Shown here in pieces: positions 1 through 59,143 of a stretch of 59,143 bases of DNA (positions are counted from its first letter, which is position 1; every line of letters begins with the position of its first letter). The notes under the pieces were generated by a model. The model had not been told where the DNA came from, did no database searches, and saw only the letters and a list, made by a program, of their open reading frames with translations. Position numbers and translations under genes: made by a program. Source of the DNA: Desulfuromonas sp. TF (GTDB taxonomy: Bacteria > Desulfobacterota > Desulfuromonadia > Desulfuromonadales > ATBO01); contig NZ_KI421428.1 of NCBI RefSeq assembly GCF_000472285.1, positions 93,851-152,993 on the forward strand, read 5' to 3'.

Positions 1-2
1 AA

Positions 3-602
3 GGGGACGGGGACGGGATCGTCGCTCTGGTGGAGGAGGCGCTGGGTGAAGGCCTTTCGGCCATGGAGGTCGGCAACGAAGGGCTCCTCCCCGGCCTGGA
101 AGAGGTCGGCCGCCGCTTCGGCAGCAACCGCGTCTTTCTGCCCCAGGTCATGCTTTCGGCCGAAACCATGCAGGCTGCCTTCGCCCGACTCAAGGAGGAG
201 ATGCAGGGGGAGACTGCCGCCAGGCTGGGCAGGATCCTCATGGCCACCGTGGAGGGGGATATTCACGACATCGGCAAGAACATCGTCTGCATCCTCCTGG
301 AGAACCACGGTTTCGAGGTAATCGATCTGGGGAAGAACGTGCCGGCTTCGCGCATCATTGAGGAGGCCAGGGCGCGCGAGGTCGACGCCGTAGGACTCTC
401 GGCCCTGATGACCACGACGCTTAACCAGATGGAGATAACAATTGCACGGCTCAGGGAGGCCGGAATCAAGGTCTTCACCATGGTCGGAGGGGCGGTGGTC
501 AATCAGGAATACGCCGATTCCATCGGCGCCGACCTGTACGCCGCCGACGCCCTGGAAGCGGTGGCCAAGGTGAAGGAGATGTTCCGCCAAAAGACGGAAT
601 AG
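3..602 (+). CDS. Methionine synthase-type corrinoid protein, C-terminal part (5' end outside window)
   Basis: This is the corrinoid-binding part of a B12-dependent methyltransferase, which carries methyl-cobalamin between a methyl-H4folate site and homocysteine. The helical cap (LPGLEEVGRRFG, LPQVMLSAETMQ) is followed by the B12-binding Rossmann domain with the DxHxxG motif (GDIHDIGKN, whose His is the lower cobalt ligand), the SALM loop and the GGAVV turn. The frame is open to the window edge, so a GTG at 30 is probably internal and the gene truncated. Nothing resembling the MetH reactivation domain follows, as expected for the short MetH of many anaerobes. A free-standing methanol or methylamine corrinoid protein is the alternative. 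Confidence 0.8.
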   Translation, partial: GDGDGIVALVEEALGEGLSAMEVGNEGLLPGLEEVGRRFGSNRVFLPQVMLSAETMQAAFARLKEEMQGETAARLGRILMATVEGDIHDIGKNIVCILLENHGFEVIDLGKNVPASRIIEEARAREVDAVGLSALMTTTLNQMEITIARLREAGIKVFTMVGGAVVNQEYADSIGADLYAADALEAVAKVKEMFRQKTE

Positions 603-671
603 GTGCTTGCGCCGTTTGGCGGAAGTGTGCTAACAATAGCGGCCGTTGTACATTTTTCCCGAGAGTTGGAC

Positions 672-1154
672 ATGGTTGTCGGATTCAATCACAATTTTCG
701 CTATAAAGGCGAAATATACCACGTCCAGACCGAGGACAGCGGCCGAAAGAGCCCTCACATCATAACCCTCCTCTATAAAGGCGGAAACATTCTCGCCTCC
801 AGGAAGACCTCCTACGCCGACATCTGCAAGATCGACAACCTGGATCAGGTCGTCGAAGAGTTGATGAAAGAGCAGCACAAGGAGATGTTGCGCAGGCTCA
901 AGAGCGGAGAATTCGACGCTCTCATCGAGAGCAGAAAAGCCGGCGCAGTTGCACCGGAAAAGGCTGCCGAAGCGGCGACAGTCCCTGCTCCCGAGCCCCC
1001 ATCGGCGCCGCCAGCAAAGGAGGCGCCGATCAAACCCGCCGCCTCTTCCCCCGCCGCGGCCTCCGAGCCACGCAGGAAAGCAGCTTTTGAATCCAGTCTG
1101 GACGAAATCATTCTCTCCTACCTGGTCGGGGATGACGACGATAAAGATATCTGA
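672..1154 (+). CDS. Conserved hypothetical protein with Pro/Ala-rich linker
   Basis: Function not recognised. I chose the ATG at 672, which has GAGAG about 7 nt upstream; a GTG at 603 in the same frame abuts the preceding stop but lacks support. The 160-residue product has a compact N-terminal module (about 1-85, beginning MVVGFNHNFRYKGEIYHVQTE), a low-complexity Ala/Pro linker (about 95-135) and a short acidic tail ending GDDDDKDI. There is no signal peptide or membrane segment, so it is probably cytosolic. It sits 69 bp after the corrinoid gene and 35 bp before transketolase, on the same strand, so co-transcription is plausible. Confidence 0.6.
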   Translation: MVVGFNHNFRYKGEIYHVQTEDSGRKSPHIITLLYKGGNILASRKTSYADICKIDNLDQVVEELMKEQHKEMLRRLKSGEFDALIESRKAGAVAPEKAAEAATVPAPEPPSAPPAKEAPIKPAASSPAAASEPRRKAAFESSLDEIILSYLVGDDDDKDI

Positions 1155-1189
1155 GGTTACTGAAAAAATTTACAAGGAGTACCTGCAGC

Positions 1190-2017
1190 ATGCTGACTGA
1201 ACAGACGATCCGGGAGCTTGAGCAGACCGCCCGGCACCTGCGCATTGAAATTCTCAAGATGCTCAATGCCGCTAAATCAGGGCACACGGGCGGCAGCCTC
1301 TCGGCCATCGACGTATTGACGGTCCTCTACTTTCACAAGATGCGCCATGACCCGAGCAATCCTGCCTGGGAGGAAAGGGACAGGTTCGTCCTCTCCAAGG
1401 GGCATGCGGCGCCGGCCCTTTACGCCTGTCTTGCCGAAGCCGGATACTTCTCCCGCGACGACCTCAAGACTCTGCGTCGGCTGGGCAGCCACCTGCAGGG
1501 TCATCCCGATATGAACAAGACCCCCGGAGTGGAGGTCTGCACCGGCTCACTTGGCCAGGGGCTCTCACAGGCCGTGGGACTTGCCCTGGCCGCCCGCCTC
1601 TCGGGCAAAAGTTCCCGGACCTACTGCGTGCTTGGCGACGGAGAAGTGCAGGAGGGGCAGATCTGGGAGGCCGCCATGGCCGCCGCCCACTACCATCTGG
1701 ACAGTCTTTGCGTCATTCTCGACCAGAACGGCCTCCAGATCGACGGCGAGGTCGAGAAGGTGATGAACGTCGGGCCTCTGGGTCCCAAGTTTCTCGCCTA
1801 CAACTGGCATGTCCTGGAGGTGGACGGGCATGACATCCAGGCGATCTGTCGGGCTCTTGACGATGCCGAGCGAACCGAAGGTCAGCCGACCATGATCATT
1901 GCCCGCACCGTCAAAGGAAAGGGTGTCCCCTTCTTCGAGCACAAGGCCAGCTATCACGGGGTTCCGCCAAGCGATGAAGAGCTCGGTCAGGCCCTGGAGC
2001 ACCTGGGGCATTCGTGA
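1190..2017 (+). CDS. Transketolase, N-terminal (TPP-binding) subunit
   Basis: This is the N-terminal half of a split transketolase, which moves two-carbon ketol units in the non-oxidative pentose phosphate pathway. The 275 residues show KSGHTGGSLS near the start and the thiamine diphosphate/Mg motif GDGEVQEGQIWEAA...DQNGLQIDG in the middle. The start ATG has AAGGAG 10 nt upstream. The C-terminal half is the next gene on the strand. Two-gene transketolases are usual in many anaerobes and archaea; what is odd here is that an inverted heptad repeat separates the two halves by 159 bp. Confidence 0.92.
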   Translation: MLTEQTIRELEQTARHLRIEILKMLNAAKSGHTGGSLSAIDVLTVLYFHKMRHDPSNPAWEERDRFVLSKGHAAPALYACLAEAGYFSRDDLKTLRRLGSHLQGHPDMNKTPGVEVCTGSLGQGLSQAVGLALAARLSGKSSRTYCVLGDGEVQEGQIWEAAMAAAHYHLDSLCVILDQNGLQIDGEVEKVMNVGPLGPKFLAYNWHVLEVDGHDIQAICRALDDAERTEGQPTMIIARTVKGKGVPFFEHKASYHGVPPSDEELGQALEHLGHS

Positions 2018-2022
2018 AAAAT

Positions 2023-2165
2023 CGTCCTTTGTCCTTTGTCATTGGTCATTTGTAAAGGCTTTAACCAAGGGCAAATCAGGGACAAAGCATCCGAAATTTA
2101 CTCCTTTGATCATTTTCATGGGTTTTCGCGTTTGCCAATGACAAATGACCAAGGACCAATGACGA
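2023..2165. repeat. Inverted pair of heptad-type tandem repeats between the transketolase halves
   Basis: The left arm (about 2023-2053) reads as 7-nt units such as CTTTGTC, CTTTGTC, ATTGGTC, ATTTGTA. The right arm (about 2135-2165) has the complementary units CCAATGA, CAAATGA, CCAAGGA, CCAATGA. The two arms can pair around an approximately 80-nt loop that has no coding signature. The structure lies inside an operon, so it could alter mRNA stability or translation of the downstream subunit. Confidence 0.7.
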
Positions 2166-2176
2166 GGTTTTAAAAA

Positions 2177-3106
2177 ATGATTGCGACACGAGACGCCTAC
2201 GGCAAGGTGCTGGTCGAGCTGGGCCGGGAGAATTCAAAAGTGGTGGCTCTGGATGCGGACCTCTCCGGATCGACCAAGACCGGACTGTTCGCCAGAGAGT
2301 TCCCCGAACGGTTCTTCAATGCCGGCATCGCCGAGGCGAACATGGTCGGAATGGCGGCGGGGCTTGCTGCGGGGGGGATGATCCCTTTCGCTTCGACCTT
2401 TGCCGTTTTCGCCGCGGGCCGGGCCTTCGAACAGATCCGCCAGTCCCTGGCCTATCCGAAAATGAACGTCAAAATAGTGGCCACCCACGGCGGAATCACG
2501 GTCGGCGAGGACGGCGGTTCTCATCAGTCGATTGAAGACCTGGCGATCATGCGCGCCCTCCCCAACATGACCGTGCTGTGCCCCGCCGACGGCCCTGAAA
2601 CGGCAGCGGCAATCCGGGCCGTCACCGCCTTCCGGGGGCCCGTTTATATCCGTCTGGGCCGCTCCAAGGTTCCCGTGGTTTTCGAGCAGGGCTGCGACTT
2701 CGAAATCGGCCGCGGCGCTACCGTCAGGGAGGGGAGCGATATGACCTTCATTACCACCGGACTGATGACCGCCCAGGCTCTGGAAGCCGCTGAGATACTG
2801 GCGGAAGAGAGGATTTCCGCCCGCGTCGTTCATCTCGGGAGCATCAAGCCTCTCGACGTGGATCTGGTCCTGAGGGCCGCCCGGGAAACCGGGGCCGTGG
2901 TCACGGCCGAAGAGCATTCCGTCGTCGGGGGCCTTGGGGGGGCGGTGTGCGAAGTTCTTTCCGAGGGGTACCCCGTACCGGTGGAACGCGTCGGACTGCG
3001 CGACGTCTTCGGCCAGTCCGGAACCGCCGAAGAACTGCTGGCCCACTACGGGCTCACTCCCGCCCATCTCGTGGAAGCCGCCGAAAGAGTGTTGAAAAGG
3101 AAATAA
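2177..3106 (+). CDS. Transketolase, C-terminal (pyrimidine-binding/transketolase C) subunit
   Basis: This is the C-terminal half of split transketolase and forms the active site together with the product of the preceding gene. The 309 residues begin MIATRDAYGKVLVELG and carry the pyrimidine-binding region (ERFFNAGIAEANMVGMAAGLA, whose Glu activates thiamine) and the transketolase-C domain from about residue 185 (VREGSDMTFITTGLM...). The start ATG has GAGG about 9 nt upstream, at the outer edge of the right-hand repeat arm. Length matches split family members. The next feature, 3 bp after the stop, is another heptad repeat. Confidence 0.92.
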   Translation: MIATRDAYGKVLVELGRENSKVVALDADLSGSTKTGLFAREFPERFFNAGIAEANMVGMAAGLAAGGMIPFASTFAVFAAGRAFEQIRQSLAYPKMNVKIVATHGGITVGEDGGSHQSIEDLAIMRALPNMTVLCPADGPETAAAIRAVTAFRGPVYIRLGRSKVPVVFEQGCDFEIGRGATVREGSDMTFITTGLMTAQALEAAEILAEERISARVVHLGSIKPLDVDLVLRAARETGAVVTAEEHSVVGGLGGAVCEVLSEGYPVPVERVGLRDVFGQSGTAEELLAHYGLTPAHLVEAAERVLKRK

Positions 3107-3108
3107 CA

Positions 3109-3171
3109 GGTGAAAGGAAAAAGGTTAAAGGTAAAAGGGCGGACCTTGAACCTTGAACCTTGAACCTTGTG
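3109..3171. repeat. Heptad tandem repeat overlapping the 5' end of the sensor-kinase frame
   Basis: Period-7 units can be read through the whole stretch: GTGAAAG, GAAAAAG, GTTAAAG, GTAAAAG, then CTTGAAC three times. The units drift in sequence but keep the 7-nt phase. The in-frame TTG and GTG codons at 3160 and 3169 lie inside the repeat, so any start placed there would translate repeat DNA. Confidence 0.75.
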
Positions 3172-3189
3172 CCTGCCAGTGGAGGTCCG

Positions 3190-4662
3190 TTGTTCTTCAA
3201 GAGCCTCATCAGTCGGGTCATCATTCTCAATATCCTCCTGCTGACGATCGTCATCGGGACCTTTACGCTTTTCCATATCCGCAGGGAGCAGAAGCATCTT
3301 GTCTCGGCTACCCGGGAGAATGCCGAGCTGTTGCTGGCCACCATCGAAAATTCGATCTTTAATTCCATGCGGGTCGGCAACAGCGAGAATGTCCAGAAGA
3401 TTCTGGAGATGGTGGGGCGCAGTCCGGGTCTCACCAATATCCGCATTTTTCATCCCGACGGAACTATCCTTAAATCGGCTCATCCTCAGGAGATCGGCCA
3501 TCTTCTCAATACCTATGATCTGGCGTTGTTCCAGAATGGCCGCCGAGATGGCATATTCCGGGCAAACGGAGAGGAGGTCCTTGGGATCATCAGGCCCATC
3601 GTCTCGGACAGGCGTTGTTTTTTATGTCACGGGGCCGGCCAAAAAGTCATCGGCGTATTGAACCTCAACTTCTCCCTCGCCGAGACTTCCCGAAAACTGC
3701 GCGACTCCTCCCTGGCCTTCATGCTCTCCACTGCTTTAATCATCATACTGCTGTCGGCGGGGGTCTCATTTATCCTCCTGCGCTTCGTCAAACGTCCCAT
3801 TCAGAATATCTCCGACAAAATGGCCCAGGTGGAAGAGGGGGACCTCTCGGTGCGCCTCATCCCCCTGTATTCGGATGAAGTCGGCAGTCTGATGAGCAGT
3901 TTCAATTCCATGGTGGTCAATCTGGAAAAAGCCAAGCAAGAGCTCCAGCAATGCCATTATCAGCAGATGGAGCGGGCTGATCGCCTGGCCTCGGTGGGGG
4001 AGATGGCGACCGGTCTCGCCCACGAGATCAAGAACCCCCTGGCCGGGATCAGCGGCGCCATTTCCGTGCTGGCCGACGATTTTGCCGAAACCGATCCACG
4101 CAAGGAAATCGTCCGGCAGGTGCTCGAACAGATCAAACGACTGGACAAGACCGCCACCGATCTTCTCTTTTTCGGTCGGCCGGGCACGCCGGAACTTGCC
4201 TTTACGGACATCAATGCGCTGGTGCAGAAGACCCTCTTCTTTGTATCGCAGCATCCGGAGGCCAAAAACATCCATTACCACACGGAACTGACCCGCGACT
4301 TGCCGGCGATCTGGGTGGATGAGAAGCAGATTCAGCAGGTTCTGCTCAATATCATCATTAATGCCGTGCAGGTGATGACGGGCGGCGGCACGCTGACCAT
4401 TCAGACCGAAGCCCGGGCCCATGGGGGAAGGAACTGGGTCGGGGTATTGGTCACGGATACCGGAAAGGGCATAGCGCCTGAGGAACTGGATAGAATTTTC
4501 GTTCCCTTCCATACGACCAAAACCCAGGGAACGGGGCTCGGGCTCCCCATCTGTCGGCAGCTCATGGAGCAGCATCACGGAACTATCGAGGTCGAAAGTC
4601 GTCTGGGCGAAGGAACGACATTCATCATCGAGTTGCCCGTAGCTGATGGGCGGCCCATTTAA
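3190..4662 (+). CDS. Membrane sensor histidine kinase with periplasmic CxxCH (heme c-type) sensor domain
   Basis: This is a two-component sensor kinase, presumed partner of the NtrC-like regulator 17 bp downstream. I chose the TTG at 3190, just after GGAGG (3181-3185); upstream TTG/GTG codons are in repeat DNA. Layout (490 aa): TM1 about 3-30, periplasmic domain about 35-165, TM2 about 178-200, HAMP about 200-255, HisKA with LAHEIKNPL, and HATPase with the N box (NIIINAVQV), DTGKGI and GTGLGLPI. The periplasmic domain contains CFLCHG (Cys143, Cys146, His147), a c-type heme site, so redox state, NO, CO or O2 are possible signals; this is inference. The stop is followed within 20 bp by the regulator start. 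Confidence 0.88.
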   Translation: MFFKSLISRVIILNILLLTIVIGTFTLFHIRREQKHLVSATRENAELLLATIENSIFNSMRVGNSENVQKILEMVGRSPGLTNIRIFHPDGTILKSAHPQEIGHLLNTYDLALFQNGRRDGIFRANGEEVLGIIRPIVSDRRCFLCHGAGQKVIGVLNLNFSLAETSRKLRDSSLAFMLSTALIIILLSAGVSFILLRFVKRPIQNISDKMAQVEEGDLSVRLIPLYSDEVGSLMSSFNSMVVNLEKAKQELQQCHYQQMERADRLASVGEMATGLAHEIKNPLAGISGAISVLADDFAETDPRKEIVRQVLEQIKRLDKTATDLLFFGRPGTPELAFTDINALVQKTLFFVSQHPEAKNIHYHTELTRDLPAIWVDEKQIQQVLLNIIINAVQVMTGGGTLTIQTEARAHGGRNWVGVLVTDTGKGIAPEELDRIFVPFHTTKTQGTGLGLPICRQLMEQHHGTIEVESRLGEGTTFIIELPVADGRPI

Positions 4663-4679
4663 CGGGAAAGAGGACGACG

Positions 4680-6050
4680 GTGCGCAAACATAAGATTCTC
4701 GTAGTCGACGACGAACAACTCATCCGCTGGTCTTTGGAACAAAGTCTCAAAAAACAAGGCTATGAGGTGACCACTGCCGCTTCCGGCGAAGATGCCCTGA
4801 GGGTCCTGAGGGAGGAAACTCCGGATCTGATGCTTCTGGATATTCAGCTTCCCGGCATGAACGGCATGGATGTCCTGGAAAAGGTCAAGGACCTGGAAGA
4901 GGACATCATCGTGATCATGCTCACGGCTCTGGGAGTCCTGGAAACCGCGGTGAAGGCCATGCGCATGGGGGCCTACGACTACATCAACAAACCGTTCAAC
5001 CTGGACGAGCTGGCCATTGTCATTAAAAAGGCCCTGGAGACCGGCGAGCTCAAAAGAGAAGTGGCTCAGCTTCGTTCCGAGCAGTCCCGCAATTACGGCA
5101 TCTCCAAGATAATCGGCGTCAGCCGGCATATGAAAAACGTGCTTTCGATGGTGGAGAAGGTTGCCAGAAGCGACGCCAGCACCGTTCTGATTCAAGGAGA
5201 AAGCGGCACCGGCAAGGAGCTGATCGCCAAGGCCATCCATTACGAGAGCTCCCGGGCCGACAAGCCCTTCATGGCCATCAATTGTGCCGCGGTTCCCGAA
5301 ACACTGCTCGAGAGCGAACTGATGGGGCATGAGAAGGGAGCCTTCACCGACGCCAAGATGCTGAAGAAAGGCCTCTTCGAGATGGCCGACGGGGGCACCA
5401 TTTTCCTGGACGAAATCGGCGACATGGATCCGGGCATGCAGGCCAAGCTGCTGCGCGTGCTTGAGGAGCGCTCCTTCCGTCGGGTGGGAGGAACCAAGGA
5501 TGTCCAGGTCGACGTCCGCATCGTCTCCGCCACCAATAAGGATCTGCTCGCCGCCATCGAGGATAAGTCCTTCCGAAACGACCTCTATTACCGCATCCAG
5601 GTAATTCCCATTTTTCTTCCCCCCCTGCGGGAGCGGCGGGATGATATCATGCCCCTGGTTCAGCATTTTATCTCGCACTTCAATCGGGAATTCGGCAAGA
5701 ACGTTAAGAGCGTATCCAAGATGGCGGAGAAATTTCTGGTCGAATACAACTGGCCGGGCAACATCCGCGAACTGAAAAACATCATCGAGCGTGCCATTAT
5801 CCTGGAAAATGAAGAGACTATGCTGCTGGAACATCTTCCCCAGGAGATGGTGGCCAAGACCGGCGGCCCGGGCACCGGACCGCTCTCCCTCCGGCTGCCG
5901 CCGGAAGGGATCGATATCGAAGACGTGGAGAGGGAGCTCATACGCCAGTCACTGGAGGTTTCCGAAGGGAACCAGTCGAAGGCGGCCAAGAAGTTGAATC
6001 TGGGCATCGACGCCTTCCGTTACCGGATGAAGAAGTTCGGATTCTTATGA
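4680..6050 (+). CDS. NtrC-family sigma-54-dependent response regulator
   Basis: This is a cytosolic enhancer-binding transcription factor. It has an N-terminal receiver (phosphoacceptor Asp54 in LMLLDIQLPGMNG), a central AAA+ domain with Walker A GESGTGKE, Walker B GGTIFLDEIGD and the arginine-finger region, and a C-terminal Fis-type helix-turn-helix (about 415-455, NQSKAAKKLNLG). The sigma-54 contact loop reads GAFTDA rather than GAFTGA, a variant seen in a subset of the family. The GTG start has AGAGGA 8 nt upstream. It pairs with the heme-type kinase. Targets are not evident here; no convincing -24/-12 promoter was found by eye. Confidence 0.93.
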   Translation: MRKHKILVVDDEQLIRWSLEQSLKKQGYEVTTAASGEDALRVLREETPDLMLLDIQLPGMNGMDVLEKVKDLEEDIIVIMLTALGVLETAVKAMRMGAYDYINKPFNLDELAIVIKKALETGELKREVAQLRSEQSRNYGISKIIGVSRHMKNVLSMVEKVARSDASTVLIQGESGTGKELIAKAIHYESSRADKPFMAINCAAVPETLLESELMGHEKGAFTDAKMLKKGLFEMADGGTIFLDEIGDMDPGMQAKLLRVLEERSFRRVGGTKDVQVDVRIVSATNKDLLAAIEDKSFRNDLYYRIQVIPIFLPPLRERRDDIMPLVQHFISHFNREFGKNVKSVSKMAEKFLVEYNWPGNIRELKNIIERAIILENEETMLLEHLPQEMVAKTGGPGTGPLSLRLPPEGIDIEDVERELIRQSLEVSEGNQSKAAKKLNLGIDAFRYRMKKFGFL

Positions 6051-6077
6051 TTGCCTGTCCATCGGCGGTTTTTCAGA

Positions 6078-6106
6078 GGCGGGGCAAATTTGCTCCGCCT
6101 TTTTTT
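6078..6106 (+). terminator. Rho-independent terminator after the two-component operon
   Basis: A near-perfect 11-bp stem (GGCGGGGCAAA paired with TTTGCTCCGCC, one G-U pair) is followed by seven T residues. It lies 28 bp after the regulator stop and ends the kinase-regulator operon. Confidence 0.9.
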
Positions 6107-6199
6107 CTTGGGGATGGGATCTTAATCAGCGAAAGACGGGTCACGATTAGAAACATTTATGGTATCATGACTGAATTCATTTGCGACTCAGGAGGCTCC

Positions 6200-7000
6200 A
6201 TGGAAAAGATGAAAGCGAAGATCAACGGTTTTGTCATGGCCTGGGACGACGTCGGCTCTGGTCCGCCCGTTGTCCTGATCCACGGGTTTCCTCTCTGCCG
6301 CCGCATGTGGGAGCCTCAGGTTTCCGCCCTGACGGCGGCCGGCTATCGGGTCATCGCCTGCGACCTGCGGGGATTCGGAGAGAGTGAATCGGTCGGCAGC
6401 GGCCTTTCGATGGATCTGCTGGCCGATGACGTCGCCGCCCTTCTTGACCATCTGGGAATCGAGCGGGCCGTCATCGGAGGAATGTCCATGGGAGGGTATG
6501 TGCTGCTCAACCTTATCGATCGTCATCCGCAGCGGGTTGCAGCGGCCTTGTTCATGGTGACCAGGGCCGCTGCCGACGACGAGCCCGGAAAACTGCGGCG
6601 AACCTCTCTGGCCCGGGAAGTGGCAAAGGGACGACCGGAAGTCGTTACCGAGGCCTTTGAGGAGATTCTTTTCGCCTCGGATGTTCCCTCCACCCGGCCG
6701 GACCTTATCGCCCGGGTGAGAACGTGGATGGAGGCAACCGCCCCGGAAGGTCTGAAAGGGGGGCTGCTGGCAATGCGGGACCGCAGGGATTATGTCGATC
6801 TGCTGGGGAATTTCAACGTCCCATCCCTGGTGATCGGTGCGGAACGGGACCGGGCCGTCCCCCTGGAGCACTCGAGGGTTCTCGCGCAGGGGCTCCCCGC
6901 AGCACGCCTCTGCATCATCCCCGGAGCGGGACACATGGCCAATCTGGAGAATCCCGAAGCCTTCAACCGTTGCCTGCTCGATTACCTGAGGGGGGCTTGA
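6200..7000 (+). CDS. Alpha/beta-hydrolase fold protein
   Basis: This is a soluble alpha/beta hydrolase of about 266 residues, closest in style to 3-oxoadipate enol-lactonase, haloperoxidase or esterase members; substrate unknown. It shows the oxyanion loop HGFPLCRRMWEPQ, the nucleophile elbow GGMSMGGYV (Ser at about 96), an acidic strand near VIGAERDRAVP and the catalytic His in GAGHMANLENP. The ATG at 6200 has AGGAGG 5-6 nt upstream; the frame stays open back to 6047 but that stretch contains the terminator of the previous operon. It stands alone between terminator-like structures. Confidence 0.85.
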   Translation: MEKMKAKINGFVMAWDDVGSGPPVVLIHGFPLCRRMWEPQVSALTAAGYRVIACDLRGFGESESVGSGLSMDLLADDVAALLDHLGIERAVIGGMSMGGYVLLNLIDRHPQRVAAALFMVTRAAADDEPGKLRRTSLAREVAKGRPEVVTEAFEEILFASDVPSTRPDLIARVRTWMEATAPEGLKGGLLAMRDRRDYVDLLGNFNVPSLVIGAERDRAVPLEHSRVLAQGLPAARLCIIPGAGHMANLENPEAFNRCLLDYLRGA

Positions 7001-7031
7001 TTGACCTAATACCTTGAAATCATAATCTTCC

Positions 7032-7145
7032 TCTCGCCCGTTCGCTCCGCTCACTAGAGCACGCAGAGACCGCCGAGGGAACCAATCCCTGGATGGTTTC
7101 TCTGCGTCCTCTGCGGTCTCTAGCGACTGCAAGAAGCGGGCGAGA
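7032..7145. repeat. Long imperfect hairpin repeat between convergent genes
   Basis: Outer arms TCTCGCCCG (7032-7040) and CGGGCGAGA (7137-7145) are perfect. Inner arms (about 7054-7083 and 7094-7122) pair imperfectly and carry GCAGAG/CTCTGCG units. It fills the gap between the hydrolase stop and the stop of the convergent MBL gene and could end transcription from both sides. The units resemble the CGCGGAG repeats around 39.2-39.8 kb. Confidence 0.65.
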
Positions 7146-7156
7146 GATGCTTTTAT

Positions 7157-7879
7157 TCATCTCAAGACCACTTCCATCCCATCGTACGCCACTTCCACCT
7201 CAACTCCGCGCTCGCGGGCGAATTCCTGGATCTGTTCCAGCACTCCTTCGTTCTCTCCGGTTACGATGCCGCTGCCGCAATGGGTGACGATCATTTTCGG
7301 CACTCCTTCCTTTCGGCACCAGGTGAGCTGTGTTCGAACCGGGGTATGGCCGAAGAGCTGATCGCCAGCCCGGCGGACCATGGATTCGCTGACCGTCGCA
7401 CCGTCGCCGATATAGAGGCTGCAACCGGCCAGGGCTTTCGAGCGGTCAAGGATATAGACCAGATCGGGAACGTAGAACACCGTCCTTCGGTGCGCGACGA
7501 TGCGGTACCCGACGGCCGGCGCCCGGATCGAATGCTGCACCGGAAACGCCTCGAAGAGGATGCCGGACACCTCAAAAGGAACCCGTGCCCTGATCACTCG
7601 CCGATCGGCAAGAGGGAACCTCTCCATCCGCTCCCATGATTCCGCGGTGGCATACACCGCGCAGGGGGCTCCCTCCTCGAGGCCGAAGGCGTGGTCCGGA
7701 TGGGCGTGGGTAATGAGGACGGCCCCGGGCTTCAATTCGTCCAGCTTTCCGAGCCAGTCCTGGCCGCAATCGATCATGACCTTACTCCCCCGATAGGAGA
7801 CGGCGAGCGAGCTGTGCATGGCGTGCCGTTCGTTTCGGGGTTCGATGTTTCCCTTTGTGCCGAGAAAGGTCAGTTTCAT
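7157..7879 (-). CDS. Metallo-beta-lactamase-fold hydrolase (lactamase_B_2 / RNase Z-like)
   Basis: This is a soluble binuclear-metal hydrolase of unknown substrate, about 240 residues. The metal signature THAHPDHAFG is intact; further ligands are likely HSIRAP, GDG and THCGSG. It starts MKLTFLGTKGNIEPRNERHAMHSS, typical of the RNase Z-like branch. I used the ATG at 7879, preceded by AAAAGGG; a TTG at 7936 would add 19 Lys/Arg-rich residues. It is divergent from the archaemetzincin gene and convergent with the alpha/beta hydrolase. Confidence 0.82.
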   Translation of the reverse strand: MKLTFLGTKGNIEPRNERHAMHSSLAVSYRGSKVMIDCGQDWLGKLDELKPGAVLITHAHPDHAFGLEEGAPCAVYATAESWERMERFPLADRRVIRARVPFEVSGILFEAFPVQHSIRAPAVGYRIVAHRRTVFYVPDLVYILDRSKALAGCSLYIGDGATVSESMVRRAGDQLFGHTPVRTQLTWCRKEGVPKMIVTHCGSGIVTGENEGVLEQIQEFARERGVEVEVAYDGMEVVLR

Positions 7880-8028
7880 CCCTTTTAGCGCCCTGGGCTT
7901 CCTCTTTTTACCTGTTGAAACATAGACCTTTTCCAAAACGGAGCCCGCGGCTTTTCATGGCCGGAGGAGAAGGTAGACTTTTCGGAACGGTAAAAGTCTA
8001 TCAGATCCGACGGATCGATGGAAAAACG

Positions 8029-8571
8029 ATGAAAACTCCCATTCGGCTCACCTGGACCGTTGAAGTTGATGACGCGCTCCTGCATCCGCTGAGGGAATCC
8101 CTGGGCGCGATTTTCGGCTGCTCCGTTCAACCCGGCGGCGGCTTTACCGTGCTGCCGGAGGAGTTTCACGCCGGCCGTCGGCAGTACAGTGCTTCGGCCA
8201 TCCTGCGCCGCCTGAGACCATTGCGGAAGCACGGCGAGTACCTGCTGGCGGTGACCGGAGACGACCTTTTCGCTCCAGGTCTGAATTTCGTCTTCGGTGA
8301 AGCTGACGCCAGGGCGGGCTGCGCGATCATTTCCCTGGCCAGGCTGCAGGCGCCCCGTCTCGGTTTCCCCCTGACTTCGGAACGCCTCCTGCGCCGGACT
8401 CTTATCGAGGCGGTCCACGAGGTGGGTCATCTGCAGGGCCTTGGACATTGCCCGCGGACATCCTGCGTCATGCACTTTTCCAACAGCCTGGCCGATACGG
8501 ATCGAAAAACGCCCGATTTCTGTCCCTCCTGCCGGGAGGCCCTGCCGCCGTCAGGCGCCGAACTGATTTGA
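8029..8571 (+). CDS. amzA: Archaemetzincin-type zinc metalloprotease
   Basis: This is a predicted cytosolic zinc aminopeptidase-like metzincin. The family signature is complete: HEVGHLQGLGH (HEVGH at residues 130-134) followed by CPRTSCVM (metzincin Met turn) and DFCPSC, the extra four-Cys zinc site specific to archaemetzincins. With the ATG at 8029 the protein has 180 residues, normal for the family. The frame is open upstream to 7855 but that segment is not family-like. It is followed after 12 bp by a Clp1-like kinase, so both are probably co-transcribed. The substrate is unknown; the family is common in archaea and vertebrates and scattered in bacteria. Confidence 0.9.
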   Translation: MKTPIRLTWTVEVDDALLHPLRESLGAIFGCSVQPGGGFTVLPEEFHAGRRQYSASAILRRLRPLRKHGEYLLAVTGDDLFAPGLNFVFGEADARAGCAIISLARLQAPRLGFPLTSERLLRRTLIEAVHEVGHLQGLGHCPRTSCVMHFSNSLADTDRKTPDFCPSCREALPPSGAELI

Positions 8572-8583
8572 AAAAAACAGACG

Positions 8584-9444
8584 ATGACCGACGACCGCAT
8601 CTGCATACCCACCGCCTGGGAGACTCTCGAGCCGGAACGCCTGACCGGGACCATCCTGGTCATCGGCGCCTCCGACCGGGGAAAGAGCACCCTGGTGCGC
8701 TGGCTCGTGGAAAAGCTGCTGCGACGGCAGCCAAAGGTGGGATGGCTCGACGGTGACATCGGCCAGAGTACCCTGGGCGTTCCGTCGACCATGAACCTGG
8801 CGGTGCTGAAGCAGTTTGACCCCAATCCGCCGCAGCGGCAGGGAACGTTCTTTGTCGGCTCCACCTCGCCGCGCGGGCACATGCTTCCGACTCTGGTGGG
8901 AGTTGAGCTTCTGAACGAACTGGCCCTGAAGAAGGGTGCCGCAGCCGTGGTCATCGATACCACCGGGCTGGTGGCGGAGGACGCCGGAGGCGGCGCGCTG
9001 AAGCAGTGGAAAATCGAACTGCTGCGCCCTGACACCGTCATTGCCCTGCAACGCGACGGCGAGTTGGAGCATCTTCTGGCTCCTATGCGACGCGAGCGGC
9101 GTTTTACTCTTCACGAAATTCCAGTGGCCCAAGGAGTCGTGGCAAGATCCGCCGAGGAGCGGGCGGGACGCCGCCGTCTGTTGTTCCGCCGCTATTTCGA
9201 AAAGTCCCAGACTATGCAAATCGACCCCGCGCACATTCCGGTTTACGGGGGAGAGACGTGTCGCCCGGGTCGGCTTGCGGCTTTCCACGACGGCAGGGGA
9301 TTGACTCTGGCGCTGGGGACGATAGCGGCGACAAAGACGGGAGGTCTTGAGATCCTGACTCCCCTGGACGACTTATCGGAGGTGGCCGGCCTCCGCCTGG
9401 GGTCGATTCTGCTCGATCCGGCAACAGGAAATGAGTTCCAATAG
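8584..9444 (+). CDS. Clp1/Grc3-like polynucleotide 5'-kinase (P-loop)
   Basis: This is a P-loop protein of the COG1341-type group related to archaeal/eukaryotic Clp1 and Grc3, which phosphorylate 5'-OH ends of RNA or DNA. The Walker A GASDRGKST is at residues 28-36, and the next element GWLDGDIGQSTLGVP matches the D-x-D-x-GQ region conserved in that family. TTGLV/VIDTTG is the likely Walker B strand. The 286-residue length lacks the large C-terminal domain of Grc3. The ATG at 8584 lies 12 bp after archaemetzincin with only a weak ribosome site, suggesting coupling. RNA repair or processing is inference. Confidence 0.78.
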   Translation: MTDDRICIPTAWETLEPERLTGTILVIGASDRGKSTLVRWLVEKLLRRQPKVGWLDGDIGQSTLGVPSTMNLAVLKQFDPNPPQRQGTFFVGSTSPRGHMLPTLVGVELLNELALKKGAAAVVIDTTGLVAEDAGGGALKQWKIELLRPDTVIALQRDGELEHLLAPMRRERRFTLHEIPVAQGVVARSAEERAGRRRLLFRRYFEKSQTMQIDPAHIPVYGGETCRPGRLAAFHDGRGLTLALGTIAATKTGGLEILTPLDDLSEVAGLRLGSILLDPATGNEFQ

Positions 9445-9499
9445 CAGTCGCCGGAGAACGAAGGATCCCTTCTGTCAATTGCGGCGAGGAGAGGCGGGT

Positions 9500-9539
9500 A
9501 AAAAAATGCCCCGCAATCAGGAGGGAGCGATCACGGGGC
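9500..9539 (-). terminator. Rho-independent terminator downstream of the DUF1540 gene
   Basis: Read on the minus strand, GCCCCGT pairs with GCGGGGC around an 18-nt loop and is followed by ATTTTTTT. It lies about 70 bp past the DUF1540 stop and just past the kinase gene that converges from the other side. Confidence 0.65.
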
Positions 9540-9608
9540 CAAAAAACTTTACCCTTGGGCTGAAGCCCTGTCCTTATCCGGCCGGGCGCCTCAGGCGGTG
9601 CGGGACGG

Positions 9609-9902
9609 CTAACGTCTTTCGAAAGTCAGGCAGTCCGGTTGATCTTCCTTCATTCCGACGTGAATATTGGAAGCCGTGCATTCGTAATCCTCGTTGTAGC
9701 TGCATTCATAGGACTTGCAGGCTCCCACTCCAGCAGTCACTTCCTTGACCCCGCCGTGCGTGGATGATTCGAAGAAGGTGTCGCATACGGGCTCATCGGG
9801 ATCTTCCCCGATGGTGATCGCCATTGCGTGGCAGGCTTTGTTGGTATTGTAGGCGCAGTCGGCTACCGAGCAATCCATTACTTTGGGCATTTTCATGGCC
9901 AT
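9609..9902 (-). CDS. DUF1540 (Cys-rich, double-domain) protein
   Basis: This small protein of 97 residues consists of two copies of the DUF1540 Cys-rich module: DCSVADCAYNTNKACHAMAI...DEPVCDTF and ACKSYECSYNEDYECTASNI...QPDCLTF. Each has four Cys in C-x4-C-x6/7-C-x(n)-C spacing, likely a small metal site. Function is unknown; family members are widespread in Firmicutes and Deltaproteobacteria. The ATG at 9902 has AAAGGAGG 9 nt upstream, a strong site. It lies downstream of the feo operon but behind a strong terminator, so it is probably its own transcript. Confidence 0.85.
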   Translation of the reverse strand: MAMKMPKVMDCSVADCAYNTNKACHAMAITIGEDPDEPVCDTFFESSTHGGVKEVTAGVGACKSYECSYNEDYECTASNIHVGMKEDQPDCLTFERR

Positions 9903-10054
9903 GTCTATTGCCTCCTTTTTTGTTGGTTGAAAAGAAGTCGCGTGTAGATATGAAACTAACAGCCAGGGGGGTGGTGTCAAGACGGGGAGGCGAATTTTTC
10001 CAAAGCCGGCTCGGGGGAGTCAAGAGGGGCATGGAGGAGCACAAGAAAAGAAAA

Positions 10055-10081
10055 GGGCGGCGCCTTTGGCGCCGCCCTTTT
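10055..10081 (-). terminator. Strong terminator at the end of the feo operon
   Basis: A perfect 10-bp stem (GGGCGGCGCC / GGCGCCGCCC) with a three-base loop is flanked by AAAA and TTTT, so it can work on both strands. It lies 58 bp after the stop of the FeoB-associated peptide gene. Confidence 0.9.
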
Positions 10082-10138
10082 CTTCGGAGAGGAGGAAAGT
10101 GCGAAGGTGGTTGGGGTTCAGCCGAAGACCCCACGGAG

Positions 10139-10327
10139 TCAATGTTTAATATGCATCGATCCGTTGCAGGTTTTCGACGAGCCTTCATGGGAACTTCCGC
10201 CGCAGCAGCCGCCATCGGAGGAGCAGCCGCAGCTGCCGCCGCTTTTGCTCTTGGAAAATTTTCGATAGAGGTAGAAAATCGCGGCTGCGACGATGCCGAT
10301 AGTGATGAACGTATCCAGAAAACCCAT
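10139..10327 (-). CDS. FeoB-associated Cys-rich membrane peptide
   Basis: This 62-residue peptide has one N-terminal transmembrane helix (about 5-22, FITIGIVAAAIFYLYRKF), a short basic turn, then a Ser/Gly/Cys tail with five Cys (GGSCGCSSDGGCCGGSS...TCNG). That architecture, directly downstream of feoB, matches the FeoB-associated Cys-rich family, thought to act with FeoB in ferrous iron transport, analogous to FeoC. It is 35 bp after feoB and before the operon terminator. Confidence 0.85.
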   Translation of the reverse strand: MGFLDTFITIGIVAAAIFYLYRKFSKSKSGGSCGCSSDGGCCGGSSHEGSSKTCNGSMHIKH

Positions 10328-10361
10328 ACGGCTCTCCTGTCGGAAAGGTTGAAATTCAGGG

Positions 10362-12527
10362 CTAAATCAGGAACAGAGTTCCGAACTGGTAAACCCCCAC
10401 CGCGATGACGAAGCCGAGGGTCGTATTGAAGCAGGTGGAGAACAGGGCCCAGCGCCAGGAGGACTCCTTGGCCATGGTCACCACGGTGACGAAGCAGGGC
10501 GCGTAGAGGAGCACGAAGACGATCAGGGCGAGGGCGGTGAATTTATTCCAGGTGGGATCGGAGGCGATCCGCCTGGACAGGGAATCCGATGCCTCGGGAT
10601 CGACTTCTCCCAGGGAATAGGCGGTGCCGAAGGTCGCAACGATGACCTCCTTGGCCGCAAAGCCGCCGACCAGGGCGATGTTGGTGCGCCAGTCGAATCC
10701 GGCCAGCTGGCTGATAGGCTCGAACATGGTCCCGATGCGGCCGGCCAACGAATGGCGCAGGGCGGCCTGCCCCTGCAGGTTGTCGATTTCGGTCAGCAGC
10801 GTTTCCTGCTGCTCTTCGGTCTGCACCGAAGCCGCGATTGTCTGCCGCTGTGCTTCGAAGCCGGCGACCTCCTCTTCGGAGAGGCCGGGGAAGGTCATGG
10901 CCGCCCAGAGCAGGATCGAAACGGCCAGGATCACCGTCCCCGCTTTTTTGATGTACTGCCAGGCCCGCTCCCAGGTATGGGTCAGCACGCCCCGGAGGGT
11001 CGGCATGCGGTAGGGGGGCAGTTCCATGACGAAGGGGGTGGGATCGCCCTTGATGATGGTCGAGCGCACCAGCTTGGAGACGAGAAGGGCCATGGCCCAG
11101 GCGAAGAGGGTGATCGAGAACATCACCTGCGCCTCGTTCTCGGAGAAGAACGCCGCCACCAGCAGGAGGAAGACGGGCAGCTTGGCGCCGCAGGGCATGA
11201 AGGGGGCGGTCAGCAGGGTCGCCAGCTTCTCCTTGGGACTGCGCAGGGTGCGGGTTGCCATCAGTCCCGGGACGGCGCATCCTCCCATGATTCCGCCGGA
11301 GACGATGAAGGGCATGGCCGAGCAGCCGTGCAGGCCGAAGATACGCAGCACCCGGTCGAGCATGTAGGCGACGCGTGCCATGTAGCCGGAATCCTCGAGG
11401 AAGGAGATCATCAGGAACATGATGGCGATCAGGGGGACGAATCCCAGGACGCCGCCGACGCCGTCGATGATTCCCGAGACCACCAGCGACTGCACGAGCC
11501 CTGCGGGAATGATCGCAGTAGCCGTGTCGCCGAGCCAGCCGAAGAAGGTCTCCAGCCACCCCATCGGGATCTCCCCGACGGTAAAGGTGATCTGGAACAT
11601 GGCGTAGAGGACGCCGATCATGATCGCCGGACCGAGGAGACGGTTGGTCAGCACGTCATCGAGTCTGGAACTGAAATCGATGCGCTCCTGCTGCGTCTTT
11701 TCGTGGACGATGATGTCCTGCTTCAGGATCGAATTGATGAGGCCATAGCGGTAGTCGGCGATGATCGCATCGGGACTCGTATTGAGGGTCTTGCGGCAGT
11801 GCTCCCGGGTTTTCTCGACGCACCGCTCGAGCGCCTCGGCGGGGCCGCCGATCGCCTTTCCCGCCTTCATCACGTCCTCGTCCGCTTCCAGGTACTTGAG
11901 GGCTATCCAGCGGGCCGGGTACCGCTCGGTCATGAAGTCCGTGGCCTCGATCTTCTCGACCATCTCGGCCAGGGCGGGATCGAGGTCGGGGCCGTAGGAG
12001 ATCTCGAGAGGCTCCCATTTGCCTCCCCTTTCCCGGGCGTGGGCGAGAGCCTTCTCGATCAGCTCCTTCTTGCCGGTGCCTGAGCGGGCGACGGTTTCTA
12101 CCACGGGGCAGCCGAGAAGGTTGGACAGGCGGATGCGGTCGATGCGAAGCCCCTGCTTCCTGGCCTCGTCCATCATGTTGAGAGAGAGGAGGACGGGGAT
12201 GCCGAGTTCGAAAAACTGCACCGCCAGGTAGAGGTGGCGCTCCAGCCGGGTCGCGTCGACGATGTCGACGACGATGTCCGGGCGCTCGTCCACCAGGACC
12301 TTGCGCGCCACCAGTTCCTCCTCCGAATAGGCCGAGAGGGAATAGCAGCCGGGCAGGTCGATGATGTTGACTTTCATGTCCTCGACATTGACCGTTCCCT
12401 CCTTTCGCTCCACGGTGATGCCGGGATAATTGCCGACCCGCTGGCGCGCGCCGGTGATGGCGTTGAACAGGGTCGTCTTTCCGGAGTTGGGATTTCCCGC
12501 CAGGGCGATCGTTGCCGTGCCGCTCAT
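10362..12527 (-). CDS. feoB: Ferrous iron transport protein B
   Basis: FeoB is the inner-membrane Fe(II) transporter. The 721-residue product has the N-terminal GTPase (G1 GNPNSGKTT at 11-19, switch region VGNYPGITVERKEG, DLPGCYSL, NMMD), a helical guanine-dissociation-inhibitor domain and a C-terminal polytopic membrane domain with two gate regions (GGIMGGCAVPGLMATRTL and the later FAAKEVIVATFGTAYSLG). The start overlaps the feoA stop by 4 nt (ATGA), indicating translational coupling. Regulation is probably by Fur at the feoA promoter. Confidence 0.97.
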   Translation of the reverse strand: MSGTATIALAGNPNSGKTTLFNAITGARQRVGNYPGITVERKEGTVNVEDMKVNIIDLPGCYSLSAYSEEELVARKVLVDERPDIVVDIVDATRLERHLYLAVQFFELGIPVLLSLNMMDEARKQGLRIDRIRLSNLLGCPVVETVARSGTGKKELIEKALAHARERGGKWEPLEISYGPDLDPALAEMVEKIEATDFMTERYPARWIALKYLEADEDVMKAGKAIGGPAEALERCVEKTREHCRKTLNTSPDAIIADYRYGLINSILKQDIIVHEKTQQERIDFSSRLDDVLTNRLLGPAIMIGVLYAMFQITFTVGEIPMGWLETFFGWLGDTATAIIPAGLVQSLVVSGIIDGVGGVLGFVPLIAIMFLMISFLEDSGYMARVAYMLDRVLRIFGLHGCSAMPFIVSGGIMGGCAVPGLMATRTLRSPKEKLATLLTAPFMPCGAKLPVFLLLVAAFFSENEAQVMFSITLFAWAMALLVSKLVRSTIIKGDPTPFVMELPPYRMPTLRGVLTHTWERAWQYIKKAGTVILAVSILLWAAMTFPGLSEEEVAGFEAQRQTIAASVQTEEQQETLLTEIDNLQGQAALRHSLAGRIGTMFEPISQLAGFDWRTNIALVGGFAAKEVIVATFGTAYSLGEVDPEASDSLSRRIASDPTWNKFTALALIVFVLLYAPCFVTVVTMAKESSWRWALFSTCFNTTLGFVIAVGVYQFGTLFLI

Positions 12528-12766
12528 TTGTTTTCCTCCATTTTCTCGATCATGATGCAGTCCGCCTCGTTGTTACGCAAGGTGAGCGTGAAATCACGCA
12601 GGCGCACGGCGACCGGGTCCTTAAGAGGAGCCCGGCCGATCACCTTCACCTCGGTTCCGGGAACCAGACCCATGTCGCGGAGCCGCCGGCTGATTTCCCC
12701 GCTGGCATCTATCGATGTGATGCGGGCTTTTTCGTTCACTCCCAGCGTCCGTAAAGAACTTGGCAT
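12524..12766 (-). CDS. feoA: Ferrous iron transport protein A (SH3-like)
   Basis: FeoA is a small cytosolic SH3-like partner that modulates FeoB. The 80 residues include the family pattern ISRRLRDMGLVPGTEVKVIGRAPLKDPVAVRLRD (given here in pieces: RLRDMGLVPG then DPVAVRLRDF). I prefer the ATG at 12766, which has AAGGAG 8 nt upstream, over the GTG at 12775, which overlaps that site. It is the first gene of the feoA-feoB-Cys-rich-peptide operon. Confidence 0.93.
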   Translation of the reverse strand: MPSSLRTLGVNEKARITSIDASGEISRRLRDMGLVPGTEVKVIGRAPLKDPVAVRLRDFTLTLRNNEADCIMIEKMEENK

Positions 12767-12818
12767 GACCTTCACTCCTTCAGTATGAGAATGTACTGAA
12801 ATTCAATTGATCTGATAC

Positions 12819-12888
12819 GATTTTGAAAATCGATGTCAGTATAGCGAGCGGGCTGGCGAAGTCAAGGGAAAAGTGATATTCGTTTTCA
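12819..12888 (-). promoter_or_regulatory. feo promoter with Fur-box-like operator
   Basis: On the minus strand a sigma-70 promoter is visible: -35 TTGACT (12860-12865), 16-bp spacer, -10 TATACT (12838-12843). Just upstream, TGATATTCGTTTTCA (12874-12888) matches 11 of 14 defined positions of the Fur consensus TGATAATnATTATCA. Downstream of the -10 there is a perfect palindrome GATTTTGAAAATC (12819-12831). Iron-dependent repression by Fur is the natural reading, but the site lies upstream of -35, which is less usual for simple repression. Confidence 0.65.
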
Positions 12889-12944
12889 CTTGCATGTTCT
12901 TCATATATCTTTTGGAACTGGAGAGGCAAGCATAAAGGAGGGGA

Positions 12945-13025
12945 ATGTGTGAAGAGATCAGGGGCAGGAGGCGTCAGCTTGTCGACGAATTGAGGATGCA
13001 GAAAGGCGATAAGCCCCGCCGATAG
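12945..13025 (+). other. Short open frame (26 codons) in the feoA-traB gap
   Basis: ATG at 12945 has AAAGGAGG only 3-4 nt upstream, slightly too close. The peptide begins MCEEIRGRRRQLVDELR and stops at TAG 13023-13025. The same frame then stays open for 46 codons until it joins the traB-like start at 13164, so it may be the remnant of an older, longer gene. No family recognised; coding status is uncertain. Confidence 0.25.
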
Positions 13026-13163
13026 AGGACGTTTGGTGTCAGGATTGACTTTCTGCCATTCTCACGTATCCTCACCCTCGAAACTGTCCGAGAGTCACGT
13101 CTCAACCTTGCCAGGCGTCTTGGATCACAGGAGATTGTACTGCTCTTTCAGGAGGAAAAATCC

Positions 13164-14024
13164 ATGAAATTTATACTCGTTCTCCTCCTTAATCTCTTCC
13201 TCGTCCTCCCCGCCCTGGCCGCATCCCCCGTCTGGGAGGTGAAGTCGGGCGACTCTGTCGTCTATCTGGGGGGGACCTGCCACGTCCTGCGCGACAGCGA
13301 TTTCCCTCTGCCGGCCGGATTCGACCTTGCTTACCGGCAATCGTCGGCGATCGTCTTTGAGACCGATATTGGTGAACTGGAGAATCCGGTATTCCAGCAG
13401 AAGATGATGTCCGAGCTGTTCTACCGGGATGGTCGATCGCTCCCCGATGATCTTTCGCCGCAGGCCTATCAGGCGCTGAAGAGCTATTGCGAGCAAACGG
13501 GCCTACCCGTGTCGGCTCTGCACCCGATGAAGCCGGCCATGGTTGCCCTGACCCTCGTTGCCTACGAGCTGCAAAAGCTCGGCTTCACACAGGCCGGCGT
13601 CGACCAGTTCTTCTACGCCAAGGCGAAGGAAGACGGGAAGAGGATCGAGGGGCTGGAGACGACCGACGAACAGCTCGGCTTTCTTGCCGTGCTGGGTAAG
13701 GGGATGGAGGACGAGCTGATCGAGCAGTCCCTCGCCGAACTCAGCCGGACGGGCGCGATCTTCGAGGACCTCATCGGGGCGTGGAAAAGAGGGGACGAGA
13801 AGGAAATGAGCCGGTTCCTGGTGGAGTCAACCCGGAATGAATTTCCGGAGATCTACCAGACCCTGTTCGTCACCCGGAATGCGAAATGGCTCCCCCGGAT
13901 CGAGAAGTTTCTCCACACGCCGGAGAAGGAGCTGGTGCTGGTGGGTGCCGGCCATCTGGTCAATAGTGAGGGCCTGATCGAATCCCTGAGGAAGAGAGGG
14001 TATGAGGTGAAACAGCTCGATTAA
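13164..14024 (+). CDS. TraB/GumN-family protein, exported
   Basis: This is a 286-residue protein with an N-terminal signal peptide (MKFILVLLLNLFLVLPALA, cleavage after about residue 19). The mature part shows TraB/GumN (TIKI-like) landmarks: the first strand VVYLGGTCHVLRDSDFPLP (GxxH), FETDIGE, the central GVDQFF, a second half with TRNAKWLPRI (RN pair), and the terminal VGAGHLVNSEGL (GxxH). The fold is related to Tiki metalloproteases and EreA; substrate unknown. The ATG has AGGAGG 8 nt upstream. It stands alone before a strong bidirectional terminator. Confidence 0.85.
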   Translation: MKFILVLLLNLFLVLPALAASPVWEVKSGDSVVYLGGTCHVLRDSDFPLPAGFDLAYRQSSAIVFETDIGELENPVFQQKMMSELFYRDGRSLPDDLSPQAYQALKSYCEQTGLPVSALHPMKPAMVALTLVAYELQKLGFTQAGVDQFFYAKAKEDGKRIEGLETTDEQLGFLAVLGKGMEDELIEQSLAELSRTGAIFEDLIGAWKRGDEKEMSRFLVESTRNEFPEIYQTLFVTRNAKWLPRIEKFLHTPEKELVLVGAGHLVNSEGLIESLRKRGYEVKQLD

Positions 14025-14065
14025 AGGTCGGCGGGACGGGACTCTGATAGCTTTTGGTAAAAAGA

Positions 14066-14090
14066 GGGCATTCCCAAGTCGGGAATGCCC
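14066..14090. terminator. Bidirectional terminator between convergent genes
   Basis: Perfect 10-bp stem GGGCATTCCC / GGGAATGCCC with a 5-nt loop. T-rich tracts occur on both sides (TTCACTTTTT on plus, CTCTTTTT on minus). It separates the TraB-like gene from the convergent parvulin gene. Confidence 0.88.
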
Positions 14091-14098
14091 TTCACTTT

Positions 14099-14380
14099 TT
14101 ACGCGGTACGGCTGGTGATTTCCAGGAGGTGGTACCCGAACTGGGTCTTGACCGGGCCATGGACTTTGTTCAGTTCGCCGGAAAAGACCACCTGATCGAA
14201 TTCCCGGACCATTTGCCCCGGCCCGAAGGAGCCGAGATCGCCGCCCTCACGGCCGGAAGGGCAGGAGGAGTGCTTCTTCGCCACCTCGGCGAAATCGGCT
14301 CCCCCTTCAATTTCAGCTTTCAGCTTCAGGCATTCCGCTTCGGTCGCTACCAGGATGTGGCGGGCAGTTGCTCTAGCCAT
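14099..14380 (-). CDS. ppiC: Small parvulin-type peptidyl-prolyl isomerase
   Basis: This is a single-domain cytosolic parvulin of 93 residues, the same size as E. coli PpiC (Par10). It shows ARHILV, the helix with LKAEIEGGADFAEVAKKHSSCPS, the GGDLGSFGPGQMVREFDQVVFS loop and the C-terminal TQFGYHLLEI strand, i.e. the full PPIase core with no signal or linker. The ATG at 14380 follows GGAGAG by 5 nt; a TTG or ATG further upstream would add six residues. Monocistronic by position. Confidence 0.93.
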   Translation of the reverse strand: MARATARHILVATEAECLKLKAEIEGGADFAEVAKKHSSCPSGREGGDLGSFGPGQMVREFDQVVFSGELNKVHGPVKTQFGYHLLEITSRTA

Positions 14381-14528
14381 TCGTTCTCTCCAATTCAAGA
14401 TTTTTTTGTGGGACTGGCTCTGTGGTGACCGCCACTATAACAGGCCACCGTCCCTTGGATCAACCGTCCTCTGGCGACTGGGCGTTTTATAGGGGCAGTT
14501 TATAGGATGTTTGAAAGGGAGTCCTCGG

Positions 14529-16043
14529 TCATTTATCCTTGGGCAGGCGCTCCGGACTTCCAATGGCCGTGGCGCCGGCGGCTTTGGCCACCCCTTTGAG
14601 CATGCCGTCGAAAACGAGATTGTGGAAAGGGGTGACGCTCCACCAGTAGAACAGCCCCGCAAGCCCGCGGGGCAGAAAAAGGGCGGTCTGCCGCAGTTCG
14701 CTCCCCCCTTCGGGCCGTTCCTCCACCGCAAGTTCCAGCACAGCCTGCCCGGGCAGCTTCATCTCCGCAACCAGGAGCAGCCGGTGGGGGCGCTCCACCG
14801 CCACCACCCGCCAGAAGTCCAGGGCATCTCCGGGGTAAAGTTCGGCGCCGCTGCGACGCCCCCGGAGCAGGCCGACGCCGCCCACCATCTGATCGAGGAA
14901 TCCGCGCAGTGCCCAGAGCCAGTTGGCATGGTACCAGCCGGTCTTGCCGCCGATGCGGACAATGGCCGGCCAGACCTGCTCCGGAGTGGCATCCAGAAGG
15001 AGGCGGCGGGAGTCGGTATAGACGGTTCCTCCGGCCCATGCCGGGTCGCCGGGGATGGACCACTCGGCCGGAGGGACGATGCCGCCGTCGCTCCAGGAGC
15101 TCTCCACATCCTGTTGACGCTGCCGATCCAGGGCCCGGCGGATTGCCTCGCGGCAGCTGAAAAGATCCTGGGGGATGAGCTGGCGGATGCGGGTTTCCCG
15201 GCAGACGACCCGATTGCGCAGCCCCTCGGCCAGGGGACGTGCCAGGGATGGGGGTACCGGCGTCACCAGATGGATCCAAAGGGCGCTGAGACGGGGCGTG
15301 AGGAACGGCACCGGGATGATCAGCCGTCGCCCCAGCCCCGCCTCCTCCGCATAAAGGTCCATCAACTGCCGGTAGGTAACGATCTCTTCCTGTCCGATGT
15401 CGTAGGTCTGGCCGACCGTCTGCGGACATTCCAGGCACCCTGTGAGGTATCCGAGGACATTGCGCACTCCGATGGGCTGACAGGGGGTGTGCACCCAGAG
15501 GGGTGTGACGATCACCGGCAAGTGCTCCACCAGGTAGCGCAGAATCTCGAACGAGGCGCTCCCCGAACCGATAATCATTGCCGCCCGAAGCACGGTAACC
15601 GGTACCGGACCCTGTCGGAGAATGTGCGCGACCTCCGCCCGCGAATGCAGGTGATGGCTGAGGCTTTCTTCCTCTTCGCCGAGGCCGCCGAGATAAATGA
15701 TCCGTTCCATCCCTGCCGATTCGGCGGCCTTGACCATATTGCTGGCCGCACGACGGTCCGTGCGGGCGAAGTCATCGATATCCGGATGCATCGAGTGAAC
15801 GAGATAATAGGCCGCCCAGCAACCCCGCGAGGCCTGCATCAGGGAATCCGGGTCGCTGACATCGCCGCGGACGATCTCGAGGCCGGGATTCTTCGCCCAG
15901 GGCCGCCCTCTCAGTTTCGCCGGATTGCGGGCCAGCGCCCGTACCCGGTAACCATTTTCCAGCAGGCGGGGCACCAGCCGCCCGCCGATATAACCGGTAG
16001 CCCCGACCACCAGGATCGGTTCCGGTCGTTTCCATGAAATCAT
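14529..16043 (-). CDS. NAD(P)-dependent SDR-family protein fused to DUF2867 domain
   Basis: This is a two-part protein of 504 residues. The N-terminal half is an atypical NmrA/YwnB-like short-chain reductase with the nucleotide loop VVGATGYIGGRLV (12-24) and the downstream YLVHSM region. The C-terminal part from about residue 330 is a DUF2867 domain (SRC/START-like; GGTVYTDSRRLLLDATPEQVW, then W-rich strands). Such fusions are annotated as SDR family / DUF2867 proteins; the reaction is not known. The ATG at 16043 has GGGGAG 6 nt upstream. It is single, convergent with nothing close. Confidence 0.85.
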   Translation of the reverse strand: MISWKRPEPILVVGATGYIGGRLVPRLLENGYRVRALARNPAKLRGRPWAKNPGLEIVRGDVSDPDSLMQASRGCWAAYYLVHSMHPDIDDFARTDRRAASNMVKAAESAGMERIIYLGGLGEEEESLSHHLHSRAEVAHILRQGPVPVTVLRAAMIIGSGSASFEILRYLVEHLPVIVTPLWVHTPCQPIGVRNVLGYLTGCLECPQTVGQTYDIGQEEIVTYRQLMDLYAEEAGLGRRLIIPVPFLTPRLSALWIHLVTPVPPSLARPLAEGLRNRVVCRETRIRQLIPQDLFSCREAIRRALDRQRQQDVESSWSDGGIVPPAEWSIPGDPAWAGGTVYTDSRRLLLDATPEQVWPAIVRIGGKTGWYHANWLWALRGFLDQMVGGVGLLRGRRSGAELYPGDALDFWRVVAVERPHRLLLVAEMKLPGQAVLELAVEERPEGGSELRQTALFLPRGLAGLFYWWSVTPFHNLVFDGMLKGVAKAAGATAIGSPERLPKDK

Positions 16044-16315
16044 TATTTCTCCCCAGCAGGCAGGCAGGCTACACTGCTGATCGCTGTCCCGAAAAAGTTT
16101 GGTTTAAGACATGGGGCGGGTCGCAGGAAATTGTTTGCGAGAGTCCAGTATAGACCGGGGGAGGTTTCCGGATGAAGTTTTATTTTAGTGCTGGAATCGG
16201 CAGGAGGGGGCGAATGTTCATGCAAACTTAAGTGCTTGTTTATTGGTATTAAAACTTTTGTCGGAAGGAAAAAAATATTGAATAAGTGAAGGGTTGCCAT
16301 GTATGGTATGGGACA

Positions 16316-18193
16316 ATGCTAACTAAAAATCCTCACATATTATTAGTCGAAGACTCGGAAATTCACGCCGAACTGATCCGGGAATCCTTGCTTTCCCGGA
16401 CCCCGAGCATCCGTCTGAGCATTGTCTCCACCCTGGCGCTGGCGCGGGCCTTTCTGGCGGAGAATCTTCCCGACCTGGCCCTGATCGACCTCATGCTTCC
16501 CGACGGCAAGGGGACGGAACTCCTTAGCTCCGACGGAGGGCAGGCCACCTTTCCCGCCATCCTTCTGACCTCTTCCGGAGACGAACAGACGGCCGTCGAG
16601 GCGATGAAGGCCGGCGCTCTCGATTACCTGGTGAAGAGCACGGCGACCCTGGCCGAGCTCCCCCGCATCGTCGAGCGCACCCTGCGCGAATGGGACCACG
16701 TCGTCCACCGCCGGCGGGCGGAGGCGGCCCTGAGGGAGAGCGAGGGGCGCTTCCGCTCAACTTTCGAGCAGGCGGCCGTCGGCATGGCGCATTCCGGCCT
16801 GGACGGCCGCTGGCTGCGGGTGAACCAGCGTCTCTGCGATATCCTTGGTTACCGCAAGGAGGAGTTGCTGCGCAAGACCTTCCAGGAGATCAGCCACCCC
16901 GATGACCTGACGGAGACCCTGGCGCAGGTCGAGCGGCTCTGCCGGGGCGAAATCGACTCCTACCGTATTGAGAAACGATATCTGCACCGGGCCGGGCACA
17001 GCGTCTGGGTCAACCTGACCGTGGCCCTGCAGCGGGACGCGGCGGGCGAACCCCTCTACTTTATCGCCGTCGTCGAGGACATCAGCGACCGCAAGCGGAC
17101 GGATGCCGAGAAGGAGCGGCTGCTGGCAGAACTCGACGCCACCATCAATTCGATCGCCGACGGGGTGGTCATCTACGGCCCCGAGAGGACGATCGTGCGT
17201 ATGAACCCGGCGGCTGAAAAAGTTTTCGGCCCTTTCGAGGAGCAGATGGGGGAGCCGCTGGCCGAACGGGTGCCCCGGCTGAGGGTGGAGACGGCCGAGG
17301 GGGCGCAGCTTGGGCTGAAGCAGACGCCGGGATGGCGGGCCTTGCAGGGAGAGACGGTGCACGGCGTCATCATGGTCCTCTATCCTCCCGGCCGTGCGGC
17401 GGTATGGGTCTCCGCCAGCGCCGCACCGATCCGTACCGGCGACGGCCGACTGCTGGGGGCGGTGACGACCTTTACCGACATCACCGCTCTGCACGAGCTG
17501 CAGCAGGACCGAGACCTCTTTCTGCACACCATTTCACACGATCTGCGGATCCCGCTGACGGTCATTCAGGGATATGGGCAACTTCTGAGTGAGACGCTCA
17601 CGAGGGAGGGGATGGGTGCAAGCGCGGGTCTGATGTGTGACGAAATACTGAAGGGCGCCCTGAGGATGAAGCGGATGATCGCCGCTCTGGTCGACATGGC
17701 ACGTCTCGAGGGTGGACAGCTGGAACCCAAGACAGTCGCGCTCCCCCTCGGCCCCTTCGTGCTGCAGCTGTTTGACAGGCTGAAAGGGGCCCGGTTGAAG
17801 GGTGCCCTGGATCCGGATCGCCTCACGATCACGATACCGCAGAAGCTGCCCCCTGTCATGGCCGACCCGGACCTGCTGGAGCGCATTCTCCTGAATCTCC
17901 TCACAAACGCCATGAAATATTCGCAACCCGAAACCCGGGTCAGACTTGAAGCCCGTCAGAAGGAGGATGAAATCGAAATCGTGGTGATCGATCGGGGCGT
18001 GGGAATCGCCCGGGAGGATCAGTCCCGCGTGTTCGAGCGCTTCTGCCGGCCGAAAAGCGTCCAGCGTGTGGACAGTGTCGGGCTTGGCCTCTACATCACA
18101 CGGATGCTCGTAGAGGCCCAAAAAGGGCGCATACGCGTGGAGAGTGAGCCGGGCAAGGGAAGCGCTTTCTTCTTTACCCTGCCGGTTGCCTGA
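16316..18193 (+). CDS. Hybrid receiver-PAS-PAS-histidine kinase (paralogue 1)
   Basis: This is a cytosolic signalling protein of 625 residues without membrane segments. Order: receiver domain (Asp58 in LIDLMLPDGKG), PAS1 about 145-265 (ESEGRFRSTFEQAAVGMAHS...VVEDISDRK), PAS2 about 280-395, HisKA with His408 (TISHDLRIPL), HATPase (NLLTNAMKYS, DRGVGIAREDQ, GLGLYITRML). An N-terminal receiver with a C-terminal kinase suggests a relay or phosphatase-tuned node. I use the ATG at 16316 by alignment with the paralogue at 19646; both starts lack a clear Shine-Dalgarno site. No output partner is adjacent. Confidence 0.9.
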   Translation: MLTKNPHILLVEDSEIHAELIRESLLSRTPSIRLSIVSTLALARAFLAENLPDLALIDLMLPDGKGTELLSSDGGQATFPAILLTSSGDEQTAVEAMKAGALDYLVKSTATLAELPRIVERTLREWDHVVHRRRAEAALRESEGRFRSTFEQAAVGMAHSGLDGRWLRVNQRLCDILGYRKEELLRKTFQEISHPDDLTETLAQVERLCRGEIDSYRIEKRYLHRAGHSVWVNLTVALQRDAAGEPLYFIAVVEDISDRKRTDAEKERLLAELDATINSIADGVVIYGPERTIVRMNPAAEKVFGPFEEQMGEPLAERVPRLRVETAEGAQLGLKQTPGWRALQGETVHGVIMVLYPPGRAAVWVSASAAPIRTGDGRLLGAVTTFTDITALHELQQDRDLFLHTISHDLRIPLTVIQGYGQLLSETLTREGMGASAGLMCDEILKGALRMKRMIAALVDMARLEGGQLEPKTVALPLGPFVLQLFDRLKGARLKGALDPDRLTITIPQKLPPVMADPDLLERILLNLLTNAMKYSQPETRVRLEARQKEDEIEIVVIDRGVGIAREDQSRVFERFCRPKSVQRVDSVGLGLYITRMLVEAQKGRIRVESEPGKGSAFFFTLPVA

Positions 18194-18241
18194 ACTCAGC
18201 CCCCTTCCCACCGCCGCCGGAATCGGCTATCATCTCCACCT

Positions 18242-19486
18242 ATGAAAACCCTCCTCCTTGTTCTCTACCTGCTCACCCTCGCCTCCGGTCTCCTGCTGCG
18301 CTCCCTGAACCTGCGCCATCTCAAACGGCACGGCCACCGGATTCCCCCGGGTTTCGAGGATGCGATTGACCCGGAAGTGCTGCGCCGGACCACTGACTAC
18401 ACCCTGGCGCAAAGCCGGGCCGTGCTGGCAGAGTCCCTTTTCGGCGGCGTCCTGCTGATCCTCTTTCTGTTCGCCGGAGGGCTTCCCTTCTACGACCGGT
18501 GGATCGGTTCGCTGACCGCCTCGTTCATCGGCGGCGGCGTCCTCTTCTTTTTCGGCCTGCACCTTGCCCAGACGGTTCTCGATATCCCCTTCAGCCTCTA
18601 CCGGAACTTCCGCATCGAGAAGCGCTTCGGCTTCAACACCATGACGCTTAGGCTTTGGCTTGCCGACCTGGTGAAGTCGGCGGCCGTCTCCACGGCGCTG
18701 CTGGCCGTGCTCGCCGCCGGCGCCTTCGCCCTCATCCAGGTCAGCCCGGGGGGGTGGTGGCTGTGGGTGTGGGCTTTTTTCGCCCTGGCGACTCTTTTCC
18801 TCATGTTTCTCTCCCCCTCTGTGATCGAGCCGCTTTTTCACACCTTCGAGCCGGTGCGCAGGGAAGGGCTGGAGGAGAGAATCCGGGAGCTGATGAACCG
18901 GGCGGGGCTGAGGGTAAGTGCCGTGCTGCAGGTCGATGCCTCGCGCCGAAGCCGGCATTCCAATGCCTACTTCACCGGCATCGGCCGGGTGAAGCGGATC
19001 GTTCTTTACGACACTCTGATCGAACAGATGGAGGAGGAAGAGATACTGGCCGTCCTGGCTCACGAGGTGGGGCACTGGAAAAAGGGGCACATCCTGAAGC
19101 GGCTACTGGTTGCCGAGCTTCTTTCCCTGATCATCTTCTATCTTTCTTTCCGTCTTCTCGGCTGGGACGGACTGCCGGCCCTGCTCGGCCTGGAGGAGGC
19201 CTCCTTTTTCTCCCGCCTGGTGATCCTCAGTTTCGTCGGATCCATCGCGGCCTTTCCATTCACCCCCCTGGCCAGCTGGAGCTCCCGCCGCCACGAATGG
19301 CAGGCCGACCGTTTCGCCCGTGAACTGACCGGCCAGCCCCGGGCTCTCGCATCGGCCCTGGTCAAGCTCTCCAGGGAAAATCTCGCCAATCTTCACCCTC
19401 ATCCCCTGTACGCGTGGTTTCACTATTCCCACCCACCGGTCGTGGAGCGGATTCGTTCGTTAAGTGCAGGATCCGAAAACAATTAA
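18242..19486 (+). CDS. M48-family (Ste24-like) integral membrane metalloprotease
   Basis: This is a polytopic inner-membrane zinc endopeptidase related to eukaryotic Ste24/CAAX protease 1 and bacterial HtpX/BepA relatives. The 414 residues contain several hydrophobic helices, the zinc motif HEVGHWKKGH (HEVGH at 274-278) between membrane helices, and the third ligand region HEWQADRFA at about 350-358. Length and the RxSRRSRHSNAYFTG stretch before the motif fit the Ste24 group better than the shorter HtpX. A role in membrane-protein quality control is likely. It lies 48 bp after paralogue 1. Confidence 0.9.
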   Translation: MKTLLLVLYLLTLASGLLLRSLNLRHLKRHGHRIPPGFEDAIDPEVLRRTTDYTLAQSRAVLAESLFGGVLLILFLFAGGLPFYDRWIGSLTASFIGGGVLFFFGLHLAQTVLDIPFSLYRNFRIEKRFGFNTMTLRLWLADLVKSAAVSTALLAVLAAGAFALIQVSPGGWWLWVWAFFALATLFLMFLSPSVIEPLFHTFEPVRREGLEERIRELMNRAGLRVSAVLQVDASRRSRHSNAYFTGIGRVKRIVLYDTLIEQMEEEEILAVLAHEVGHWKKGHILKRLLVAELLSLIIFYLSFRLLGWDGLPALLGLEEASFFSRLVILSFVGSIAAFPFTPLASWSSRRHEWQADRFARELTGQPRALASALVKLSRENLANLHPHPLYAWFHYSHPPVVERIRSLSAGSENN

Positions 19487-19645
19487 TTAATCATTTATAT
19501 TGATATGCAGGCAGAATCTGCTTGAATATTGGGAAAAAAGACGTCTCTCTGCATTGACCGCGGCAGAATTCGCCTCCTTTACCTTATTAAAACGATCGTG
19601 AAAAAGTATTGTATGCAGTACTTATTATCATGTATGTTGTCGACT

Positions 19646-21547
19646 ATGGTGCCGAAGGCCTACAGAATTCTGCTGGTGGAGGACTCGGAAGTACATGCCG
19701 AGCTGATCCGGGAATCTCTTCTTTCCTGGAAGGCGGGCATTCGGCTCGATGTTGTCACTTCGTTGGCAGCCGCTCGGGCCTACCTGGCGGATCATGCCCC
19801 CGATTTTGCTCTGATCGATTTCATGCTTCCCGACGGCAAGGGGACGGATCTGCTCTCCCTTGAGCGCAAAAAAGGGGAGTTTCCAGCGGTCCTCCTCACC
19901 GCCAGCGGGGATGAGCAGACCGCCGTGGAGGCGATGAAGTCCGGAGCCCTCGACTACCTGGTGAAGGACGCAACCACTCTCTCCGAACTTCCCCGCATTG
20001 TCGAGCGCACCCTGCGGGAATGGAGCAACATCGTCAGCCGGAGGCAGGCCGAGGAGGCCCTGCGGCGCAGCGAGGAAAAATATCGTCGTCTGTTCGCGAA
20101 CATGCGTGAGGCGGTCGCCGTCGACCGTGTCGTTTACGACGAAAACGGGCGCGTGGCCGACTGGGTCGTCACCGACCTCAATCCCGCTTACGAAAAGGTG
20201 TTCGGCATTAACCGACAGACGGCAATCGGACGGCGGGCAAGTGCGCTTTACGGTTCATTCCTCGATCTCGAGCCTCTTCTGCAAACGGTGACCAGGGTCA
20301 TCGAGACGGGCAGGCCGGAGCAGTTGGAGTATTTTTACCCCCTCTCGCAAAAGCACATCCTTGTTTCCTTTTTCACCATGGGCGACGGATACTTCGCCAC
20401 CCTGACCAGGGACATTACCGAGCGCCGGCACATGGAAGAAGACCTCCGCCGCCTGCTGGCCGAACAGGAGGCGACTCTTAACGCCATTGCCGATGCGGTG
20501 ATCATCTATGATTCGGATGGCAGGATTCGGCACATGAATCCGGCGGCCGAAAGGCTGTTCGGCTATTCGCCGGAGGATCGCCTCATGTCGATTGCAGAGC
20601 GGATTTCCCGATTCAAGATCGAGACGCCCGACGGTCGTCCCTTCCCGCTGGAAGATCTTTTGCGTCGGGTCGTTGCCGGGGAGAGGATAAAGGGGTCGGT
20701 TCTCGCATTCCGGCGATCAGAGGGACGGGAGGTCTGGTTAAGCTGCAGCGCCGCCCCCATTTACACCGAAGACGGGCAGCGGATCGGCGTGGTGGGCACC
20801 TACACCGACATCACCTCCCTGCACGAGCTGCAGAAGGAGAGGGACCTTTATCTGCACACCATTTCCCACGACCTGCGCACCCCCCTGACGGTCGTCCAGG
20901 GTTACGGACAGCTGCTGCGCGAAGCGTTGGAGAAGGAGCGGGCCGGGGCCAGCCTGGGGATGATGTGCGACGAGGTGCTCAAAGGGACTCAGAGGATGAA
21001 GCGGATGATCGACGCTCTGGTCGATCTGGCCCGCCTGGAAGGGGGGCAGGTGGAGCCGAAGGCGTCGACACTTCTCCTCGGTTCATTTGTACAGCAGTTG
21101 GTCGTCCGGTTGGAGAGGCTCCGCCTGAAGGGTGTCCTGGACACCGGCCGCCTGACCATCGACATCCCGCCCAGCCTCCCACCTGTACTGGCCGATCCGG
21201 ATCTTCTTGAGCGCATTCTCCTGAATCTCTTGACCAATGCGATGAAATACTCGGCGCCGGAAACCCCGGTGAGGCTGGAAGCCCGCCGGAATGAGGGCGA
21301 AGTCGAAATTGCCGTCATCGATCAGGGAGAGGGAATCGCTCGGAAGGATCAGCCCCACATTTTTGAGCGGTTCTACCGCCCCGGGGAGCACAGGAGGGAA
21401 GACAGCGTCGGCCTCGGTCTCTATATCACCCGCAAACTGGTCGAAGTTCATGGAGGGCGCATCTGGGTGGAAAGCGATCCGGGAAGGGGCAGCACCTTCT
21501 CCTTCACCCTGCCCGTCTCAGGCCTTGCCGTTTCTGCGAAAGAATAA
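19646..21547 (+). CDS. Hybrid receiver-PAS-PAS-histidine kinase (paralogue 2)
   Basis: This 633-residue protein is a close paralogue of the kinase at 16316: the same receiver (Asp58), PAS2, HisKA (His408, TISHDLRTPL) and HATPase (NLLTNAMKYSAPE, DQGEGIARKDQ, GLGLYITRKL). PAS1 is different in sequence (KYRRLFANMREAVAVDRVV...), implying another input. I placed the start at the ATG 19646 by alignment; the 160-bp upstream region is AT-rich and may hold its promoter. The 3' end overlaps the convergent CheR-like gene by 30 bp. Confidence 0.9.
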   Translation: MVPKAYRILLVEDSEVHAELIRESLLSWKAGIRLDVVTSLAAARAYLADHAPDFALIDFMLPDGKGTDLLSLERKKGEFPAVLLTASGDEQTAVEAMKSGALDYLVKDATTLSELPRIVERTLREWSNIVSRRQAEEALRRSEEKYRRLFANMREAVAVDRVVYDENGRVADWVVTDLNPAYEKVFGINRQTAIGRRASALYGSFLDLEPLLQTVTRVIETGRPEQLEYFYPLSQKHILVSFFTMGDGYFATLTRDITERRHMEEDLRRLLAEQEATLNAIADAVIIYDSDGRIRHMNPAAERLFGYSPEDRLMSIAERISRFKIETPDGRPFPLEDLLRRVVAGERIKGSVLAFRRSEGREVWLSCSAAPIYTEDGQRIGVVGTYTDITSLHELQKERDLYLHTISHDLRTPLTVVQGYGQLLREALEKERAGASLGMMCDEVLKGTQRMKRMIDALVDLARLEGGQVEPKASTLLLGSFVQQLVVRLERLRLKGVLDTGRLTIDIPPSLPPVLADPDLLERILLNLLTNAMKYSAPETPVRLEARRNEGEVEIAVIDQGEGIARKDQPHIFERFYRPGEHRREDSVGLGLYITRKLVEVHGGRIWVESDPGRGSTFSFTLPVSGLAVSAKE

Positions 21548-22327
21548 CCCTTCCGCTTCCGGCCAGGGATGAAAGAGCTCCCGCTCCCGGGAGGAAAGCT
21601 TTTCCTTGAGGCCGATCATCAGGGCGCCGCCGGGGCGCAAAGCCTGCCACAGCCGTTCAGCGGCAAAACGCCTCCGGTTTCCCGTGTAATAGGTGAAGGG
21701 AAGATAGCGCGCGAGCACCAGGTCCATTCCCATCGGGAGGGGATCGGTCATCAGGTTGTGCCTGAACAGGACGACCGTGTCGCGAACCTCGGGGGCGAGA
21801 TGAAAAAGGTGGCCTTCCCTCCGGAAGGCGCTTTGCATGAAAGGCTCCGGAACTTCCCTCAGGGAGCTTCGGGAATACACGGCGCGCTCGGCGCGCTCCA
21901 GGGCATCCGGATCGATATCGGTGGCGAGGACCTGCAGCGAGCGGCCGGAAAGCTCAGGGGGCAGGCCGTAGAGCCAGAGCATCGCCAGGGAGTAGGGCTC
22001 CTCGCCTCCGCAGCATCCGACACTCCAGGTCTTCAGGGGCCGTTCAACCGGCATCGATTCCAGCAGCTCAGGCAGCACTCTCTGTCTCAGCAGTTCCCAG
22101 CTTTTTCGCTCCCGGAAAAAGCGGGTCACCGTAATGCGCATCAGGTCGGGCAGGGCATCCGCCTCGCGCGGGTCGGCGCGAAGCCGCCCGAGATATTCCC
22201 CGTAATCTTGTAATCCGAGCTCTTCGAGCCTTGCATTCACACCGTGCCGCGCAGCGCGGCGGCGATACTTTCTCCACTCCAGGTCGAGGGGAGGACACGC
22301 CTTTTGCAAAAAGTCATCGAAGCGCAT
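21518..22327 (-). CDS. CheR-type SAM-dependent methyltransferase
   Basis: This 269-residue protein has the CheR layout: an N-terminal helical domain (about 1-65) and a Rossmann methyltransferase domain with WSVGCCGGEEPYSLAMLW (SAM-binding motif I, GC.GGEEPYSLA), LATDIDPDALERAERAVYS, and FRHNLM. Classical CheR methylates glutamates on chemoreceptors; without adjacent receptor or cheB, and lying against a receiver-kinase gene, a non-chemotaxis signalling role is possible. The aromatic DLVLARYLPFTYYT replaces the usual DLIFCRNVLIYF, a noticeable divergence in the NPPY-like region. Confidence 0.8.
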   Translation of the reverse strand: MRFDDFLQKACPPLDLEWRKYRRRAARHGVNARLEELGLQDYGEYLGRLRADPREADALPDLMRITVTRFFRERKSWELLRQRVLPELLESMPVERPLKTWSVGCCGGEEPYSLAMLWLYGLPPELSGRSLQVLATDIDPDALERAERAVYSRSSLREVPEPFMQSAFRREGHLFHLAPEVRDTVVLFRHNLMTDPLPMGMDLVLARYLPFTYYTGNRRRFAAERLWQALRPGGALMIGLKEKLSSRERELFHPWPEAEGLFFRRNGKA

Positions 22328-22362
22328 ACCGTCGGGCTTTCTGCCGAAACCAGACTGTTCTT

Positions 22363-23154
22363 CTATATCGTGATGGCGAAAAACACCCCTCCCGCCAGCC
22401 AGCAGTATATGGCGAAGCCGAAAAGGCGTCTCTTGCGGATCACTCCCATGAGGAGGTGGATGGAGAGCAGGCCTGTTATGAAGGCGACTCCCATACCGGC
22501 CAGGTAGAGGGGAAACTCTGAGGTGGGGATCCCGTTCAGGTCCCGGGCCGACAGGATGGCGGCGCCGAAGACCGCAGGCAGGGCCAGGAGAAAGGAGAAG
22601 CGGGCCGCGGTTTCACCGTTCACCCCCTTGAGCAGGAGGGCGGCAATGGTCGATCCGGAGCGCGAAATGCCCGGGACGATCGCCATCCCCTGCACCGTTC
22701 CCACCACCAGGGCATCTCCCCAGGTGAGACTGTCCTCCTTGCGCCCGGTGATGCGGAAGCGCTCGGAAACGAAGAGCAGGGTTCCGGTAACCAGCAGCAT
22801 CAGGGAGACGGCGGGTATATTATGGAACAGCCCCTCGAAGAAGTCCCGGAAGGTGAGGCCGATGACCGCCGTGGGGATCGAACCGGCGAGCAGCAGCAGA
22901 AGAAGTCGGCGGTGCAGCGGGGCAGCCTCGTCCCTGCGAAAGGGGGAGGTGAGAATTTCGACGAGTTCCCGGCGGAAGTAAAGAACGACGGCGCCGAACG
23001 TCCCCACGTGGAGAAGCACATCGAAGAAGACGCCGGGCTGTTTGAATCCGGGAAGAAAATACTGGGCGATGGCCAGATGCCCCGAGGAGGAGACGGGGAG
23101 AAATTCAGTGAGCCCCTGCAGGGCGCCGAGGAGGATGGATTGCAAAAGTGTCAT
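22363..23154 (-). CDS. uppP: Undecaprenyl-diphosphate phosphatase
   Basis: UppP (BacA) recycles the lipid carrier for peptidoglycan by dephosphorylating undecaprenyl pyrophosphate at the inner membrane. The 263 residues are strongly hydrophobic and contain both signature loops, TEFLPVSSSGH (Glu17, His26 region) and PGISRSGST near residue 160. Length is typical. It is 35 bp upstream of the CheR-like gene on the same strand and follows RNase J across an inverted heptad repeat. Confidence 0.95.
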   Translation of the reverse strand: MTLLQSILLGALQGLTEFLPVSSSGHLAIAQYFLPGFKQPGVFFDVLLHVGTFGAVVLYFRRELVEILTSPFRRDEAAPLHRRLLLLLLAGSIPTAVIGLTFRDFFEGLFHNIPAVSLMLLVTGTLLFVSERFRITGRKEDSLTWGDALVVGTVQGMAIVPGISRSGSTIAALLLKGVNGETAARFSFLLALPAVFGAAILSARDLNGIPTSEFPLYLAGMGVAFITGLLSIHLLMGVIRKRRLFGFAIYCWLAGGVFFAITI

Positions 23155-23171
23155 AATGCGGCCTTTGAGTA

Positions 23172-23256
23172 AATCAGAGGACAGATTACGGAAGACAGAG
23201 GACAGTACCTGACTGGGTTTTCCGTCCTCCGTCTTCTGTCCTCCGTCCTCATCTTC
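23172..23256. repeat. Inverted pair of heptad repeats (GGACAGA/TCCGTCC type)
   Basis: The left arm (about 23172-23202) reads CAGAGGA, CAGATTA, CGGAAGA, CAGAGGA; the right arm (about 23220-23250) carries complementary CCGTCCT, CCGTCTT, CTGTCCT, CCGTCCT units. The arms can fold into a long hairpin with a loop of about 17 nt between RNase J and uppP. Confidence 0.75.
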
Positions 23257-23260
23257 GAAT

Positions 23261-24946
23261 TTAAAGTTCCATAATCACCGGCAGGATCAGCGGGCGGCGT
23301 TCGATGGTGCGGTTGAAGAAGCGGCGCAGGGTCTTGCGCACTTCCACCCGCAGTTCCTCCCAATCCGCCATGGCTTCCAGGCTGTGCTCGGCCAACATGG
23401 CGCGGACAGCGGCTGCTGCCTCTTCCAGATACCCCCGGCTTTCATCTTCCGGGACGAAGCCGCGGGTCAGAAGCTCCGGACCGTAGATGATCTCGCCGCT
23501 GCTCTGGTTGAGGGTGAGCAGAACGATGACCATGCCGTGGTTGGCCAGATGCCGCCGGTCCCGCAGTTCCATCATCCCTACGTCCCCGACCCCCTTGCCG
23601 TCTATAAACACCCGGCCGGTCTCCACCCGCGCTTCCCGGCGCAGGCCGTCTTTCGAGACCGTCAGGGGCATTCCGTTTTCCAGGACGGTGACGTGCGCCT
23701 CCGCCACGCCCGTTGCCCGGGCCAGCTGGGCGTGTTTGACCAGGTGGCGGAATTCGCCGTGCACGGGAACGAAATAGCGTGGCCGGGTCAGGGACAGGAC
23801 CTGCCTGAGATCTTCCCGTCCGGCGTGTCCGGACACATGCACCTCGCTGGTCGTCTCGTAGAAGACCTCCGCCCCCCGGCGGTAGAGATGGTTGATGAGG
23901 TCGGAGATGGCCTTCTCGTTCCCCGGGATGAACTTGGAGGAGAGGATGACCGTGTCGCCCTCCTCGAGGCGGAGCTGGCGGTGATCGTCCATGGCGATGC
24001 GGGTCAGGGCGGAAAGGGGCTCACCCTGGCTGCCGGTAGTGATGATGAGAACCTGTCCGCGGGGCAATTCCCGCATCTGCCGCAGGTCGATCAGCGCATC
24101 GTCGGGGATGAAAAGATACCCCAGCTGCCGGGCGATGGCCACGTTCGCCACCATGCTGCGCCCATTGATCAGGATCTTGCGGCCGCAGGCCGCTGCCGCA
24201 TCGACCACCTGCTGGATGCGATGGATGTTGGAGGAGAAGGTCGCCACCATCACCTGGCCGTCGCAGTGCGGCAGGATCTCTGCAAGGGCCTCCCCCACCA
24301 CCTTTTCCGAAAGGGTGCGCCCCTCCTTCTCCACGTTGGTGGAATCGGAGAGGAGCAGAAGCACGCCTTCCTCTCCATAGTCCGCCAGCCGTTCCAGATC
24401 GGTGCACTGGCCGTCCACCGGAGTTGGATCCAGCTTGAAGTCGCCGGTGTGGACGATCAGCCCGGCGGGAGTGCGGATGGCCAGCCCGGTCCCGTCCACG
24501 ATGGAGTGGGCTGCCCGGTAGAATTCCACGTCGAAGACTCCCAGTTGGGTCCGCCGTCGCACCTCCACCCGGTGCATCTGCGCCCGATCGTCCAGGCGGT
24601 GCTCCTCGAGCTTGTTGCGCAGCAGGCCCAGGGTCAGGCCGGTACCGTAGATGGGGGGATTGCCCAACGCCTCCAGCAGGAAGGGGATCGCTCCGATATG
24701 GTCCTCGTGCCCGTGGGTAAGCATCAGGGCGCGGATGTCCCCCTCGCGTCCGGCCAGGCAGCTGATGTCGGGGATGACCAGGTCGATCCCCAGCATGTAG
24801 GACTCGGGGAACATCAGGCCGCAGTCGATCAGGAGGATCTCCCCCCGGCACTCCAGGGCCATCATGTTCAGGCCGATCTCCCCCAGCCCCCCCAGGGGGG
24901 TGAGGCGAACAGCGTCGGGATGTAAAGGTTCCAGGTTCAAGGTCAA
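23261..24946 (-). CDS. rnj: Ribonuclease J
   Basis: RNase J is a metallo-beta-lactamase/beta-CASP ribonuclease with endo- and 5'-3' exonuclease activity in mRNA decay and rRNA maturation. The 561 residues include PLGGLGEIGLNMM near the start, the metal motif THGHEDHIG (His78, His80, Asp82, His83), the beta-CASP region (DSTNVEKEGRT, MVATFSSNIHRI, PVHGEFRHL) and the C-terminal domain with GKGVGDV. Start is problematic: the first plausible codons (TTG at 24946 and 24940) lie inside a heptad repeat and have no ribosome site; no later start would preserve the conserved N terminus. Confidence 0.93.
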   Translation of the reverse strand: MTLNLEPLHPDAVRLTPLGGLGEIGLNMMALECRGEILLIDCGLMFPESYMLGIDLVIPDISCLAGREGDIRALMLTHGHEDHIGAIPFLLEALGNPPIYGTGLTLGLLRNKLEEHRLDDRAQMHRVEVRRRTQLGVFDVEFYRAAHSIVDGTGLAIRTPAGLIVHTGDFKLDPTPVDGQCTDLERLADYGEEGVLLLLSDSTNVEKEGRTLSEKVVGEALAEILPHCDGQVMVATFSSNIHRIQQVVDAAAACGRKILINGRSMVANVAIARQLGYLFIPDDALIDLRQMRELPRGQVLIITTGSQGEPLSALTRIAMDDHRQLRLEEGDTVILSSKFIPGNEKAISDLINHLYRRGAEVFYETTSEVHVSGHAGREDLRQVLSLTRPRYFVPVHGEFRHLVKHAQLARATGVAEAHVTVLENGMPLTVSKDGLRREARVETGRVFIDGKGVGDVGMMELRDRRHLANHGMVIVLLTLNQSSGEIIYGPELLTRGFVPEDESRGYLEEAAAAVRAMLAEHSLEAMADWEELRVEVRKTLRRFFNRTIERRPLILPVIMEL

Positions 24947-25016
24947 AGGTCCAAGATAAAAGGTTCAAGGCTTGCCCGGGCATAGCCGCAGGCGACGCCT
25001 GATTCAAGGTTCAAGA
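24927..25016. repeat. Heptad tandem repeat spanning the RNase J start
   Basis: Units GGTTCCA, GGTTCAA, GGTCAAA, GGTCCAA, GATAAAA, GGTTCAA follow each other with period 7; another GATTCAA-GGTTCAA pair comes after a GC-rich interruption (about 25000-25016). On the minus strand these are TTGAACC units, the same as at 3141-3168. The block fills the plsC-rnj gap, enters the 3' end of plsC and overlaps the first codons of rnj. Confidence 0.75.
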
Positions 25017-25711
25017 TAACGCGTAACCGCCTCGGCGATCGGGCGGCGCACGGCCTCCTGGAGCTGTTCGCGACCGACAGCGGTACGGTCGGTCGTCTCT
25101 ACGGCGGGGAAAATGCGGACCCGGATCTTCCCTCTCCGAATCCAGCGGCTGTTTTTGGGCATGACGTCCCCGCATCCTTCGATGGCCACCGGAACGATCG
25201 ATGCACCGGCCTGCTGTGCGAGCATGAAGCCGCCCTTCTTGAAGGGGAGAATGCTGCCGTCGGGGGAGCGGGTTCCCTCGGGAAAGACGATCACCGAAGT
25301 CCCGTCGGCGATGCGCCTTGCGGCTTCCGTCATGCTGTGCAATGCCTTTTTCCGGTCGGAGCGGTCCAGGGGGATATAGCCGCTGCGGCGCATGGCGAAG
25401 CCGAAGAGGGGGATGCGGAAGAGCTCCTCCTTGGCCAGCCAGCGGAATTGAACCGGCAGTCCAGCATATAAAGCGAGAATATCAAAATTGCTCTGGTGGT
25501 TGGCCATATAGATGACGGCCCGGTTTCTCGGGATGTTCTCCTGCCCCTCGGCCTCCAGCCGCACCCCCGCCAGCATCAGACCGAGGCGGGCCCAGGTGCG
25601 GGCATAGGCATGAAGATAGTCGGGACTGATAAAGGAAAGGGGAATGCCGGTGAAGATGACGAAGAGAGTCCAAGGGATGAAGACGGCAAAAAAAAAGATG
25701 GTGCGAAACAT
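25004..25711 (-). CDS. plsC: 1-acyl-sn-glycerol-3-phosphate acyltransferase
   Basis: PlsC acylates lysophosphatidic acid to phosphatidic acid at the inner membrane. It has an N-terminal hydrophobic anchor (about 3-30), the catalytic NHQSNFD (HX4D at 72-77), the glycerol-phosphate motif FPEGTRSPDG and the downstream VPVAIEG strand. I chose the ATG at 25711 (GGAG 9 nt upstream) over the 11-residue longer form. Length of 235 is normal. Its last codons run into heptad-repeat DNA. Confidence 0.92.
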   Translation of the reverse strand: MFRTIFFFAVFIPWTLFVIFTGIPLSFISPDYLHAYARTWARLGLMLAGVRLEAEGQENIPRNRAVIYMANHQSNFDILALYAGLPVQFRWLAKEELFRIPLFGFAMRRSGYIPLDRSDRKKALHSMTEAARRIADGTSVIVFPEGTRSPDGSILPFKKGGFMLAQQAGASIVPVAIEGCGDVMPKNSRWIRRGKIRVRIFPAVETTDRTAVGREQLQEAVRRPIAEAVTRYLEP

Positions 25712-25787
25712 CCGGTCAATCTCCGTAACGCATTGAATGGGCAAGTTTACGAGAGTTGAAGGCAGGGAGTCAAATCTTTTCCGGAAT

Positions 25788-25967
25788 TTATCCTCTCTCC
25801 AGCCCCCTTGCCACGATCTTCCAGTCCCCGGAGATGATCGCCGAGGTGGCGCCGGTGCGGGAAGGACATGGTGAGGGCTCTTTTTGTGGCGGTGCGGGGG
25901 AGGAAGCAGGGGGCGGTTGAACGTGAATTTTCTTCAAATTCAATCCCCAAAATGATACTTTATGCAT
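25788..25967 (-). other. Small open frame in the plsC-paaK gap; otherwise nothing recognisable
   Basis: The 318-bp gap between plsC and the ligase holds one 59-codon minus-strand frame (ATG at 25967, stop 25788). It starts MHKVSFWGLNLKKIHVQ, passes through a Pro-rich stretch and ends TSAIISGDWKIVARGLERG. The ending looks coding-like, as if the tail of an older gene, but I recognise no family and the ribosome site is weak. No terminator or promoter is obvious. Confidence 0.25.
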
Positions 25968-26029
25968 CAACTTTCCAGCGCCGCCAGTGGCGGCCGTACT
26001 CACCAACACCCCGACTGGAGAAGCCGCAC

Positions 26030-27337
26030 ATGCCCCGCACCTTTTCCCCATCTTTCCGCAACGCCCGGGAACTCGCCTCCCACCAGCTCAAGGGTCTGCA
26101 GTGGACGGTGCGCCACGCCTTCGAGGGTTCCTCCTTTTACCGCGAGCGGCTGGAGGAGGCCGGGATCGACCCCGAATCGATCCGCTCCCTCGACGATCTG
26201 CGCCGGCTCCCCTTCACCGACACCGACGACTTGCGCGACGGCTACCCCTTCCCTTTGCGGGCGGTCCCTTTCGAGCAGATCGTGCGCATTCACGCCTCCT
26301 CCGGCACCACAGGCAAGCGCAAGGTCCTCGCCTACACCCAGAAGGATCTCGACGACTGGACGCACTTTTTCGCCCGGGCTTATGAGATGGCCGGGGTGAC
26401 CCCCCTCGACCGGGTGCAGATCGCCGTCGGCTACGGGGTGTGGACGGCGGGGATGGGGTTCCAGCTCGGCTGTGAGAAGCTCGGCGCCCTGGCGGTTCCC
26501 GCCGGTCCCGGCAACGTCGACCTGCAGATCGAGTTCCTGCTCGACTTCCAGAGCACCGTCTTCTGCTCCACCGCCTCGATGGCGCTGCTGATGGCCGAGG
26601 AAATTCACCACCGGGGAATCGCCGACCGGATCCACGTGCGCAAGGTCATCTACGGCTCCGAGCGCTCTTCGGTGTCGATGCGACAGAAGATTTCCGAACT
26701 CTTCGGAGGCGCCGAGCTCTTCGACATCCCCGGCCTCACCGAACTGTACGGTCCCGGCACCGGGATCGAGTGCCCCGATCATGACTGCATCCACTACTGG
26801 GGAGACTACTACCTGCTCGAGGTCGTCGACCCGGAGACGCTGCGGCCTCTTCCCGACGGCGAGTGGGGAGAGATGGTCGTCACCACCCTCTGCAAGGAGG
26901 CTGCGCCGCTCATCCGCTACCGCACCCGCGACATCACCCGGATCATCCCCGGCCCCTGCACCTGCGGCTCGATCCTCCCGCGCCACTCCCGCATCAAGGG
27001 GCGCAGCGACGACACTTTCAAGTTCCGCGGGGTGAACATCTACCCCTCGAGCATCGACACCATCCTCTCGCAGATCCCCGGCCTCGGCTCGGAGTACCAG
27101 GTCCACCTCTCCCGCGATGCGGAGAGCGGCCGCGATCACCTGCGGCTGGTCGTCGAACGAGGCGCGGGAATCGAACGCGGGCAGCTGCCGCAGTTGATCC
27201 AGGATACGGCGCACCTGATGAAGAAGCAGCTCATGGTCACCCCGGAAGTGGAGGTGGTGGAGTACGGCTCCTTGCCGCGCTCGGAGAAGAAAAGCAGGCG
27301 GGTCTTTGATGAACGCCTCGAAGATTCAGTTGTCTGA
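26030..27337 (+). CDS. Phenylacetate-CoA ligase-like adenylate-forming enzyme
   Basis: This AMP-forming ligase resembles PaaK, which makes aryl-CoA from phenylacetate and ATP. The 435 residues include the P-loop-like IHASSGTTGKRKVLAYT, the SERSS motif before PGLTELYGPGTGIEC (the YG acid motif A5-like region), RYRTRDI and KGRSDDTFKFRGVNIYP hinge. A missing flanking pathway (paa genes) means the true acid is unknown. ATG 26030 has GGAGA about 9 nt upstream; the open frame extends farther but lacks family similarity. Confidence 0.85.
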   Translation: MPRTFSPSFRNARELASHQLKGLQWTVRHAFEGSSFYRERLEEAGIDPESIRSLDDLRRLPFTDTDDLRDGYPFPLRAVPFEQIVRIHASSGTTGKRKVLAYTQKDLDDWTHFFARAYEMAGVTPLDRVQIAVGYGVWTAGMGFQLGCEKLGALAVPAGPGNVDLQIEFLLDFQSTVFCSTASMALLMAEEIHHRGIADRIHVRKVIYGSERSSVSMRQKISELFGGAELFDIPGLTELYGPGTGIECPDHDCIHYWGDYYLLEVVDPETLRPLPDGEWGEMVVTTLCKEAAPLIRYRTRDITRIIPGPCTCGSILPRHSRIKGRSDDTFKFRGVNIYPSSIDTILSQIPGLGSEYQVHLSRDAESGRDHLRLVVERGAGIERGQLPQLIQDTAHLMKKQLMVTPEVEVVEYGSLPRSEKKSRRVFDERLEDSVV

Positions 27338-27404
27338 AGGCATCTTCATAAGTCTTCATGTTTTTTGCAAGTATCCGCTGTTATTGATTTTTATTATTTG
27401 CATG

Positions 27405-27434
27405 TTGACAATGACAGGGGATGTGAGGCATGCT
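27405..27434 (+). promoter_or_regulatory. Possible ssb promoter
   Basis: TTGACA at 27405-27410 is followed after 18 nt by CATGCT (27429-27434), a weak -10. The region ahead is AT-rich. It lies about 75 bp upstream of the ssb start. Assignment is by eye and tentative. Confidence 0.3.
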
Positions 27435-27510
27435 GACCGACAGTTTCGATTTGGGAAAATGAATATTTTTTTCGGCATTTAACAGAGAAGAACAAGGGAG
27501 GCGATCCCCT

Positions 27511-27966
27511 ATGTCCGTGAACAAAGTCATACTGGTGGGAAATCTGGGCAAGGACCCTGAACTGCGCTATACTCCTTCAGGCGCGGCGGTGGCGACTTTC
27601 TCCCTGGCCACGTCCGAGCGCTACAAGGACAAGAGCGGCGAGCAGCAGGAGAAGACCGAGTGGCACAACATCGTCGCCTGGCGGCAGCTTGCCGAGATCT
27701 GCGGCAAGTACCTGCACAAGGGGAAGCAGGTCTACATCGAAGGCCGTATTCAGACCCGCTCCTATGATGACCGCGACGGCAACAAGAAGTACATCACGGA
27801 AATTGTCGCCGATCAGATGCAGATGCTGGGTCGGGTGGGAGAGGAAAACGGAGGCTACAGCCGCCCCGCCGGCGAGTCCCGGCCGAGCCGTCCCGCCGCG
27901 CAGTCTCAGACTCGGGAGGACTATGCCGAACCGCCGTTCAATCCCGACGACGATATTCCCTTCTAA
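27511..27966 (+). CDS. ssb: Single-stranded DNA-binding protein
   Basis: SSB coats single-stranded DNA in replication and repair. The 151-residue protein opens with [24 protein letters not shown], an OB-fold start, has the aromatic DNA-contact residues in [15 protein letters not shown], a disordered Gly/Pro/Gln linker (about 112-140), and the acidic tip DDDIPF that recruits partner proteins. Start has GGGAGG 9-10 nt upstream. A strong terminator follows, so it is a single-gene unit. Confidence 0.97.
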
Positions 27967-27995
27967 ATTTCGAGCTTTTTTCACCAGATTTCCAA

Positions 27996-28026
27996 AGCCG
28001 CGGGTTTTCCGACCCGCGGCTTTTTT
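27996..28026 (+). terminator. Rho-independent terminator after ssb
   Basis: Perfect 10-bp stem AGCCGCGGGT / ACCCGCGGCT with a 6-nt loop, followed by a T6 run, 30 bp past the ssb stop. Confidence 0.92.
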
Positions 28027-28171
28027 GCGGTTTTGCATGCCGAGTTTTCACGGATCAGCCGGGGCAGGGTGGCTGACCGGAAGTCGACCTCCCCTCCCTT
28101 GACCTTGGCCGTTTCAGCACTTAAGTTTATAGTGATGCGAGGCCGACCTCACCGCGCAGATGGGAGGCATC

Positions 28172-28441
28172 ATGGAGAATACGCTGAACGAAGCCAGACG
28201 TGCCATCCGGTCCAATCCCAAACTGGTTGGCGTGGTTTCCCGAGAAGTGGAGGGGGAACTGCACCTGTTTCGGGGAGACGACTTGTTTGTCCGGCTCCTT
28301 CCCGGGGACAGGGAGGGGGCGTGGCGCATGGAATATTTCCGCAACCGGGAGAGCTGGGAATGCCTCGATTTTACCGGCACTCTGAAAGAATGCATCGAGT
28401 TCCTTTCGGAGAATGAACATTATTTATTTTGGGAAGGTTGA
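28172..28441 (+). CDS. Small hypothetical protein
   Basis: This 89-residue soluble protein begins MENTLNEARRAIRSNPKLVGVV and ends HYLFWEG. It alternates helix and strand (GELHLFRGDDLFVRLLPGD, WRMEYFRNRESWECLDF), suggesting a compact alpha+beta domain, but I recognise no family. The ATG at 28172 has GGGAGG 4-5 nt upstream; an in-frame ATG at 28160 is possible. The next gene, a HEAT protein, starts 160 bp later. Confidence 0.6.
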   Translation: MENTLNEARRAIRSNPKLVGVVSREVEGELHLFRGDDLFVRLLPGDREGAWRMEYFRNRESWECLDFTGTLKECIEFLSENEHYLFWEG

Positions 28442-28601
28442 TTCTCGGCGGATGCAAATCCGTTGCACCTCGCTGGAGATTCTGATAACTTCCAATTTTA
28501 CGGTAGCGTGCGGGTGATTCGGAGTCCTTTGGTATTTCCGAAATTCTTTGGCCCCTGCCGCTTTCCATCCATTGGTTATCGAGAGGAAATTGGCGCCGGA
28601 T

Positions 28602-29177
28602 ATGCTGGATGAGCGTAGAAAACTGCTCAAGGGAGTTCTGGGCGATCCTGACGAGGGAGTGCGTTTTGCCGCTGCGGCCGCCCTGGAACACCTCGAATCC
28701 GTTCTGAGTCTGGAACAGATCCTGTCGTCCCTGAACGATGAAAACAGGGGCATCCGGGTCAGGGCGATCTATGCCCTGGAGCGTGTGGATTCGCCGAAGG
28801 TCTTCCCGCCGCTGCTGTCCGCCCTCAAGGATTCCGATGCCGACGTCCGCTCCGCCGCCGTTCAGGTGCTGGGGAAAAAGAAAAATCCCAAGATTCTCGG
28901 CAGTCTTGTCCGCCATCTCAAGGATCCCCATCCGGCGGTGCGGGTTCACGCGGCGGAAGCGCTGGGGAACTTCGCCGACCGGCGCCTCGTCCCCTACCTT
29001 GGCGCTCTGGTCACGGAGAAAGATGCGGAATTGGTCCTTAGCGCAGTCCGTTCCCTCGGGGCTATCGGTGCACCCGAGGCGGAGAAATATCTCATCAGAC
29101 TGGTGAAGGATCCCCGTCCCGCCGTCCGCCGCGAGGCGGTCGGCGCTTTGGGGATTCTGTCATTGGACGGCGAGTAA
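28602..29177 (+). CDS. HEAT-repeat protein
   Basis: This protein of about 191 residues is made of tandem HEAT/PBS-lyase-like repeats of roughly 31 residues (units ending in ...VRFAAAAALEHL, ...IRVRAIYALERV, ...VRSAAVQVLGKK, ...VRVHAAEALGNF, ...LVLSAVRSLGAI, ...VRREAVGALGIL). Such scaffolds bind proteins; specific partner unknown. The ATG at 28602 lacks a strong ribosome site; TTG 28590 with GAGAGGA just before it is the alternative. It converges on an HD-GYP gene across a perfect terminator, and the gene upstream of that HD-GYP is another HEAT protein. Confidence 0.82.
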   Translation: MLDERRKLLKGVLGDPDEGVRFAAAAALEHLESVLSLEQILSSLNDENRGIRVRAIYALERVDSPKVFPPLLSALKDSDADVRSAAVQVLGKKKNPKILGSLVRHLKDPHPAVRVHAAEALGNFADRRLVPYLGALVTEKDAELVLSAVRSLGAIGAPEAEKYLIRLVKDPRPAVRREAVGALGILSLDGE

Positions 29178-29200
29178 GAATCGTACGTTCCAGGGAATGC

Positions 29201-29241
29201 AAAAAGGAAGGCCGGATCCTGTCGATCCGGCCTTCCTTTTT
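29201..29241. terminator. Perfect bidirectional terminator
   Basis: An 18-bp perfect stem (29201-29218 with 29224-29241) around a 5-nt loop, with A5 before and T5 after, serves both converging genes. Confidence 0.93.
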
Positions 29242-29244
29242 GCG

Positions 29245-30573
29245 TCAATCGAAGTAGTCGGTGATCTCGACCCCCTTCACAAAGGGATCGACTTCGGCGA
29301 CGATGCGGTGGGCCTTCTTGCCGATGAGGGTGAGCCGGGCAGGTACCGCCAGCCGCTCTCCGTTTTCGTCGAAGAGGATCTTGAGCCGGACCGAGTCGGG
29401 GTCATGGGTGTCCACCCAGACGACCAGGCCGATTTCGTTGCTGTCGAGACGGACCAGACTTCCGACCGGATACGTTCCGAGGGAAGCGATGAAGTTTTCC
29501 GTGAATTGCGGATGTAGAGCGGTGCCGGTCAGTTCCCGGAGACGCTCAATGGCATTGCGGGGAGTCAACGGCCGCTGATAGGAGCGCAGGGTGGTAATGG
29601 CGTCGTAAGTGTCGGCAATAGACGTCATGGAAGTCATCGGGGAGAGCTTCTCGCCGCTGACTTCGGCGGGATAACCCGTATGGTCGTAACGAAGATGATG
29701 CCCGAGGACGATATCGATGACCTCCGGGGTCACCCCTTCCATCCCTGCGACGATATCCGCGCCGGTGCGGGGGTGACGCTTGATCTCTTCGAATTCTTCC
29801 TCGGTGAGCCGTCCCGGTTTGGTGATGATTCCCACATCAATTTTCAGCTTGCCCAGATCGTGAAGGAGGCTTCCGAAGCCGAGAACGCGAAGCTGCTCTT
29901 CGGTGAGACCGCAGGAGCGGCCCACTGCCAGGGCGATGACGGAGACATTCACCGAATGCGTAAAGGTGTAGTTGTCATAATCCTTGAGCATGGAGAGGGC
30001 AAAAAGGGCGTGGGGCTCGGACAGGGTCAGCTCCGCCATGCTCTTGACGACATTCAGCGCTTCGGTGGAGGAAGGGATTTTCCCCAGACGTACGTCCTGA
30101 AAGATCGTATCCACCACCTTGAGAGCGCGCCCGTAGACCTGTCGGGGACGCTTCTCCTCCTCTTCTTCTTCGGGCTTGACCACGGAGATATGAGACAGCT
30201 GCCGCTTGGCCAGGGTGTGTTCAAAAACCCTTCCTTTCCCTCCTCCACTCACAAGGAGGCTCAGAAGGGTCCGGAGTTCATCTTCAGCAAGTCCGAAGCG
30301 GAATTCCAGTCCGTTGATTTCCAGGTTTTTCAGGAGCTGAACGAGTTCCTCGGCGGCGGGGACGGTTTCCGTGAACAGATGATCCTCTATGAACAGCGTC
30401 CCCTCCAGGAGTCCCATCCGGATGCGGTCCTTGCCGCGCATAAAGACGCACAGATCTTCATAGAGGCTTAAAATCTGCCTCTCGACCGCCGGATGGCGCA
30501 GCGGATAGAGGCGCAACCCCTTGATGGCGCCGGTAATGCCCTGCACCACTTTCCTAGCGAGTTCCGGAACCAT
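29245..30573 (-). CDS. HD-GYP cyclic-di-GMP phosphodiesterase-like protein with N-terminal 'HPA' module
   Basis: This 442-residue cytosolic protein ends in an HD-GYP domain (about 190-380): THSVNVSVIALAVG, LLHDLGKLKID (HD at 238-239), KRHPRTGADI, HHLRYDHTGYP (GYP triad kept). Such domains hydrolyse cyclic-di-GMP. The N-terminal module (about 15-110; RLYPLRHPAVERQ...) is shared with the upstream HEAT gene product. ATG 30573 follows AGGAAAGGTAGGG and overlaps the upstream stop by 20 bp, so the two are coupled. Confidence 0.9.
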   Translation of the reverse strand: MVPELARKVVQGITGAIKGLRLYPLRHPAVERQILSLYEDLCVFMRGKDRIRMGLLEGTLFIEDHLFTETVPAAEELVQLLKNLEINGLEFRFGLAEDELRTLLSLLVSGGGKGRVFEHTLAKRQLSHISVVKPEEEEEEKRPRQVYGRALKVVDTIFQDVRLGKIPSSTEALNVVKSMAELTLSEPHALFALSMLKDYDNYTFTHSVNVSVIALAVGRSCGLTEEQLRVLGFGSLLHDLGKLKIDVGIITKPGRLTEEEFEEIKRHPRTGADIVAGMEGVTPEVIDIVLGHHLRYDHTGYPAEVSGEKLSPMTSMTSIADTYDAITTLRSYQRPLTPRNAIERLRELTGTALHPQFTENFIASLGTYPVGSLVRLDSNEIGLVVWVDTHDPDSVRLKILFDENGERLAVPARLTLIGKKAHRIVAEVDPFVKGVEITDYFD

Positions 30574-32131
30574 TTTCCCTACCTTTCCTGAGCTGTTTGA
30601 GTGCCTGGACGGCGGCCCGGGCCACTGTTTCGGAGCGGTCGTCGACTGCCTTTTCCAGATCCGGAACCGGCACCAGGCTGCCGATCTCACCCAGAGCCAG
30701 TGCGGCGGCGGTGCGCATCTCGTCATACTGGCCGCGCCGCCAGAATTTTCGCTTTTGCAAAATGGACAGAAGTATCGGCACGGCCTCTTCCGAGCCGATC
30801 TCTCCCAGGGCTTTTATCGCCTCCCTGGTGATCTCCCCGTATTTTAGCCCGGAATCGGGGCGAATGAGCAGATTGATCAGAGCCGGAACAGCGGCGGGAT
30901 CTTTGATGGCCCCAAGGGAAAGGAGGGCCTGCCGGCGAAGATCCAGATCGCGCCCTTCAAGTGTCTTCAGAAGAATCCCCACGGCTCCGGCACCTCCGAT
31001 GCGGGTGAGTGCCCGGATCGCTTCCCGCCGCACCCGCAGGTCCGGGTGCTCAAGCAAGAGGGTGAGATGGTCGGCGGTCTTCTGGTCGCGAATATCCCCC
31101 AGGATGCTCACGGCGTTGCGGACAACGTACCACCGCTCATCGGTGAGATATTCCACGAGAATCGGAACCGCTGCCGATCTTTGCCGGACGAGGGCTTCGG
31201 TAAGAATTCTGCGGGTCGGCGCGTCCCTTTCCGCGGCCAGGCGATCCATGAGGTAACGGATGGTTTTCCCCTTGAGAAAAGCCAGAATCTGGAGGAGGGT
31301 CTTCCGGAGATCCTGAGCCAGTCCCTTGCTGCAAAGAGCCGTCGTGAGAAAATCAAGGGTTTCCTCGGTGGTCAGCTGGTTGAGGGCATGCAGGGAGTGG
31401 ACTCGGCGGGTTTCAGAGAGACGGGGATTGGAAGCATTCATGCAGAGCAGGGTATAGGCCCTTAAAACCTGCAGGCGTCCCGCGTCGGTCAGATTGGGGG
31501 GGATCAGCGGGACGAGTTCCTTAATCAACTGCTGATAGCGTTCATCATCTTTCTCCCGCCGCAGTCTTTCAAGGAGTTCTTCCAGGTTCCCGCTGACTTC
31601 GGTCAATAAGGGAGAAGGCTGCTCTTCTCCTTCCATGCCGCTCTCGGGGGCAGCCTCCTTCGCGGCTTCGATTTCGTCTTTGCGGGCGAGGACCTGCTCG
31701 AGATCAATTTCATTGACCCACAGGGTGGATATCCGCGCCTTCGAAAGAATCTCCTGTATGCCGCCGCGGGCCTGGATATCGGCCGGGGCGAGGCTGAGGC
31801 ACTGGGTGAACATCCTCAGATCCTTCCGGGTAAGGTCCGGCAGTATCATGAGGCGATGAATGCGCCGGGCAAAGAGGGCGAGGGCCAGCTTCTGCAGGAT
31901 GGGATTGGCTGGTGCGACCGCGTTCTCCCCCACATAAAAACCCTCCTTGCGGATTCCGAGGCTCAGGTGGGCGTTTTCCCCCAGAAGAGAGACGAAAGCC
32001 GATTGCACTTCTTTGGCGGTGGCACTGAGGGCCGGGTGCCCGGGAGGATAGAAGCGGTCGGCCTTGACCAGCTTGATGAGCCCCTTCAGGGCCTCTTCAA
32101 GCTGTCTGGTTTTCGGTTCCGCTTCTTTCAC
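30554..32131 (-). CDS. HEAT-repeat protein with N-terminal 'HPA' module
   Basis: This 525-residue protein starts with the same approximately 100-residue module as the HD-GYP protein (DRFYPPGHPALSATAKEVQ...LGIRKEGFYVGE...), has an acidic linker at about 150-185, then about ten HEAT repeats from residue 260 on (for example VRNAVSILGDIRD, VRREAIRALTRIGG, RRQALLSLGAIKD). The module plus scaffold suggests a signalling adaptor working with the coupled phosphodiesterase. GTG 32131 is preceded by AAGGAGA at 9-10 nt. Confidence 0.85.
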   Translation of the reverse strand: MKEAEPKTRQLEEALKGLIKLVKADRFYPPGHPALSATAKEVQSAFVSLLGENAHLSLGIRKEGFYVGENAVAPANPILQKLALALFARRIHRLMILPDLTRKDLRMFTQCLSLAPADIQARGGIQEILSKARISTLWVNEIDLEQVLARKDEIEAAKEAAPESGMEGEEQPSPLLTEVSGNLEELLERLRREKDDERYQQLIKELVPLIPPNLTDAGRLQVLRAYTLLCMNASNPRLSETRRVHSLHALNQLTTEETLDFLTTALCSKGLAQDLRKTLLQILAFLKGKTIRYLMDRLAAERDAPTRRILTEALVRQRSAAVPILVEYLTDERWYVVRNAVSILGDIRDQKTADHLTLLLEHPDLRVRREAIRALTRIGGAGAVGILLKTLEGRDLDLRRQALLSLGAIKDPAAVPALINLLIRPDSGLKYGEITREAIKALGEIGSEEAVPILLSILQKRKFWRRGQYDEMRTAAALALGEIGSLVPVPDLEKAVDDRSETVARAAVQALKQLRKGRENGSGTR

Positions 32132-32222
32132 GACCAGGGTTCTCCTTGCAGGTACAGGCTTTCAACCTTCCTAAGATAACCCTTTGCGGCGCGCTTGTAA
32201 ATGGCTTTCGGGCCTCATGAAA

Positions 32223-34046
32223 TCAGTCTTTCTCCTCCTCCAGAACGCAGAACCCGCTGTCGTGCAGGCCATGATCTCGAGGCAGATACATCTCCTCCAG
32301 GACCTTGTGGAAGTTTTCGGTGACCAGCTTCCTTTTGACTTTCAGGGTCGGCGTCATTTCTTCCTTTGAGAAGTCCCGCGACAGGAGGGTGAACCGTTTT
32401 ATCCGTTGAAAAGAGGGAAAACCCTCCTGTAAAGCATCGATGCGCCGCCGGATGAGCTGGAGAACCTGCGGATGATTGACCAGGTCGCAGGGGTCGAGAA
32501 AATCAATCTTCTTGTGGCGGGCATAGGATTCGAGGTTCTCCAGGTTGGGGATCAGCAGGGCGGTCAGATAGGGTTTGCGGTCTCCGTAGACCATGGCGTT
32601 TGCGAGGAATTTGTCGCTCTTGAACAGGTTCTCCAGATGCTGGGGGGCGACATTCTCGCCGCCGGCGGTGACGATCAGATCCTTCTTGCGGTCGGTGATG
32701 GCCAGAAAACCATCGGCGTCGACGATGCCCACATCACCGGTTTTGAACCATCCGTCGATGAGCGCCTCTTCCGTGGCTTCAGGGCGGCCCCAGTATCCCT
32801 GGAAAACCCCGGGACCTTTCACCAGGATTTCGCCATCTTCGGCAATGCGGACTTCGGTTCCGTCGATGGGCCGGCCGACGGTGCCCAGGCGGAGAGCCCC
32901 GGGGGAATTTGCGGCAATCACCGGGGAGGTTTCGGTCAGTCCGTATCCCTCATAAATGGGGAGCCCGGCCGCCAGGAAGAATTCGGCGACATCCTTTCCC
33001 AGGGGAGCGCCTCCGGAGATGAAGAACCGAAGGCGGCCGCCCAGATGCTCTCTCAGTGGCGCAAAGACGATGGTTCTGGCCGTTTCGGCCAGCAGGCGGT
33101 GGAGCCGCCCGGGTTCCTCGCCGGCCAGTTCCTTCCGCACCAGGGCCCGGCAGCTGTTGAGAGCGGCGAAAAAAATCTGCTTCCTGATCCAGCGCCCCGA
33201 AAGGACGCGCTCCAGGACCCGGGCATACATCTTCTCGTAGAGGCGCGGAACGCTCAACAGGATCGTGGGACGCGCTTCCGTCAGATTCACCGGCACCGAG
33301 TCGACATTTTCGGCGTAAGCGATGGCCGCTCCCTGGTAGAGCATTAAATAGTATCCAGCCATCCGTTCGAAGACGTGCGACAGGGGGAGAAAGGAAAGAC
33401 ATTCATCCTCCTCGCCGATATCGAAGAGGCAGCAGCAGGCCTTGATGTTGGAGATAAAGTTCCCGTGAGTGAGGGTGACCCCTTTGGGCGGACCCGTCGT
33501 CCCGGAAGTGTAGACGATGGAGGCGATGTCGTCGGGATTCCCCTGACTCAGCAGGCGATCGACCTCCGCATCCGCAACGTCCTCCGCCGATTTCAGGAAT
33601 TCATCGCGGGAAAGAATCTCCGGGCTCCCTTTCTCTCCTTCCAGGAGAATGATTCTCTCCAGTTCCGGGAGCTGGTCCAGGTGGGGAAGAAGCTCTCCGA
33701 CCATCAAGGGGGAATGGACGAAGAGAAAACGGCTGCCTGAATCCTTGGCGATATGCAGGAGGGTGGAGAGGCCTTCAGTGTGGTAGACGGGTACCGACAC
33801 GGCTCCGCAGCTCAGGGCGCCGAGGTCGATATAGGCCCATTCGGGGCAGTTGGGCGCCATGAGCGCCACCCGCTCCCCGTGTCGCAAACCGAGGGCCAGG
33901 AGGCCCCGGGCGAAAAGGCGGACATTCTCCTCCAGCTTTTCCCAGGAAATGTCCCGGTATTCCCCTTCTTCCTTGCGGCGAAGGGCTGTCCGGCTCTTCA
34001 GCCGCCGTGCCTGATGCAGAACCATGCGGGGGAGAGTGTCACTCAT
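32223..34046 (-). CDS. Long-chain fatty acid-CoA ligase (AMP-forming)
   Basis: This enzyme activates long-chain fatty acids to acyl-CoA with ATP. The 607-residue protein is of the FAA1/COG1022 type: P-loop VYTSGTTGPPKGVTLTH, FISGGAPLGKDVAEFF, YEGYGLTETSPVIA, DGWFKTGDVG and KDLIVTAGGENVAP. Soluble, probably membrane-associated. It stands alone about 90 bp from the HEAT gene start, on the same strand; no beta-oxidation genes are adjacent. Confidence 0.92.
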   Translation of the reverse strand: MSDTLPRMVLHQARRLKSRTALRRKEEGEYRDISWEKLEENVRLFARGLLALGLRHGERVALMAPNCPEWAYIDLGALSCGAVSVPVYHTEGLSTLLHIAKDSGSRFLFVHSPLMVGELLPHLDQLPELERIILLEGEKGSPEILSRDEFLKSAEDVADAEVDRLLSQGNPDDIASIVYTSGTTGPPKGVTLTHGNFISNIKACCCLFDIGEEDECLSFLPLSHVFERMAGYYLMLYQGAAIAYAENVDSVPVNLTEARPTILLSVPRLYEKMYARVLERVLSGRWIRKQIFFAALNSCRALVRKELAGEEPGRLHRLLAETARTIVFAPLREHLGGRLRFFISGGAPLGKDVAEFFLAAGLPIYEGYGLTETSPVIAANSPGALRLGTVGRPIDGTEVRIAEDGEILVKGPGVFQGYWGRPEATEEALIDGWFKTGDVGIVDADGFLAITDRKKDLIVTAGGENVAPQHLENLFKSDKFLANAMVYGDRKPYLTALLIPNLENLESYARHKKIDFLDPCDLVNHPQVLQLIRRRIDALQEGFPSFQRIKRFTLLSRDFSKEEMTPTLKVKRKLVTENFHKVLEEMYLPRDHGLHDSGFCVLEEEKD

Positions 34047-34217
34047 AATGCCTCCAATTCCAGGAAGATGGATCGCTCTTTTTAATTATAACGTAGGATG
34101 CGTCCATCGGCTCAAAGATGAACCAGGCCAACTTTCGTATGATTCGAAAAAGATTGACAGGTCCGGGTCCGATGGGGCATTAAAGGCTCGAGAGCGCAAT
34201 TGGGGAGTGAATGAATC

Positions 34218-34841
34218 ATGATCCTTGGAGTCACCGGAGGCATCGCCTCGGGAAAAAGCACCGTCACAAAGATCTTCCGTTCCCTGGGCGCGGCGGTGGT
34301 CAGCGCCGATGAGCTGGCTCGGGAGGCGGTCCGCCCCGGCGGCGAAACCCTGCGTCTGCTGGTCGAGCGCTTCGGGGCGCGGATTCTCCTGCCGGACGGT
34401 ACCCTGGACCGCAAGACTCTCGCCGCACGGATCTTTGCCGATCCACGGCAGCGGGAAGACCTGAACCGCATCACCCATCCCGCCGTGGCGGCCCTGTCGG
34501 TGGAACGTCTCGCCCAGCTGGCCGCCAGGGGCGAGCCGCTGATCGTCTATGAGGCTCCCCTGCTCTTCGAGGCAGGCGCCGAACGCCGGGTGGATGCCGT
34601 GCTGGTGGTGAGGATCGATCCCCTTCTGCAGTTGCAGCGGCTCAGGGAGCGGGACGGCATCGACGAAAAGGAGGCCAGGGACCGCGTCGCCGCCCAGATG
34701 CCTCAGGAGGAAAAGGTCGCCCGCGCCGATTACGTGATCGATAATTCCGGTTCTCCGGAAGAAACCGAGGCGCAGGTCAGGAATCTTTTTCGGCGGCTGA
34801 CGCATTCCCGTTCTCCAGACAGCGGAGGAAGTCAAAGGTGA
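34218..34841 (+). CDS. coaE: Dephospho-CoA kinase
   Basis: CoaE phosphorylates dephospho-CoA in the last step of coenzyme A synthesis. The 207 residues have the P-loop VTGGIASGKSTV (8-15), SADELAREAV, the lid/helix FADPRQREDLNRITHPAV and VYEAPLLFEAG. ATG has GGGGAG 10 nt upstream. The 3' end overlaps a convergent hydrolase gene by 65 bp, so the last 20 or so codons of each share DNA. Confidence 0.95.
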   Translation: MILGVTGGIASGKSTVTKIFRSLGAAVVSADELAREAVRPGGETLRLLVERFGARILLPDGTLDRKTLAARIFADPRQREDLNRITHPAVAALSVERLAQLAARGEPLIVYEAPLLFEAGAERRVDAVLVVRIDPLLQLQRLRERDGIDEKEARDRVAAQMPQEEKVARADYVIDNSGSPEETEAQVRNLFRRLTHSRSPDSGGSQR

Positions 34842-35592
34842 GCCGCAGGGTCTGACGCAGTCGGGGGTTCTCCCCCGTCGTGAGAATGTGCGGCACTTCC
34901 GGTCCGAAAAAATGACATTCCTTGCGCCGGCCGGGAAGAGCGTCGAAGAGTTCATAGGCGCTGTCCACCTGAATGGTCCGGTCGCCCGCCGCGCCGATCA
35001 TCAGCACCGGAGCGGTCACTCTCTCCAGGTGATTCCGCACGCGGCGGATCAGCCGGTACAGCTGATAGACTCCGTTCACCGGCCTGCGGTCGTAATAGAA
35101 AGGGGCAAGCTCCCGGGGAACGAAGTGGCGCTGATAGGACCGGAAGAAGCGGACGAGGCCGGCGGCCGGAGCGAGCCGGTGGCGCAGGCGCAGATACGGG
35201 GACAGCAGGATCAGTCCCGAAATCGGCAGACGACCGGCCGCCGCCAGCAGCAGAAGCCCGCCAGTGCTCTGGCCGATGCCGTAGATCCGCAGGCCGCGTG
35301 CCGACAGCATCCGGCATCCCTCCTCAACCGTGCTCAGCCACTCTTCATAGCGGCGTCCGGCCAGATCCTCCGGAGTGGTTCCGTGCCCCGGCAGGCGCAC
35401 GCCCAGGGCCGTGAAGCCCGCTTCGGCAGCGGCTTCGCCGAAAAGCCGCATCTCCCAGGGGCTCGCGGTAAAGCCGTGAACCAGAACCACTCCCGCCTTG
35501 GCCGGCTGCCGGGGCTCCATCAGGAAAGGGAGGTTTTCCTCCCGGACAACCCCGTCCCGCCTGCTCCTCTCCTGTTCGATGTCTCTACTCAT
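34777..35592 (-). CDS. Alpha/beta-hydrolase (carboxylesterase/monoacylglycerol-lipase style)
   Basis: This is a 271-residue alpha/beta hydrolase: VVLVHGFTASPWEMRLFGE oxyanion loop, RLPGHGTTPEDLAGRRYEEW, nucleophile elbow GIGQSTGGLLLL (Ser in GQSTG), GAAGDRTIQVDSAY acid and VPHILTTGEN His. The pattern resembles Est30-type carboxylesterases. ATG 35592 chosen; a TTG six bases upstream is possible. It follows the IclR-type regulator's terminator on the same strand and overlaps coaE tail-to-tail. Confidence 0.83.
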   Translation of the reverse strand: MSRDIEQERSRRDGVVREENLPFLMEPRQPAKAGVVLVHGFTASPWEMRLFGEAAAEAGFTALGVRLPGHGTTPEDLAGRRYEEWLSTVEEGCRMLSARGLRIYGIGQSTGGLLLLAAAGRLPISGLILLSPYLRLRHRLAPAAGLVRFFRSYQRHFVPRELAPFYYDRRPVNGVYQLYRLIRRVRNHLERVTAPVLMIGAAGDRTIQVDSAYELFDALPGRRKECHFFGPEVPHILTTGENPRLRQTLRLTFDFLRCLENGNASAAEKDS

Positions 35593-35645
35593 TCGCAATC
35601 ATCCCGATCCGCCCGCTGGGAACGCAGGGCCCGCTCCGTCATAAC

Positions 35646-35680
35646 AAAAAAGATCCCCCTGGAAGCAGGAGGATCTTTTT
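35646..35680 (-). terminator. Terminator between the IclR gene and the hydrolase
   Basis: AAAAAGATCC pairs with GGATCTTTTT, with CCTG/CAGG inside around a short loop (one bulge). T-rich on both strands. It lies about 30 bp after the IclR stop. Confidence 0.75.
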
Positions 35681-35707
35681 GTCGATGCATACGCAGGATG
35701 GTTCCGG

Positions 35708-36490
35708 CTACTTGTGGAAACCCAGCCGCGTGGAAAGCTCTTCCGAGGCCTCCATGACCAGGGGAATCAGTTCCTTTTCCAGGCGCTCGTCGGGGAGTCG
35801 CATGGATGGTCCGGAGATGCTCACCGCACCGACGATGCGGCGGGTATAGTCGCGAATCGGGGCGGCGACGCAGCGTACGCCGGGATCGAGTTCCTCGTTG
35901 TCGATGGCATAGCCTTGTTCGGCCACCTGCCGGAGCTCGTTCTTGAGAGCCTGGCGGTCGGTGAAGGTGGTGGGGGTGTAGGCTTTCAGTTCCCGGGGGG
36001 AAAGGACGGCATCGATTTCCTCTTCGGACATGTAGGCCAGGTGGACCTTGCCGGAGGCGGTGCAGTAGGAAGGAAGGCGTGAACCCACCCGGGAGACGAC
36101 CCGGACGGTCAGGTCGGTTTCCACGACGTCGAGGTAGACACTGTAGCCTTCCTTGAAGATCGCCACATAGGAGGTTTCGTTGCACTCCTTGACCAGCTTT
36201 TCAAGAATCGGCTTCGCCTGCCGCAACAGCCCCATCTGCTTGATGAAGGTCTGCCCCAGTTCCAGGGACTTGAGCCCGAGGCGGTAATTCTCCGTCGCCC
36301 TGTTCTGTTCGATGTACCCGCGGGATTCCAGGGTGGCCAGAAGGCGAAAGACGTTGTTCTTGTGCAGCTTGAGGCGTTTGCTGAGTTCGGTAACCCCCAG
36401 CTCGTCCACGTCGCCGTGGAACTGCTCAAGAAGGTCGAGAGCGTGAGAAACTGCCTGGATGATATACTCGGATTTCTCTTTTTTCGCCAT
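35708..36490 (-). CDS. IclR-family transcriptional regulator
   Basis: This 260-residue regulator has an N-terminal winged HTH (about 10-65: ALDLLEQFHGDVDELGVTELS...HKNNVFRLLATLESRGYIEQ) and the IclR effector domain (about 75-255; YSVYLDVVETDLTVRVVSRVG, LPSYCTASGKVHLA, GVRCVAAPI). IclR proteins bind small aromatic or carboxylic ligands and often repress their own gene. No obvious target operon is adjacent. The upstream 250 bp are AT-rich and contain a palindrome that could be its operator. Confidence 0.9.
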   Translation of the reverse strand: MAKKEKSEYIIQAVSHALDLLEQFHGDVDELGVTELSKRLKLHKNNVFRLLATLESRGYIEQNRATENYRLGLKSLELGQTFIKQMGLLRQAKPILEKLVKECNETSYVAIFKEGYSVYLDVVETDLTVRVVSRVGSRLPSYCTASGKVHLAYMSEEEIDAVLSPRELKAYTPTTFTDRQALKNELRQVAEQGYAIDNEELDPGVRCVAAPIRDYTRRIVGAVSISGPSMRLPDERLEKELIPLVMEASEELSTRLGFHK

Positions 36491-36547
36491 GGTGAGTATT
36501 TCCCTCTTTCAGAGATTTCAACGCAAAAAGCATCCCTATCTTATAAA

Positions 36548-36561
36548 ATTCTGCATAGAAT
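36548..36561. promoter_or_regulatory. Palindrome upstream of the IclR gene, candidate operator
   Basis: ATTCTGCATAGAAT is a perfect 14-nt palindrome (5-bp arms around GCAT) lying 58 bp upstream of the IclR start within an AT-rich region; a similar half-site AGAATG with TTTTATAA occurs about 95 bp further upstream. Autoregulation is inferred only from position and symmetry. Confidence 0.35.
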
Positions 36562-36739
36562 GGTCAAGCAATAATGGGAAAAACCGCGCGATATGTTTAT
36601 TCTTCGCTCCCGGTGCCGAGTCCGGCGGGCTTTTCGAATTGCAAAAAATATAGAATGTTGTTTTATAAAAGTCAACATGGATCGGACGTCATCCATAAGT
36701 ATACGTAAATAAATACAGGAATCTTCTCCTTCGGTGGAT

Positions 36740-36952
36740 TCAACCCCTCTCCTCCCGCCTCCTTCTCCCCATCACCTCAAGGGCCAGCGGCACGGTTGTC
36801 GCCGCGCCCACCAGCACCAGGGTCCATCCCGCCGCTTTTCTCTGTTTTCCGTTCAGGCGCTCGCCGAGCAGAAGTGCCAACCCGGCCCCGAGCATACCTC
36901 GGGTCACGGCGATCAGGCTGATCACCGGCAATGTTACCGTTACCTCGCGCAT
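36740..36952 (-). CDS. Small two-helix membrane protein
   Basis: This 70-residue protein has two predicted membrane helices (about 5-30, PVISLIAVTRGMLGAGLALLL; about 41-60, AAGWTLVLVGAATTVPLALEV) separated by a basic loop and a basic tail RRRREERG. ATG has AAAGGAGG 6 nt upstream, a strong site, which supports translation. No recognised family. It lies about 130 bp past the MBL gene on the same strand. Confidence 0.6.
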   Translation of the reverse strand: MREVTVTLPVISLIAVTRGMLGAGLALLLGERLNGKQRKAAGWTLVLVGAATTVPLALEVMGRRRREERG

Positions 36953-37080
36953 GGCTGCCTCCTTTTTTTCTGCAAGTATAAAAGGGGTGCGGCGAGTGCG
37001 AAAGGGGGGGGATGGAAATTAACTTCCGGATGCGCGGCGGCTTCGCCCGCTTCAGCCGGACCCGCATCGTTTCCTCCTCC

Positions 37081-37695
37081 TCATTCAGGCAGGCCGGCGA
37101 GGAATCGGCGCAGACCGTCCTTGCCCCCGCCGATCCAGGGAGCTCCGTGGGCGAGGAGGAGATGGTCGAACTCCCTCTGCAGATGGTCGGTGAAGACCCG
37201 CTTCAGGCCGCGCCTGACCTCCCCCGGATCGTGTCCCATAAGCTCGTCGGGGACGAAGCCCAGGCGGTCGCCGTAGCGCACGATGGCGTCGCCCAGGGCG
37301 AGGACTCCCTCCCCACGCGGGATGAGCAGCGCCGTCTCCTCGGGACAGAGCACCCCCACGGCGAGAGCGAGAATCCCCCCCGGCAGTTCCGTTCCGTGAG
37401 AGAAGGGCGTGACCTCCTCCCCCTTCGTAAACTCATGCAGCCCCGCCTCGTGACACCAGACCTCGGTGCCGAAGGCCTCGCGGAAGCGGCCGCTGTGGCG
37501 GTAGTGGTGGCGGTTGGTGAGGAGGGCGTGGGCCGGCCGGCCATGCTCCTCGAACCATTCGAGCCCCTCGGCCGGGACCCGCGGATCGATGAGAATGCGC
37601 GGCTCGCGGTCGGCGATGTAGCCGGAGTGGACCTCCTGGCCGATCCCCTCGTGAAAGGTGGTCCAGTGAAAAATGCCGGGCAGAATCTCCTTCAT
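37081..37695 (-). CDS. Metallo-beta-lactamase-fold protein with degenerate metal site
   Basis: This 204-residue protein has the overall MBL pattern (IFHWTTFHEGIGQEVHSGYIAD, LIDPRVPAEGLEWFEE, later GDAIVRYGD and LLLAHGAPW) but where HxHxDH is expected it reads TNRHHYRHSG: the catalytic Asp is gone and the first His is replaced by Asn or Arg. It probably binds metal differently or is not a hydrolase. ATG follows AAGGAG by 6 nt. Upstream on the same strand, beyond a palindromic element, is def. Confidence 0.78.
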   Translation of the reverse strand: MKEILPGIFHWTTFHEGIGQEVHSGYIADREPRILIDPRVPAEGLEWFEEHGRPAHALLTNRHHYRHSGRFREAFGTEVWCHEAGLHEFTKGEEVTPFSHGTELPGGILALAVGVLCPEETALLIPRGEGVLALGDAIVRYGDRLGFVPDELMGHDPGEVRRGLKRVFTDHLQREFDHLLLAHGAPWIGGGKDGLRRFLAGLPE

Positions 37696-37796
37696 CGCAG
37701 TCTCCTTTCGGGTGTCGCTTCAAAGGAAAATCTAGTGCCGAATCGCCTTATGTCAATGGTTGGAAGACGAGCGAAAAACTGAGACCGCAGAGTTTT

Positions 37797-37920
37797 CAGG
37801 CTGATCAAAAATGTCCAGATGCAAGGCGGACGAAATCCTTCGGCATAAGGCGTACCTGGAAGGTACGTCGTTGACGAAGGATAAGGACAACGCCGCAGAT
37901 GGGCGTTTTTCATCAGTCTG
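37797..37920. repeat. 124-bp palindromic element with about 26-bp terminal inverted repeats
   Basis: The ends (37797-37822 and 37895-37920) are inverted repeats matching at about 20 of 26 positions, beginning CAGGCTGATC and, on the other strand, CAGACTGATG. Inside are further inverted pairs: ATCCTTCG (37835-37842) with CGAAGGAT (37875-37882) and a central GTACCT-GGA-AGGTAC. The whole can fold into one long hairpin. It abuts the def stop codon exactly, so it may also end def transcription. Small non-autonomous element is the likely class. Confidence 0.75.
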
Positions 37921-38421
37921 CTACCGCTTGCGGCGGAAGACGTCGGTCTTGAGGCTGGTCACCCGGTCGAGGAAGAGGAGGCCGTCGAGGTGGTCGAGTT
38001 CGTGCTGGATGGCGACCGCCTCGAAGCCGGAGGCGCGGATGACCCGCTCCCGCCCCTGGCGGTCGAGAAACTGCACCACCACGCTCTCGGCGCGGGTGAC
38101 GTTGCCGGTGTAGTCGGGGACGCTCATGCACCCCTCGCGCATCGTCTCCTGTCCCTCGCGCTCGATAATCCCGGGGTTGATCATCACCAGCCGGCCGTGG
38201 TTGTTGTCCCGTCCCGGCTTGCTTCCGGAGACGTCGACCACCACCACCCGGCGGGTGATGCCGATCTGGGGCGCCGCCACTCCCACCGAATGGCCCGATG
38301 CCGTCATGGTGTCGAGGAGATCCTGGACCAGGGCGTCGGCCGCTTCATCGAGGGCCGTAACCGGCTCGCAGACGGTTTTGAGGATGGGGTCGGGGTAGAG
38401 GATGATGTCGCGGACGGCCAT
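37921..38421 (-). CDS. def: Peptide deformylase
   Basis: Def removes the N-formyl group from new proteins. All three motifs are present: GVAAPQIG (motif 1), EGCMSVP with the metal ligand Cys98, and QHELDHLDG with His140 and His144. 166 residues is normal. It starts 4 bp after the stop of the ACT-domain gene, so both form an operon. The usual partner fmt is not adjacent. Confidence 0.96.
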   Translation of the reverse strand: MAVRDIILYPDPILKTVCEPVTALDEAADALVQDLLDTMTASGHSVGVAAPQIGITRRVVVVDVSGSKPGRDNNHGRLVMINPGIIEREGQETMREGCMSVPDYTGNVTRAESVVVQFLDRQGRERVIRASGFEAVAIQHELDHLDGLLFLDRVTSLKTDVFRRKR

Positions 38422-38425
38422 GTGA

Positions 38426-38965
38426 TTACAGTTCCACCGGCGTGATGGAGCGCACCGAGATGTCGACCTGCAGCTCCTCCTTGAGCCCGTCCATGATTCC
38501 GGAGATTTCCTCCTCGCTCACCCCGGGGGGAAGAACCGCCTCGATCATCATCACGTAGACCGGCCGTTCCTCGCTGCCGACCAGCTTGGTGTTGAGGTCG
38601 GTGATGTTGACCTTGCGCTCCCCGAGTTCCCTTGTCACCCGGTAAACGATCCCCGGCTTGTCCGAGCCGTAGACAGAGATCATGCAGATCTCCCCCTCCA
38701 TTTTCGGATGCTTTTCACCCCCCGGCTTGAGGGTTCGCAGAAAGACCGAAAGCCCGCTCTCCTCCAGGGGGGCGAAGGCGTCGCCGAAGCTTTCCCGGTC
38801 GGTGCGGTCGGGATGGGAAATGATCAGGATCATGGCGAACTGACCGCCGAGGATGCTGCAGCTGGAGTCGGCGATGTTGCATCCCAGCCGGTAGAGGATC
38901 TCGGTGACCTGGGAAACGATGCCGGGGCGGTCCCGGCCGATGATGGTCAGGGCAAAATGGCTCAT
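38426..38965 (-). CDS. Double-ACT-domain protein (GcvR-like)
   Basis: This 179-residue protein consists of two ACT domains (about 3-75: FALTIIGRDRPGIVSQVTEIL; about 95-170: ISVYGSDKPGIVYRVTRELGERKVNITDL) with the typical Asp-(R/K)-Pro-Gly-Ile ligand turn in each. This matches the GcvR / YkoF-style regulatory ACT family that senses amino acids. ATG 38965 has AGGAGAG 4-9 nt upstream; the frame is open 93 bp further but without similarity. It is the first gene of a two-gene unit with def. Confidence 0.85.
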   Translation of the reverse strand: MSHFALTIIGRDRPGIVSQVTEILYRLGCNIADSSCSILGGQFAMILIISHPDRTDRESFGDAFAPLEESGLSVFLRTLKPGGEKHPKMEGEICMISVYGSDKPGIVYRVTRELGERKVNITDLNTKLVGSEERPVYVMMIEAVLPPGVSEEEISGIMDGLKEELQVDISVRSITPVEL

Positions 38966-39100
38966 GGGGCTCTCCTGGGCAGGGGATCGAAAGTCGGCTG
39001 CGGCGACGGTTTCAGGACAGAAACTAGCATAACGGGATCGAAAATACCAGAGACGCAAAACCTTGAGCCTGTCGCCTCGATCCTTGAACCTGCCTTTTCA

Positions 39101-39236
39101 TTGACATCCCCCTGCCCATGAAGGTATCTTAAGGCTCATTTATTTGTGATGCAGAGGGTGGGATGAGAGTTGGGGAGAGAACGAGAAGGAATGGATGAAA
39201 CCGCTTGGTGCCGCTAAGGCGCGGGCGGTTTTTTTT
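39101..39236 (+). ncRNA. Promoter-leader-terminator unit, copy A
   Basis: TTGACA (39101-39106), 18-nt spacer, TATCTT (39125-39130), then a leader with GATGAGAGT (39162-39170) and a nested hairpin AACCGC / GCGGTT (39199-39204, 39225-39230; inner GTGCC / GGCGC) followed by eight T. It closely resembles copy B at 39830-39967. It sits 35 bp ahead of the GxxExxY start codon. A small frame (ATG GAT GAA ACC GCT TGG TGC CGC TAA) overlaps the hairpin. Could be a small RNA gene, an attenuator for the downstream gene, or a repeated element. Confidence 0.6.
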
Positions 39237-39268
39237 GTCTCACGCGGAGCCGCGGAGAGCGCGGAGGG
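39237..39268. repeat. CGCGGAG-type repeat upstream of the GxxExxY gene
   Basis: Repeating CACGCGGAG, CCGCGGAG, CGCGGAGG units directly follow the copy A terminator and provide the GGAGG ribosome site of the next gene. The same units occur after the gene at 39702-39733. Confidence 0.65.
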
Positions 39269-39271
39269 ACT

Positions 39272-39688
39272 ATGAAGGCATTGGATGATATCACAGGGGA
39301 AATAATCGATGCCTCGATCAAACTGCACAGGAATCTAGGGCCAGGATTACTGGAGAGCGTCTATGAAACCATTCTTTCTCAGGTTTTGTTGAAACGAGGA
39401 TTGGTGGTCGAGCGGCAGAAGCCGATTTGCTTCGAATACGACGGCATTCGTTTCGATGACGGTTTCCGAGTCGATCTGCTGGTGGAGGGATGCGTAGTTG
39501 TCGAATTGAAATCGGTGGAGAAAATAGCGCCGGTGCATGGTAAACAGTTGCTGACTTACCTCCGTCTTATGAATCTTCCAGTTGGGCTTCTGATCAATTT
39601 CGGAGCGACAACTCTCAAGGAAGGACTGCATCGCATTGTCAACAACCTTGATGCCTCAGTGTCTCCTGGGTTACGGGTGAACTCGTGA
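39272..39688 (+). CDS. GxxExxY-family protein
   Basis: This 138-residue protein carries the defining GPGLLESVYE motif (GxxExxY) and the nuclease-like core pattern FRVDLLVEGCVVVELKSVEKI (a PD-(D/E)xK-like D...ELK arrangement), ending LPVGLLINFG. The family is widespread, multicopy in environmental bacteria, and of unknown function; the fold suggests a nuclease. The start has GGAGGG 4 nt upstream within repeat DNA. It lies between copies A and B of the leader unit and is flanked on both sides by CGCGGAG repeats. Confidence 0.88.
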   Translation: MKALDDITGEIIDASIKLHRNLGPGLLESVYETILSQVLLKRGLVVERQKPICFEYDGIRFDDGFRVDLLVEGCVVVELKSVEKIAPVHGKQLLTYLRLMNLPVGLLINFGATTLKEGLHRIVNNLDASVSPGLRVNS

Positions 39689-39701
39689 AGAGGTGAATCA
39701 G

Positions 39702-39802
39702 ACTCACGCGGAGACGCGGAGATTGCGGGGAAACCATGAAAGATCTGATTGCTTCGATTTTTCTCCCTTGGGTCTCTCCGCGTCTCCGCGCCTCCGCGTG
39801 AG
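39702..39802. repeat. Inverted CGCGGAG/CTCCGCG repeat after the GxxExxY gene
   Basis: Left arm 39702-39733 (CTCACGCGGAGACGCGGAGA units) pairs with right arm 39775-39802 (TCTCCGCG, CCTCCGCG, TGAG). The 41-nt loop has no coding signature. The same family is found at 39237-39268 and, in diverged form, at 7032-7145. Confidence 0.75.
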
Positions 39803-39829
39803 AAGGTCCTGTATAAATTATCCTTTTCT

Positions 39830-39967
39830 TTGACATGAACCGCCGTTGCGGGTACTTTAGGGCATTCTTACATTTTGATTGCTCTGGAGTGTTTCAGATG
39901 AGAGTGCTGGGGGAAAAACTGTAGAGATTGATGAGGCCGCTTGGCGCCGTGAGGTGCGGGCGGTTTT
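39830..39967 (+). ncRNA. Promoter-leader-terminator unit, copy B
   Basis: TTGACA (39830-39835), 17-nt spacer, TACTTT (39853-39858), GATGAGAGT (39897-39905), and a hairpin CCGC / GCGG (39937-39940, 39960-39963) with inner GCGCC / GGTGC, followed by TTTTCTG. Inner stem differences from copy A keep pairing (two wobble exchanges). It ends 44 bp before the ORF6N gene, mirroring the layout of copy A. The hairpin region is also an open frame toward the gene (D-E-A-A-W-R-R), matching the small frame D-E-T-A-W-C-R of copy A. Confidence 0.6.
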
Positions 39968-40010
39968 CTGTTTACAGGCGAAACGCCAAGAACAAGAAGG
40001 AGGGGGAGCA

Positions 40011-40532
40011 ATGCTTATACCGGTAGAACGTATCGAAAAATCGATCCTGTTTCTCCGCGGCCAGAAGGTAATGCTGGATTCTGATCTGGCTGATCTCTAC
40101 GGGGTGACGACCAAACGCCTGAACGAGCAGGTGCGCAGGAATGCCGAACGGTTTCCACAAGACTTCCTGTTTCGGCTCAATGCCGAAGAGAAAGAGGAGG
40201 TGGTCGCAAATTGCGACCACCTCGCCAAGCTTAAATTCTCTCCGGTCCTCCCGTATGCTTTTACCGAGCATGGCGCCATAATGGCTGCCTCGGTGTTGAA
40301 TACCCCTCGGGCGGTGGAGGTCAGTGTCTATGTGGTACGAGCCTTCGTCAAACTGCGGGAGATGATCACCTCCAACACTGAAATTGCCCGGAGGCTGGAT
40401 GAGCTGGAGCAGAAGTACGATGCGCAATTCCGGGTAGTCTTCGACGCCATCCGGCAGATGATGATGCCGGAGGGGAAGGGGCGGAAGGAGATCGGTTTCA
40501 GGGTGGAGGAGGAAGGCGCGGCGTATCTGTGA
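40011..40532 (+). CDS. ORF6N-domain DNA-binding protein
   Basis: This 173-residue protein has an N-terminal ORF6N domain (about 5-95): IEKSILFLRGQKVMLDSDLADLYGVTTKRLNEQVRRN, then FPQDFLFRLN and a family-typical LPYAFTEHGAIMAASVLN. A coiled-coil-like C-terminal part follows. ORF6N/KilA-N proteins are phage- and island-borne DNA-binding proteins of mostly unknown role. The ATG at 40011 has AAGGAGGGGG upstream; the frame is open to 39879 through the leader hairpin. A 27-nt perfect palindrome lies within the coding region (40197-40223). Confidence 0.87.
   Translation: MLIPVERIEKSILFLRGQKVMLDSDLADLYGVTTKRLNEQVRRNAERFPQDFLFRLNAEEKEEVVANCDHLAKLKFSPVLPYAFTEHGAIMAASVLNTPRAVEVSVYVVRAFVKLREMITSNTEIARRLDELEQKYDAQFRVVFDAIRQMMMPEGKGRKEIGFRVEEEGAAYL
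40197..40223. promoter_or_regulatory. Perfect palindrome inside the ORF6N gene
   Basis: Arms GAGGTGGTCGCAA and TTGCGACCACCTC (13 bp each, no mismatch) surround a single A. It encodes the stretch EVVANCDHL. It may be an internal operator for the encoded DNA-binding protein, or an RNA hairpin. Confidence 0.6.
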
Positions 40533-40582
40533 CTCTTCTTCGCTGATTTTGGGGGCAAAATGGGGGTTTTAAGCGCTGTGGA

Positions 40583-40699
40583 GTGATAAGAAGCCGCTCT
40601 TTGTTGTTTGAAAACGGATACTTGGTTTGGGCCGACCCCGATAACCCCATGGTGAAGTGTCCGAGGTGTCGGGAGGCTGTGGAGGGTCGTGCTAAGTGA
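40583..40699 (+). CDS. Small CxxC peptide coupled to the Nudix gene (tentative)
   Basis: A 38-codon frame from GTG 40583 (no strong ribosome site) encodes a peptide with the tail PMVKCPRCREAVEGRAK, i.e. half of a zinc-ribbon (CPRC) with a basic end. Its TGA overlaps the GTG start of the Nudix gene by 4 nt (GTGA), the arrangement of coupled genes, which is the main reason to list it. It could equally be the 3' end of a longer decayed gene. Confidence 0.4.
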   Translation: MIRSRSLLFENGYLVWADPDNPMVKCPRCREAVEGRAK

Positions 40700-41094
40700 T
40701 TGATGTTGCCTGTGCGATTATCGAAATGGATGGATTGGTTTTAGCGGCTCAGCGCAGTGAAAATATGAGCCTACCGCTGAAGTGGGAATTCCCAGGAGGC
40801 AAGATTGATCCAGGGGAGTCTGCCGAGGAATGTCTGCGCCGTGAATTGGTTGAAGAGATGGGGATTCACGTGTCCGTGGGGAAAAGCCTGCCGGCCACCA
40901 CACACCAATATCCCAAGTTTGCGGTCACGCTTTATCCGTTTGTCTGTTCCATCGCGTCCGGTGAAATAGTCCTCCACGAACACGCTGCCATCGATTGGCT
41001 GCCGCCTGAGGAACTTCCCACACTGGACTGGGCCGAAGCAGATGTGCCGGTGATCGAGTCGTATCTTGCAGGCTGTGAGTTTTGCACCCCATGA
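40696..41094 (+). CDS. MutT-like Nudix hydrolase
   Basis: This 132-residue protein is MutT-like, hydrolysing nucleoside diphosphates linked to another group (8-oxo-dGTP in MutT). The Nudix box is canonical: GGKIDPGESAEECLRRELVEEMGI (GX5EX7REUXEEXGU). The protein opens MIDVACAIIEMDGLVLAAQR, as in MutT. GGAGG lies 10 nt before the GTG start. The stop overlaps the next gene's ATG by 4 nt (ATGA), so this Nudix is probably made with the helicase; in this context it may act on a nucleotide signal or protect a modified pool rather than serve general repair. Confidence 0.9.
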   Translation: MIDVACAIIEMDGLVLAAQRSENMSLPLKWEFPGGKIDPGESAEECLRRELVEEMGIHVSVGKSLPATTHQYPKFAVTLYPFVCSIASGEIVLHEHAAIDWLPPEELPTLDWAEADVPVIESYLAGCEFCTP

Positions 41095-44000
41095 ACCCTG
41101 TTGCCCCCGGCATATACGAAGCGCTCATTGATGAGTGCCTTCGCGATACGCTGGATCGGCATCCGGAGCTGCGAACCGTCTTCGGCAAAATCGACCCGGA
41201 AGAGCAGCCCGCCCGTTACGCGGCGTTCGTGGCCAAGGTGCTCGAACAGGCTCTGCGCGAAGAATCCGATCCGGAGAAAAGATTGGCCCTCTGCAACCAG
41301 CTCCTTGGACAAGTGGCTCAGGAGCCGGGCAGAAGTCATTTGGAAAAGCATCGACTCGTTCAGGAACAAAAACCGGTCCTTCTTGAAATCACGCCGCCGC
41401 ATTACGGCAAATCAGGCATTCCCCGTCCCCACACTCCCCTCGCCGAAAGCTCTCTCTTCACCGGATCTCCGCAGGAACCACAGCTTGGCCATGAACTGCT
41501 GGAAGAGATGCGGTCCGCCGATGGGGTGGATATCCTCGTTTCGTTCATCAAGTGGTCGGGGCTGCGTCTGCTGCTGCCGGCCTTCGAGGATCTGCGCGAC
41601 CGGCAGGTGCCGGTCCGGCTGATCACCACCTCCTACATGGGCGCCTCCGATGCCCCGGCGGTGGAGTGGCTGGCGCGGCTGCCGAATGTCAAGGTGCGCG
41701 TCTCTTACGATACCGAGCGTACCCGGCTCCACGCCAAGGCGTATCACTTCAAACGCAACAGCGGTTTCTCTACAGCCTACATCGGTTCGGCGAACATGTC
41801 CCAGGCGGCCATCACCAGCGGCCTGGAGTGGAACCTCAAGGTCACGGCGCAGGACATGGCGCATATCCTGGAGAAGTTTTCCGTCGAGTTCGAGACCTAT
41901 TGGAACAGCCGCGAGTTCGTCTCCTTCGATCCAGAGAGGCCGGAGCTATTTCGTGCGGCCATTGCTCGCGGCAAGAATGGAAACACCAATATCCCGGCAG
42001 TCTTCTTCGATCTGCGCCCCCACCCATTTCAGGAGCGCATCCTGGAGGCGCTGGAGCGGGAGCGCACCGCCCATGATCGTTGGCGCAACCTGGTTATCGC
42101 CGCCACCGGCACGGGCAAGACGGTGGTCGCCGCCTTCGACTTCAAGCGTTTCTTCGAACAGAGGCAGAATCAGGCCAGGCTGCTCTTCGTGGCCCATCGT
42201 CAGGAGATCCTCCAGCAAGCCCAGGCCACCTTTGCCAATGTCCTGCGCGACCAGAATTTCGGAGAACTGCAGGTCGGTCAGTTTCAGGCCACTCGCCTGG
42301 AGCATCTCTTCTGCTCTGTTGGCATGCTCACCAGTCGCCGCCTCTGGGAGCAAGTGGGGAGCGGGTACTACGACTACATCGTGGTCGACGAGGCCCACCA
42401 CGGCACCGCCAGCAGTTACCGGCCGCTCTTCGACCACTTTGCCCCGCAGATTCTCCTGGGACTGACCGCCACCCCGGAGCGGATGGACGGTGACAACGTG
42501 GCCGCCGATTTCGGCAATCGTTTCGCCGCCGAGATTCGTCTCCCGGAAGCTCTGGAGGAAAAACTCCTCTGTCCCTTCCACTACTTCGGCGTTGCCGACC
42601 CGATCGCCATCAACGGTGAGCAGTTCTGGCGCAACGGCAGGTACGATGCTTCGGCACTGGAAAACGTCTATGTGCTGGATAACGTCCGCGCCAAACAGCG
42701 CGTCGATGCCATCATTGCGGCGCTCCACCGCTACGAGCCCGACCTTGCCGCCCTCAAGGGAATCGGTTTCTGCGTCACCATCAAGCATGCCGAGTTCATG
42801 GCAGAGACCTTCACCAATATGGGAATCCCTTCCGCTGCCTTTGTTTCCGGGGTAGACGATGGCCGTTGCCGGGAACTGCTGGCTGATCTGAAAAGCGGCC
42901 GGCTCACCTTCCTCTTTACCGTGGACAAGCTGAGTGAAGGGGTGGACGTGCCGGAAGTCAACACGGTGCTTTTCCTCCGCCCCACGGAGAGCCTGACCGT
43001 CTTCCTCCAGCAGCTCGGGCGCGGCCTGCGCCATGCGCCGGGCAAGGACTGCCTCACCGTTCTCGACTTGGTCGGTCAGGCCCACCGCCGCTACCGGGTC
43101 GATACCAAACTGAAAGCGCTCCTCCCCCGTCACCGCTTTTCCATCGACAAGGAAGTAGAGCAGGATTTCCCCCACCTCCCGGCCGGCTGCTCGATTCAGC
43201 TCGACCGCCTCTCCCGGCAGTACGTGCTGGAGAACATCAAGGAGAACTTGGGCCGCCTGGCGGTGCAGGTTCCTGACCGGCTGCAGACTTTCACCAACGA
43301 AAGCGGCAAGGAACTGACCTTCGGCAACTTCATCCGCTACCACGATTACGAGCCGGAAGTGCTGCTGGCGAAGGAGTCCTGGTCGGGGTGGAAGGCCAAG
43401 GCACAGCTGGCGGCGATCCCCATGGACCCGGATCTGGCGCGGCTGAAAAAGACCCTGCTGCGCGCCGCATTTATCAACGGTCCGCGGGAGCTTGCCCGGT
43501 TGCGGCAGGTGCTTGCCAAGGTGGCAGAGGGTGCCATTGATGAGGCGTTGGCCCTGGCCGGGGATGCGGCCATGCCGGTGTACTATCGGTTCTGGGGAGA
43601 CAAGGGGAGCAATCTCGGCATCACCTCTCTGGATGATGCCTTCCGCCGCTTGGCCCGCAATCCGTCGATCCTTGCCGATCTGGACGAAATCCTCGCCTGG
43701 TCGCAGGACACCACCGAGGTCAGCGGTCAGATTCCGCAGCTCCCCTTCGCCTGCCCCCTGGAACTGCACGCCCATTACGGCGGCAAGGAGATTCAGGCGG
43801 TCTTTGGCCGGGCAAATCTGGAGACAGCCGGGCAGACCGGCGTGGGCTCGTTCCACTTCGCTGACGTAAAGACCTATGTGCTGCTGGTTACCTTTCAGAA
43901 GACCGAGAAGGAGTTCTCGCCGAGCACCATGTATGCCGATTACCCGATCAGCAGGGAGCTCATGCACTGGGAGTCGCAGGCGAATACCGCGCAGCATCAC

Positions 44001-44219
44001 ATTGACGGGCAGAACCTGATTCACCATCGGGAGCGGGGTTACACGATCTTGCTCTTTGCCCGTGACCAGAAGAGACGGAACAATGCCACGGTGCCGTTCA
44101 CCTATCTGGGGCCGGTGGATATGGTGAGTTTCGAGAGCGACCGGCCGATCAAGATGGTGTGGCGGTTGCGGCATCCGATGCCGGTGGAGATGTTTGAGGA
44201 TAATCGGCGGGGTGGGTAA
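41091..44219 (+). CDS. PLD-nuclease / SF2 helicase / DUF3427 protein
   Basis: This 1042-residue protein has three parts. Residues about 125-290 form a phospholipase-D-type nuclease (RLHAKAYHFKRNSG...YIGSANMSQAAI: HxK-N motif at about 213-233). Residues about 305-700 are an SF2 helicase with Walker A AATGTGKT (about 336), DEAH (about 431), TATPER and the motif VI region QQLGRGLRHAPGK. The C terminus (about 720-1042) is DUF3427-like. ATG 41091 overlaps the Nudix stop. Proteins of this build occur in defence islands and may cut or unwind invading DNA; I do not assign a named system. Confidence 0.88.
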   Translation: MNPVAPGIYEALIDECLRDTLDRHPELRTVFGKIDPEEQPARYAAFVAKVLEQALREESDPEKRLALCNQLLGQVAQEPGRSHLEKHRLVQEQKPVLLEITPPHYGKSGIPRPHTPLAESSLFTGSPQEPQLGHELLEEMRSADGVDILVSFIKWSGLRLLLPAFEDLRDRQVPVRLITTSYMGASDAPAVEWLARLPNVKVRVSYDTERTRLHAKAYHFKRNSGFSTAYIGSANMSQAAITSGLEWNLKVTAQDMAHILEKFSVEFETYWNSREFVSFDPERPELFRAAIARGKNGNTNIPAVFFDLRPHPFQERILEALERERTAHDRWRNLVIAATGTGKTVVAAFDFKRFFEQRQNQARLLFVAHRQEILQQAQATFANVLRDQNFGELQVGQFQATRLEHLFCSVGMLTSRRLWEQVGSGYYDYIVVDEAHHGTASSYRPLFDHFAPQILLGLTATPERMDGDNVAADFGNRFAAEIRLPEALEEKLLCPFHYFGVADPIAINGEQFWRNGRYDASALENVYVLDNVRAKQRVDAIIAALHRYEPDLAALKGIGFCVTIKHAEFMAETFTNMGIPSAAFVSGVDDGRCRELLADLKSGRLTFLFTVDKLSEGVDVPEVNTVLFLRPTESLTVFLQQLGRGLRHAPGKDCLTVLDLVGQAHRRYRVDTKLKALLPRHRFSIDKEVEQDFPHLPAGCSIQLDRLSRQYVLENIKENLGRLAVQVPDRLQTFTNESGKELTFGNFIRYHDYEPEVLLAKESWSGWKAKAQLAAIPMDPDLARLKKTLLRAAFINGPRELARLRQVLAKVAEGAIDEALALAGDAAMPVYYRFWGDKGSNLGITSLDDAFRRLARNPSILADLDEILAWSQDTTEVSGQIPQLPFACPLELHAHYGGKEIQAVFGRANLETAGQTGVGSFHFADVKTYVLLVTFQKTEKEFSPSTMYADYPISRELMHWESQANTAQHHIDGQNLIHHRERGYTILLFARDQKRRNNATVPFTYLGPVDMVSFESDRPIKMVWRLRHPMPVEMFEDNRRGG

Positions 44220-44251
44220 ATGCCTCTATCTGCTTCTATCAAGGGACAATT

Positions 44252-47200
44252 ATGAAAGTTGATTCAAGTCTCAAGCCTAAGCGAGGCAGTTCACGTCGTA
44301 AAGGTGATGAGTTTCAAGATCTAACCGCCCTAAAATCAATCTTGAATTATTATATCGAAGGTAAAGATTTCAAAGCGTTTCTCGAATACGAGAAGACGGA
44401 CGCTATAGATGACATTGTAATTTTTTCCGGAAACAAAATTCGTGCAATTCAAGCAAAATACGCAGTAGACCCTTTGGCCGTTTATATTCAAAATGATTTT
44501 ACGGAAAAGGACAGCCGTACATATTTTGGGCGCTATGCTGCTGGATGGCGTAAGGCACGTCAGATTCATCCTGGGATGGACATAGATATCGAACTGGTCT
44601 CAAATCGTGGCCGTGACTCGTCGCTCAAAGGGATAATCGGAGCAGTGGGGGTGTTTCTCCCCGAATTCGTTGAAGGAAGGAAACGCAAAGAAGCCAAAAA
44701 ATTTCGCGACGATCTTCAGAAAGCATGTGCATTTACAGGGACTGATGCATCAACACAATTTCAAGAGTTCTTACGGTCGTTTCAATTTCAACTCAGTCAG
44801 AGGTCACTTAAAGAATTACGCGAACATATCGAAGGTGAACTGCTTGATCACCAACTAGGAATAACCGATAGAGCGGTTTATCATAAGCTAAAAGATCTTG
44901 TCGAACGACATGCCATAGAGATTCATGATCCAATAACACCATCAATCCTTGATGAGATATTTCGCCAGGCACAAAGTAGATTTCTCCTGCCGCAGCAATT
45001 CCAAGTCGATCAACAACGATTTGTTCAATTGGAGTCGTTTGAAGTAGCACTATCGCGTCTGATTAAAGAAACGGAATCTGGGTACATTGTAATAACAGGT
45101 CTACCCGGCAGCGGAAAATCCACCTCCCTTAGTCAATTCTTCAATACGCTAGAAAAAGGCCAGCAGTACGCAATTTGTCGCTACTTCTGTTTCGTTAGTC
45201 CAAATGATGACAACGCTCGTTTACGCCTCGAAGCCGAGTCTCTTCGGATTAATTTGCTTTCAGAGTTTCATAATCAATTTGGTCATTTACTTCCTCGCCG
45301 ACACGATTACAGTGAGCGCCGCTTTACTGAAGTCCTCGCTGAACTTGGTCAAATCCTGTCGGGAGACAACTCAAAGCTGGTAGTGCTGCTGGATGGTCTT
45401 GATCACGCAGAACGTGACCCGCACGTTAAGGACAGTGTGTTACGTGCGTTGCCGACGAGCTTACCGCCGGGAGTAATAGTTGTAATTGGCACTCAAGAGC
45501 TGAAAAGCTGGGAGCCTTTGGCCTTAAGCGAAGGGCGTAAGCAACGTCACATCCCAATTCCTCTCTTTTCTTTGCCCCAGACGAAGTCCTATCTCCTTGA
45601 GAAGCACGGCTTGGTACTGCAAGACGAAGCAGTCAGAAAAATCTTTAATAAAAGTGATGGTCTACCTCTCTATCTTCGTTATGTAACTATCTGGCTTTCT
45701 GCGCATAACGGAGATGTCGAGAGTCTTGATCATATGCCAGAAGCTGTAAATGGCGACATACGAGATTATTACGAACGGTTATGGGCGAATCTTGAGCGCG
45801 ATGGGATGGCTCTCGCTCGATATCTTTCCGGTGTGCTGGCTGTTCTGCGCTTTCCAGTCGGCGAGGCGGAATTATTTGAGTTCCAAGACGAAGTTCGTTT
45901 GTTGGATCTTCCGGCTACGATGAAAGCCGTTTCCCACCTTCTGCGCCATCAGGCGGGACAGGTTTCCATTTTTCACGACAGTTTTCGTGTTTTTGTCCTT
46001 GCAAAAATCGACGCGGTAACCCGTCGCCGCATAACTCGAACTATCTCAGAGAAATTGAAAACCGAGCGAGGCAGTGCGCGTTGGTTTGGGTTTGCTTTCA
46101 GTTATGCACTTGATGCTGGCGATGAACAATACGTTCTGTCTGAGGTTAATCGCCAGTTCGTTGACTTTGCGCTTCAACATTGCAGACCTGCTGATGATAT
46201 TTTTTCAGCTATTGACACTGCCGTAAAGGCGGCAGTCCGCCAGAAGGCTCTAATTGAACTGTCTAGGTTGGGTTCTTTGCACTATCGGACGCATGAACGG
46301 CTCGAACATCAATTTGACCATAGTATGCTGGCAAAAGTCCTGCTCAAACTTGGTCGTGTGGAAGATGTTCTAGGCTATTGTTGTCACTGGCATGAAAGAC
46401 ATTGGCTGGTGGATACAGATGTAGCCATGCAAGTTATGGTTTGGTGTGCGGCAACAAGCCGACTTGAACTCGGGGAAAAGTTATTTGACATATTCTGTGA
46501 AACCCATGCACATCATGAATGGGAGCAGCGTTCTGATTTTGTAAAACTTGCTCGTGTAGTGGCCATTTATTCAAAGAGACCTCACAAATTCCTGCAGTGG
46601 ATATCAGGATTGAAGTTCACTCCTGATCTTATTGAGAGGAAAGATTATTTTGCCCCTGGATATGCACCGCATCTCGCTGCATTTCTTGAATCATATTTTC
46701 TTTACCGGCCAAACAGCGATTGGCCGCGCCTTAAGAAGATAAGTCGGATCTTTCCCAATCACCTTGTCAGGCATTATATCCTGCGTTTGGTCGCACGCCA
46801 TTGTTCCCAAGAAATTCTTCGGACAGAGCTTGAAGAATATCTTACAAATACTCCGGTCGGTGAAAATCTTGAGATTGCAGGTTACGCTGTAATGGCAGGT
46901 TTGCCCGGCGAACAAGTCCGGAAATTGGCAGGACCAGTGAAGTTACCCCCAAATAAGATAATCGGTGATACTCGCCGTGAATCCCAAGAAGCTGACGTAG
47001 ATGCGTTTTGGTGGTCCGCGTTAGTGCTTGGCTATGAGGATGACCAAAAGACTATCAACCAAGTAAAACATCACATTGGCAATGATGGGACAATGTGGTC
47101 TGGATTTCTCAGCTTTATGCTACAAGCTGGGCTTTGTCTTGGCCGAGTAGCAGCAGGGAAACCTGATGACCTTTACATAAGAGCTGTTTCGGCACTAGAC

Positions 47201-50200
47201 GAGCTCGCTTTGGCTGGTACAGAAGATCAGCCCCAAGAAATGGACACCTTGAGGGCTTGCAGACCGATGTTGCCAGAGTTGCTCTCTCGCCTTACGGGTT
47301 GTATCGCTGTCGTAAGCCCGCGTGATCTTGAAGATTGGTTCGATAAGCTTCTGAGGTTACGTCAGAGCGAAATATGGACGTCCCATTGGGGTATTGGCGA
47401 ATCTTACGTCGACTACTCGTTTGAGCTAGCAATTTGGGAGAGGCTGACTGATATTCCCGGTGCAAGTGTGAAGCTCCTTCCCATTCTTCGCGATTGCGCA
47501 TCTACCTATACCGATACAAGATCTCTTAAAGCCGGCTCCAGATCAGATCACTTCCTGTGGCTGTCATACATTGCCGCAAAATCCGGGTGGAGAGCAGATG
47601 CAGAAAAATGGCGTGAGAAAGCAATCGCATGCTCCCTCACATATGGATATCGTAAGGACGCTACTCTCGATTGCCTGATAGATGTACTTGATCTTCTCAA
47701 TGAATTTGAACCTGCCCTGACGCTTCCCCGCGCTGCCGCCATTCTTGAAATGGTGAAGTGGATGAACGCTGCAACTGACGGTAGAGGAACGAAGCACTTC
47801 GAGCAATCCGCATTCAATGTAGTCTTGAAAAGAAGCCGTGAAGCGGCGTTCAGCCTTATTCGATATTTCAGAGAGCATGCTGGTCGTTGGAAGATGCTCG
47901 ATTGCCTGGAAAAATTCATCCTTAGTGTTGAAACGGGTGATCCTGAGCTGCTATGGGTTCTCAAGGATGTTTTTTCACCCCATTTTGTTGAACGTGGTCG
48001 CCATCCGAAGCAACTTGAGCGCGCTGCTCGCCACCTTAAGGATTTAGGAGCACGCTTAGAGCCTGAACAATCTGAGATATGGCGTGTGCGTTTCGAGGCG
48101 TTCATTCGCACGCATATCGATCCAGGCTGGTGGCCGGATGACATATGGGCAGTTGTTCAGAAAGATGAAAAAAGGGCCGCATACCACGCTCGTGAACCAT
48201 ATGGTGATGACTCTGCAATACCAAAAGAACTAATTTTAAATGGCCAGCCGATTCAGAAAGAAGAGCTCGAGCAGAAGCTGTCGAGGTCGGTTGAGTCATA
48301 TTGCCGTACAATGGAGCTACTGCGAGCTGAAAATGGGCATTTCTATGAACCTAAGCTTGTAAATTCTGCTTTTGAGTATCATGCATCGCGATCAAGTTCA
48401 ATCTCTGAAGCACATCGTCTAAGGACAATCGCAGAAGCGGATGATTCCGTGAAATCTGAAGCCCTTCTCATTCTCGCACATCGCCTATTCGATTATGGAG
48501 AATACGATTCAGGCTATGAAACTTTACTTCTCGCTTATCAACGAGATACGAAGTATTACCCGGGTGAAGAAGATGCTGCTCCGATTCTAAAAGAACTGTG
48601 CGACCGCGATCAAGGAAGAATAGCAGATTTCATAGTACAACGATGCGATGAACATTTAATGAAAAGTTATGGTGGATTTGATATACCGCGGTTTATCGCT
48701 CGTTATTTCTCTGCTTGCGGTGATGTGGCATCACTTCGGAAAGTTTTCGAGGATTACCTGCGGCATTGCCAAGAATTATTTGAGCACTTGCCTCAACAGG
48801 AATTGTACGGATGGCTCCGCGATTATGTTGAAGGGAAAACGATCGAAGATGAGGAAATTGTAAATTTCCTCATTGATTTGCTTGGTGAGCCTGAGATCGA
48901 CCAAGCAAAGCGTCTTCTTCGTGTGCTTACGGCACTTTCAAAGTCGCTGCCCGAAATTGTTTGCCGAATCTGCTGCCACCGGCTTAAAGATGCTGAACCA
49001 CTTTTGCGAGAGCGTCTTGAAATACTGCTAGATGCCGTTTCTTGCTTGGCCCCCGACGTTATCGCGCCGCATTTGGGGTTGCTTGTCCCATTACTTCAGA
49101 AGCCGAATTTTCGATTCCGGATGACGATTATCGACGTCGTTAAACGGGTTTCGAAATCACTATCGCTGCCAGAATCGGTAGTTGAGGCTGTCAACGAAGC
49201 TGAACGCACTTACTCTCCGTTGATCAAATATCCCTATCGTCGTTTTCTTCTAACTCCACCGTCATCTGGTTTTATTGCATTCCTTAAGAGAGGGGCGCTG
49301 TTTAGCCTGCTAAAGGAGATTCAAGGTGTTAGCGACCTTCTGCAGGTGAAATTGAATATAGTGATTGCATACATTGAGCAAGGTCTTATGAAACAAGGTT
49401 GGAAACTTGCTGATGAACAAGATCGACTTAAAGATGAATGGGAAGGAAAGGCACATGGTGGTCATGTGATTTGGTTCATTCCATCTTTTCATACACTGGT
49501 TTCTGAACTTCTCCAGAGCTTCATCCATGAGGCTTTAGAAAATGGAAGCTACGGAAATGATGTACTAAATGCCATATTTAACGTTGTGAGAAGTGGCGAC
49601 CCATCCTTTGTTGCAGAGTTGTCACGACAAAAGCCTTTAAATATCCAAGCCTTGAATGTGAAAAATTCATCAGAGTGGATAAAGGAAATTGAACGGCAAT
49701 CGCCGAAGCAGGTTGATGTTTTACCTCCAGATGAATGGACGACTGTTTATGAGGAAAGATTTTTGACACAGACAAGCGATTCGAGTTCTAAGCTCTGTTC
49801 CGAATTAAAGGTCCGCACCCTCCTTGTCTCGCCTGAATATAGCTCTGATGAAGATTTATGGCCTGATCCCTCAGATTGGTCTGATGTTATTCCTTGTGTA
49901 CATCCGGAAGAAAGGCTTACGATCGATGCTGCTGCTAATATTATTTCGAAAGGAGCAATTTTTGTAGAATCAGATCAGAATTATCCAATGTATCCATTTG
50001 TAGCTCTCCATGTGAATAACCAGGGTTTTGTGGGTTATAGACACATGCCATATATTCATCCGATGTGGGTCGGTAGATACAGCCTTGAAGTCGAGGGGTG
50101 TCAAATTAAACACGATGAACAAATTATTGCTTATTTTGAGGAATGGCAGGAGGGCTATGAAGATGAAGCGTACAGCCGCGACCTTCTATCTGCCGGCATC

Positions 50201-50377
50201 CGTTTAATCGTAAAAACGGACTGGATACGTAGGATGCTCAAAGCCGCTAGTTATTCAATGGCGATGTGGACTTCAGAAAAGCGTATGAAAAGAGATGCTT
50301 GGACAAGAAAGGCTCCTTCAGAGATTTCGGAGCATGAACGGTATTCAGTTTATATTCCCTATGGGCCAGCTAAATAA
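44252..50377 (+). CDS. Giant nuclease-STAND NTPase (Avs-like), AT-rich
   Basis: This 2041-residue protein begins with a Cap4/DUF4297-like nuclease (about 17-150: DEFQDLTALKSI; Glu45, Asp53/Asp54, QAK at 67-69, a PD-(D/E)xK pattern). A STAND/NACHT-like NTPase follows: Walker A GLPGSGKST at 283-291 and Walker B LVVLLDGLDHAE at about 376-387. The remaining roughly 1400 residues are helical, repeat-like, without a recognised domain. The combination matches antiphage Avs proteins, in which the C terminus recognises a phage protein and the nuclease is triggered. Start has AAGGGA 6-9 nt upstream. The gene is clearly AT-richer than its neighbours, a sign of transfer. Confidence 0.85.
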   Translation: MKVDSSLKPKRGSSRRKGDEFQDLTALKSILNYYIEGKDFKAFLEYEKTDAIDDIVIFSGNKIRAIQAKYAVDPLAVYIQNDFTEKDSRTYFGRYAAGWRKARQIHPGMDIDIELVSNRGRDSSLKGIIGAVGVFLPEFVEGRKRKEAKKFRDDLQKACAFTGTDASTQFQEFLRSFQFQLSQRSLKELREHIEGELLDHQLGITDRAVYHKLKDLVERHAIEIHDPITPSILDEIFRQAQSRFLLPQQFQVDQQRFVQLESFEVALSRLIKETESGYIVITGLPGSGKSTSLSQFFNTLEKGQQYAICRYFCFVSPNDDNARLRLEAESLRINLLSEFHNQFGHLLPRRHDYSERRFTEVLAELGQILSGDNSKLVVLLDGLDHAERDPHVKDSVLRALPTSLPPGVIVVIGTQELKSWEPLALSEGRKQRHIPIPLFSLPQTKSYLLEKHGLVLQDEAVRKIFNKSDGLPLYLRYVTIWLSAHNGDVESLDHMPEAVNGDIRDYYERLWANLERDGMALARYLSGVLAVLRFPVGEAELFEFQDEVRLLDLPATMKAVSHLLRHQAGQVSIFHDSFRVFVLAKIDAVTRRRITRTISEKLKTERGSARWFGFAFSYALDAGDEQYVLSEVNRQFVDFALQHCRPADDIFSAIDTAVKAAVRQKALIELSRLGSLHYRTHERLEHQFDHSMLAKVLLKLGRVEDVLGYCCHWHERHWLVDTDVAMQVMVWCAATSRLELGEKLFDIFCETHAHHEWEQRSDFVKLARVVAIYSKRPHKFLQWISGLKFTPDLIERKDYFAPGYAPHLAAFLESYFLYRPNSDWPRLKKISRIFPNHLVRHYILRLVARHCSQEILRTELEEYLTNTPVGENLEIAGYAVMAGLPGEQVRKLAGPVKLPPNKIIGDTRRESQEADVDAFWWSALVLGYEDDQKTINQVKHHIGNDGTMWSGFLSFMLQAGLCLGRVAAGKPDDLYIRAVSALDELALAGTEDQPQEMDTLRACRPMLPELLSRLTGCIAVVSPRDLEDWFDKLLRLRQSEIWTSHWGIGESYVDYSFELAIWERLTDIPGASVKLLPILRDCASTYTDTRSLKAGSRSDHFLWLSYIAAKSGWRADAEKWREKAIACSLTYGYRKDATLDCLIDVLDLLNEFEPALTLPRAAAILEMVKWMNAATDGRGTKHFEQSAFNVVLKRSREAAFSLIRYFREHAGRWKMLDCLEKFILSVETGDPELLWVLKDVFSPHFVERGRHPKQLERAARHLKDLGARLEPEQSEIWRVRFEAFIRTHIDPGWWPDDIWAVVQKDEKRAAYHAREPYGDDSAIPKELILNGQPIQKEELEQKLSRSVESYCRTMELLRAENGHFYEPKLVNSAFEYHASRSSSISEAHRLRTIAEADDSVKSEALLILAHRLFDYGEYDSGYETLLLAYQRDTKYYPGEEDAAPILKELCDRDQGRIADFIVQRCDEHLMKSYGGFDIPRFIARYFSACGDVASLRKVFEDYLRHCQELFEHLPQQELYGWLRDYVEGKTIEDEEIVNFLIDLLGEPEIDQAKRLLRVLTALSKSLPEIVCRICCHRLKDAEPLLRERLEILLDAVSCLAPDVIAPHLGLLVPLLQKPNFRFRMTIIDVVKRVSKSLSLPESVVEAVNEAERTYSPLIKYPYRRFLLTPPSSGFIAFLKRGALFSLLKEIQGVSDLLQVKLNIVIAYIEQGLMKQGWKLADEQDRLKDEWEGKAHGGHVIWFIPSFHTLVSELLQSFIHEALENGSYGNDVLNAIFNVVRSGDPSFVAELSRQKPLNIQALNVKNSSEWIKEIERQSPKQVDVLPPDEWTTVYEERFLTQTSDSSSKLCSELKVRTLLVSPEYSSDEDLWPDPSDWSDVIPCVHPEERLTIDAAANIISKGAIFVESDQNYPMYPFVALHVNNQGFVGYRHMPYIHPMWVGRYSLEVEGCQIKHDEQIIAYFEEWQEGYEDEAYSRDLLSAGIRLIVKTDWIRRMLKAASYSMAMWTSEKRMKRDAWTRKAPSEISEHERYSVYIPYGPAK

Positions 50378-50515
50378 CCTTGGTGGGAATCGCCCGGGGT
50401 CAGGTCATAGGAACGAGTGCCAAACCTTTCTGGTACAGGTCCGGTTTCCCTTATTGTCAGATACTTAGGGATATACTTTTAATCGAATGTTTTGAAGACT
50501 CGCGCTGGGGATCGA

Positions 50516-50827
50516 ATGACCTCTCCTGAGACCTATATAAATAACTTCACCCACCTAAACCGCGCCCCCGGCCCCGTGTGGGGCGAAGCCACCAGAAAAC
50601 GCGCCCCGCACAAACCGATCCTGCTGCTTGCAGTGCTGGATCTGGTGCATCGCGGCGCCATCACCTCGCCATTCATCGACGTCACCGGCGATCTGGTGGA
50701 GCTAAACGAGCTGTTCAACCTCTATTGGCGGCGGATCATCCCCCTGGGGCAGACCAGCAGCATCGCCTTTCCCTTCTCCCGTCTCGACAGGGAACCATTC
50801 TGGGAACTGGTGCAGCAACCGGACTGA
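50516..50827 (+). pseudogene. Truncated N-terminal domain of an HNH restriction-endonuclease-like protein
   Basis: This 103-residue frame (RAPHKPILLLAVLDLVHRGAI..., then ELNELFNLYWRRI and PFSRLDREPFWELV) matches the N-terminal domain that precedes the HNH nuclease in a group of restriction endonucleases, including ones reading phosphorothioate or modified DNA. The nuclease part is absent: the frame stops at 50827 and repeat DNA follows. I found no continuation in other frames. The ATG at 50516 has GGGGA upstream, so a short peptide might still be made. Confidence 0.65.
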
Positions 50828-50828
50828 A

Positions 50829-50858
50829 TTCCGGGGACAGTATATTTAACTTTACCGG
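50829..50858. repeat. CCGGGGACAG...-type element end
   Basis: CCGGGGACAGTATATTTAAC directly after the truncated nuclease gene resembles, from memory, sequences bordering REP-associated (Y1-type) transposase elements. A related CCGGGGGACACCATATTTGAA occurs at about 57622-57641. No transposase gene is present. Confidence 0.35.
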
Positions 50859-50876
50859 CTTTCACAGGGATAGTGG

Positions 50877-50991
50877 GGGTCGGACCAAAATAACTACCTT
50901 AAATTATTAAGCAATATATGAAATTCAATGGCCAAAACGGGCTTACAGGCCGATTTTCAGGGGCAAAATAGCCGGCTTAACGACCTCCCGC
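50877..50991. repeat. 115-bp direct repeat, copy 1
   Basis: Begins GGTCGGACCAAAATAAC and ends CTTAACGACCTCCCGC. It is about 90 percent identical to 51474-51589. It contains the near-palindrome CTTAAATTATTAAG and a hairpin with ATTTT...AAAAT inside GGC...GCC. The first 20 bases recur near 53855. Confidence 0.85.
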
Positions 50992-51019
50992 TGGAAACGG
51001 CGGGGCTGGTGCTGTTAAC

Positions 51020-51470
51020 TTACCCCCTCACCCGCTTGCCCGCCACCCTGTACACCGTCAGATTCTCCCGCTTCCTCTCCGCCACGACGATGACCACCAC
51101 CCGGCTGTCATCCACCTGGTAGACCAGCCGGTAGCCGGCATTTTTCAGCTTGATCTTGTAGCAGTCGGGCATTCCCTTGAGCCGGGCCGCTTCGATGCAC
51201 GGCCGGACCAGGCGCTCGGCAAGCTTCTTCTTGAACTGTTCACGGATAGCCCTATCGAGCTTCTTCCACTCCGGGAGCCTCTCGGAATCGGGGGATCGTC
51301 ACGAGAAGATGGGAAATCGAGGACAGATTTTCGTAAATTTGAGAGCGAATAGTGAATCTATTTGTCGAAAATTTGCGGAGATCTGGCCCGATTTACCTCT
51401 TTCGCAGTAGATTCATCCCTGAGTCGAGAGGCTCCTTGGGCCGATTCCTTGAACTCGAGACAGGAACGCT
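51020..51470 (-). pseudogene. relE-family toxin remnant interrupted by a TIR element
   Basis: The downstream part (minus strand, about 51272 to stop 51020) encodes most of a RelE toxin: EWKKLDRAIREQFKKKLAERL, RLKGMPDCYKIKLKNAGYRLVYQ, VVVIVVAERKREN. The upstream part (about 51470-51438) encodes the RelE-like start CLEFKESAQ. About 165 bp with terminal inverted repeats separates them, and no start codon or antitoxin gene remains. The gene is dead. Confidence 0.75.
51273..51437. mobile_element. Small TIR element (MITE-like) inside relE
   Basis: GGAGCCTCTCG (51273-51283) and CGAGAGGCTCC (51427-51437) are perfect 11-bp terminal inverted repeats around an AT-richer, non-coding 140 bp. The segment sits exactly between the two halves of a relE reading frame, the best evidence that it was inserted. 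No clear target duplication could be defined, and no transposase is encoded. Confidence 0.65.
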
Positions 51471-51473
51471 AGC

Positions 51474-51589
51474 GGGGTCGGACCAAACTAAATGCCTTAA
51501 ATTTTAAGCAATGTATGAAATCTGACGGTCAAAAACGGGTTTAGAGGCCGATTTTCAGGGGCAAAATAGCCGGCTTAACGACCTCCCGC
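51474..51589. repeat. 115-bp direct repeat, copy 2
   Basis: Same element as at 50877-50991; the last 50 bases (GGCCGATTTTCAGGGG...) are identical. The copies flank the relE remnant in direct orientation, 480 bp apart. Beyond it, 51590-51817 holds no gene I can recognise; only the start region of mntA follows. Confidence 0.85.
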
Positions 51590-51817
51590 CAAACCCCAGC
51601 TCAAAACCAACCTAATCGAACCTCTCCAGCTCCCCCCGTCGATCCGCAAGGAAGAAACGAGAGACACCCTCCCGGCCCCAGCGTCCGGACCTGAAGCTCC
51701 CCCTGTTCCACATCCAATACCGGCCGATCTCCAGGATGGTTTTTGTTTTGCCGGTGCTTGGGCGCGTGCTATATATATGTAAAATCAACTTCTTGTGGAA
51801 TGATTGTCGGAGTCGCC

Positions 51818-52102
51818 ATGGACAGGCTCATCGAAGAACATCGTGAAGAAATCAAGCACCTTGCCGCCCTGCGAGGCGCCAGTCGGGTTCGGGTTTTCGG
51901 TTCCAGGGCGCGCGGAGAGGCCCGTCCGGACAGTGATGTGGATATCCTGGTGGACCTGGAGAAAGGGCGCTCCGCCCTGGCACTGGGGGGGCTGCTGATG
52001 GACCTGCAGGATCTTCTGGGCAAGAGGGTCGATGTGTTGACACCGGCGGCCCTGCACCCGAAAATCCGGGAAAACATTCTCAAGCAGGCTGTTGACCTGT
52101 GA
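51818..52102 (+). CDS. mntA: MntA-type nucleotidyltransferase antitoxin
   Basis: This 94-residue minimal nucleotidyltransferase has the active site GSRARGEARPDSDVDILV (GSx10DxD). In MntA/HepT systems the enzyme AMPylates the HEPN toxin on a Tyr near its RNase motif, silencing it. ATG 51818 has CGGAG 6 nt upstream; upstream in-frame codons at 51743 and 51800 are less likely. The stop overlaps the hepT start as TGATG. An 81-bp piece of this gene is repeated at 53931-54011. Confidence 0.9.
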   Translation: MDRLIEEHREEIKHLAALRGASRVRVFGSRARGEARPDSDVDILVDLEKGRSALALGGLLMDLQDLLGKRVDVLTPAALHPKIRENILKQAVDL

Positions 52103-52440
52103 TGCTCAGCGAACGAGATCAAGTTTATGTCGAGCACATGCTCGAATGTATCGGCCGCATAGAACGATACGTCGACGATGATCGCGGCCGGTTCATGCAG
52201 TCTGAGATCGTTCAGGATGCCGTCGTGCGAAACCTGCAGACGTTGGCCGAGTCTAGCCAGCGCTTGTCCGATGTCGCAAAACGATCCCAGCCCGGAATCG
52301 ACTGGCGCGCCATCGCCGGCTTTCGCAACGTCCTCGTGCATGACTACCTGGGCCTTGACCTCGACACGATCTGGCTGGTGATCGAACAGGACCTCCCGCA
52401 GCTCAAAAATGGTCTCGAAGCGATGATAGAAGGGGAATAG
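52102..52440 (+). CDS. hepT: HepT-type HEPN ribonuclease toxin
   Basis: This 112-residue all-helical HEPN protein carries RNVLVHDY (Rx4HxY), the RNase motif with the Tyr that MntA modifies. HepT is an RNase toxin. Its ATG at 52102 shares a base with the mntA stop (TGATG), so synthesis is coupled to the antitoxin; GTG 52099 is an alternative. Size and order match the family exactly. Confidence 0.92.
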   Translation: MLSERDQVYVEHMLECIGRIERYVDDDRGRFMQSEIVQDAVVRNLQTLAESSQRLSDVAKRSQPGIDWRAIAGFRNVLVHDYLGLDLDTIWLVIEQDLPQLKNGLEAMIEGE

Positions 52441-52558
52441 TCCTCGTCTCCCATCAACCCCAACTTCCTCCTCGTCCATCGGTCTCCATAAAAATCCCTG
52501 CCAAAAACAGTCCTGCTGAGCCTAATCGGGAAATCCACTTGATTTTTTCTTCCCGACT

Positions 52559-52611
52559 CTTTATTTTAGGATGAACGGTAAAGATAAAATAAAGGCGAAT
52601 CTTATTTTAGG
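52559..52611. promoter_or_regulatory. Operator-like repeats upstream of fic
   Basis: CTTTATTTTA (52559-52568) and TAAAATAAAG (52585-52594) are a perfect 10-bp inverted repeat; the first half-site recurs as TTATTTTAGG at 52602-52611, 41 bp (about four helical turns) from the first. They end 15 bp before the fic start. The C-terminal winged helix of the Fic protein could bind here to control its own gene; that link is inference. Confidence 0.5.
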
Positions 52612-52626
52612 CTTGAGGCAGGCAGG

Positions 52627-53796
52627 ATGAAGCGAGAGCTCCAGGGCAGATACGTGACCATATCGACGGTGGGTGAGAAGGCCCAGGCCTTCGTGCCCGC
52701 GCCGCTGCCGCCGCGTCCGCCCATCGACTGGACGCCGGAGCTGCGCAGCAAGTTCGACCAGGCGCTGCTGGCGCTCGGACGGCTGGACAGCGTCTCGACT
52801 CTGCTGCCGGACACCTCTCTGTTTCTCTACATGTACGTCCGCAAGGAAGCGGTGCTCTCCTCCATGATCGAGGGGACACAATCCTCGCTGTCGGACCTGC
52901 TGCTGTTCGAGCTGGATCAGGAGCCGGGTGTCCCGCTGGATGATGTGCGGGAGGTCAGCAACTATGTCGCGGCCCTCGATCACGGCCGGCGCCTGCTGGA
53001 AGAAGGGCTGCCGCTGTCGCTGCGGCTGTTCCGGGAGATCCACGGCGTGCTTCTGACCAAGGGCCGGGGCAGCAATCAGACCCCGGGCGAGTTCCGGCGC
53101 AGTCAGAACTGGATCGGCGGCACCCGGCCGGGTAACGCGGCCTTCGTTCCACCTCCGGCCGAAGAGGTGCTGGAGTGCATGAGCAAGCTGGAACTCTTCC
53201 TCCATGACCAGCCGGAGCCGACCCCGGTGCTGCTCAAGGCGGCGCTGGCCCATGTACAGTTTGAGACGATCCACCCGTTCTTGGACGGTAACGGCCGTCT
53301 GGGGCGTCTGCTGATCACGCTGCTGTTGTGCGAGCAGAAGGTGCTGCGAGAGCCGATGCTCTACCTCAGCCTCTACTTCAAGACGCACCGCCAGTATTAC
53401 TACGAGCTGCTCAACAACGTGCGACTGACCGGCGACTGGGAAGCCTGGTTCGACTTCTTCGCCGAGGCGGTCATCTTCACCGCCACCCAGGCGGTGGAAA
53501 CCGCCCAGCAGCTCCTCGACCTGTCCAACCAGGATCGAGACAAGATCAGCGGTCTGGGCCGGGCGGCGGCATCAACCCTGCAAGTTCACCGGGCTCTGAT
53601 GGAGCATCCCCTCGCCACCTCGGGCTCGCTGGTTGAGAAGACCGGCATCACCTCGGCGACGGTCAACAAGGCGCTCGGCCACTTGGAGCAGCTCGGCATC
53701 GTGAAGGAGCTGACCGCTCGGAAGCGCAACCGACTGTTTAGCTACGCGGGCTATATCGAGATCATGAGCCGTGGCACGGAGCCGCCAGGCAGGTAG
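52627..53796 (+). CDS. Fic-family protein with C-terminal winged helix
   Basis: Fic proteins transfer AMP from ATP onto protein hydroxyls. The 389 residues contain the active loop HPFLDGNGRLGRLL (canonical HPFx(D/E)GNGRxxR), an N-terminal inhibitory helix SSMIEGTQSS ((S/T)xxxE(G/N), so class II, self-inhibited), and a C-terminal winged helix (about 310-380: LVEKTGITSATVNKALGHLEQLG). Targets unknown. ATG 52627 lies just after GGCAGG. Position beside a toxin-antitoxin pair suggests an accessory stress or defence role. Confidence 0.93.
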   Translation: MKRELQGRYVTISTVGEKAQAFVPAPLPPRPPIDWTPELRSKFDQALLALGRLDSVSTLLPDTSLFLYMYVRKEAVLSSMIEGTQSSLSDLLLFELDQEPGVPLDDVREVSNYVAALDHGRRLLEEGLPLSLRLFREIHGVLLTKGRGSNQTPGEFRRSQNWIGGTRPGNAAFVPPPAEEVLECMSKLELFLHDQPEPTPVLLKAALAHVQFETIHPFLDGNGRLGRLLITLLLCEQKVLREPMLYLSLYFKTHRQYYYELLNNVRLTGDWEAWFDFFAEAVIFTATQAVETAQQLLDLSNQDRDKISGLGRAAASTLQVHRALMEHPLATSGSLVEKTGITSATVNKALGHLEQLGIVKELTARKRNRLFSYAGYIEIMSRGTEPPGR

Positions 53797-53854
53797 GGGA
53801 CACCTGAGGGGACGCAGTCAAGTTGTCAAATAGGACTGACGCCATGCTGCGGAG

Positions 53855-53909
53855 ATCGGACCAAAGTAACTGCCTGATGAAGGATGCTGTAACCGGGGGT
53901 ACGTTACGG
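53855..53909. repeat. Fragments of two dispersed repeats
   Basis: ATCGGACCAAAGTAACTGCCT (about 53855-53875, partial copy of the 115-bp repeat start) is followed by GATGCTGTAACCGGGGGTAC... (53883-53909), which recurs at 57651-57677 and contains the pair GTAAC / GTTAC. The segment separates fic from the mntA fragment. Confidence 0.65.
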
Positions 53910-53930
53910 GGGCTTCAGGGGTCAGGCAAA

Positions 53931-54011
53931 CAAGCACCTTGCCGCCCTGCGAGGCGCCAGTCGGGTTCGGGTTTTCGGTTCCAGGGCGCGCGGATAGGCC
54001 CGTCCGGACAG
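53931..54011 (+). pseudogene. 81-bp fragment of mntA
   Basis: Identical to 51853-51933 except for one base (G to T, which creates a TAG in the copied frame), covering the codons for [20 protein letters not shown] and beyond, including the active-site GS. It is too short to function. Its near-identity points to a recent duplication. Confidence 0.9.
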
Positions 54012-54038
54012 AATAGCTATCCAACAGAGAGGGATTGT

Positions 54039-54662
54039 ATGGGCAATTACCCCGTCGTCGTCCTTGACTTCGAGACGACCGGTCTGTCACCCGATCAGGG
54101 AGACAGGGTGATCGAGGTGGGGGCGGTGCTGATCGAAAACAATCGAATCACCGACCGGTTCCAGAGCCTGATGAACCCGGGCATGAGGATAAACAGCTTC
54201 ATCGAAAACTATACGGGCATTACCAACGACATGCTGAAGGACGCTCCCCCCGTCCCCGAGGTCATGAAGGAGTTCGCCTCCTTCCTGGGGGATCATCACC
54301 TGGTGGCCCACAACGCCAGTTTCGACCAGCGGTTCCTGGACGCCGAACTGCGGCGCGTCCGCAGGCGCCGGGTGCGGGATTTTGCCTGCTCCATGCTGAT
54401 CTCCAGGCGCGTCTACCCCGAGGCGCCGAATCACCGGTTGGAATCGCTCGTCCTTCATAAGAAAATCAAGAGTACGGGAGCCTTCCACCGCGCCCTCGCC
54501 GACGCGGAAATGACGGGACACCTCTGGGTCAGCATGATCCGTGACCTCAAGGAGACGTACAGGATCCGGAATGTCCCCTTTCATCTGATGCTCCGGTTGT
54601 CGAAAGTCGCCAGAAAAGGCGTTCCGAATTTTCTGGAAAAATTCGCCCTCGAGGAAGGGTAG
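54039..54662 (+). CDS. DnaQ-like DEDDh 3'-5' exonuclease
   Basis: This 207-residue DEDDh exonuclease (polC/dnaQ epsilon-like) has [24 protein letters not shown] (Asp, Glu of ExoI), [15 protein letters not shown] (ExoII), and [10 protein letters not shown] (ExoIII, His and Asp). It probably trims DNA 3' ends or RNA; whether it is the main proofreading subunit cannot be told. ATG 54039 has AGAGGG 6 nt upstream; sequence before it is fragment DNA. It leads a run of same-strand genes to murB. Confidence 0.9.
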
Positions 54663-54678
54663 ACCTGGGAGGTAACTC

Positions 54679-55158
54679 ATGCGTCTCTCTACAATTCTCA
54701 TCCTGATCCTTCTGCTCTCGGCTTGTTGCCCCAAAACGCCGCCTGCACCGAGCACCGAAGAAGCCCTCGCCCGGGAGGCGGAACTGCTGGTCCGCGCCAG
54801 CCTTACGGACCGGCTGGTGCAGGATACGGTCGCCTACTACCTCAACCAGGCGGGCTCGATGCTGTCCGGGCAGGGGCTTCCGCTCGAGAAGGCCGAAGCC
54901 GAGGTGAGGGAAACCATGCAGCCGCTGATCGAGACCGAGCATCAGCGGCTGGTCGAGACGCTGGTGCCGATCTATCGGCGCTACTACACCGCAGAGGAAA
55001 TCCACCAGCTGCTCTCCTTCTACCAGACCGAGGTGGCGCGCAAGTCGATGCGGGTCAGCACGCAGATCGCCGCCGAGTCCCAGCAGTACGTACGCTTGTG
55101 GAGCGAGAATTTCGGCGAGGAGTTCCTGAAGCGGATCGATGCCACAGTGATAAAGTAG
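54679..55158 (+). CDS. DUF2059-family lipoprotein
   Basis: This 159-residue protein has a lipoprotein signal ([16 protein letters not shown], Cys16) and a helical DUF2059-type body ([32 protein letters not shown]), so it is probably anchored in the inner or outer membrane on the periplasmic side. Role unknown. Start has GGGAGG 5-8 nt upstream. It overlaps neither neighbour and lies 4 bp before the hydrolase gene. Confidence 0.85.
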
Positions 55159-55162
55159 ACCC

Positions 55163-55918
55163 ATGACCGGCGAGCTTCTCGACCATCCTCTCATCACCCA
55201 GCGCTACTTCTTTCCCCGCCCGAGTGCCCTGGCCGATCCGCTCTGGGTGGACGCCGGTGACGTTCGCCTGGCCTGCCACCTCCACCAGGTGGAGGGCGCC
55301 GCCCGCACCCTGGTCCTCTTCCCAGGCAACGGCGAGATCGTCGACGACTATTTGGGGGACTTCGTCGAGTTGATCGGCCGCATGGGGTGCAGCACCTTCC
55401 TGGTCGGTTACCGCGGCTACGGGCGTTCGCAGGGGCAGCCGCAGCTGGGGCGGATGCTGGCCGACGTGGACTCCATCGTCCGGGTGGCCGGGGACCCGCG
55501 CCGCCTGATCTTCTTTGGCCGCTCGGTCGGGTCGATCTTCGCCATCGAAGCGGCGGCCCGTTTTCCGGAAGCGGCCGGGCTGGTGCTGGAGAGCGGCATC
55601 GCCGACGTGCTGGAGCGGCTGCTGCTGCGGGTCGATCCGGAGGAGCTCGGGGCGAGCCCGGAGGCGCTGGCCGGGGCGGTCGCGGAGCGCCTCGATCACC
55701 GGCGGAAGCTGGCCCGCTTCCCCGGCCCGGTACTGGTGATGCACACGCGCCATGACGGCCTGGTCGATGTCAGCCACGGGGAGCGGCTCTACCGGTGGGC
55801 GGCGGGAAAGAAACAGATGGAGGTTTTCCCGCGGGGCGATCACAACAGCATCATGGCCGTCAATGCGCGGGAGTATTTTGATCTGCTGGAGCGGTTTGTC
55901 GAGGAACTTTCCTGTTGA
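55163..55918 (+). CDS. Alpha/beta-hydrolase (BAAT/YqkD-like serine hydrolase)
   Basis: This 251-residue hydrolase has VLFPGNGEIVDDYLG (oxyanion region), VGYRGYGRSQGQP, nucleophile elbow FFGRSVGSIFAIE, HTRHDGLVDVSHGERLY (acid) and FPRGDHNSIM (His). It resembles the FAM108/YfhR branch; substrate unknown. Its start is 4 bp after the lipoprotein stop. The last codons (NAREYFDLLERFVEEL) have a related copy inside the short frame at 58835. Confidence 0.85.
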   Translation: MTGELLDHPLITQRYFFPRPSALADPLWVDAGDVRLACHLHQVEGAARTLVLFPGNGEIVDDYLGDFVELIGRMGCSTFLVGYRGYGRSQGQPQLGRMLADVDSIVRVAGDPRRLIFFGRSVGSIFAIEAAARFPEAAGLVLESGIADVLERLLLRVDPEELGASPEALAGAVAERLDHRRKLARFPGPVLVMHTRHDGLVDVSHGERLYRWAAGKKQMEVFPRGDHNSIMAVNAREYFDLLERFVEELSC

Positions 55919-55989
55919 TCGTGCCCGGCTGGGCGTTGGCGTGAAAGAACCATGCGAAGACATCGGCCATGATGCCGGGAGGGTAGCCT

Positions 55990-57009
55990 TTGCCCCTGAT
56001 TGAAAACAACGTTGACCTCCAGCCATACAACACGTTCGGCCTGCCCGGTCGGGCCTCCCGCCTGGTACGGGTGAGGAGCGAGGACGATGTGCGCTCGGCG
56101 ATCGCTCACCCCGAGCTGGGCCGCATGCCCCGATTCATCCTGGGGGGCGGCAGCAACGTCATGCTCACCGGTGATGTGGATGCCCTGGTCGTCAAGGTGG
56201 AGGTGCCGGGGCTGAAGCTGGTGGAAACCCGCGAGGATGAGTGGATCGTGGAGGCGGGGGCCGGCGAGTCGTGGCACGGTCTGGTGGAGTGGACCCTGGC
56301 CCGTGGGCTGCCGGGCCTTGAGAATCTGGCCTTCATCCCCGGAACGGTCGGCGCCGCCCCGGTGCAGAACATCGGCGCCTACGGCCTGGAGCTCTCTGAG
56401 CGCTTCGAATCGCTGGACGCGGTGGAGCTGGCCAGCGGCCTCACCCGCACCCTGGATCGCGAAGAGTGCCGCTTCGGCTATCGCGACAGCATCTTCAAGG
56501 GGGACGCGGCCGGCTCCTTTCTCATCACCCGGGTTCGGCTTCGTCTGCCCAGGCCGTGGCGACCGCTGCTCGGCTACCCCGACCTGTCCACCCTGAAGGA
56601 GCAAGGCGCCACCCCTTCTGTAGCCCCGACCGAGGTTTTTGACCGGGTCTGTACGGTACGCCGGGCCAAGCTGCCCGATCCCGCGGTGCTCGGCAATGCC
56701 GGCAGCTTTTTCAAGAACCCGGTGATCTGCGCCCGGCAGTTCAGCGCCCTCATCGAACGGGAACCCGCCATCGTCCACTATCCGCTCCCCGGAGGCGACT
56801 ACAAGCTGGCCGCCGGCTGGCTGATCGAGGCCTGCGGCTGGAAGGGCCGCAACATGGGGAGGGCGGGGGTTCACGACCGGCAGGCTCTGGTTCTGGTCAA
56901 CCGCGGAGGGGCGAGCGGCCGGGCGGTGATGGACCTGGCCGCAGCCATCCAGCAGAGCGTCTTTGAACGGTTCGCCATCCGCCTGGAGCCGGAACCGACC
57001 GTGTTTTGA
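55990..57009 (+). CDS. murB: UDP-N-acetylenolpyruvoylglucosamine reductase
   Basis: MurB is the FAD enzyme that makes UDP-MurNAc for peptidoglycan. The 339-residue type I (E. coli-like) form shows NTFGLPGRAS, GGGSNVMLTGD (FAD), PGTVGAAPVQNIGAYGLEL, GYRDSIFKG (Tyr of type I), GNAGSFFKNP (catalytic Ser) and the ending LEPEPTVF (Glu). TTG start at 55990 has GGGAGG 8-10 nt upstream. It is outside the division cluster. Confidence 0.95.
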   Translation: MPLIENNVDLQPYNTFGLPGRASRLVRVRSEDDVRSAIAHPELGRMPRFILGGGSNVMLTGDVDALVVKVEVPGLKLVETREDEWIVEAGAGESWHGLVEWTLARGLPGLENLAFIPGTVGAAPVQNIGAYGLELSERFESLDAVELASGLTRTLDREECRFGYRDSIFKGDAAGSFLITRVRLRLPRPWRPLLGYPDLSTLKEQGATPSVAPTEVFDRVCTVRRAKLPDPAVLGNAGSFFKNPVICARQFSALIEREPAIVHYPLPGGDYKLAAGWLIEACGWKGRNMGRAGVHDRQALVLVNRGGASGRAVMDLAAAIQQSVFERFAIRLEPEPTVF

Positions 57010-57160
57010 TGAGCAGGCAGGGGTGCAGGCTCAAGAGCCGACGACCTCTTCCCCTGTGTTTCCCTCGCCACTCTGGTATTCTCTTCCATATAGCTTTCAT
57101 CTCTGCCGATTCCGGTTCTCCGGCGCCGGCGATCCAATTCACACGGGAAGGGAGTAACCG

Positions 57161-57532
57161 ATGAACCTCTCTGAACTGTTCCAGAAACCAGGCCTCGGCA
57201 TCTTCGCCACCGCCGGTGCTGACGGCAGCGTCAATACAGCCATCTACGCCCGCCCCCGGGTGATCGACGAGAAAACACTGGTCTGGGGGATGACCGACGG
57301 CCGGTCGTACCGCAACGTGTCGGTCAACCCGCATGCCTCCTTTCTCTTCAAGGAAGAGGGGCACGGCTTCCGGGGGGTGCGTCTGGTGCTGGAACGGCTC
57401 AAGGTAGAGGAGGGTGGAGACATGCTGGAGGAGATCAGGAAGAATACCTCCGAGGTGGTCGGCCCCGGCGCCGGCAAGGCCGTGACCCATGCGGTGTGGT
57501 TCAGGGTGGTGGAGATCCGGTCCCTGGTCTAG
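57161..57532 (+). CDS. Pyridoxamine 5'-phosphate oxidase-like (FMN-binding split-barrel) protein
   Basis: This 123-residue protein folds as a PNPOx-like split barrel: GIFATAGADGSVNTAIYARPRVIDEKTLVWGMTD, then NPHASFLFKEEG. Members bind FMN or F420/heme; the small size and lack of C-terminal PNPOx dimer region argue against true PdxH. ATG has GGGAG 8 nt upstream. Function not assigned. Confidence 0.8.
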   Translation: MNLSELFQKPGLGIFATAGADGSVNTAIYARPRVIDEKTLVWGMTDGRSYRNVSVNPHASFLFKEEGHGFRGVRLVLERLKVEEGGDMLEEIRKNTSEVVGPGAGKAVTHAVWFRVVEIRSLV

Positions 57533-57650
57533 TACCCGGCGCCAGCGCCCTCCGGTCGCAGAGATCGATGCGCTTGCGGTGAAGCTGTTCGAAAGGGATT
57601 CCCCAAGGAGTAGAGTGAGTTCCGGGGGACACCATATTTGAAGGATGAGG

Positions 57651-57677
57651 GATGCTGTAACCAGGGGCACGTTACGG
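57651..57677. repeat. GTAAC...GTTAC dispersed repeat
   Basis: GATGCTGTAACCAGGGGCAC... is the second copy of the repeat at 53883-53909 (25 of 27 positions). The pair GTAAC / GTTAC gives a short hairpin. It lies just upstream of the DUF2277 gene after a CCGGGGGACACC element end. Confidence 0.7.
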
Positions 57678-57723
57678 ACCTTGCCAGCGTCCGATAAGGG
57701 GACATTGTCAGAAGGGAGCCAAC

Positions 57724-57993
57724 ATGTGTCGAAACATCAAGATGCTGTTCAACTTCGATCCCCCCGCCACGGCAGAGGAGATCCGTGCTGCCTCGCTGCA
57801 GTTTGTGCGCAAGCTGAGCGGCTTCAACAAGCCGTCTAAAGCGAATGAGGCTGCGTTCACCTCCGCTGTCGAGGCGGTCACGGAGATTTCGACGGAGTTA
57901 TTGCAGTCGTTGGAGACCAGCGCTCCTCCGAAGAACCGTGAAATCGAAGCTGCCAAAGCACGCAAACGCTCCGCTGATCGTCATCCGAGCTGA
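57724..57993 (+). CDS. DUF2277 protein
   Basis: This 89-residue protein begins MCRNIKMLFNFDPPATAEEIRAASLQ and ends with a conserved NREIEAAKARKRS, the classic DUF2277 pattern (single, helical, soluble). Function unknown. ATG has GGGAG 6-8 nt upstream. Flanks are repeat DNA on one side and 198 bp of featureless sequence on the other. Confidence 0.92.
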   Translation: MCRNIKMLFNFDPPATAEEIRAASLQFVRKLSGFNKPSKANEAAFTSAVEAVTEISTELLQSLETSAPPKNREIEAAKARKRSADRHPS

Positions 57994-58191
57994 CAGGTCC
58001 TCCTCACCCTTCGCCGTGCCCTCAGAACGTAAAAAGGGGGAAGATTTATTTTGAAACCCCTGTAAAATTGATTTATCCCTTTTCCTGTGCCGGACTCCCG
58101 GCGGAGTGTGATCGGACACGGCAAGGAGGGTGGCGGCTGTTTGTGAGCCGAGCCTTTTATGGAAACTCATACTTATAAGAAAGGAGGCAGT

Positions 58192-58647
58192 ATGATTAAA
58201 AAGGGTATTAAGATCAGACTCATGGAACCAAAAGACTTGGGCGCTGTGGCTGAAATTGATCAAAAGTTGGTGAATGTTTCCAGGTTGGACTATTTTGAAG
58301 AAAAGTTCGAACTGCTTTTTAAATCGGGTGAGTATGTACCAACATCTTTTGTTGCCGAGGATGAAAACGGGAAAGTAATCGGTTTTATAATGGGTAAGCT
58401 ATACATAGGAGAATTCGGTCTATCGAATGAAGGAGCAGCCATAGATTCAGTTGGGGTCGATCCAGCCTGTCAACGCCAGGGTATTGGTGATAAGTTGATG
58501 GATCAATTCATATTTCACCTCAAACAACTTGATGTGAAGAAAATCAATACACTTGTAGACAAAAATAATCATCAAATGATGAGTTACTTCGATGCTGAAA
58601 AGTTCAAACCCTCAAAAACAGTCATAAACCTGGAACGGAGCATCTGA
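58192..58647 (+). CDS. GNAT-family N-acetyltransferase, AT-rich
   Basis: This 151-residue acyltransferase has the GNAT core: SFVAEDENGKVIGFIMGKLY (beta 3-4), IDSVGVDPACQRQGIGDKLMDQF (acetyl-CoA loop Q/RxxGxG/A as RQGIGD), and INTLVDKNNHQMMSYFDAEKF. ATG 58192 has AAAGGAGG 6 nt upstream; an earlier ATG at 58159 is less favoured. AT-richness contrasts with neighbours, suggesting import. Substrate unknown. Confidence 0.87.
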   Translation: MIKKGIKIRLMEPKDLGAVAEIDQKLVNVSRLDYFEEKFELLFKSGEYVPTSFVAEDENGKVIGFIMGKLYIGEFGLSNEGAAIDSVGVDPACQRQGIGDKLMDQFIFHLKQLDVKKINTLVDKNNHQMMSYFDAEKFKPSKTVINLERSI

Positions 58648-58809
58648 GGAGCCGTTGACACCAGCATCGTTGTAAGGTTGCTGACGGGCGACGACCAGAC
58701 CCAGACGGCACAGGCACGTGTGCGCTCAGCCGCCGGTTCGCAAGGTCCGGCATCCCTGATTTCCGTGCCCTACCGTGCCCACTACTCCACCCTGCAGGGC
58801 CCCAAATGA
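58648..58809 (+). pseudogene. vapC-like PIN-domain toxin remnant
   Basis: The frame directly following the GNAT stop encodes AVDTSIVVRLLTGDDQTQTAQARV, the first strand-helix of a VapC-type PIN RNase with its first acidic residue, then drifts and stops at 58807. There is no start codon and no later PIN residues. A remnant of a toxin-antitoxin pair. Confidence 0.65.
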
Positions 58810-58834
58810 CCTTCCCCTCTGAGAAGGAGCAGCC

Positions 58835-58942
58835 ATGACAACCATGACCCTGCGCGGCATCGACGAGAATGCGCGGAAGTATTTTGATCTGCCGGCGCGG
58901 TTTATCGGGAGTCTTCAGGAGCAGGAAGGCATGAGAGCATGA
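58835..58942 (+). other. Short chimeric frame (antitoxin-like start plus hydrolase-like tail)
   Basis: This 35-codon frame has a strong AAGGAG site 7 nt before ATG. The start MTTMTLRGIDE is the opening of ribbon-helix-helix antitoxins, but it then reads [12 protein letters not shown], whose DNA (58868-58903) matches 33 of 36 bases of the 3' end of the hydrolase gene (55862-55897). It ends overlapping the next gene by 4 nt (ATGA), so it may act as a coupled leader for that gene. Confidence 0.5.
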
Positions 58943-59143
58943 TCGAGATCGACGAAAAAGACCTGGCGGTCACCTTTTACAAGTCTTCCGGCCCCGGCGG
59001 GCAGAAGAAGAACAAGACCGAGTCGGCGGTGCGCATCAGGCACCTGCCCACCGGCATCATCGTCACCGCCGCCGATTCACGCTCGCAGCACGACAATCGC
59101 GAGAAGGCGATGGAGAGGCTGCGCGAGCGGCTCCCCGCCCCTC
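58939..59143 (+). CDS. Peptide chain release factor-like (GGQ) protein, truncated by window edge
   Basis: The visible 68 residues begin [29 protein letters not shown] and include the catalytic GGQ of peptidyl-tRNA hydrolysis, followed by [17 protein letters not shown], as in the RF-1 domain of ArfB/PrfH-type stand-alone proteins. No codon-recognition domain precedes it. It probably rescues stalled ribosomes. The 3' end is outside. The start overlaps the upstream short frame. Confidence 0.9.

What the first reader, a model, noticed from the sequence alone, without database searches (positions are those of the whole stretch)
40583..50377. Possible four-gene defence operon: CxxC peptide, Nudix, PLD-helicase-DUF3427, nuclease-STAND
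Starts and stops overlap by 4 nt twice (40696-40699 and 41091-41094), then a 32-bp gap to the giant STAND gene, all on one strand. A Nudix hydrolase coupled to a PLD-nuclease helicase is a known type of partnership in islands, but the addition of a nuclease-STAND gene could make one combined system with a nucleotide-level step and two nucleases. The STAND gene has different base composition, so it may instead be a separate cargo.
Basis: inference. Interest (0 to 1): 0.7.

Follow-up and report, generated by a model that had tools for sequence, protein, structure and literature searches.

The report
Restriction enzyme with nucleotide-cleaning partner
The window holds a two-gene cassette in which an enzyme that probably cuts DNA carrying methylated cytosine travels with a small enzyme that probably destroys the methylated building blocks, a pairing found across several bacterial phyla that may explain how such cells avoid cutting their own DNA; the large neighbouring gene is a separate passenger.

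Summary
The ORFs, the 4-nt overlaps and the 32-bp gap are real, but the four-gene operon is not. The 38-aa CxxC ORF has no relative in the loci fetched. The STAND gene is absent near all 78 helicase relatives, occurs in 1 other of 178 genomes, and has different composition: a separate passenger. What remains is a two-gene cassette. The 'helicase' is a SauUSI-type type IV restriction enzyme (profile match to SauUSI, E=1.3e-149; the pocket Asp and Trp are kept). The Nudix is of the NudG type, whose characterised members hydrolyse 5-methyl- and 5-hydroxymethyl-dCTP, the precursors of exactly the bases SauUSI cuts. Linked pairs occur in 28 of 80 SauUSI-like genomes sampled (about 0.15 expected), in three of five phyla, in different gene orders. 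SauUSI itself, in S. aureus, starts 2 bp after such a Nudix gene. The same Nudix subfamily also abuts SRA-HNH nucleases and is fused to HNH nucleases. Best reading: the Nudix keeps modified dCTP out of host DNA so that the nuclease does not attack self; attack on phage nucleotide pools is the main rival. Activities are inferred from relatives; nothing was assayed. A 2020 figure legend notes MutT homologues beside SauUSI in Streptococcus.

The parts
40696..41094 (+). NudG-type Nudix hydrolase, predicted 5-methyl/5-hydroxymethyl-dCTP pyrophosphatase (GTG start); part of the cassette
   Evidence: PF00293 1.8e-19; complete Nudix box; PDB relatives 5X1X 1.8e-27, 3GWY 2.2e-27, NudG 2RRK 8.7e-22; Asp116 aligned with NudG Asp118, MutT has Asn; PADLOC candidate PDC-S07 1.2e-49
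41091..44219 (+). SauUSI-type type IV restriction enzyme: PLD nuclease, SF2 ATPase, DUF3427/SRA-type reader (ATG overlaps the Nudix stop by 4 nt); part of the cassette
   Evidence: PADLOC mREase_IV 5.2e-192; SauUSI 7CLG 3.8e-81 by sequence, 1.3e-149 by profile, rank 1 by fold
44252..50377 (+). STAND NTPase with nuclease-like N-terminus (Avs-like): NOT part of the cassette, separate cargo
   Evidence: no co-occurrence; GC3 0.399
40583..40699 (+). 38-aa CxxC ORF: not supported as a gene
50516..50827 (+). 5' remnant (103 aa) of an SBD-HNH type IV nuclease gene, right after the STAND gene; neighbour, not part of the cassette
   Evidence: 82% identity to residues 9-111 of the intact L019 gene, no C-terminal HNH part found downstream; NF045808 1.4e-7

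Best explanation
A two-gene modification-dependent restriction cassette. SHOWN by sequence: a SauUSI-type enzyme (PLD nuclease, ATP-driven SF2 motor, SRA-type reader with the base-reading Asp and Trp) whose start overlaps the stop of a NudG-type Nudix hydrolase gene; the pairing recurs across phyla and the same Nudix subfamily also sits beside or is fused to SRA-HNH/HNH nucleases. INFERRED from characterised relatives: the restriction enzyme shreds DNA with 5-methyl- or 5-hydroxymethyl-cytosine; [quoted passage not shown] PROPOSED: the Nudix is the self-protection arm. Modified deoxycytidine nucleotides (from turnover of methylated host DNA, from shredded phage DNA, or made by a phage) would otherwise be polymerised into the host chromosome and turn it into a target. 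Instead of methylating self, this system keeps the mark out of self at the level of the nucleotide pool.
For: (1) Restriction enzyme: profile of 25 relatives matches SauUSI end to end (114-1003 to 30-919, E 1.3e-149); SauUSI Asp858 and Trp868, which read and stack on the flipped base (PMC7913695), align with window D953 and W963, invariant in the 25. (2) Nudix: 62 of 63 Nudix proteins found near SauUSI-like genes have Asp at the NudG Asp118 position (the 63rd is a truncated frame). 3GWY, the second-closest solved relative, hydrolyses 5-Me-dCTP (4.8e6 per M per s) and 5-MeOH-dCTP (4.4e6), with much lower activity on canonical NTPs (PMC5158307); NudG prefers 5-methyl-dCTP (1,300 against 47 for CTP, same paper). 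SauUSI cleaves m5C and hm5C DNA (PMC3874153). (3) Coupling: 28 of the 60 best Nudix places in 80 SauUSI-like genomes lie within 3 kb of it, 0.15 expected; linked in 11/15, 9/22 and 8/16 genomes of three phyla. Arrangements differ: 47 upstream, 8 downstream same strand, 3 downstream opposite among 204 loci. (4) SauUSI of S. aureus (= 7CLG) starts 2 bp after the gene for 5X1X, such a Nudix. (5) Other nuclease types: SRA-HNH L221 and the A3 family with a predicted SRA fold (Foldseek to SUVH5 SRA 3.7e-7), 23 of 34 viral-contig loci with an adjacent Nudix; HNH-Nudix fusions L230, L249. (6) The host has one cytosine-C5 methyltransferase gene, a possible source of 5-methyl-dCMP.
Against: No activity was measured for any protein here. 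The Nudix is not obligatory: 0 of 10 and 0 of 17 sampled genomes in two phyla have it linked, and many close relatives (84-90% identical helicases such as L003-L011) lack it. SauUSI alone suffices in E. coli (PMC3874153), though E. coli has its own NudG. The own genome holds a second NudG-like Nudix elsewhere (G000:C14, 6.9e-37). SauUSI Tyr831 (methyl contact) is not Tyr here, and the Glu of its H(X)K(X)4E motif is Lys224. The A1 profile was built from linked Nudix genes, so it favours them. Of the 34 SRA-HNH loci, 9 had been reached through a Nudix and 12 of the 14 other positives are one 75%-identity cluster; 11 loci have none.
Confidence: 0.55

Rival explanations
1. Same two enzymes, but the Nudix is a weapon: it drains the phage's 5-hydroxymethyl-dCTP pool, starving phages that replace cytosine, while the nuclease destroys what is still made. 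Two-layer attack on hypermodified phages.
For: 3GWY is as active on 5-MeOH-dCTP as on 5-Me-dCTP (PMC5158307); [quoted passage not shown] both genes are in defence-type contexts.
Against: Hydrolysing a fast phage-fed pool needs high expression (inference); 5-methyl-dCTP, not a phage speciality, is an equally good substrate of 3GWY.
Confidence: 0.22
2. Generic house-cleaning: a NudG/MutT-like antimutator that happens to travel with restriction genes or limits mutation during restriction stress, without functional link to m5C.
For: Own genome has another NudG-like copy; many SauUSI-like genes lack a linked Nudix; some plasmid copies are annotated 8-oxo-dGTP diphosphatase.
Against: 28 linked against 0.15 expected, and weaker (housekeeping-type) Nudix hits were never linked, 0 of 22; coupling to several nuclease types and fusions; cytosine-type Asp in 62 of 63.
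Confidence: 0.15
3. One reading: one four-gene system of CxxC peptide, Nudix, PLD-helicase and nuclease-STAND.
For: Same strand, short gaps, no terminator-like site in the gap.
Against: No STAND relative near any of 78 helicase relatives, 1 other STAND relative in 178 genomes; similarity ends at the helicase stop codon; different composition.
Confidence: 0.03
4. The Nudix degrades a signalling nucleotide that controls the helicase or the STAND protein.
For: Nudix enzymes can act on ADP-ribose and related molecules (general knowledge; mentioned in PMC7159879).
Against: I saw no nucleotide-signal synthase gene in the cassette; the Nudix belongs to the (d)CTP-type group by best relatives and by the Asp.
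Confidence: 0.05

Closest known systems
SauUSI (type IV restriction enzyme, S. aureus; PDB 7CLG)
   Same: PLD nuclease, SF2 ATPase, coupler, SRA-type reader in the same order, aligned over nearly the whole protein; and SauUSI too lies 2 bp after a Nudix gene
   Different: The window enzyme is a more distant relative (22% identity in the fold alignment with 7CLG) and 92 residues longer; Tyr831 and the motif Glu differ; the SauUSI papers read here do not treat the Nudix (0 uses of the word in PMC7913695 and PMC3874153)
NudG / Orf135 of E. coli and Q5LBB1 of B. fragilis (3GWY)
   Same: Nudix box and the Asp118-type position; [quoted passage not shown]
   Different: 40% identical to the 3GWY segment; below NCBI's NudG cut-off (102.6 of 156 bits); sits in a restriction cassette
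MutT homologues beside SauUSI homologues in Streptococcus (Bell, Wolf, Koonin 2020, PMC7641849; author names recalled)
   Same: The adjacency itself, in a figure legend (passage seen)
   Different: Called 'DNA repair', not analysed in the passage; 0 uses of Nudix or dCTP in that paper; no link to modified dCTP
SRA-HNH modification-dependent nucleases (TagI, ScoMcrA, EcoKMcrA)
   Same: Same SRA reader principle; the A3 family is of this kind and carries the same Nudix
   Different: Different nuclease, no ATPase; TagI paper has 0 uses of Nudix or MutT
Avs / AVAST STAND proteins
   Same: NTPase region of the neighbouring STAND gene (residues 251-746) matches Avs1b
   Different: 98.7 of the 1,500 bits required; not part of the cassette

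Membership tests
SauUSI-type type IV restriction enzymes | PLD domain, SF2 ATPase, SRA-type reader in one chain, in that order | tested here: met
SauUSI-type type IV restriction enzymes | PLD catalytic residues: HxK and GSxN | tested here: met
   H217, K219, G235, S236, N238 invariant in 25 relatives
SauUSI-type type IV restriction enzymes | Glu of SauUSI motif H(X)K(X)4E | tested here: not met
   Lys224 in the window; an invariant E249 further on may serve (my inference). So I claim relatedness by whole-chain homology and 'works like SauUSI', not identity of the catalytic motif
SauUSI-type type IV restriction enzymes | Walker A and DExH | tested here: met
   G343, G345, K346, T347; D436, E437, H439 invariant
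SauUSI-type type IV restriction enzymes | Modified-cytosine pocket: Asp858 and Trp868 | tested here: met
   D953 and W963 invariant
SauUSI-type type IV restriction enzymes | Modified-cytosine pocket: Tyr831 (methyl contact) | tested here: not met
   not Tyr in the profile alignment; the alignment is gapped there
SauUSI-type type IV restriction enzymes | Cleaves m5C/hm5C DNA with ATP | not testable with these tools
   needs purified protein
NudG-type (d)CTP Nudix hydrolases | Nudix box GX5EX7REUXEEXGU | tested here: met
   translation; invariant positions
NudG-type (d)CTP Nudix hydrolases | Asp at the NudG Asp118 position rather than MutT Asn119 (role in base choice recalled) | tested here: met
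NudG-type (d)CTP Nudix hydrolases | NCBIfam NudG equivalog cut-off (156 bits) | tested here: not met
   102.6 bits: a relative, not NudG itself
MutT 8-oxo-dGTP diphosphatase | NCBIfam mutt cut-off (97.9 bits) and Asn119 | tested here: not met
   82.5 bits; Asp at that position
AVAST (Avs1b) for the STAND neighbour | NCBIfam NF041810 cut-off (1,500 bits) | tested here: not met
   98.7 bits

The most novel reading that the evidence does not exclude
Modification-dependent restriction has a previously unrecognised second arm: a dNTP-pool sanitiser (NudG-type Nudix, in some loci perhaps MazG-type enzymes) that keeps 5-methyl- and 5-hydroxymethyl-dCTP out of the host chromosome, so that self is defined by absence of the mark at the precursor level. 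The same arm was recruited by unrelated nucleases that share an SRA reader (SauUSI-type and SRA-HNH), and is sometimes fused to the nuclease; SauUSI of S. aureus itself is a two-gene system.
Probability: 0.45. Interest if true: 0.85.

Novelty: new variant of a known kind. Interest (0 to 1): 0.7.

Why it matters
Type IV enzymes have no methyltransferase partner, and how a cell avoids cutting itself is usually answered only by 'self lacks the mark'. A nucleotide-pool guardian coded next to the nuclease would make that answer mechanistic and testable. It would also mean that SauUSI, a main barrier to DNA transfer in S. aureus, is half of a two-gene system whose two proteins both already have solved structures (7CLG, 5X1X), with no paper joining them in the searches made here apart from a figure legend on Streptococcus.

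Tried and rejected
CxxC peptide as a zinc-ribbon partner: no relatives. STAND as partner: rejected. MazG-type all-alpha pyrophosphatases as the main partner: they occur beside some SauUSI-like genes (7 loci in a cluster named by eye; L059 Pfam MazG-like 3.1e-20), far less often than the Nudix, so noted only. The 10 'unlinked' Nudix genes of the partner subfamily were fetched: two lie against SRA-HNH genes (L218, L221), one (L215) against a short ORF that looks EVE-like to me (no Pfam match); beside the others I recognised no nuclease by eye, which counts against a purely defensive role. SAD_SRA family in 64 genomes: 1 hit, L311, with no Nudix by profile; the SRA-HNH plasmid locus L226 also has none. 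In one search two larger, mainly antisense clusters (34 and 23 loci) were set aside as shadow ORFs of the helicase and Nudix genes, and one of 9 loci as frame shadows, by my judgement. The mirror-tree correlation of Nudix and helicase is high (r 0.77, 0 of 2000 permutations) but only 0.13 among pairs more than 40% apart, so it mainly reflects close relatives. One search stopped with an error and mishandled minus-strand loci; one search replaced them (rows for L002-L079 stand). Left out of the control: G394 and G645 because of the 80-handle limit, genomes with truncated hits, and the lower-scoring (about 300-bit) SauUSI clade. Of 29 plasmid records with a Nudix hit 13 were opened: in 12 a SauUSI-like, HNH or 'restriction endonuclease' gene is the neighbour of the Nudix or fused to it, one of these (L233) a broken SauUSI-like frame; the thirteenth (L228) has none by annotation; the 16 others, several of them chromosome-sized or annotated nudG/mutT, were not opened. 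Six of 18 strong viral-contig Nudix loci have no such nuclease beside them.
Full report
WHAT IS THERE. The second ORF is a Nudix hydrolase with a complete Nudix box; the third is PLD nuclease + SF2 ATPase + DUF3427; the fourth is a 2041-aa STAND NTPase with a weak nuclease-like N-terminus. The 38-aa CxxC ORF finds no relative in the fetched loci.

THE STAND GENE IS SEPARATE. In 78 loci around helicase relatives no ORF matches the STAND protein (55 of them have at least 3 kb and 46 at least 6 kb downstream). DNA similarity to the closest relative L002 covers window 40709-44217, to L003 and L056 41091-44218, and ends at the helicase stop codon. One other of 178 genomes of the phylum has a STAND relative, and that genome is not among those with a SauUSI-like gene. 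GC3 is 0.40 against 0.77. After the STAND gene lies a 103-aa remnant of an SBD-HNH gene, 82% identical to an intact gene that follows the helicase in L019; so the STAND gene may have come in between the two (inference).

THE HELICASE IS A SAUUSI-TYPE ENZYME. PADLOC mREase_IV 5e-192; SauUSI (7CLG) by single sequence 4e-81, by profile 1.3e-149 from PLD to reader, first by fold search (AlphaFold model mean pLDDT 80.9). SauUSI's reader is an SRA domain in which Asp858 contacts and Trp868 stacks on the flipped base (PMC7913695, passages). These align with D953 and W963, invariant in 25 relatives. Tyr831 and the Glu of the H(X)K(X)4E motif are not kept.

THE NUDIX IS OF THE 5-SUBSTITUTED dCTP TYPE. 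Its closest solved relatives are 5X1X, 3GWY, 3EES and NudG 2RRK. It carries Asp where NudG has Asp118 and MutT has Asn (the role of this residue in choosing the base is recalled). 3GWY (Q5LBB1) hydrolyses 5-Me-CTP, 5-Me-dCTP and 5-MeOH-dCTP at 4-7e6 per M per s, 5-OH-dCTP 50-fold less (PMC5158307, abstract and passages). NudG prefers 5-methyl-dCTP. SauUSI cleaves m5C and hm5C DNA (PMC3874153, passages). The two predicted specificities match.

THE COUPLING IS REAL AND BROAD. With PADLOC's full-length model I searched samples of five phyla: hits in 21 of 395, 64 of 348, 18 of 378, 26 of 296 and 31 of 247 genomes. Among 204 helicase loci (some genomes occur twice) the Nudix is the commonest neighbour family once shadow ORFs are set aside: 58 loci, 47 upstream, 8 downstream same strand, 3 downstream opposite. 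In 80 genomes with a SauUSI-like gene, 28 of the 60 best NudG-like places lie within 3 kb of it, about 0.15 expected; 0 of the 22 weaker ones do (the profile A1 was built from linked genes, and matches weaker than 2.2e-21 were not used). Linked genomes: 11 of 15, 9 of 22, 0 of 10, 0 of 17, 8 of 16. On a helicase tree linkage changes at least 25 times among 150 scored tips. 62 of 63 of the Nudix proteins near SauUSI-like genes keep the Asp.

SAUUSI ITSELF. In S. aureus record NZ_CP077890 (L227) the Nudix ORF ends at 5354 and the next ORF starts at 5356. The first is identical to 5X1X over 130 residues, the second matches 7CLG over its first 499 with only the very end differing. The record is a linear contig that carries repeated and inverted copies and in which the SauUSI frame is broken further on; the adjacency should be checked in a finished genome.

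OTHER NUCLEASES WITH THE SAME NUDIX. L221: SRA-HNH gene (SAD_SRA 1.2e-40) overlapping a NudG-type Nudix frame. A3 family: N-terminal domain with predicted SRA fold (model pLDDT 68 overall, about 80 in that domain; Foldseek to ScoMcrA 8e-11 and SUVH5 SRA 3.7e-7, TM 0.74 by target) and C-terminal HNH like EcoKMcrA. In viral contigs 23 of 34 A3 loci have the Nudix within 500 bp; 9 of these 34 had first been reached through a Nudix, 12 of the other 14 positives form one 75% cluster, and at 75% identity 9 of 20 clusters have it. From the Nudix side, 10 of 18 strong viral-contig hits touch an A3-type gene, one a SauUSI-like gene (L252) and one an HNH gene (L250); six do not. Of the six best SauUSI-like viral-contig loci, three have the Nudix right behind. 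HNH-Nudix fusions: L230 (487 aa) and L249 (497 aa). Plasmids: 12 of 13 opened records, out of 29, have such a nuclease as neighbour.

MECHANISM. Best reading (0.55): self-protection through the nucleotide pool. Main rival (0.22): attack on the phage pool. Both use the same chemistry and are separated by the tests listed. Against any essential role: many relatives lack a linked Nudix, and SauUSI alone restricts in E. coli, which has NudG. The host has one cytosine-C5 methyltransferase and a second NudG-like gene.

PRIOR ART. PMC7641849 (passage) notes in a figure legend that small 'DNA repair' proteins beside SauUSI homologues in Streptococcus are MutT homologues. PADLOC lists the Nudix as candidate PDC-S07. 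The SauUSI structure paper, two reviews and the CMoRE paper have 0 uses of 'Nudix' in their main text. Xu et al. 2011, the first SauUSI paper, is not held and was not read. Searches for the combination found nothing else.

Noticed in passing
window 39238-39803: A GxxExxY gene (39272-39688) is flanked by copies of a CTCACGCGGAG-type repeat, one direct (82%) and one inverted (95%), as if the gene moved with its repeats.
   Followed up: partly
window 50516-50827; L019:13539-14543 and others: SBD-HNH genes, related to phosphorothioate-dependent type IV nucleases, lie in the flanks of 11 of 78 SauUSI-like loci, in L033 and L067 directly before the Nudix; the window has a truncated one.
   Followed up: partly
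L059:1004-1339; L112; L313: All-alpha NTP pyrophosphatases (MazG type) beside SauUSI-like genes or next to a Nudix + restriction gene cluster on a Priestia plasmid: possibly a second, unrelated pool-cleaning partner.
   Followed up: partly
L215:5341-5871, L228:5441-5971: NudG-type Nudix genes followed by a short ORF that in L215 looks like an EVE (modified-base reader) protein to the eye; Pfam gave no match for either.
   Followed up: partly
window 39879-40532: ORF6N-domain gene matching PADLOC defence candidate PDC-S05 at 3.9e-52.
   Followed up: no
window 51743-52440 and 52627-53796: Two small overlapping genes that look like an MNT-HepT toxin-antitoxin pair, then a Fic-like gene (reading of the translations, no family scan).
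   Followed up: no
G000:C11:95260-96393: The host carries a cytosine-C5 methyltransferase gene (PF00145 1.2e-37) together with a predicted m5C-dependent nuclease.
   Followed up: no
L230:3921-5384, L249:4906-6399: HNH nuclease and NudG-type Nudix fused in one polypeptide.
   Followed up: partly
L087, L039, L041, L101: A cluster of neighbours that looks like Vsr mismatch endonuclease by eye beside some SauUSI-like genes; not confirmed.
   Followed up: no

Follow-up and report, generated by a model that had tools for sequence, protein, structure and literature searches.

A diverged Cap4-nuclease STAND protein of Desulfuromonas sp. TF as a probable Avs-type receptor outside the catalogued types

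The locus considered here raises the question of whether a protein of 2041 residues, proposed in the initial annotation to be an uncatalogued phage sensor of the Avs type, belongs to any known class of immune receptor. The gene is found in Desulfuromonas sp. TF (GCF_000472285.1, contig NZ_KI421428.1, positions 93,851-152,993 of the forward strand; this whole stretch of 59,143 nt is hereafter the window), where it occupies positions 44252..50377 on the + strand, as do all the features given below. The complete nuclease-STAND-sensor gene opens with an ATG, preceded by a possible ribosome-binding AGGGA about 6 nt upstream, contains no internal stop and was found as a single, full-length copy when the genome (4.4 Mb, 17 contigs) was searched. 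The GC content of the gene is 45.6%, compared with 58% in the window, and its GC3 is 0.40, compared with 0.77 for the upstream helicase and 0.74 for the downstream fragment, in agreement with the earlier description of an AT-rich gene in a GC-rich backbone. The drop in GC sets in at the 5' edge of the gene and is over within about 100-150 bp of the stop codon, and the confinement of low GC and GC3 to this one gene suggests horizontal gain. Promoter and terminator scans at the gene gave nothing above chance, no direct repeats were found around it, and the family-level taxon of the host is represented in the collection by this genome only.

The N-terminal domain (residues ~11-240, 44282..44971) was assigned to the Cap4/DUF4297-type PD-(D/E)xK nucleases from PADLOC and predicted-fold matches. 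The PADLOC models recognising it were LmuA (E 7.9e-8) and the CBASS endonuclease effectors (E 1.2e-7), while Pfam Cap4_nuclease (PF14130) remained below its cut-off (E 0.0023). When PDB sequences were searched with a nuclease-domain profile, AbpA of Hachiman was retrieved at E 0.004, and DUF4297 gave a weak match at E 0.2. The nuclease part of the AlphaFold model was closest to HerA-DUF4297 (9c1m), with Z 15.1 and an rmsd of 3.3 over 180 residues, followed by Cap4 (7yib; Z 13.1 over 203) and LmuA (9hr5; Z 12.0), so that the predicted fold is the expected PD-(D/E)xK one and the nuclease proposed at the N terminus stands. The catalytic motif D53-D54 ... Q67-x-K69 (44408..44458) is invariant across relatives: an eight-sequence alignment shows no variation at Q22, D53, D54, Q67 and K69, a ten-sequence alignment of the nuclease domain shows none at these five and at G18, and the pattern DD[ILV]...QxK is present in nearly all relatives having a complete N terminus. 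The active-site residues named earlier were thus retained for Asp53/54 and for QAK at 67-69; Glu45 was replaced by E47, the acid which aligns with the conserved position of the family in the ten-sequence alignment. The nuclease fold and the D...QxK motif are common to this protein and to HerA-DUF4297, CBASS Cap4 and Lamassu LmuA; however, the latter work with HerA, SAVED and Lamassu proteins, respectively, whereas the nuclease described here is joined to a STAND NTPase.

This NTPase, together with a winged helix, spans residues 257-604 (45020..46063) and was recognised by PADLOC Avs1b, by Pfam and by a family HMM, with the Pfam models NPHP3_N, AAA_16, AAA_22 and NACHT all exceeding their cut-offs. 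The Walker A motif GLPGSGKS lies at residues 283-290 (45098..45121), and the Walker B motif VVLLDGLDHAER at ~377-388, in a Walker B-type block around LLDGLDHAER (376-388, 45377..45415), at the sites where both had been placed from the sequence (283 and near 380). D381, G382, D384, H385 and R388 of the latter block are invariant in the eight-sequence alignment. In the winged helix, the motif FHDSFR (residues 574-579, 45971..45988) has H575, S577, F578 and R579 invariant and would, by its position and style, be the counterpart of the MHD motif of NLRs, which serves there as a latch in the winged helix. The Walker A, Walker B and winged-helix motifs have an effector on one side and a repeat domain on the other, which is the organisation of STAND (NLR-like) proteins. 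PADLOC Avs1b, matching residues 251-781 with an E value of 1.8e-36, was the library model closest to the NTPase and the start of the solenoid; the NCBIfam Avs1b model gave an E value of 1.4e-28, yet its score of 98.7 bits is far from the cut-off of 1500. The family NTPase profile, constructed from the relatives described below, scored 93-135 bits on all four Avs1b proteins tested, which come from avs1a-avs1b-avs1c loci, and did not detect this domain in the Avs2 relatives L055 and L056 or the Avs4 relative L057, the identities of L055 (Avs2, 9o4e) and L057 (Avs4, 8dgf) being confirmed with phmmer against the PDB. When residues 1-780 were modelled with AlphaFold (pLDDT 70), the top solved structure found by Foldseek was terminase-bound Avs3 (E 1.7e-17). 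The VIA-align comparison with Avs3 (8dgc) gave Z 16.1 over 579 residues, with an rmsd of 28.9 that is large because the orientation of the domains differs, so the match is to be read domain by domain and not as one rigid body. The protein therefore presents the broad Avs (AVAST) architecture, i.e., an effector, a STAND NTPase and a large sensor, with kinship to Avs NTPases, and the proposal of an uncatalogued nuclease-STAND-sensor protein with an Avs-like fold was upheld by the Avs1b NTPase match, the Avs3 structure and the alignments.

Relatives were sought in plasmids, genomes and contigs, and about 20 were found, with roughly 15-33% identity. The search of genome contigs gave no relative when the 2041-residue protein was the only query and seven, with 24-33% identity, when a three-sequence alignment was used. 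The eight-sequence alignment offered no segment of sufficient conservation for such a search. Complete relatives measure ~1,450-2,180 aa, and the nuclease motif is found in nearly all of them. Pairwise comparison distinguished clade A (L008, L009, L022 and L026), clade B (L010, L012, L023 and L024), clade C (L011, L015, L025 and L027) and clade D (L007, L013, L017, L019 and L020), and left the 2041-residue protein, L035 and the archaeal L016 ungrouped. In the relatives tested, PADLOC and NCBIfam recognised the Avs1b ATPase region, the nuclease, or nothing. Unnamed Cap4-nuclease STAND proteins annotated as 'ATP-binding protein' (e.g., WP_013028141.1, WP_172692825.1 and WP_126390593.1) have a like domain order, ~2,000 aa and the nuclease and NTPase motifs, but their identity to the 2041-residue protein is no more than about 15-28%, and the sensor of the protein described here is far more diverged. 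A tree of the NTPase united Avs1b, clades A and B and, where it was included, L035 (support 94-96/91-92), with clades C and D and the 2041-residue protein outside, the last as a lone long branch of ~1.3 changes per column. Judging from these comparisons, the protein belongs, as a strongly diverged member, to a family of Cap4-nuclease STAND proteins in which Avs1b nests.

The C-terminal half is long and mostly helical and, as the initial annotation had noted, it matches no named domain in Pfam, NCBIfam or PADLOC. In hhalign comparisons, a conserved helical solenoid block (~1066-1265, 47447..48046) matched L016, from Halobaculum, as well as clades C and D, with probabilities of 92-95% and E values of ~1e-7 to 1e-8; residues 1265-2041 matched no single clade. 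Against a combined profile of 17 sequences (clades A, B and C, L035 and Avs1b), residues 867-1996 were collinear with an E value of 4e-14. The diverged sensor region (~1477-1998, 48680..50245) matched the combined profile with a probability of 76% and an E value of 2e-5, its score of 54.5 exceeding those of eight control sequences (31.7 at most) and of 25 shuffles (25.8). The signal disappeared once either L035 or Avs1b was removed from the profile, and the match is therefore tentative. A common C-terminal tail motif (E 0.055, the best against 2,000 shuffles) is no more than suggestive. The AlphaFold model of residues 842-2041 was unusable (pLDDT 42). The sampled genomes, plasmids, phages and viral contigs yielded no close relative of the sensor half; two scans of viral contigs, a search of the phage collection and a search of plasmids with the C-terminal 241 residues all returned none. 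To the question of which clade the sensor belongs to, the partial answer is that the protein lies outside Avs1 proper and shows no sequence kinship to Avs2 or Avs4, and the placement of the sensor in the family, through the combined profile, is provisional.

The nearness of Avs1b could be explained if the protein were an Avs1 variant that senses the large terminase, with the protease of the Avs1b scaffold replaced by a Cap4 nuclease. Avs1b is the nearest of the library models to the NTPase, its length is similar (~1,930 aa versus 2,041 aa), the C-terminal half is remotely collinear with a combined profile containing it, and terminase has been reported to activate an Avs1 system (PMC12799240). 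Nevertheless, we regard this explanation as unlikely. Avs1b carries a trypsin-like protease at its N terminus and has the MBL nuclease Avs1a as its partner (PMC12799240), whereas the 2041-residue protein carries its own Cap4-type nuclease; no MBL nuclease was found among the neighbouring genes by a Pfam and PADLOC scan, and the Avs1c model found nothing in the genome, this model being also silent in all the control genomes. The clade of the protein with Avs1b alone was rejected (p-AU 0.018), although that including L035 as well was not (p-AU 0.07), and Avs1b has closer neighbours in L035 and in clades A and B, all of which carry the Cap4 nuclease. Moreover, hhalign of the Avs1b profile directly against residues 700-2041 gave no match, and the NCBIfam score falls far short of its cut-off. 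The fused nuclease, the lack of an adjoining Avs1a or Avs1c and the rejected Avs1b-only clade indicate that the protein is not an Avs1.

A distant Avs3 would be the next candidate, since SeAvs3 (8dgc) is a single large protein of ~2,030 aa with a Cap4-type nuclease, a STAND NTPase and a long sensor; the modelled protein likewise combines a Cap4 nuclease with a STAND fold, and 8dgc is its best structural match over the nuclease and the NTPase. This affiliation seems improbable, because the Avs3 family in PADLOC and NCBIfam gave no match at E values up to 1 and the family profiles did not retrieve 8dgc from the PDB sequences at E values up to 10 in one search and up to 1 in another; no sequence kinship was detected through the library models and the 8dgc searches. 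The NCBIfam accession NF041812 describes a beta-lactamase and not Avs3. The remaining types gave no candidate. The Avs2 models had no match in the genome, and neither hhalign nor the NTPase profile showed kinship to L055 and L056; the same was found for the Avs4 models and L057. The Avs5 model had no match in the genome and was silent everywhere it was scanned, and the Avs5 effector is a SIR2 domain, as opposed to the nuclease found here. By these library models and profiles, the 2041-residue protein is probably an Avs-type receptor outside the catalogued Avs types.

The neighbours in the window include a type IV restriction-like helicase, an MNT/HEPN pair and SoFic. The upstream NUDIX and helicase genes were considered as components of the system and rejected, since the helicase adjoins no Avs relative among the fetched loci. 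The gene is flanked by remnants, namely a shortened HNH gene and a RelE with a truncated N terminus. The best full-length relative of the downstream HNH fragment is a Dnd-associated HNH protein, and the reading of this fragment as a sign of insertion into a helicase-HNH module is unsupported. A 58-bp repeat pair surrounds the downstream RelE remnant and not the 2041-residue gene. Among the relatives, Gabija genes adjoin L008 and L035, the latter also adjoined by PDC-S39, Dsr1 adjoins L009, and a type I methyltransferase and AbiJ adjoin L025. These antiphage neighbours, and an architecture that fits the phage-sensing Avs proteins, argue against a STAND protein triggered by something other than a phage, for instance by stress in the host or by the proteins of an incoming plasmid, with the nuclease still killing the cell; some STAND proteins are regulators, and the maltose-system regulator is among the Foldseek matches of the 1-780 model, but such a trigger appears slightly less probable even than an Avs3 affiliation. 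A decayed or inactive copy, which the remnants in the flanks might suggest, is very improbable given 2041 stop-free codons and catalytic and STAND motifs that are all intact.

The reading preferred here, to which we assign a probability of about 0.77, is that the protein acts as a stand-alone Avs-type immune receptor, in which the binding of a phage protein would lead to oligomerisation, DNA cleavage and abortive infection. At rest, the winged helix and the extended helical sensor would restrain the NTPase, keeping it ADP-bound and inactive. The C-terminal half would bind a conserved protein of the infecting phage, and binding of this ligand would cause nucleotide exchange in the NTPase and oligomerisation, pairing the N-terminal Cap4-type nuclease domains as active dimers that would cut both phage and host DNA, so that the infection is aborted. 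We infer oligomerisation, ADP/ATP switching, DNA cleavage, cell death and phage-protein sensing for this protein, the last of these because of its architecture and the occurrence of its relatives in defence islands. Comparable behaviour has been described for SeAvs3, which tetramerises on binding a viral protein and in which the Cap4-type nucleases pair into dimers, one of them active (PMC11291478), and for the nucleases of Avs1-4, which cut phage and host DNA, killing the cell (PMC12931631). The large terminase would be the first ligand candidate, because Avs1 and Avs3 both sense it.

The clades around Avs1b bear Cap4-type nucleases, so Avs1 may have swapped a fused nuclease for a protease and a separate nuclease, an effector exchange that the unrooted NTPase tree suggests and that hints at the origin of Avs1. 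More tentatively, Cap4-nuclease STAND receptors encoded by single genes could form a broad family absent from the catalogues, in which Avs1 would be one tip with a swapped effector and the 2041-residue protein a deep, separate lineage sensing a phage component new to Avs. To our knowledge, the phage proteins sensed by the known Avs types are few and conserved. Nuclease receptors of ~2,000 aa, known to the curated libraries mainly through their Avs1b-like ATPase and with sensors too diverged to be recognised, would readily supply new specificities of phage detection.

The gene encoding the 2041-residue Cap4-nuclease-STAND protein was found to be preceded on the same (forward) strand by a PLDc-DEAD-DUF3427 helicase gene (window 41082-44219), recognized by PADLOC as a type IV methyl-directed restriction enzyme (5e-192), and by a NUDIX gene (PDC-S07; 40696-41094, forward strand) that lies 5' of the helicase gene and overlaps it. 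The helicase and its overlapping NUDIX gene probably constitute a separate defence module. The same island also carries, further upstream and again on the forward strand, genes for a PDDEXK_3 (GxxExxY-type) protein (39272-39688) and an ORF6N protein (PDC-S05; 39879-40532).

Downstream lies a cut-short forward-strand ORF (50492-50827) that resembles a Dnd-associated HNH endonuclease over the N-terminal portion of that enzyme and lacks the catalytic half; it is 42% identical to a protein encoded beside dnd genes in Candidatus Chlorohelix. It is followed by a 58-bp direct repeat (50934-50991 and 51532-51589, 97%), whose copies, 598 bp apart, enclose a reverse-strand RelE/ParE-like toxin remnant (51010-51290) without an N-terminal start. 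A second, 30-bp repeat pair presented the identical spacing (598 bp). An MNT/HEPN toxin-antitoxin pair, comprising a nucleotidyltransferase and HepT (51743-52440), and a SoFic-type Fic gene (52627-53796; PADLOC SoFic, 4e-119) come next, both on the forward strand.

At other loci, a stretch of Undibacterium plasmid NZ_AP018442.1 without an annotated gene (49764-50000, hit H83) matched only the last 78 residues of the protease-STAND protein Avs1b (34%). A same-phylum relative at locus L018 (3666-9642) occupies two overlapping frames of 647 and 1367 codons, and is probably a frameshifted Cap4-STAND gene.
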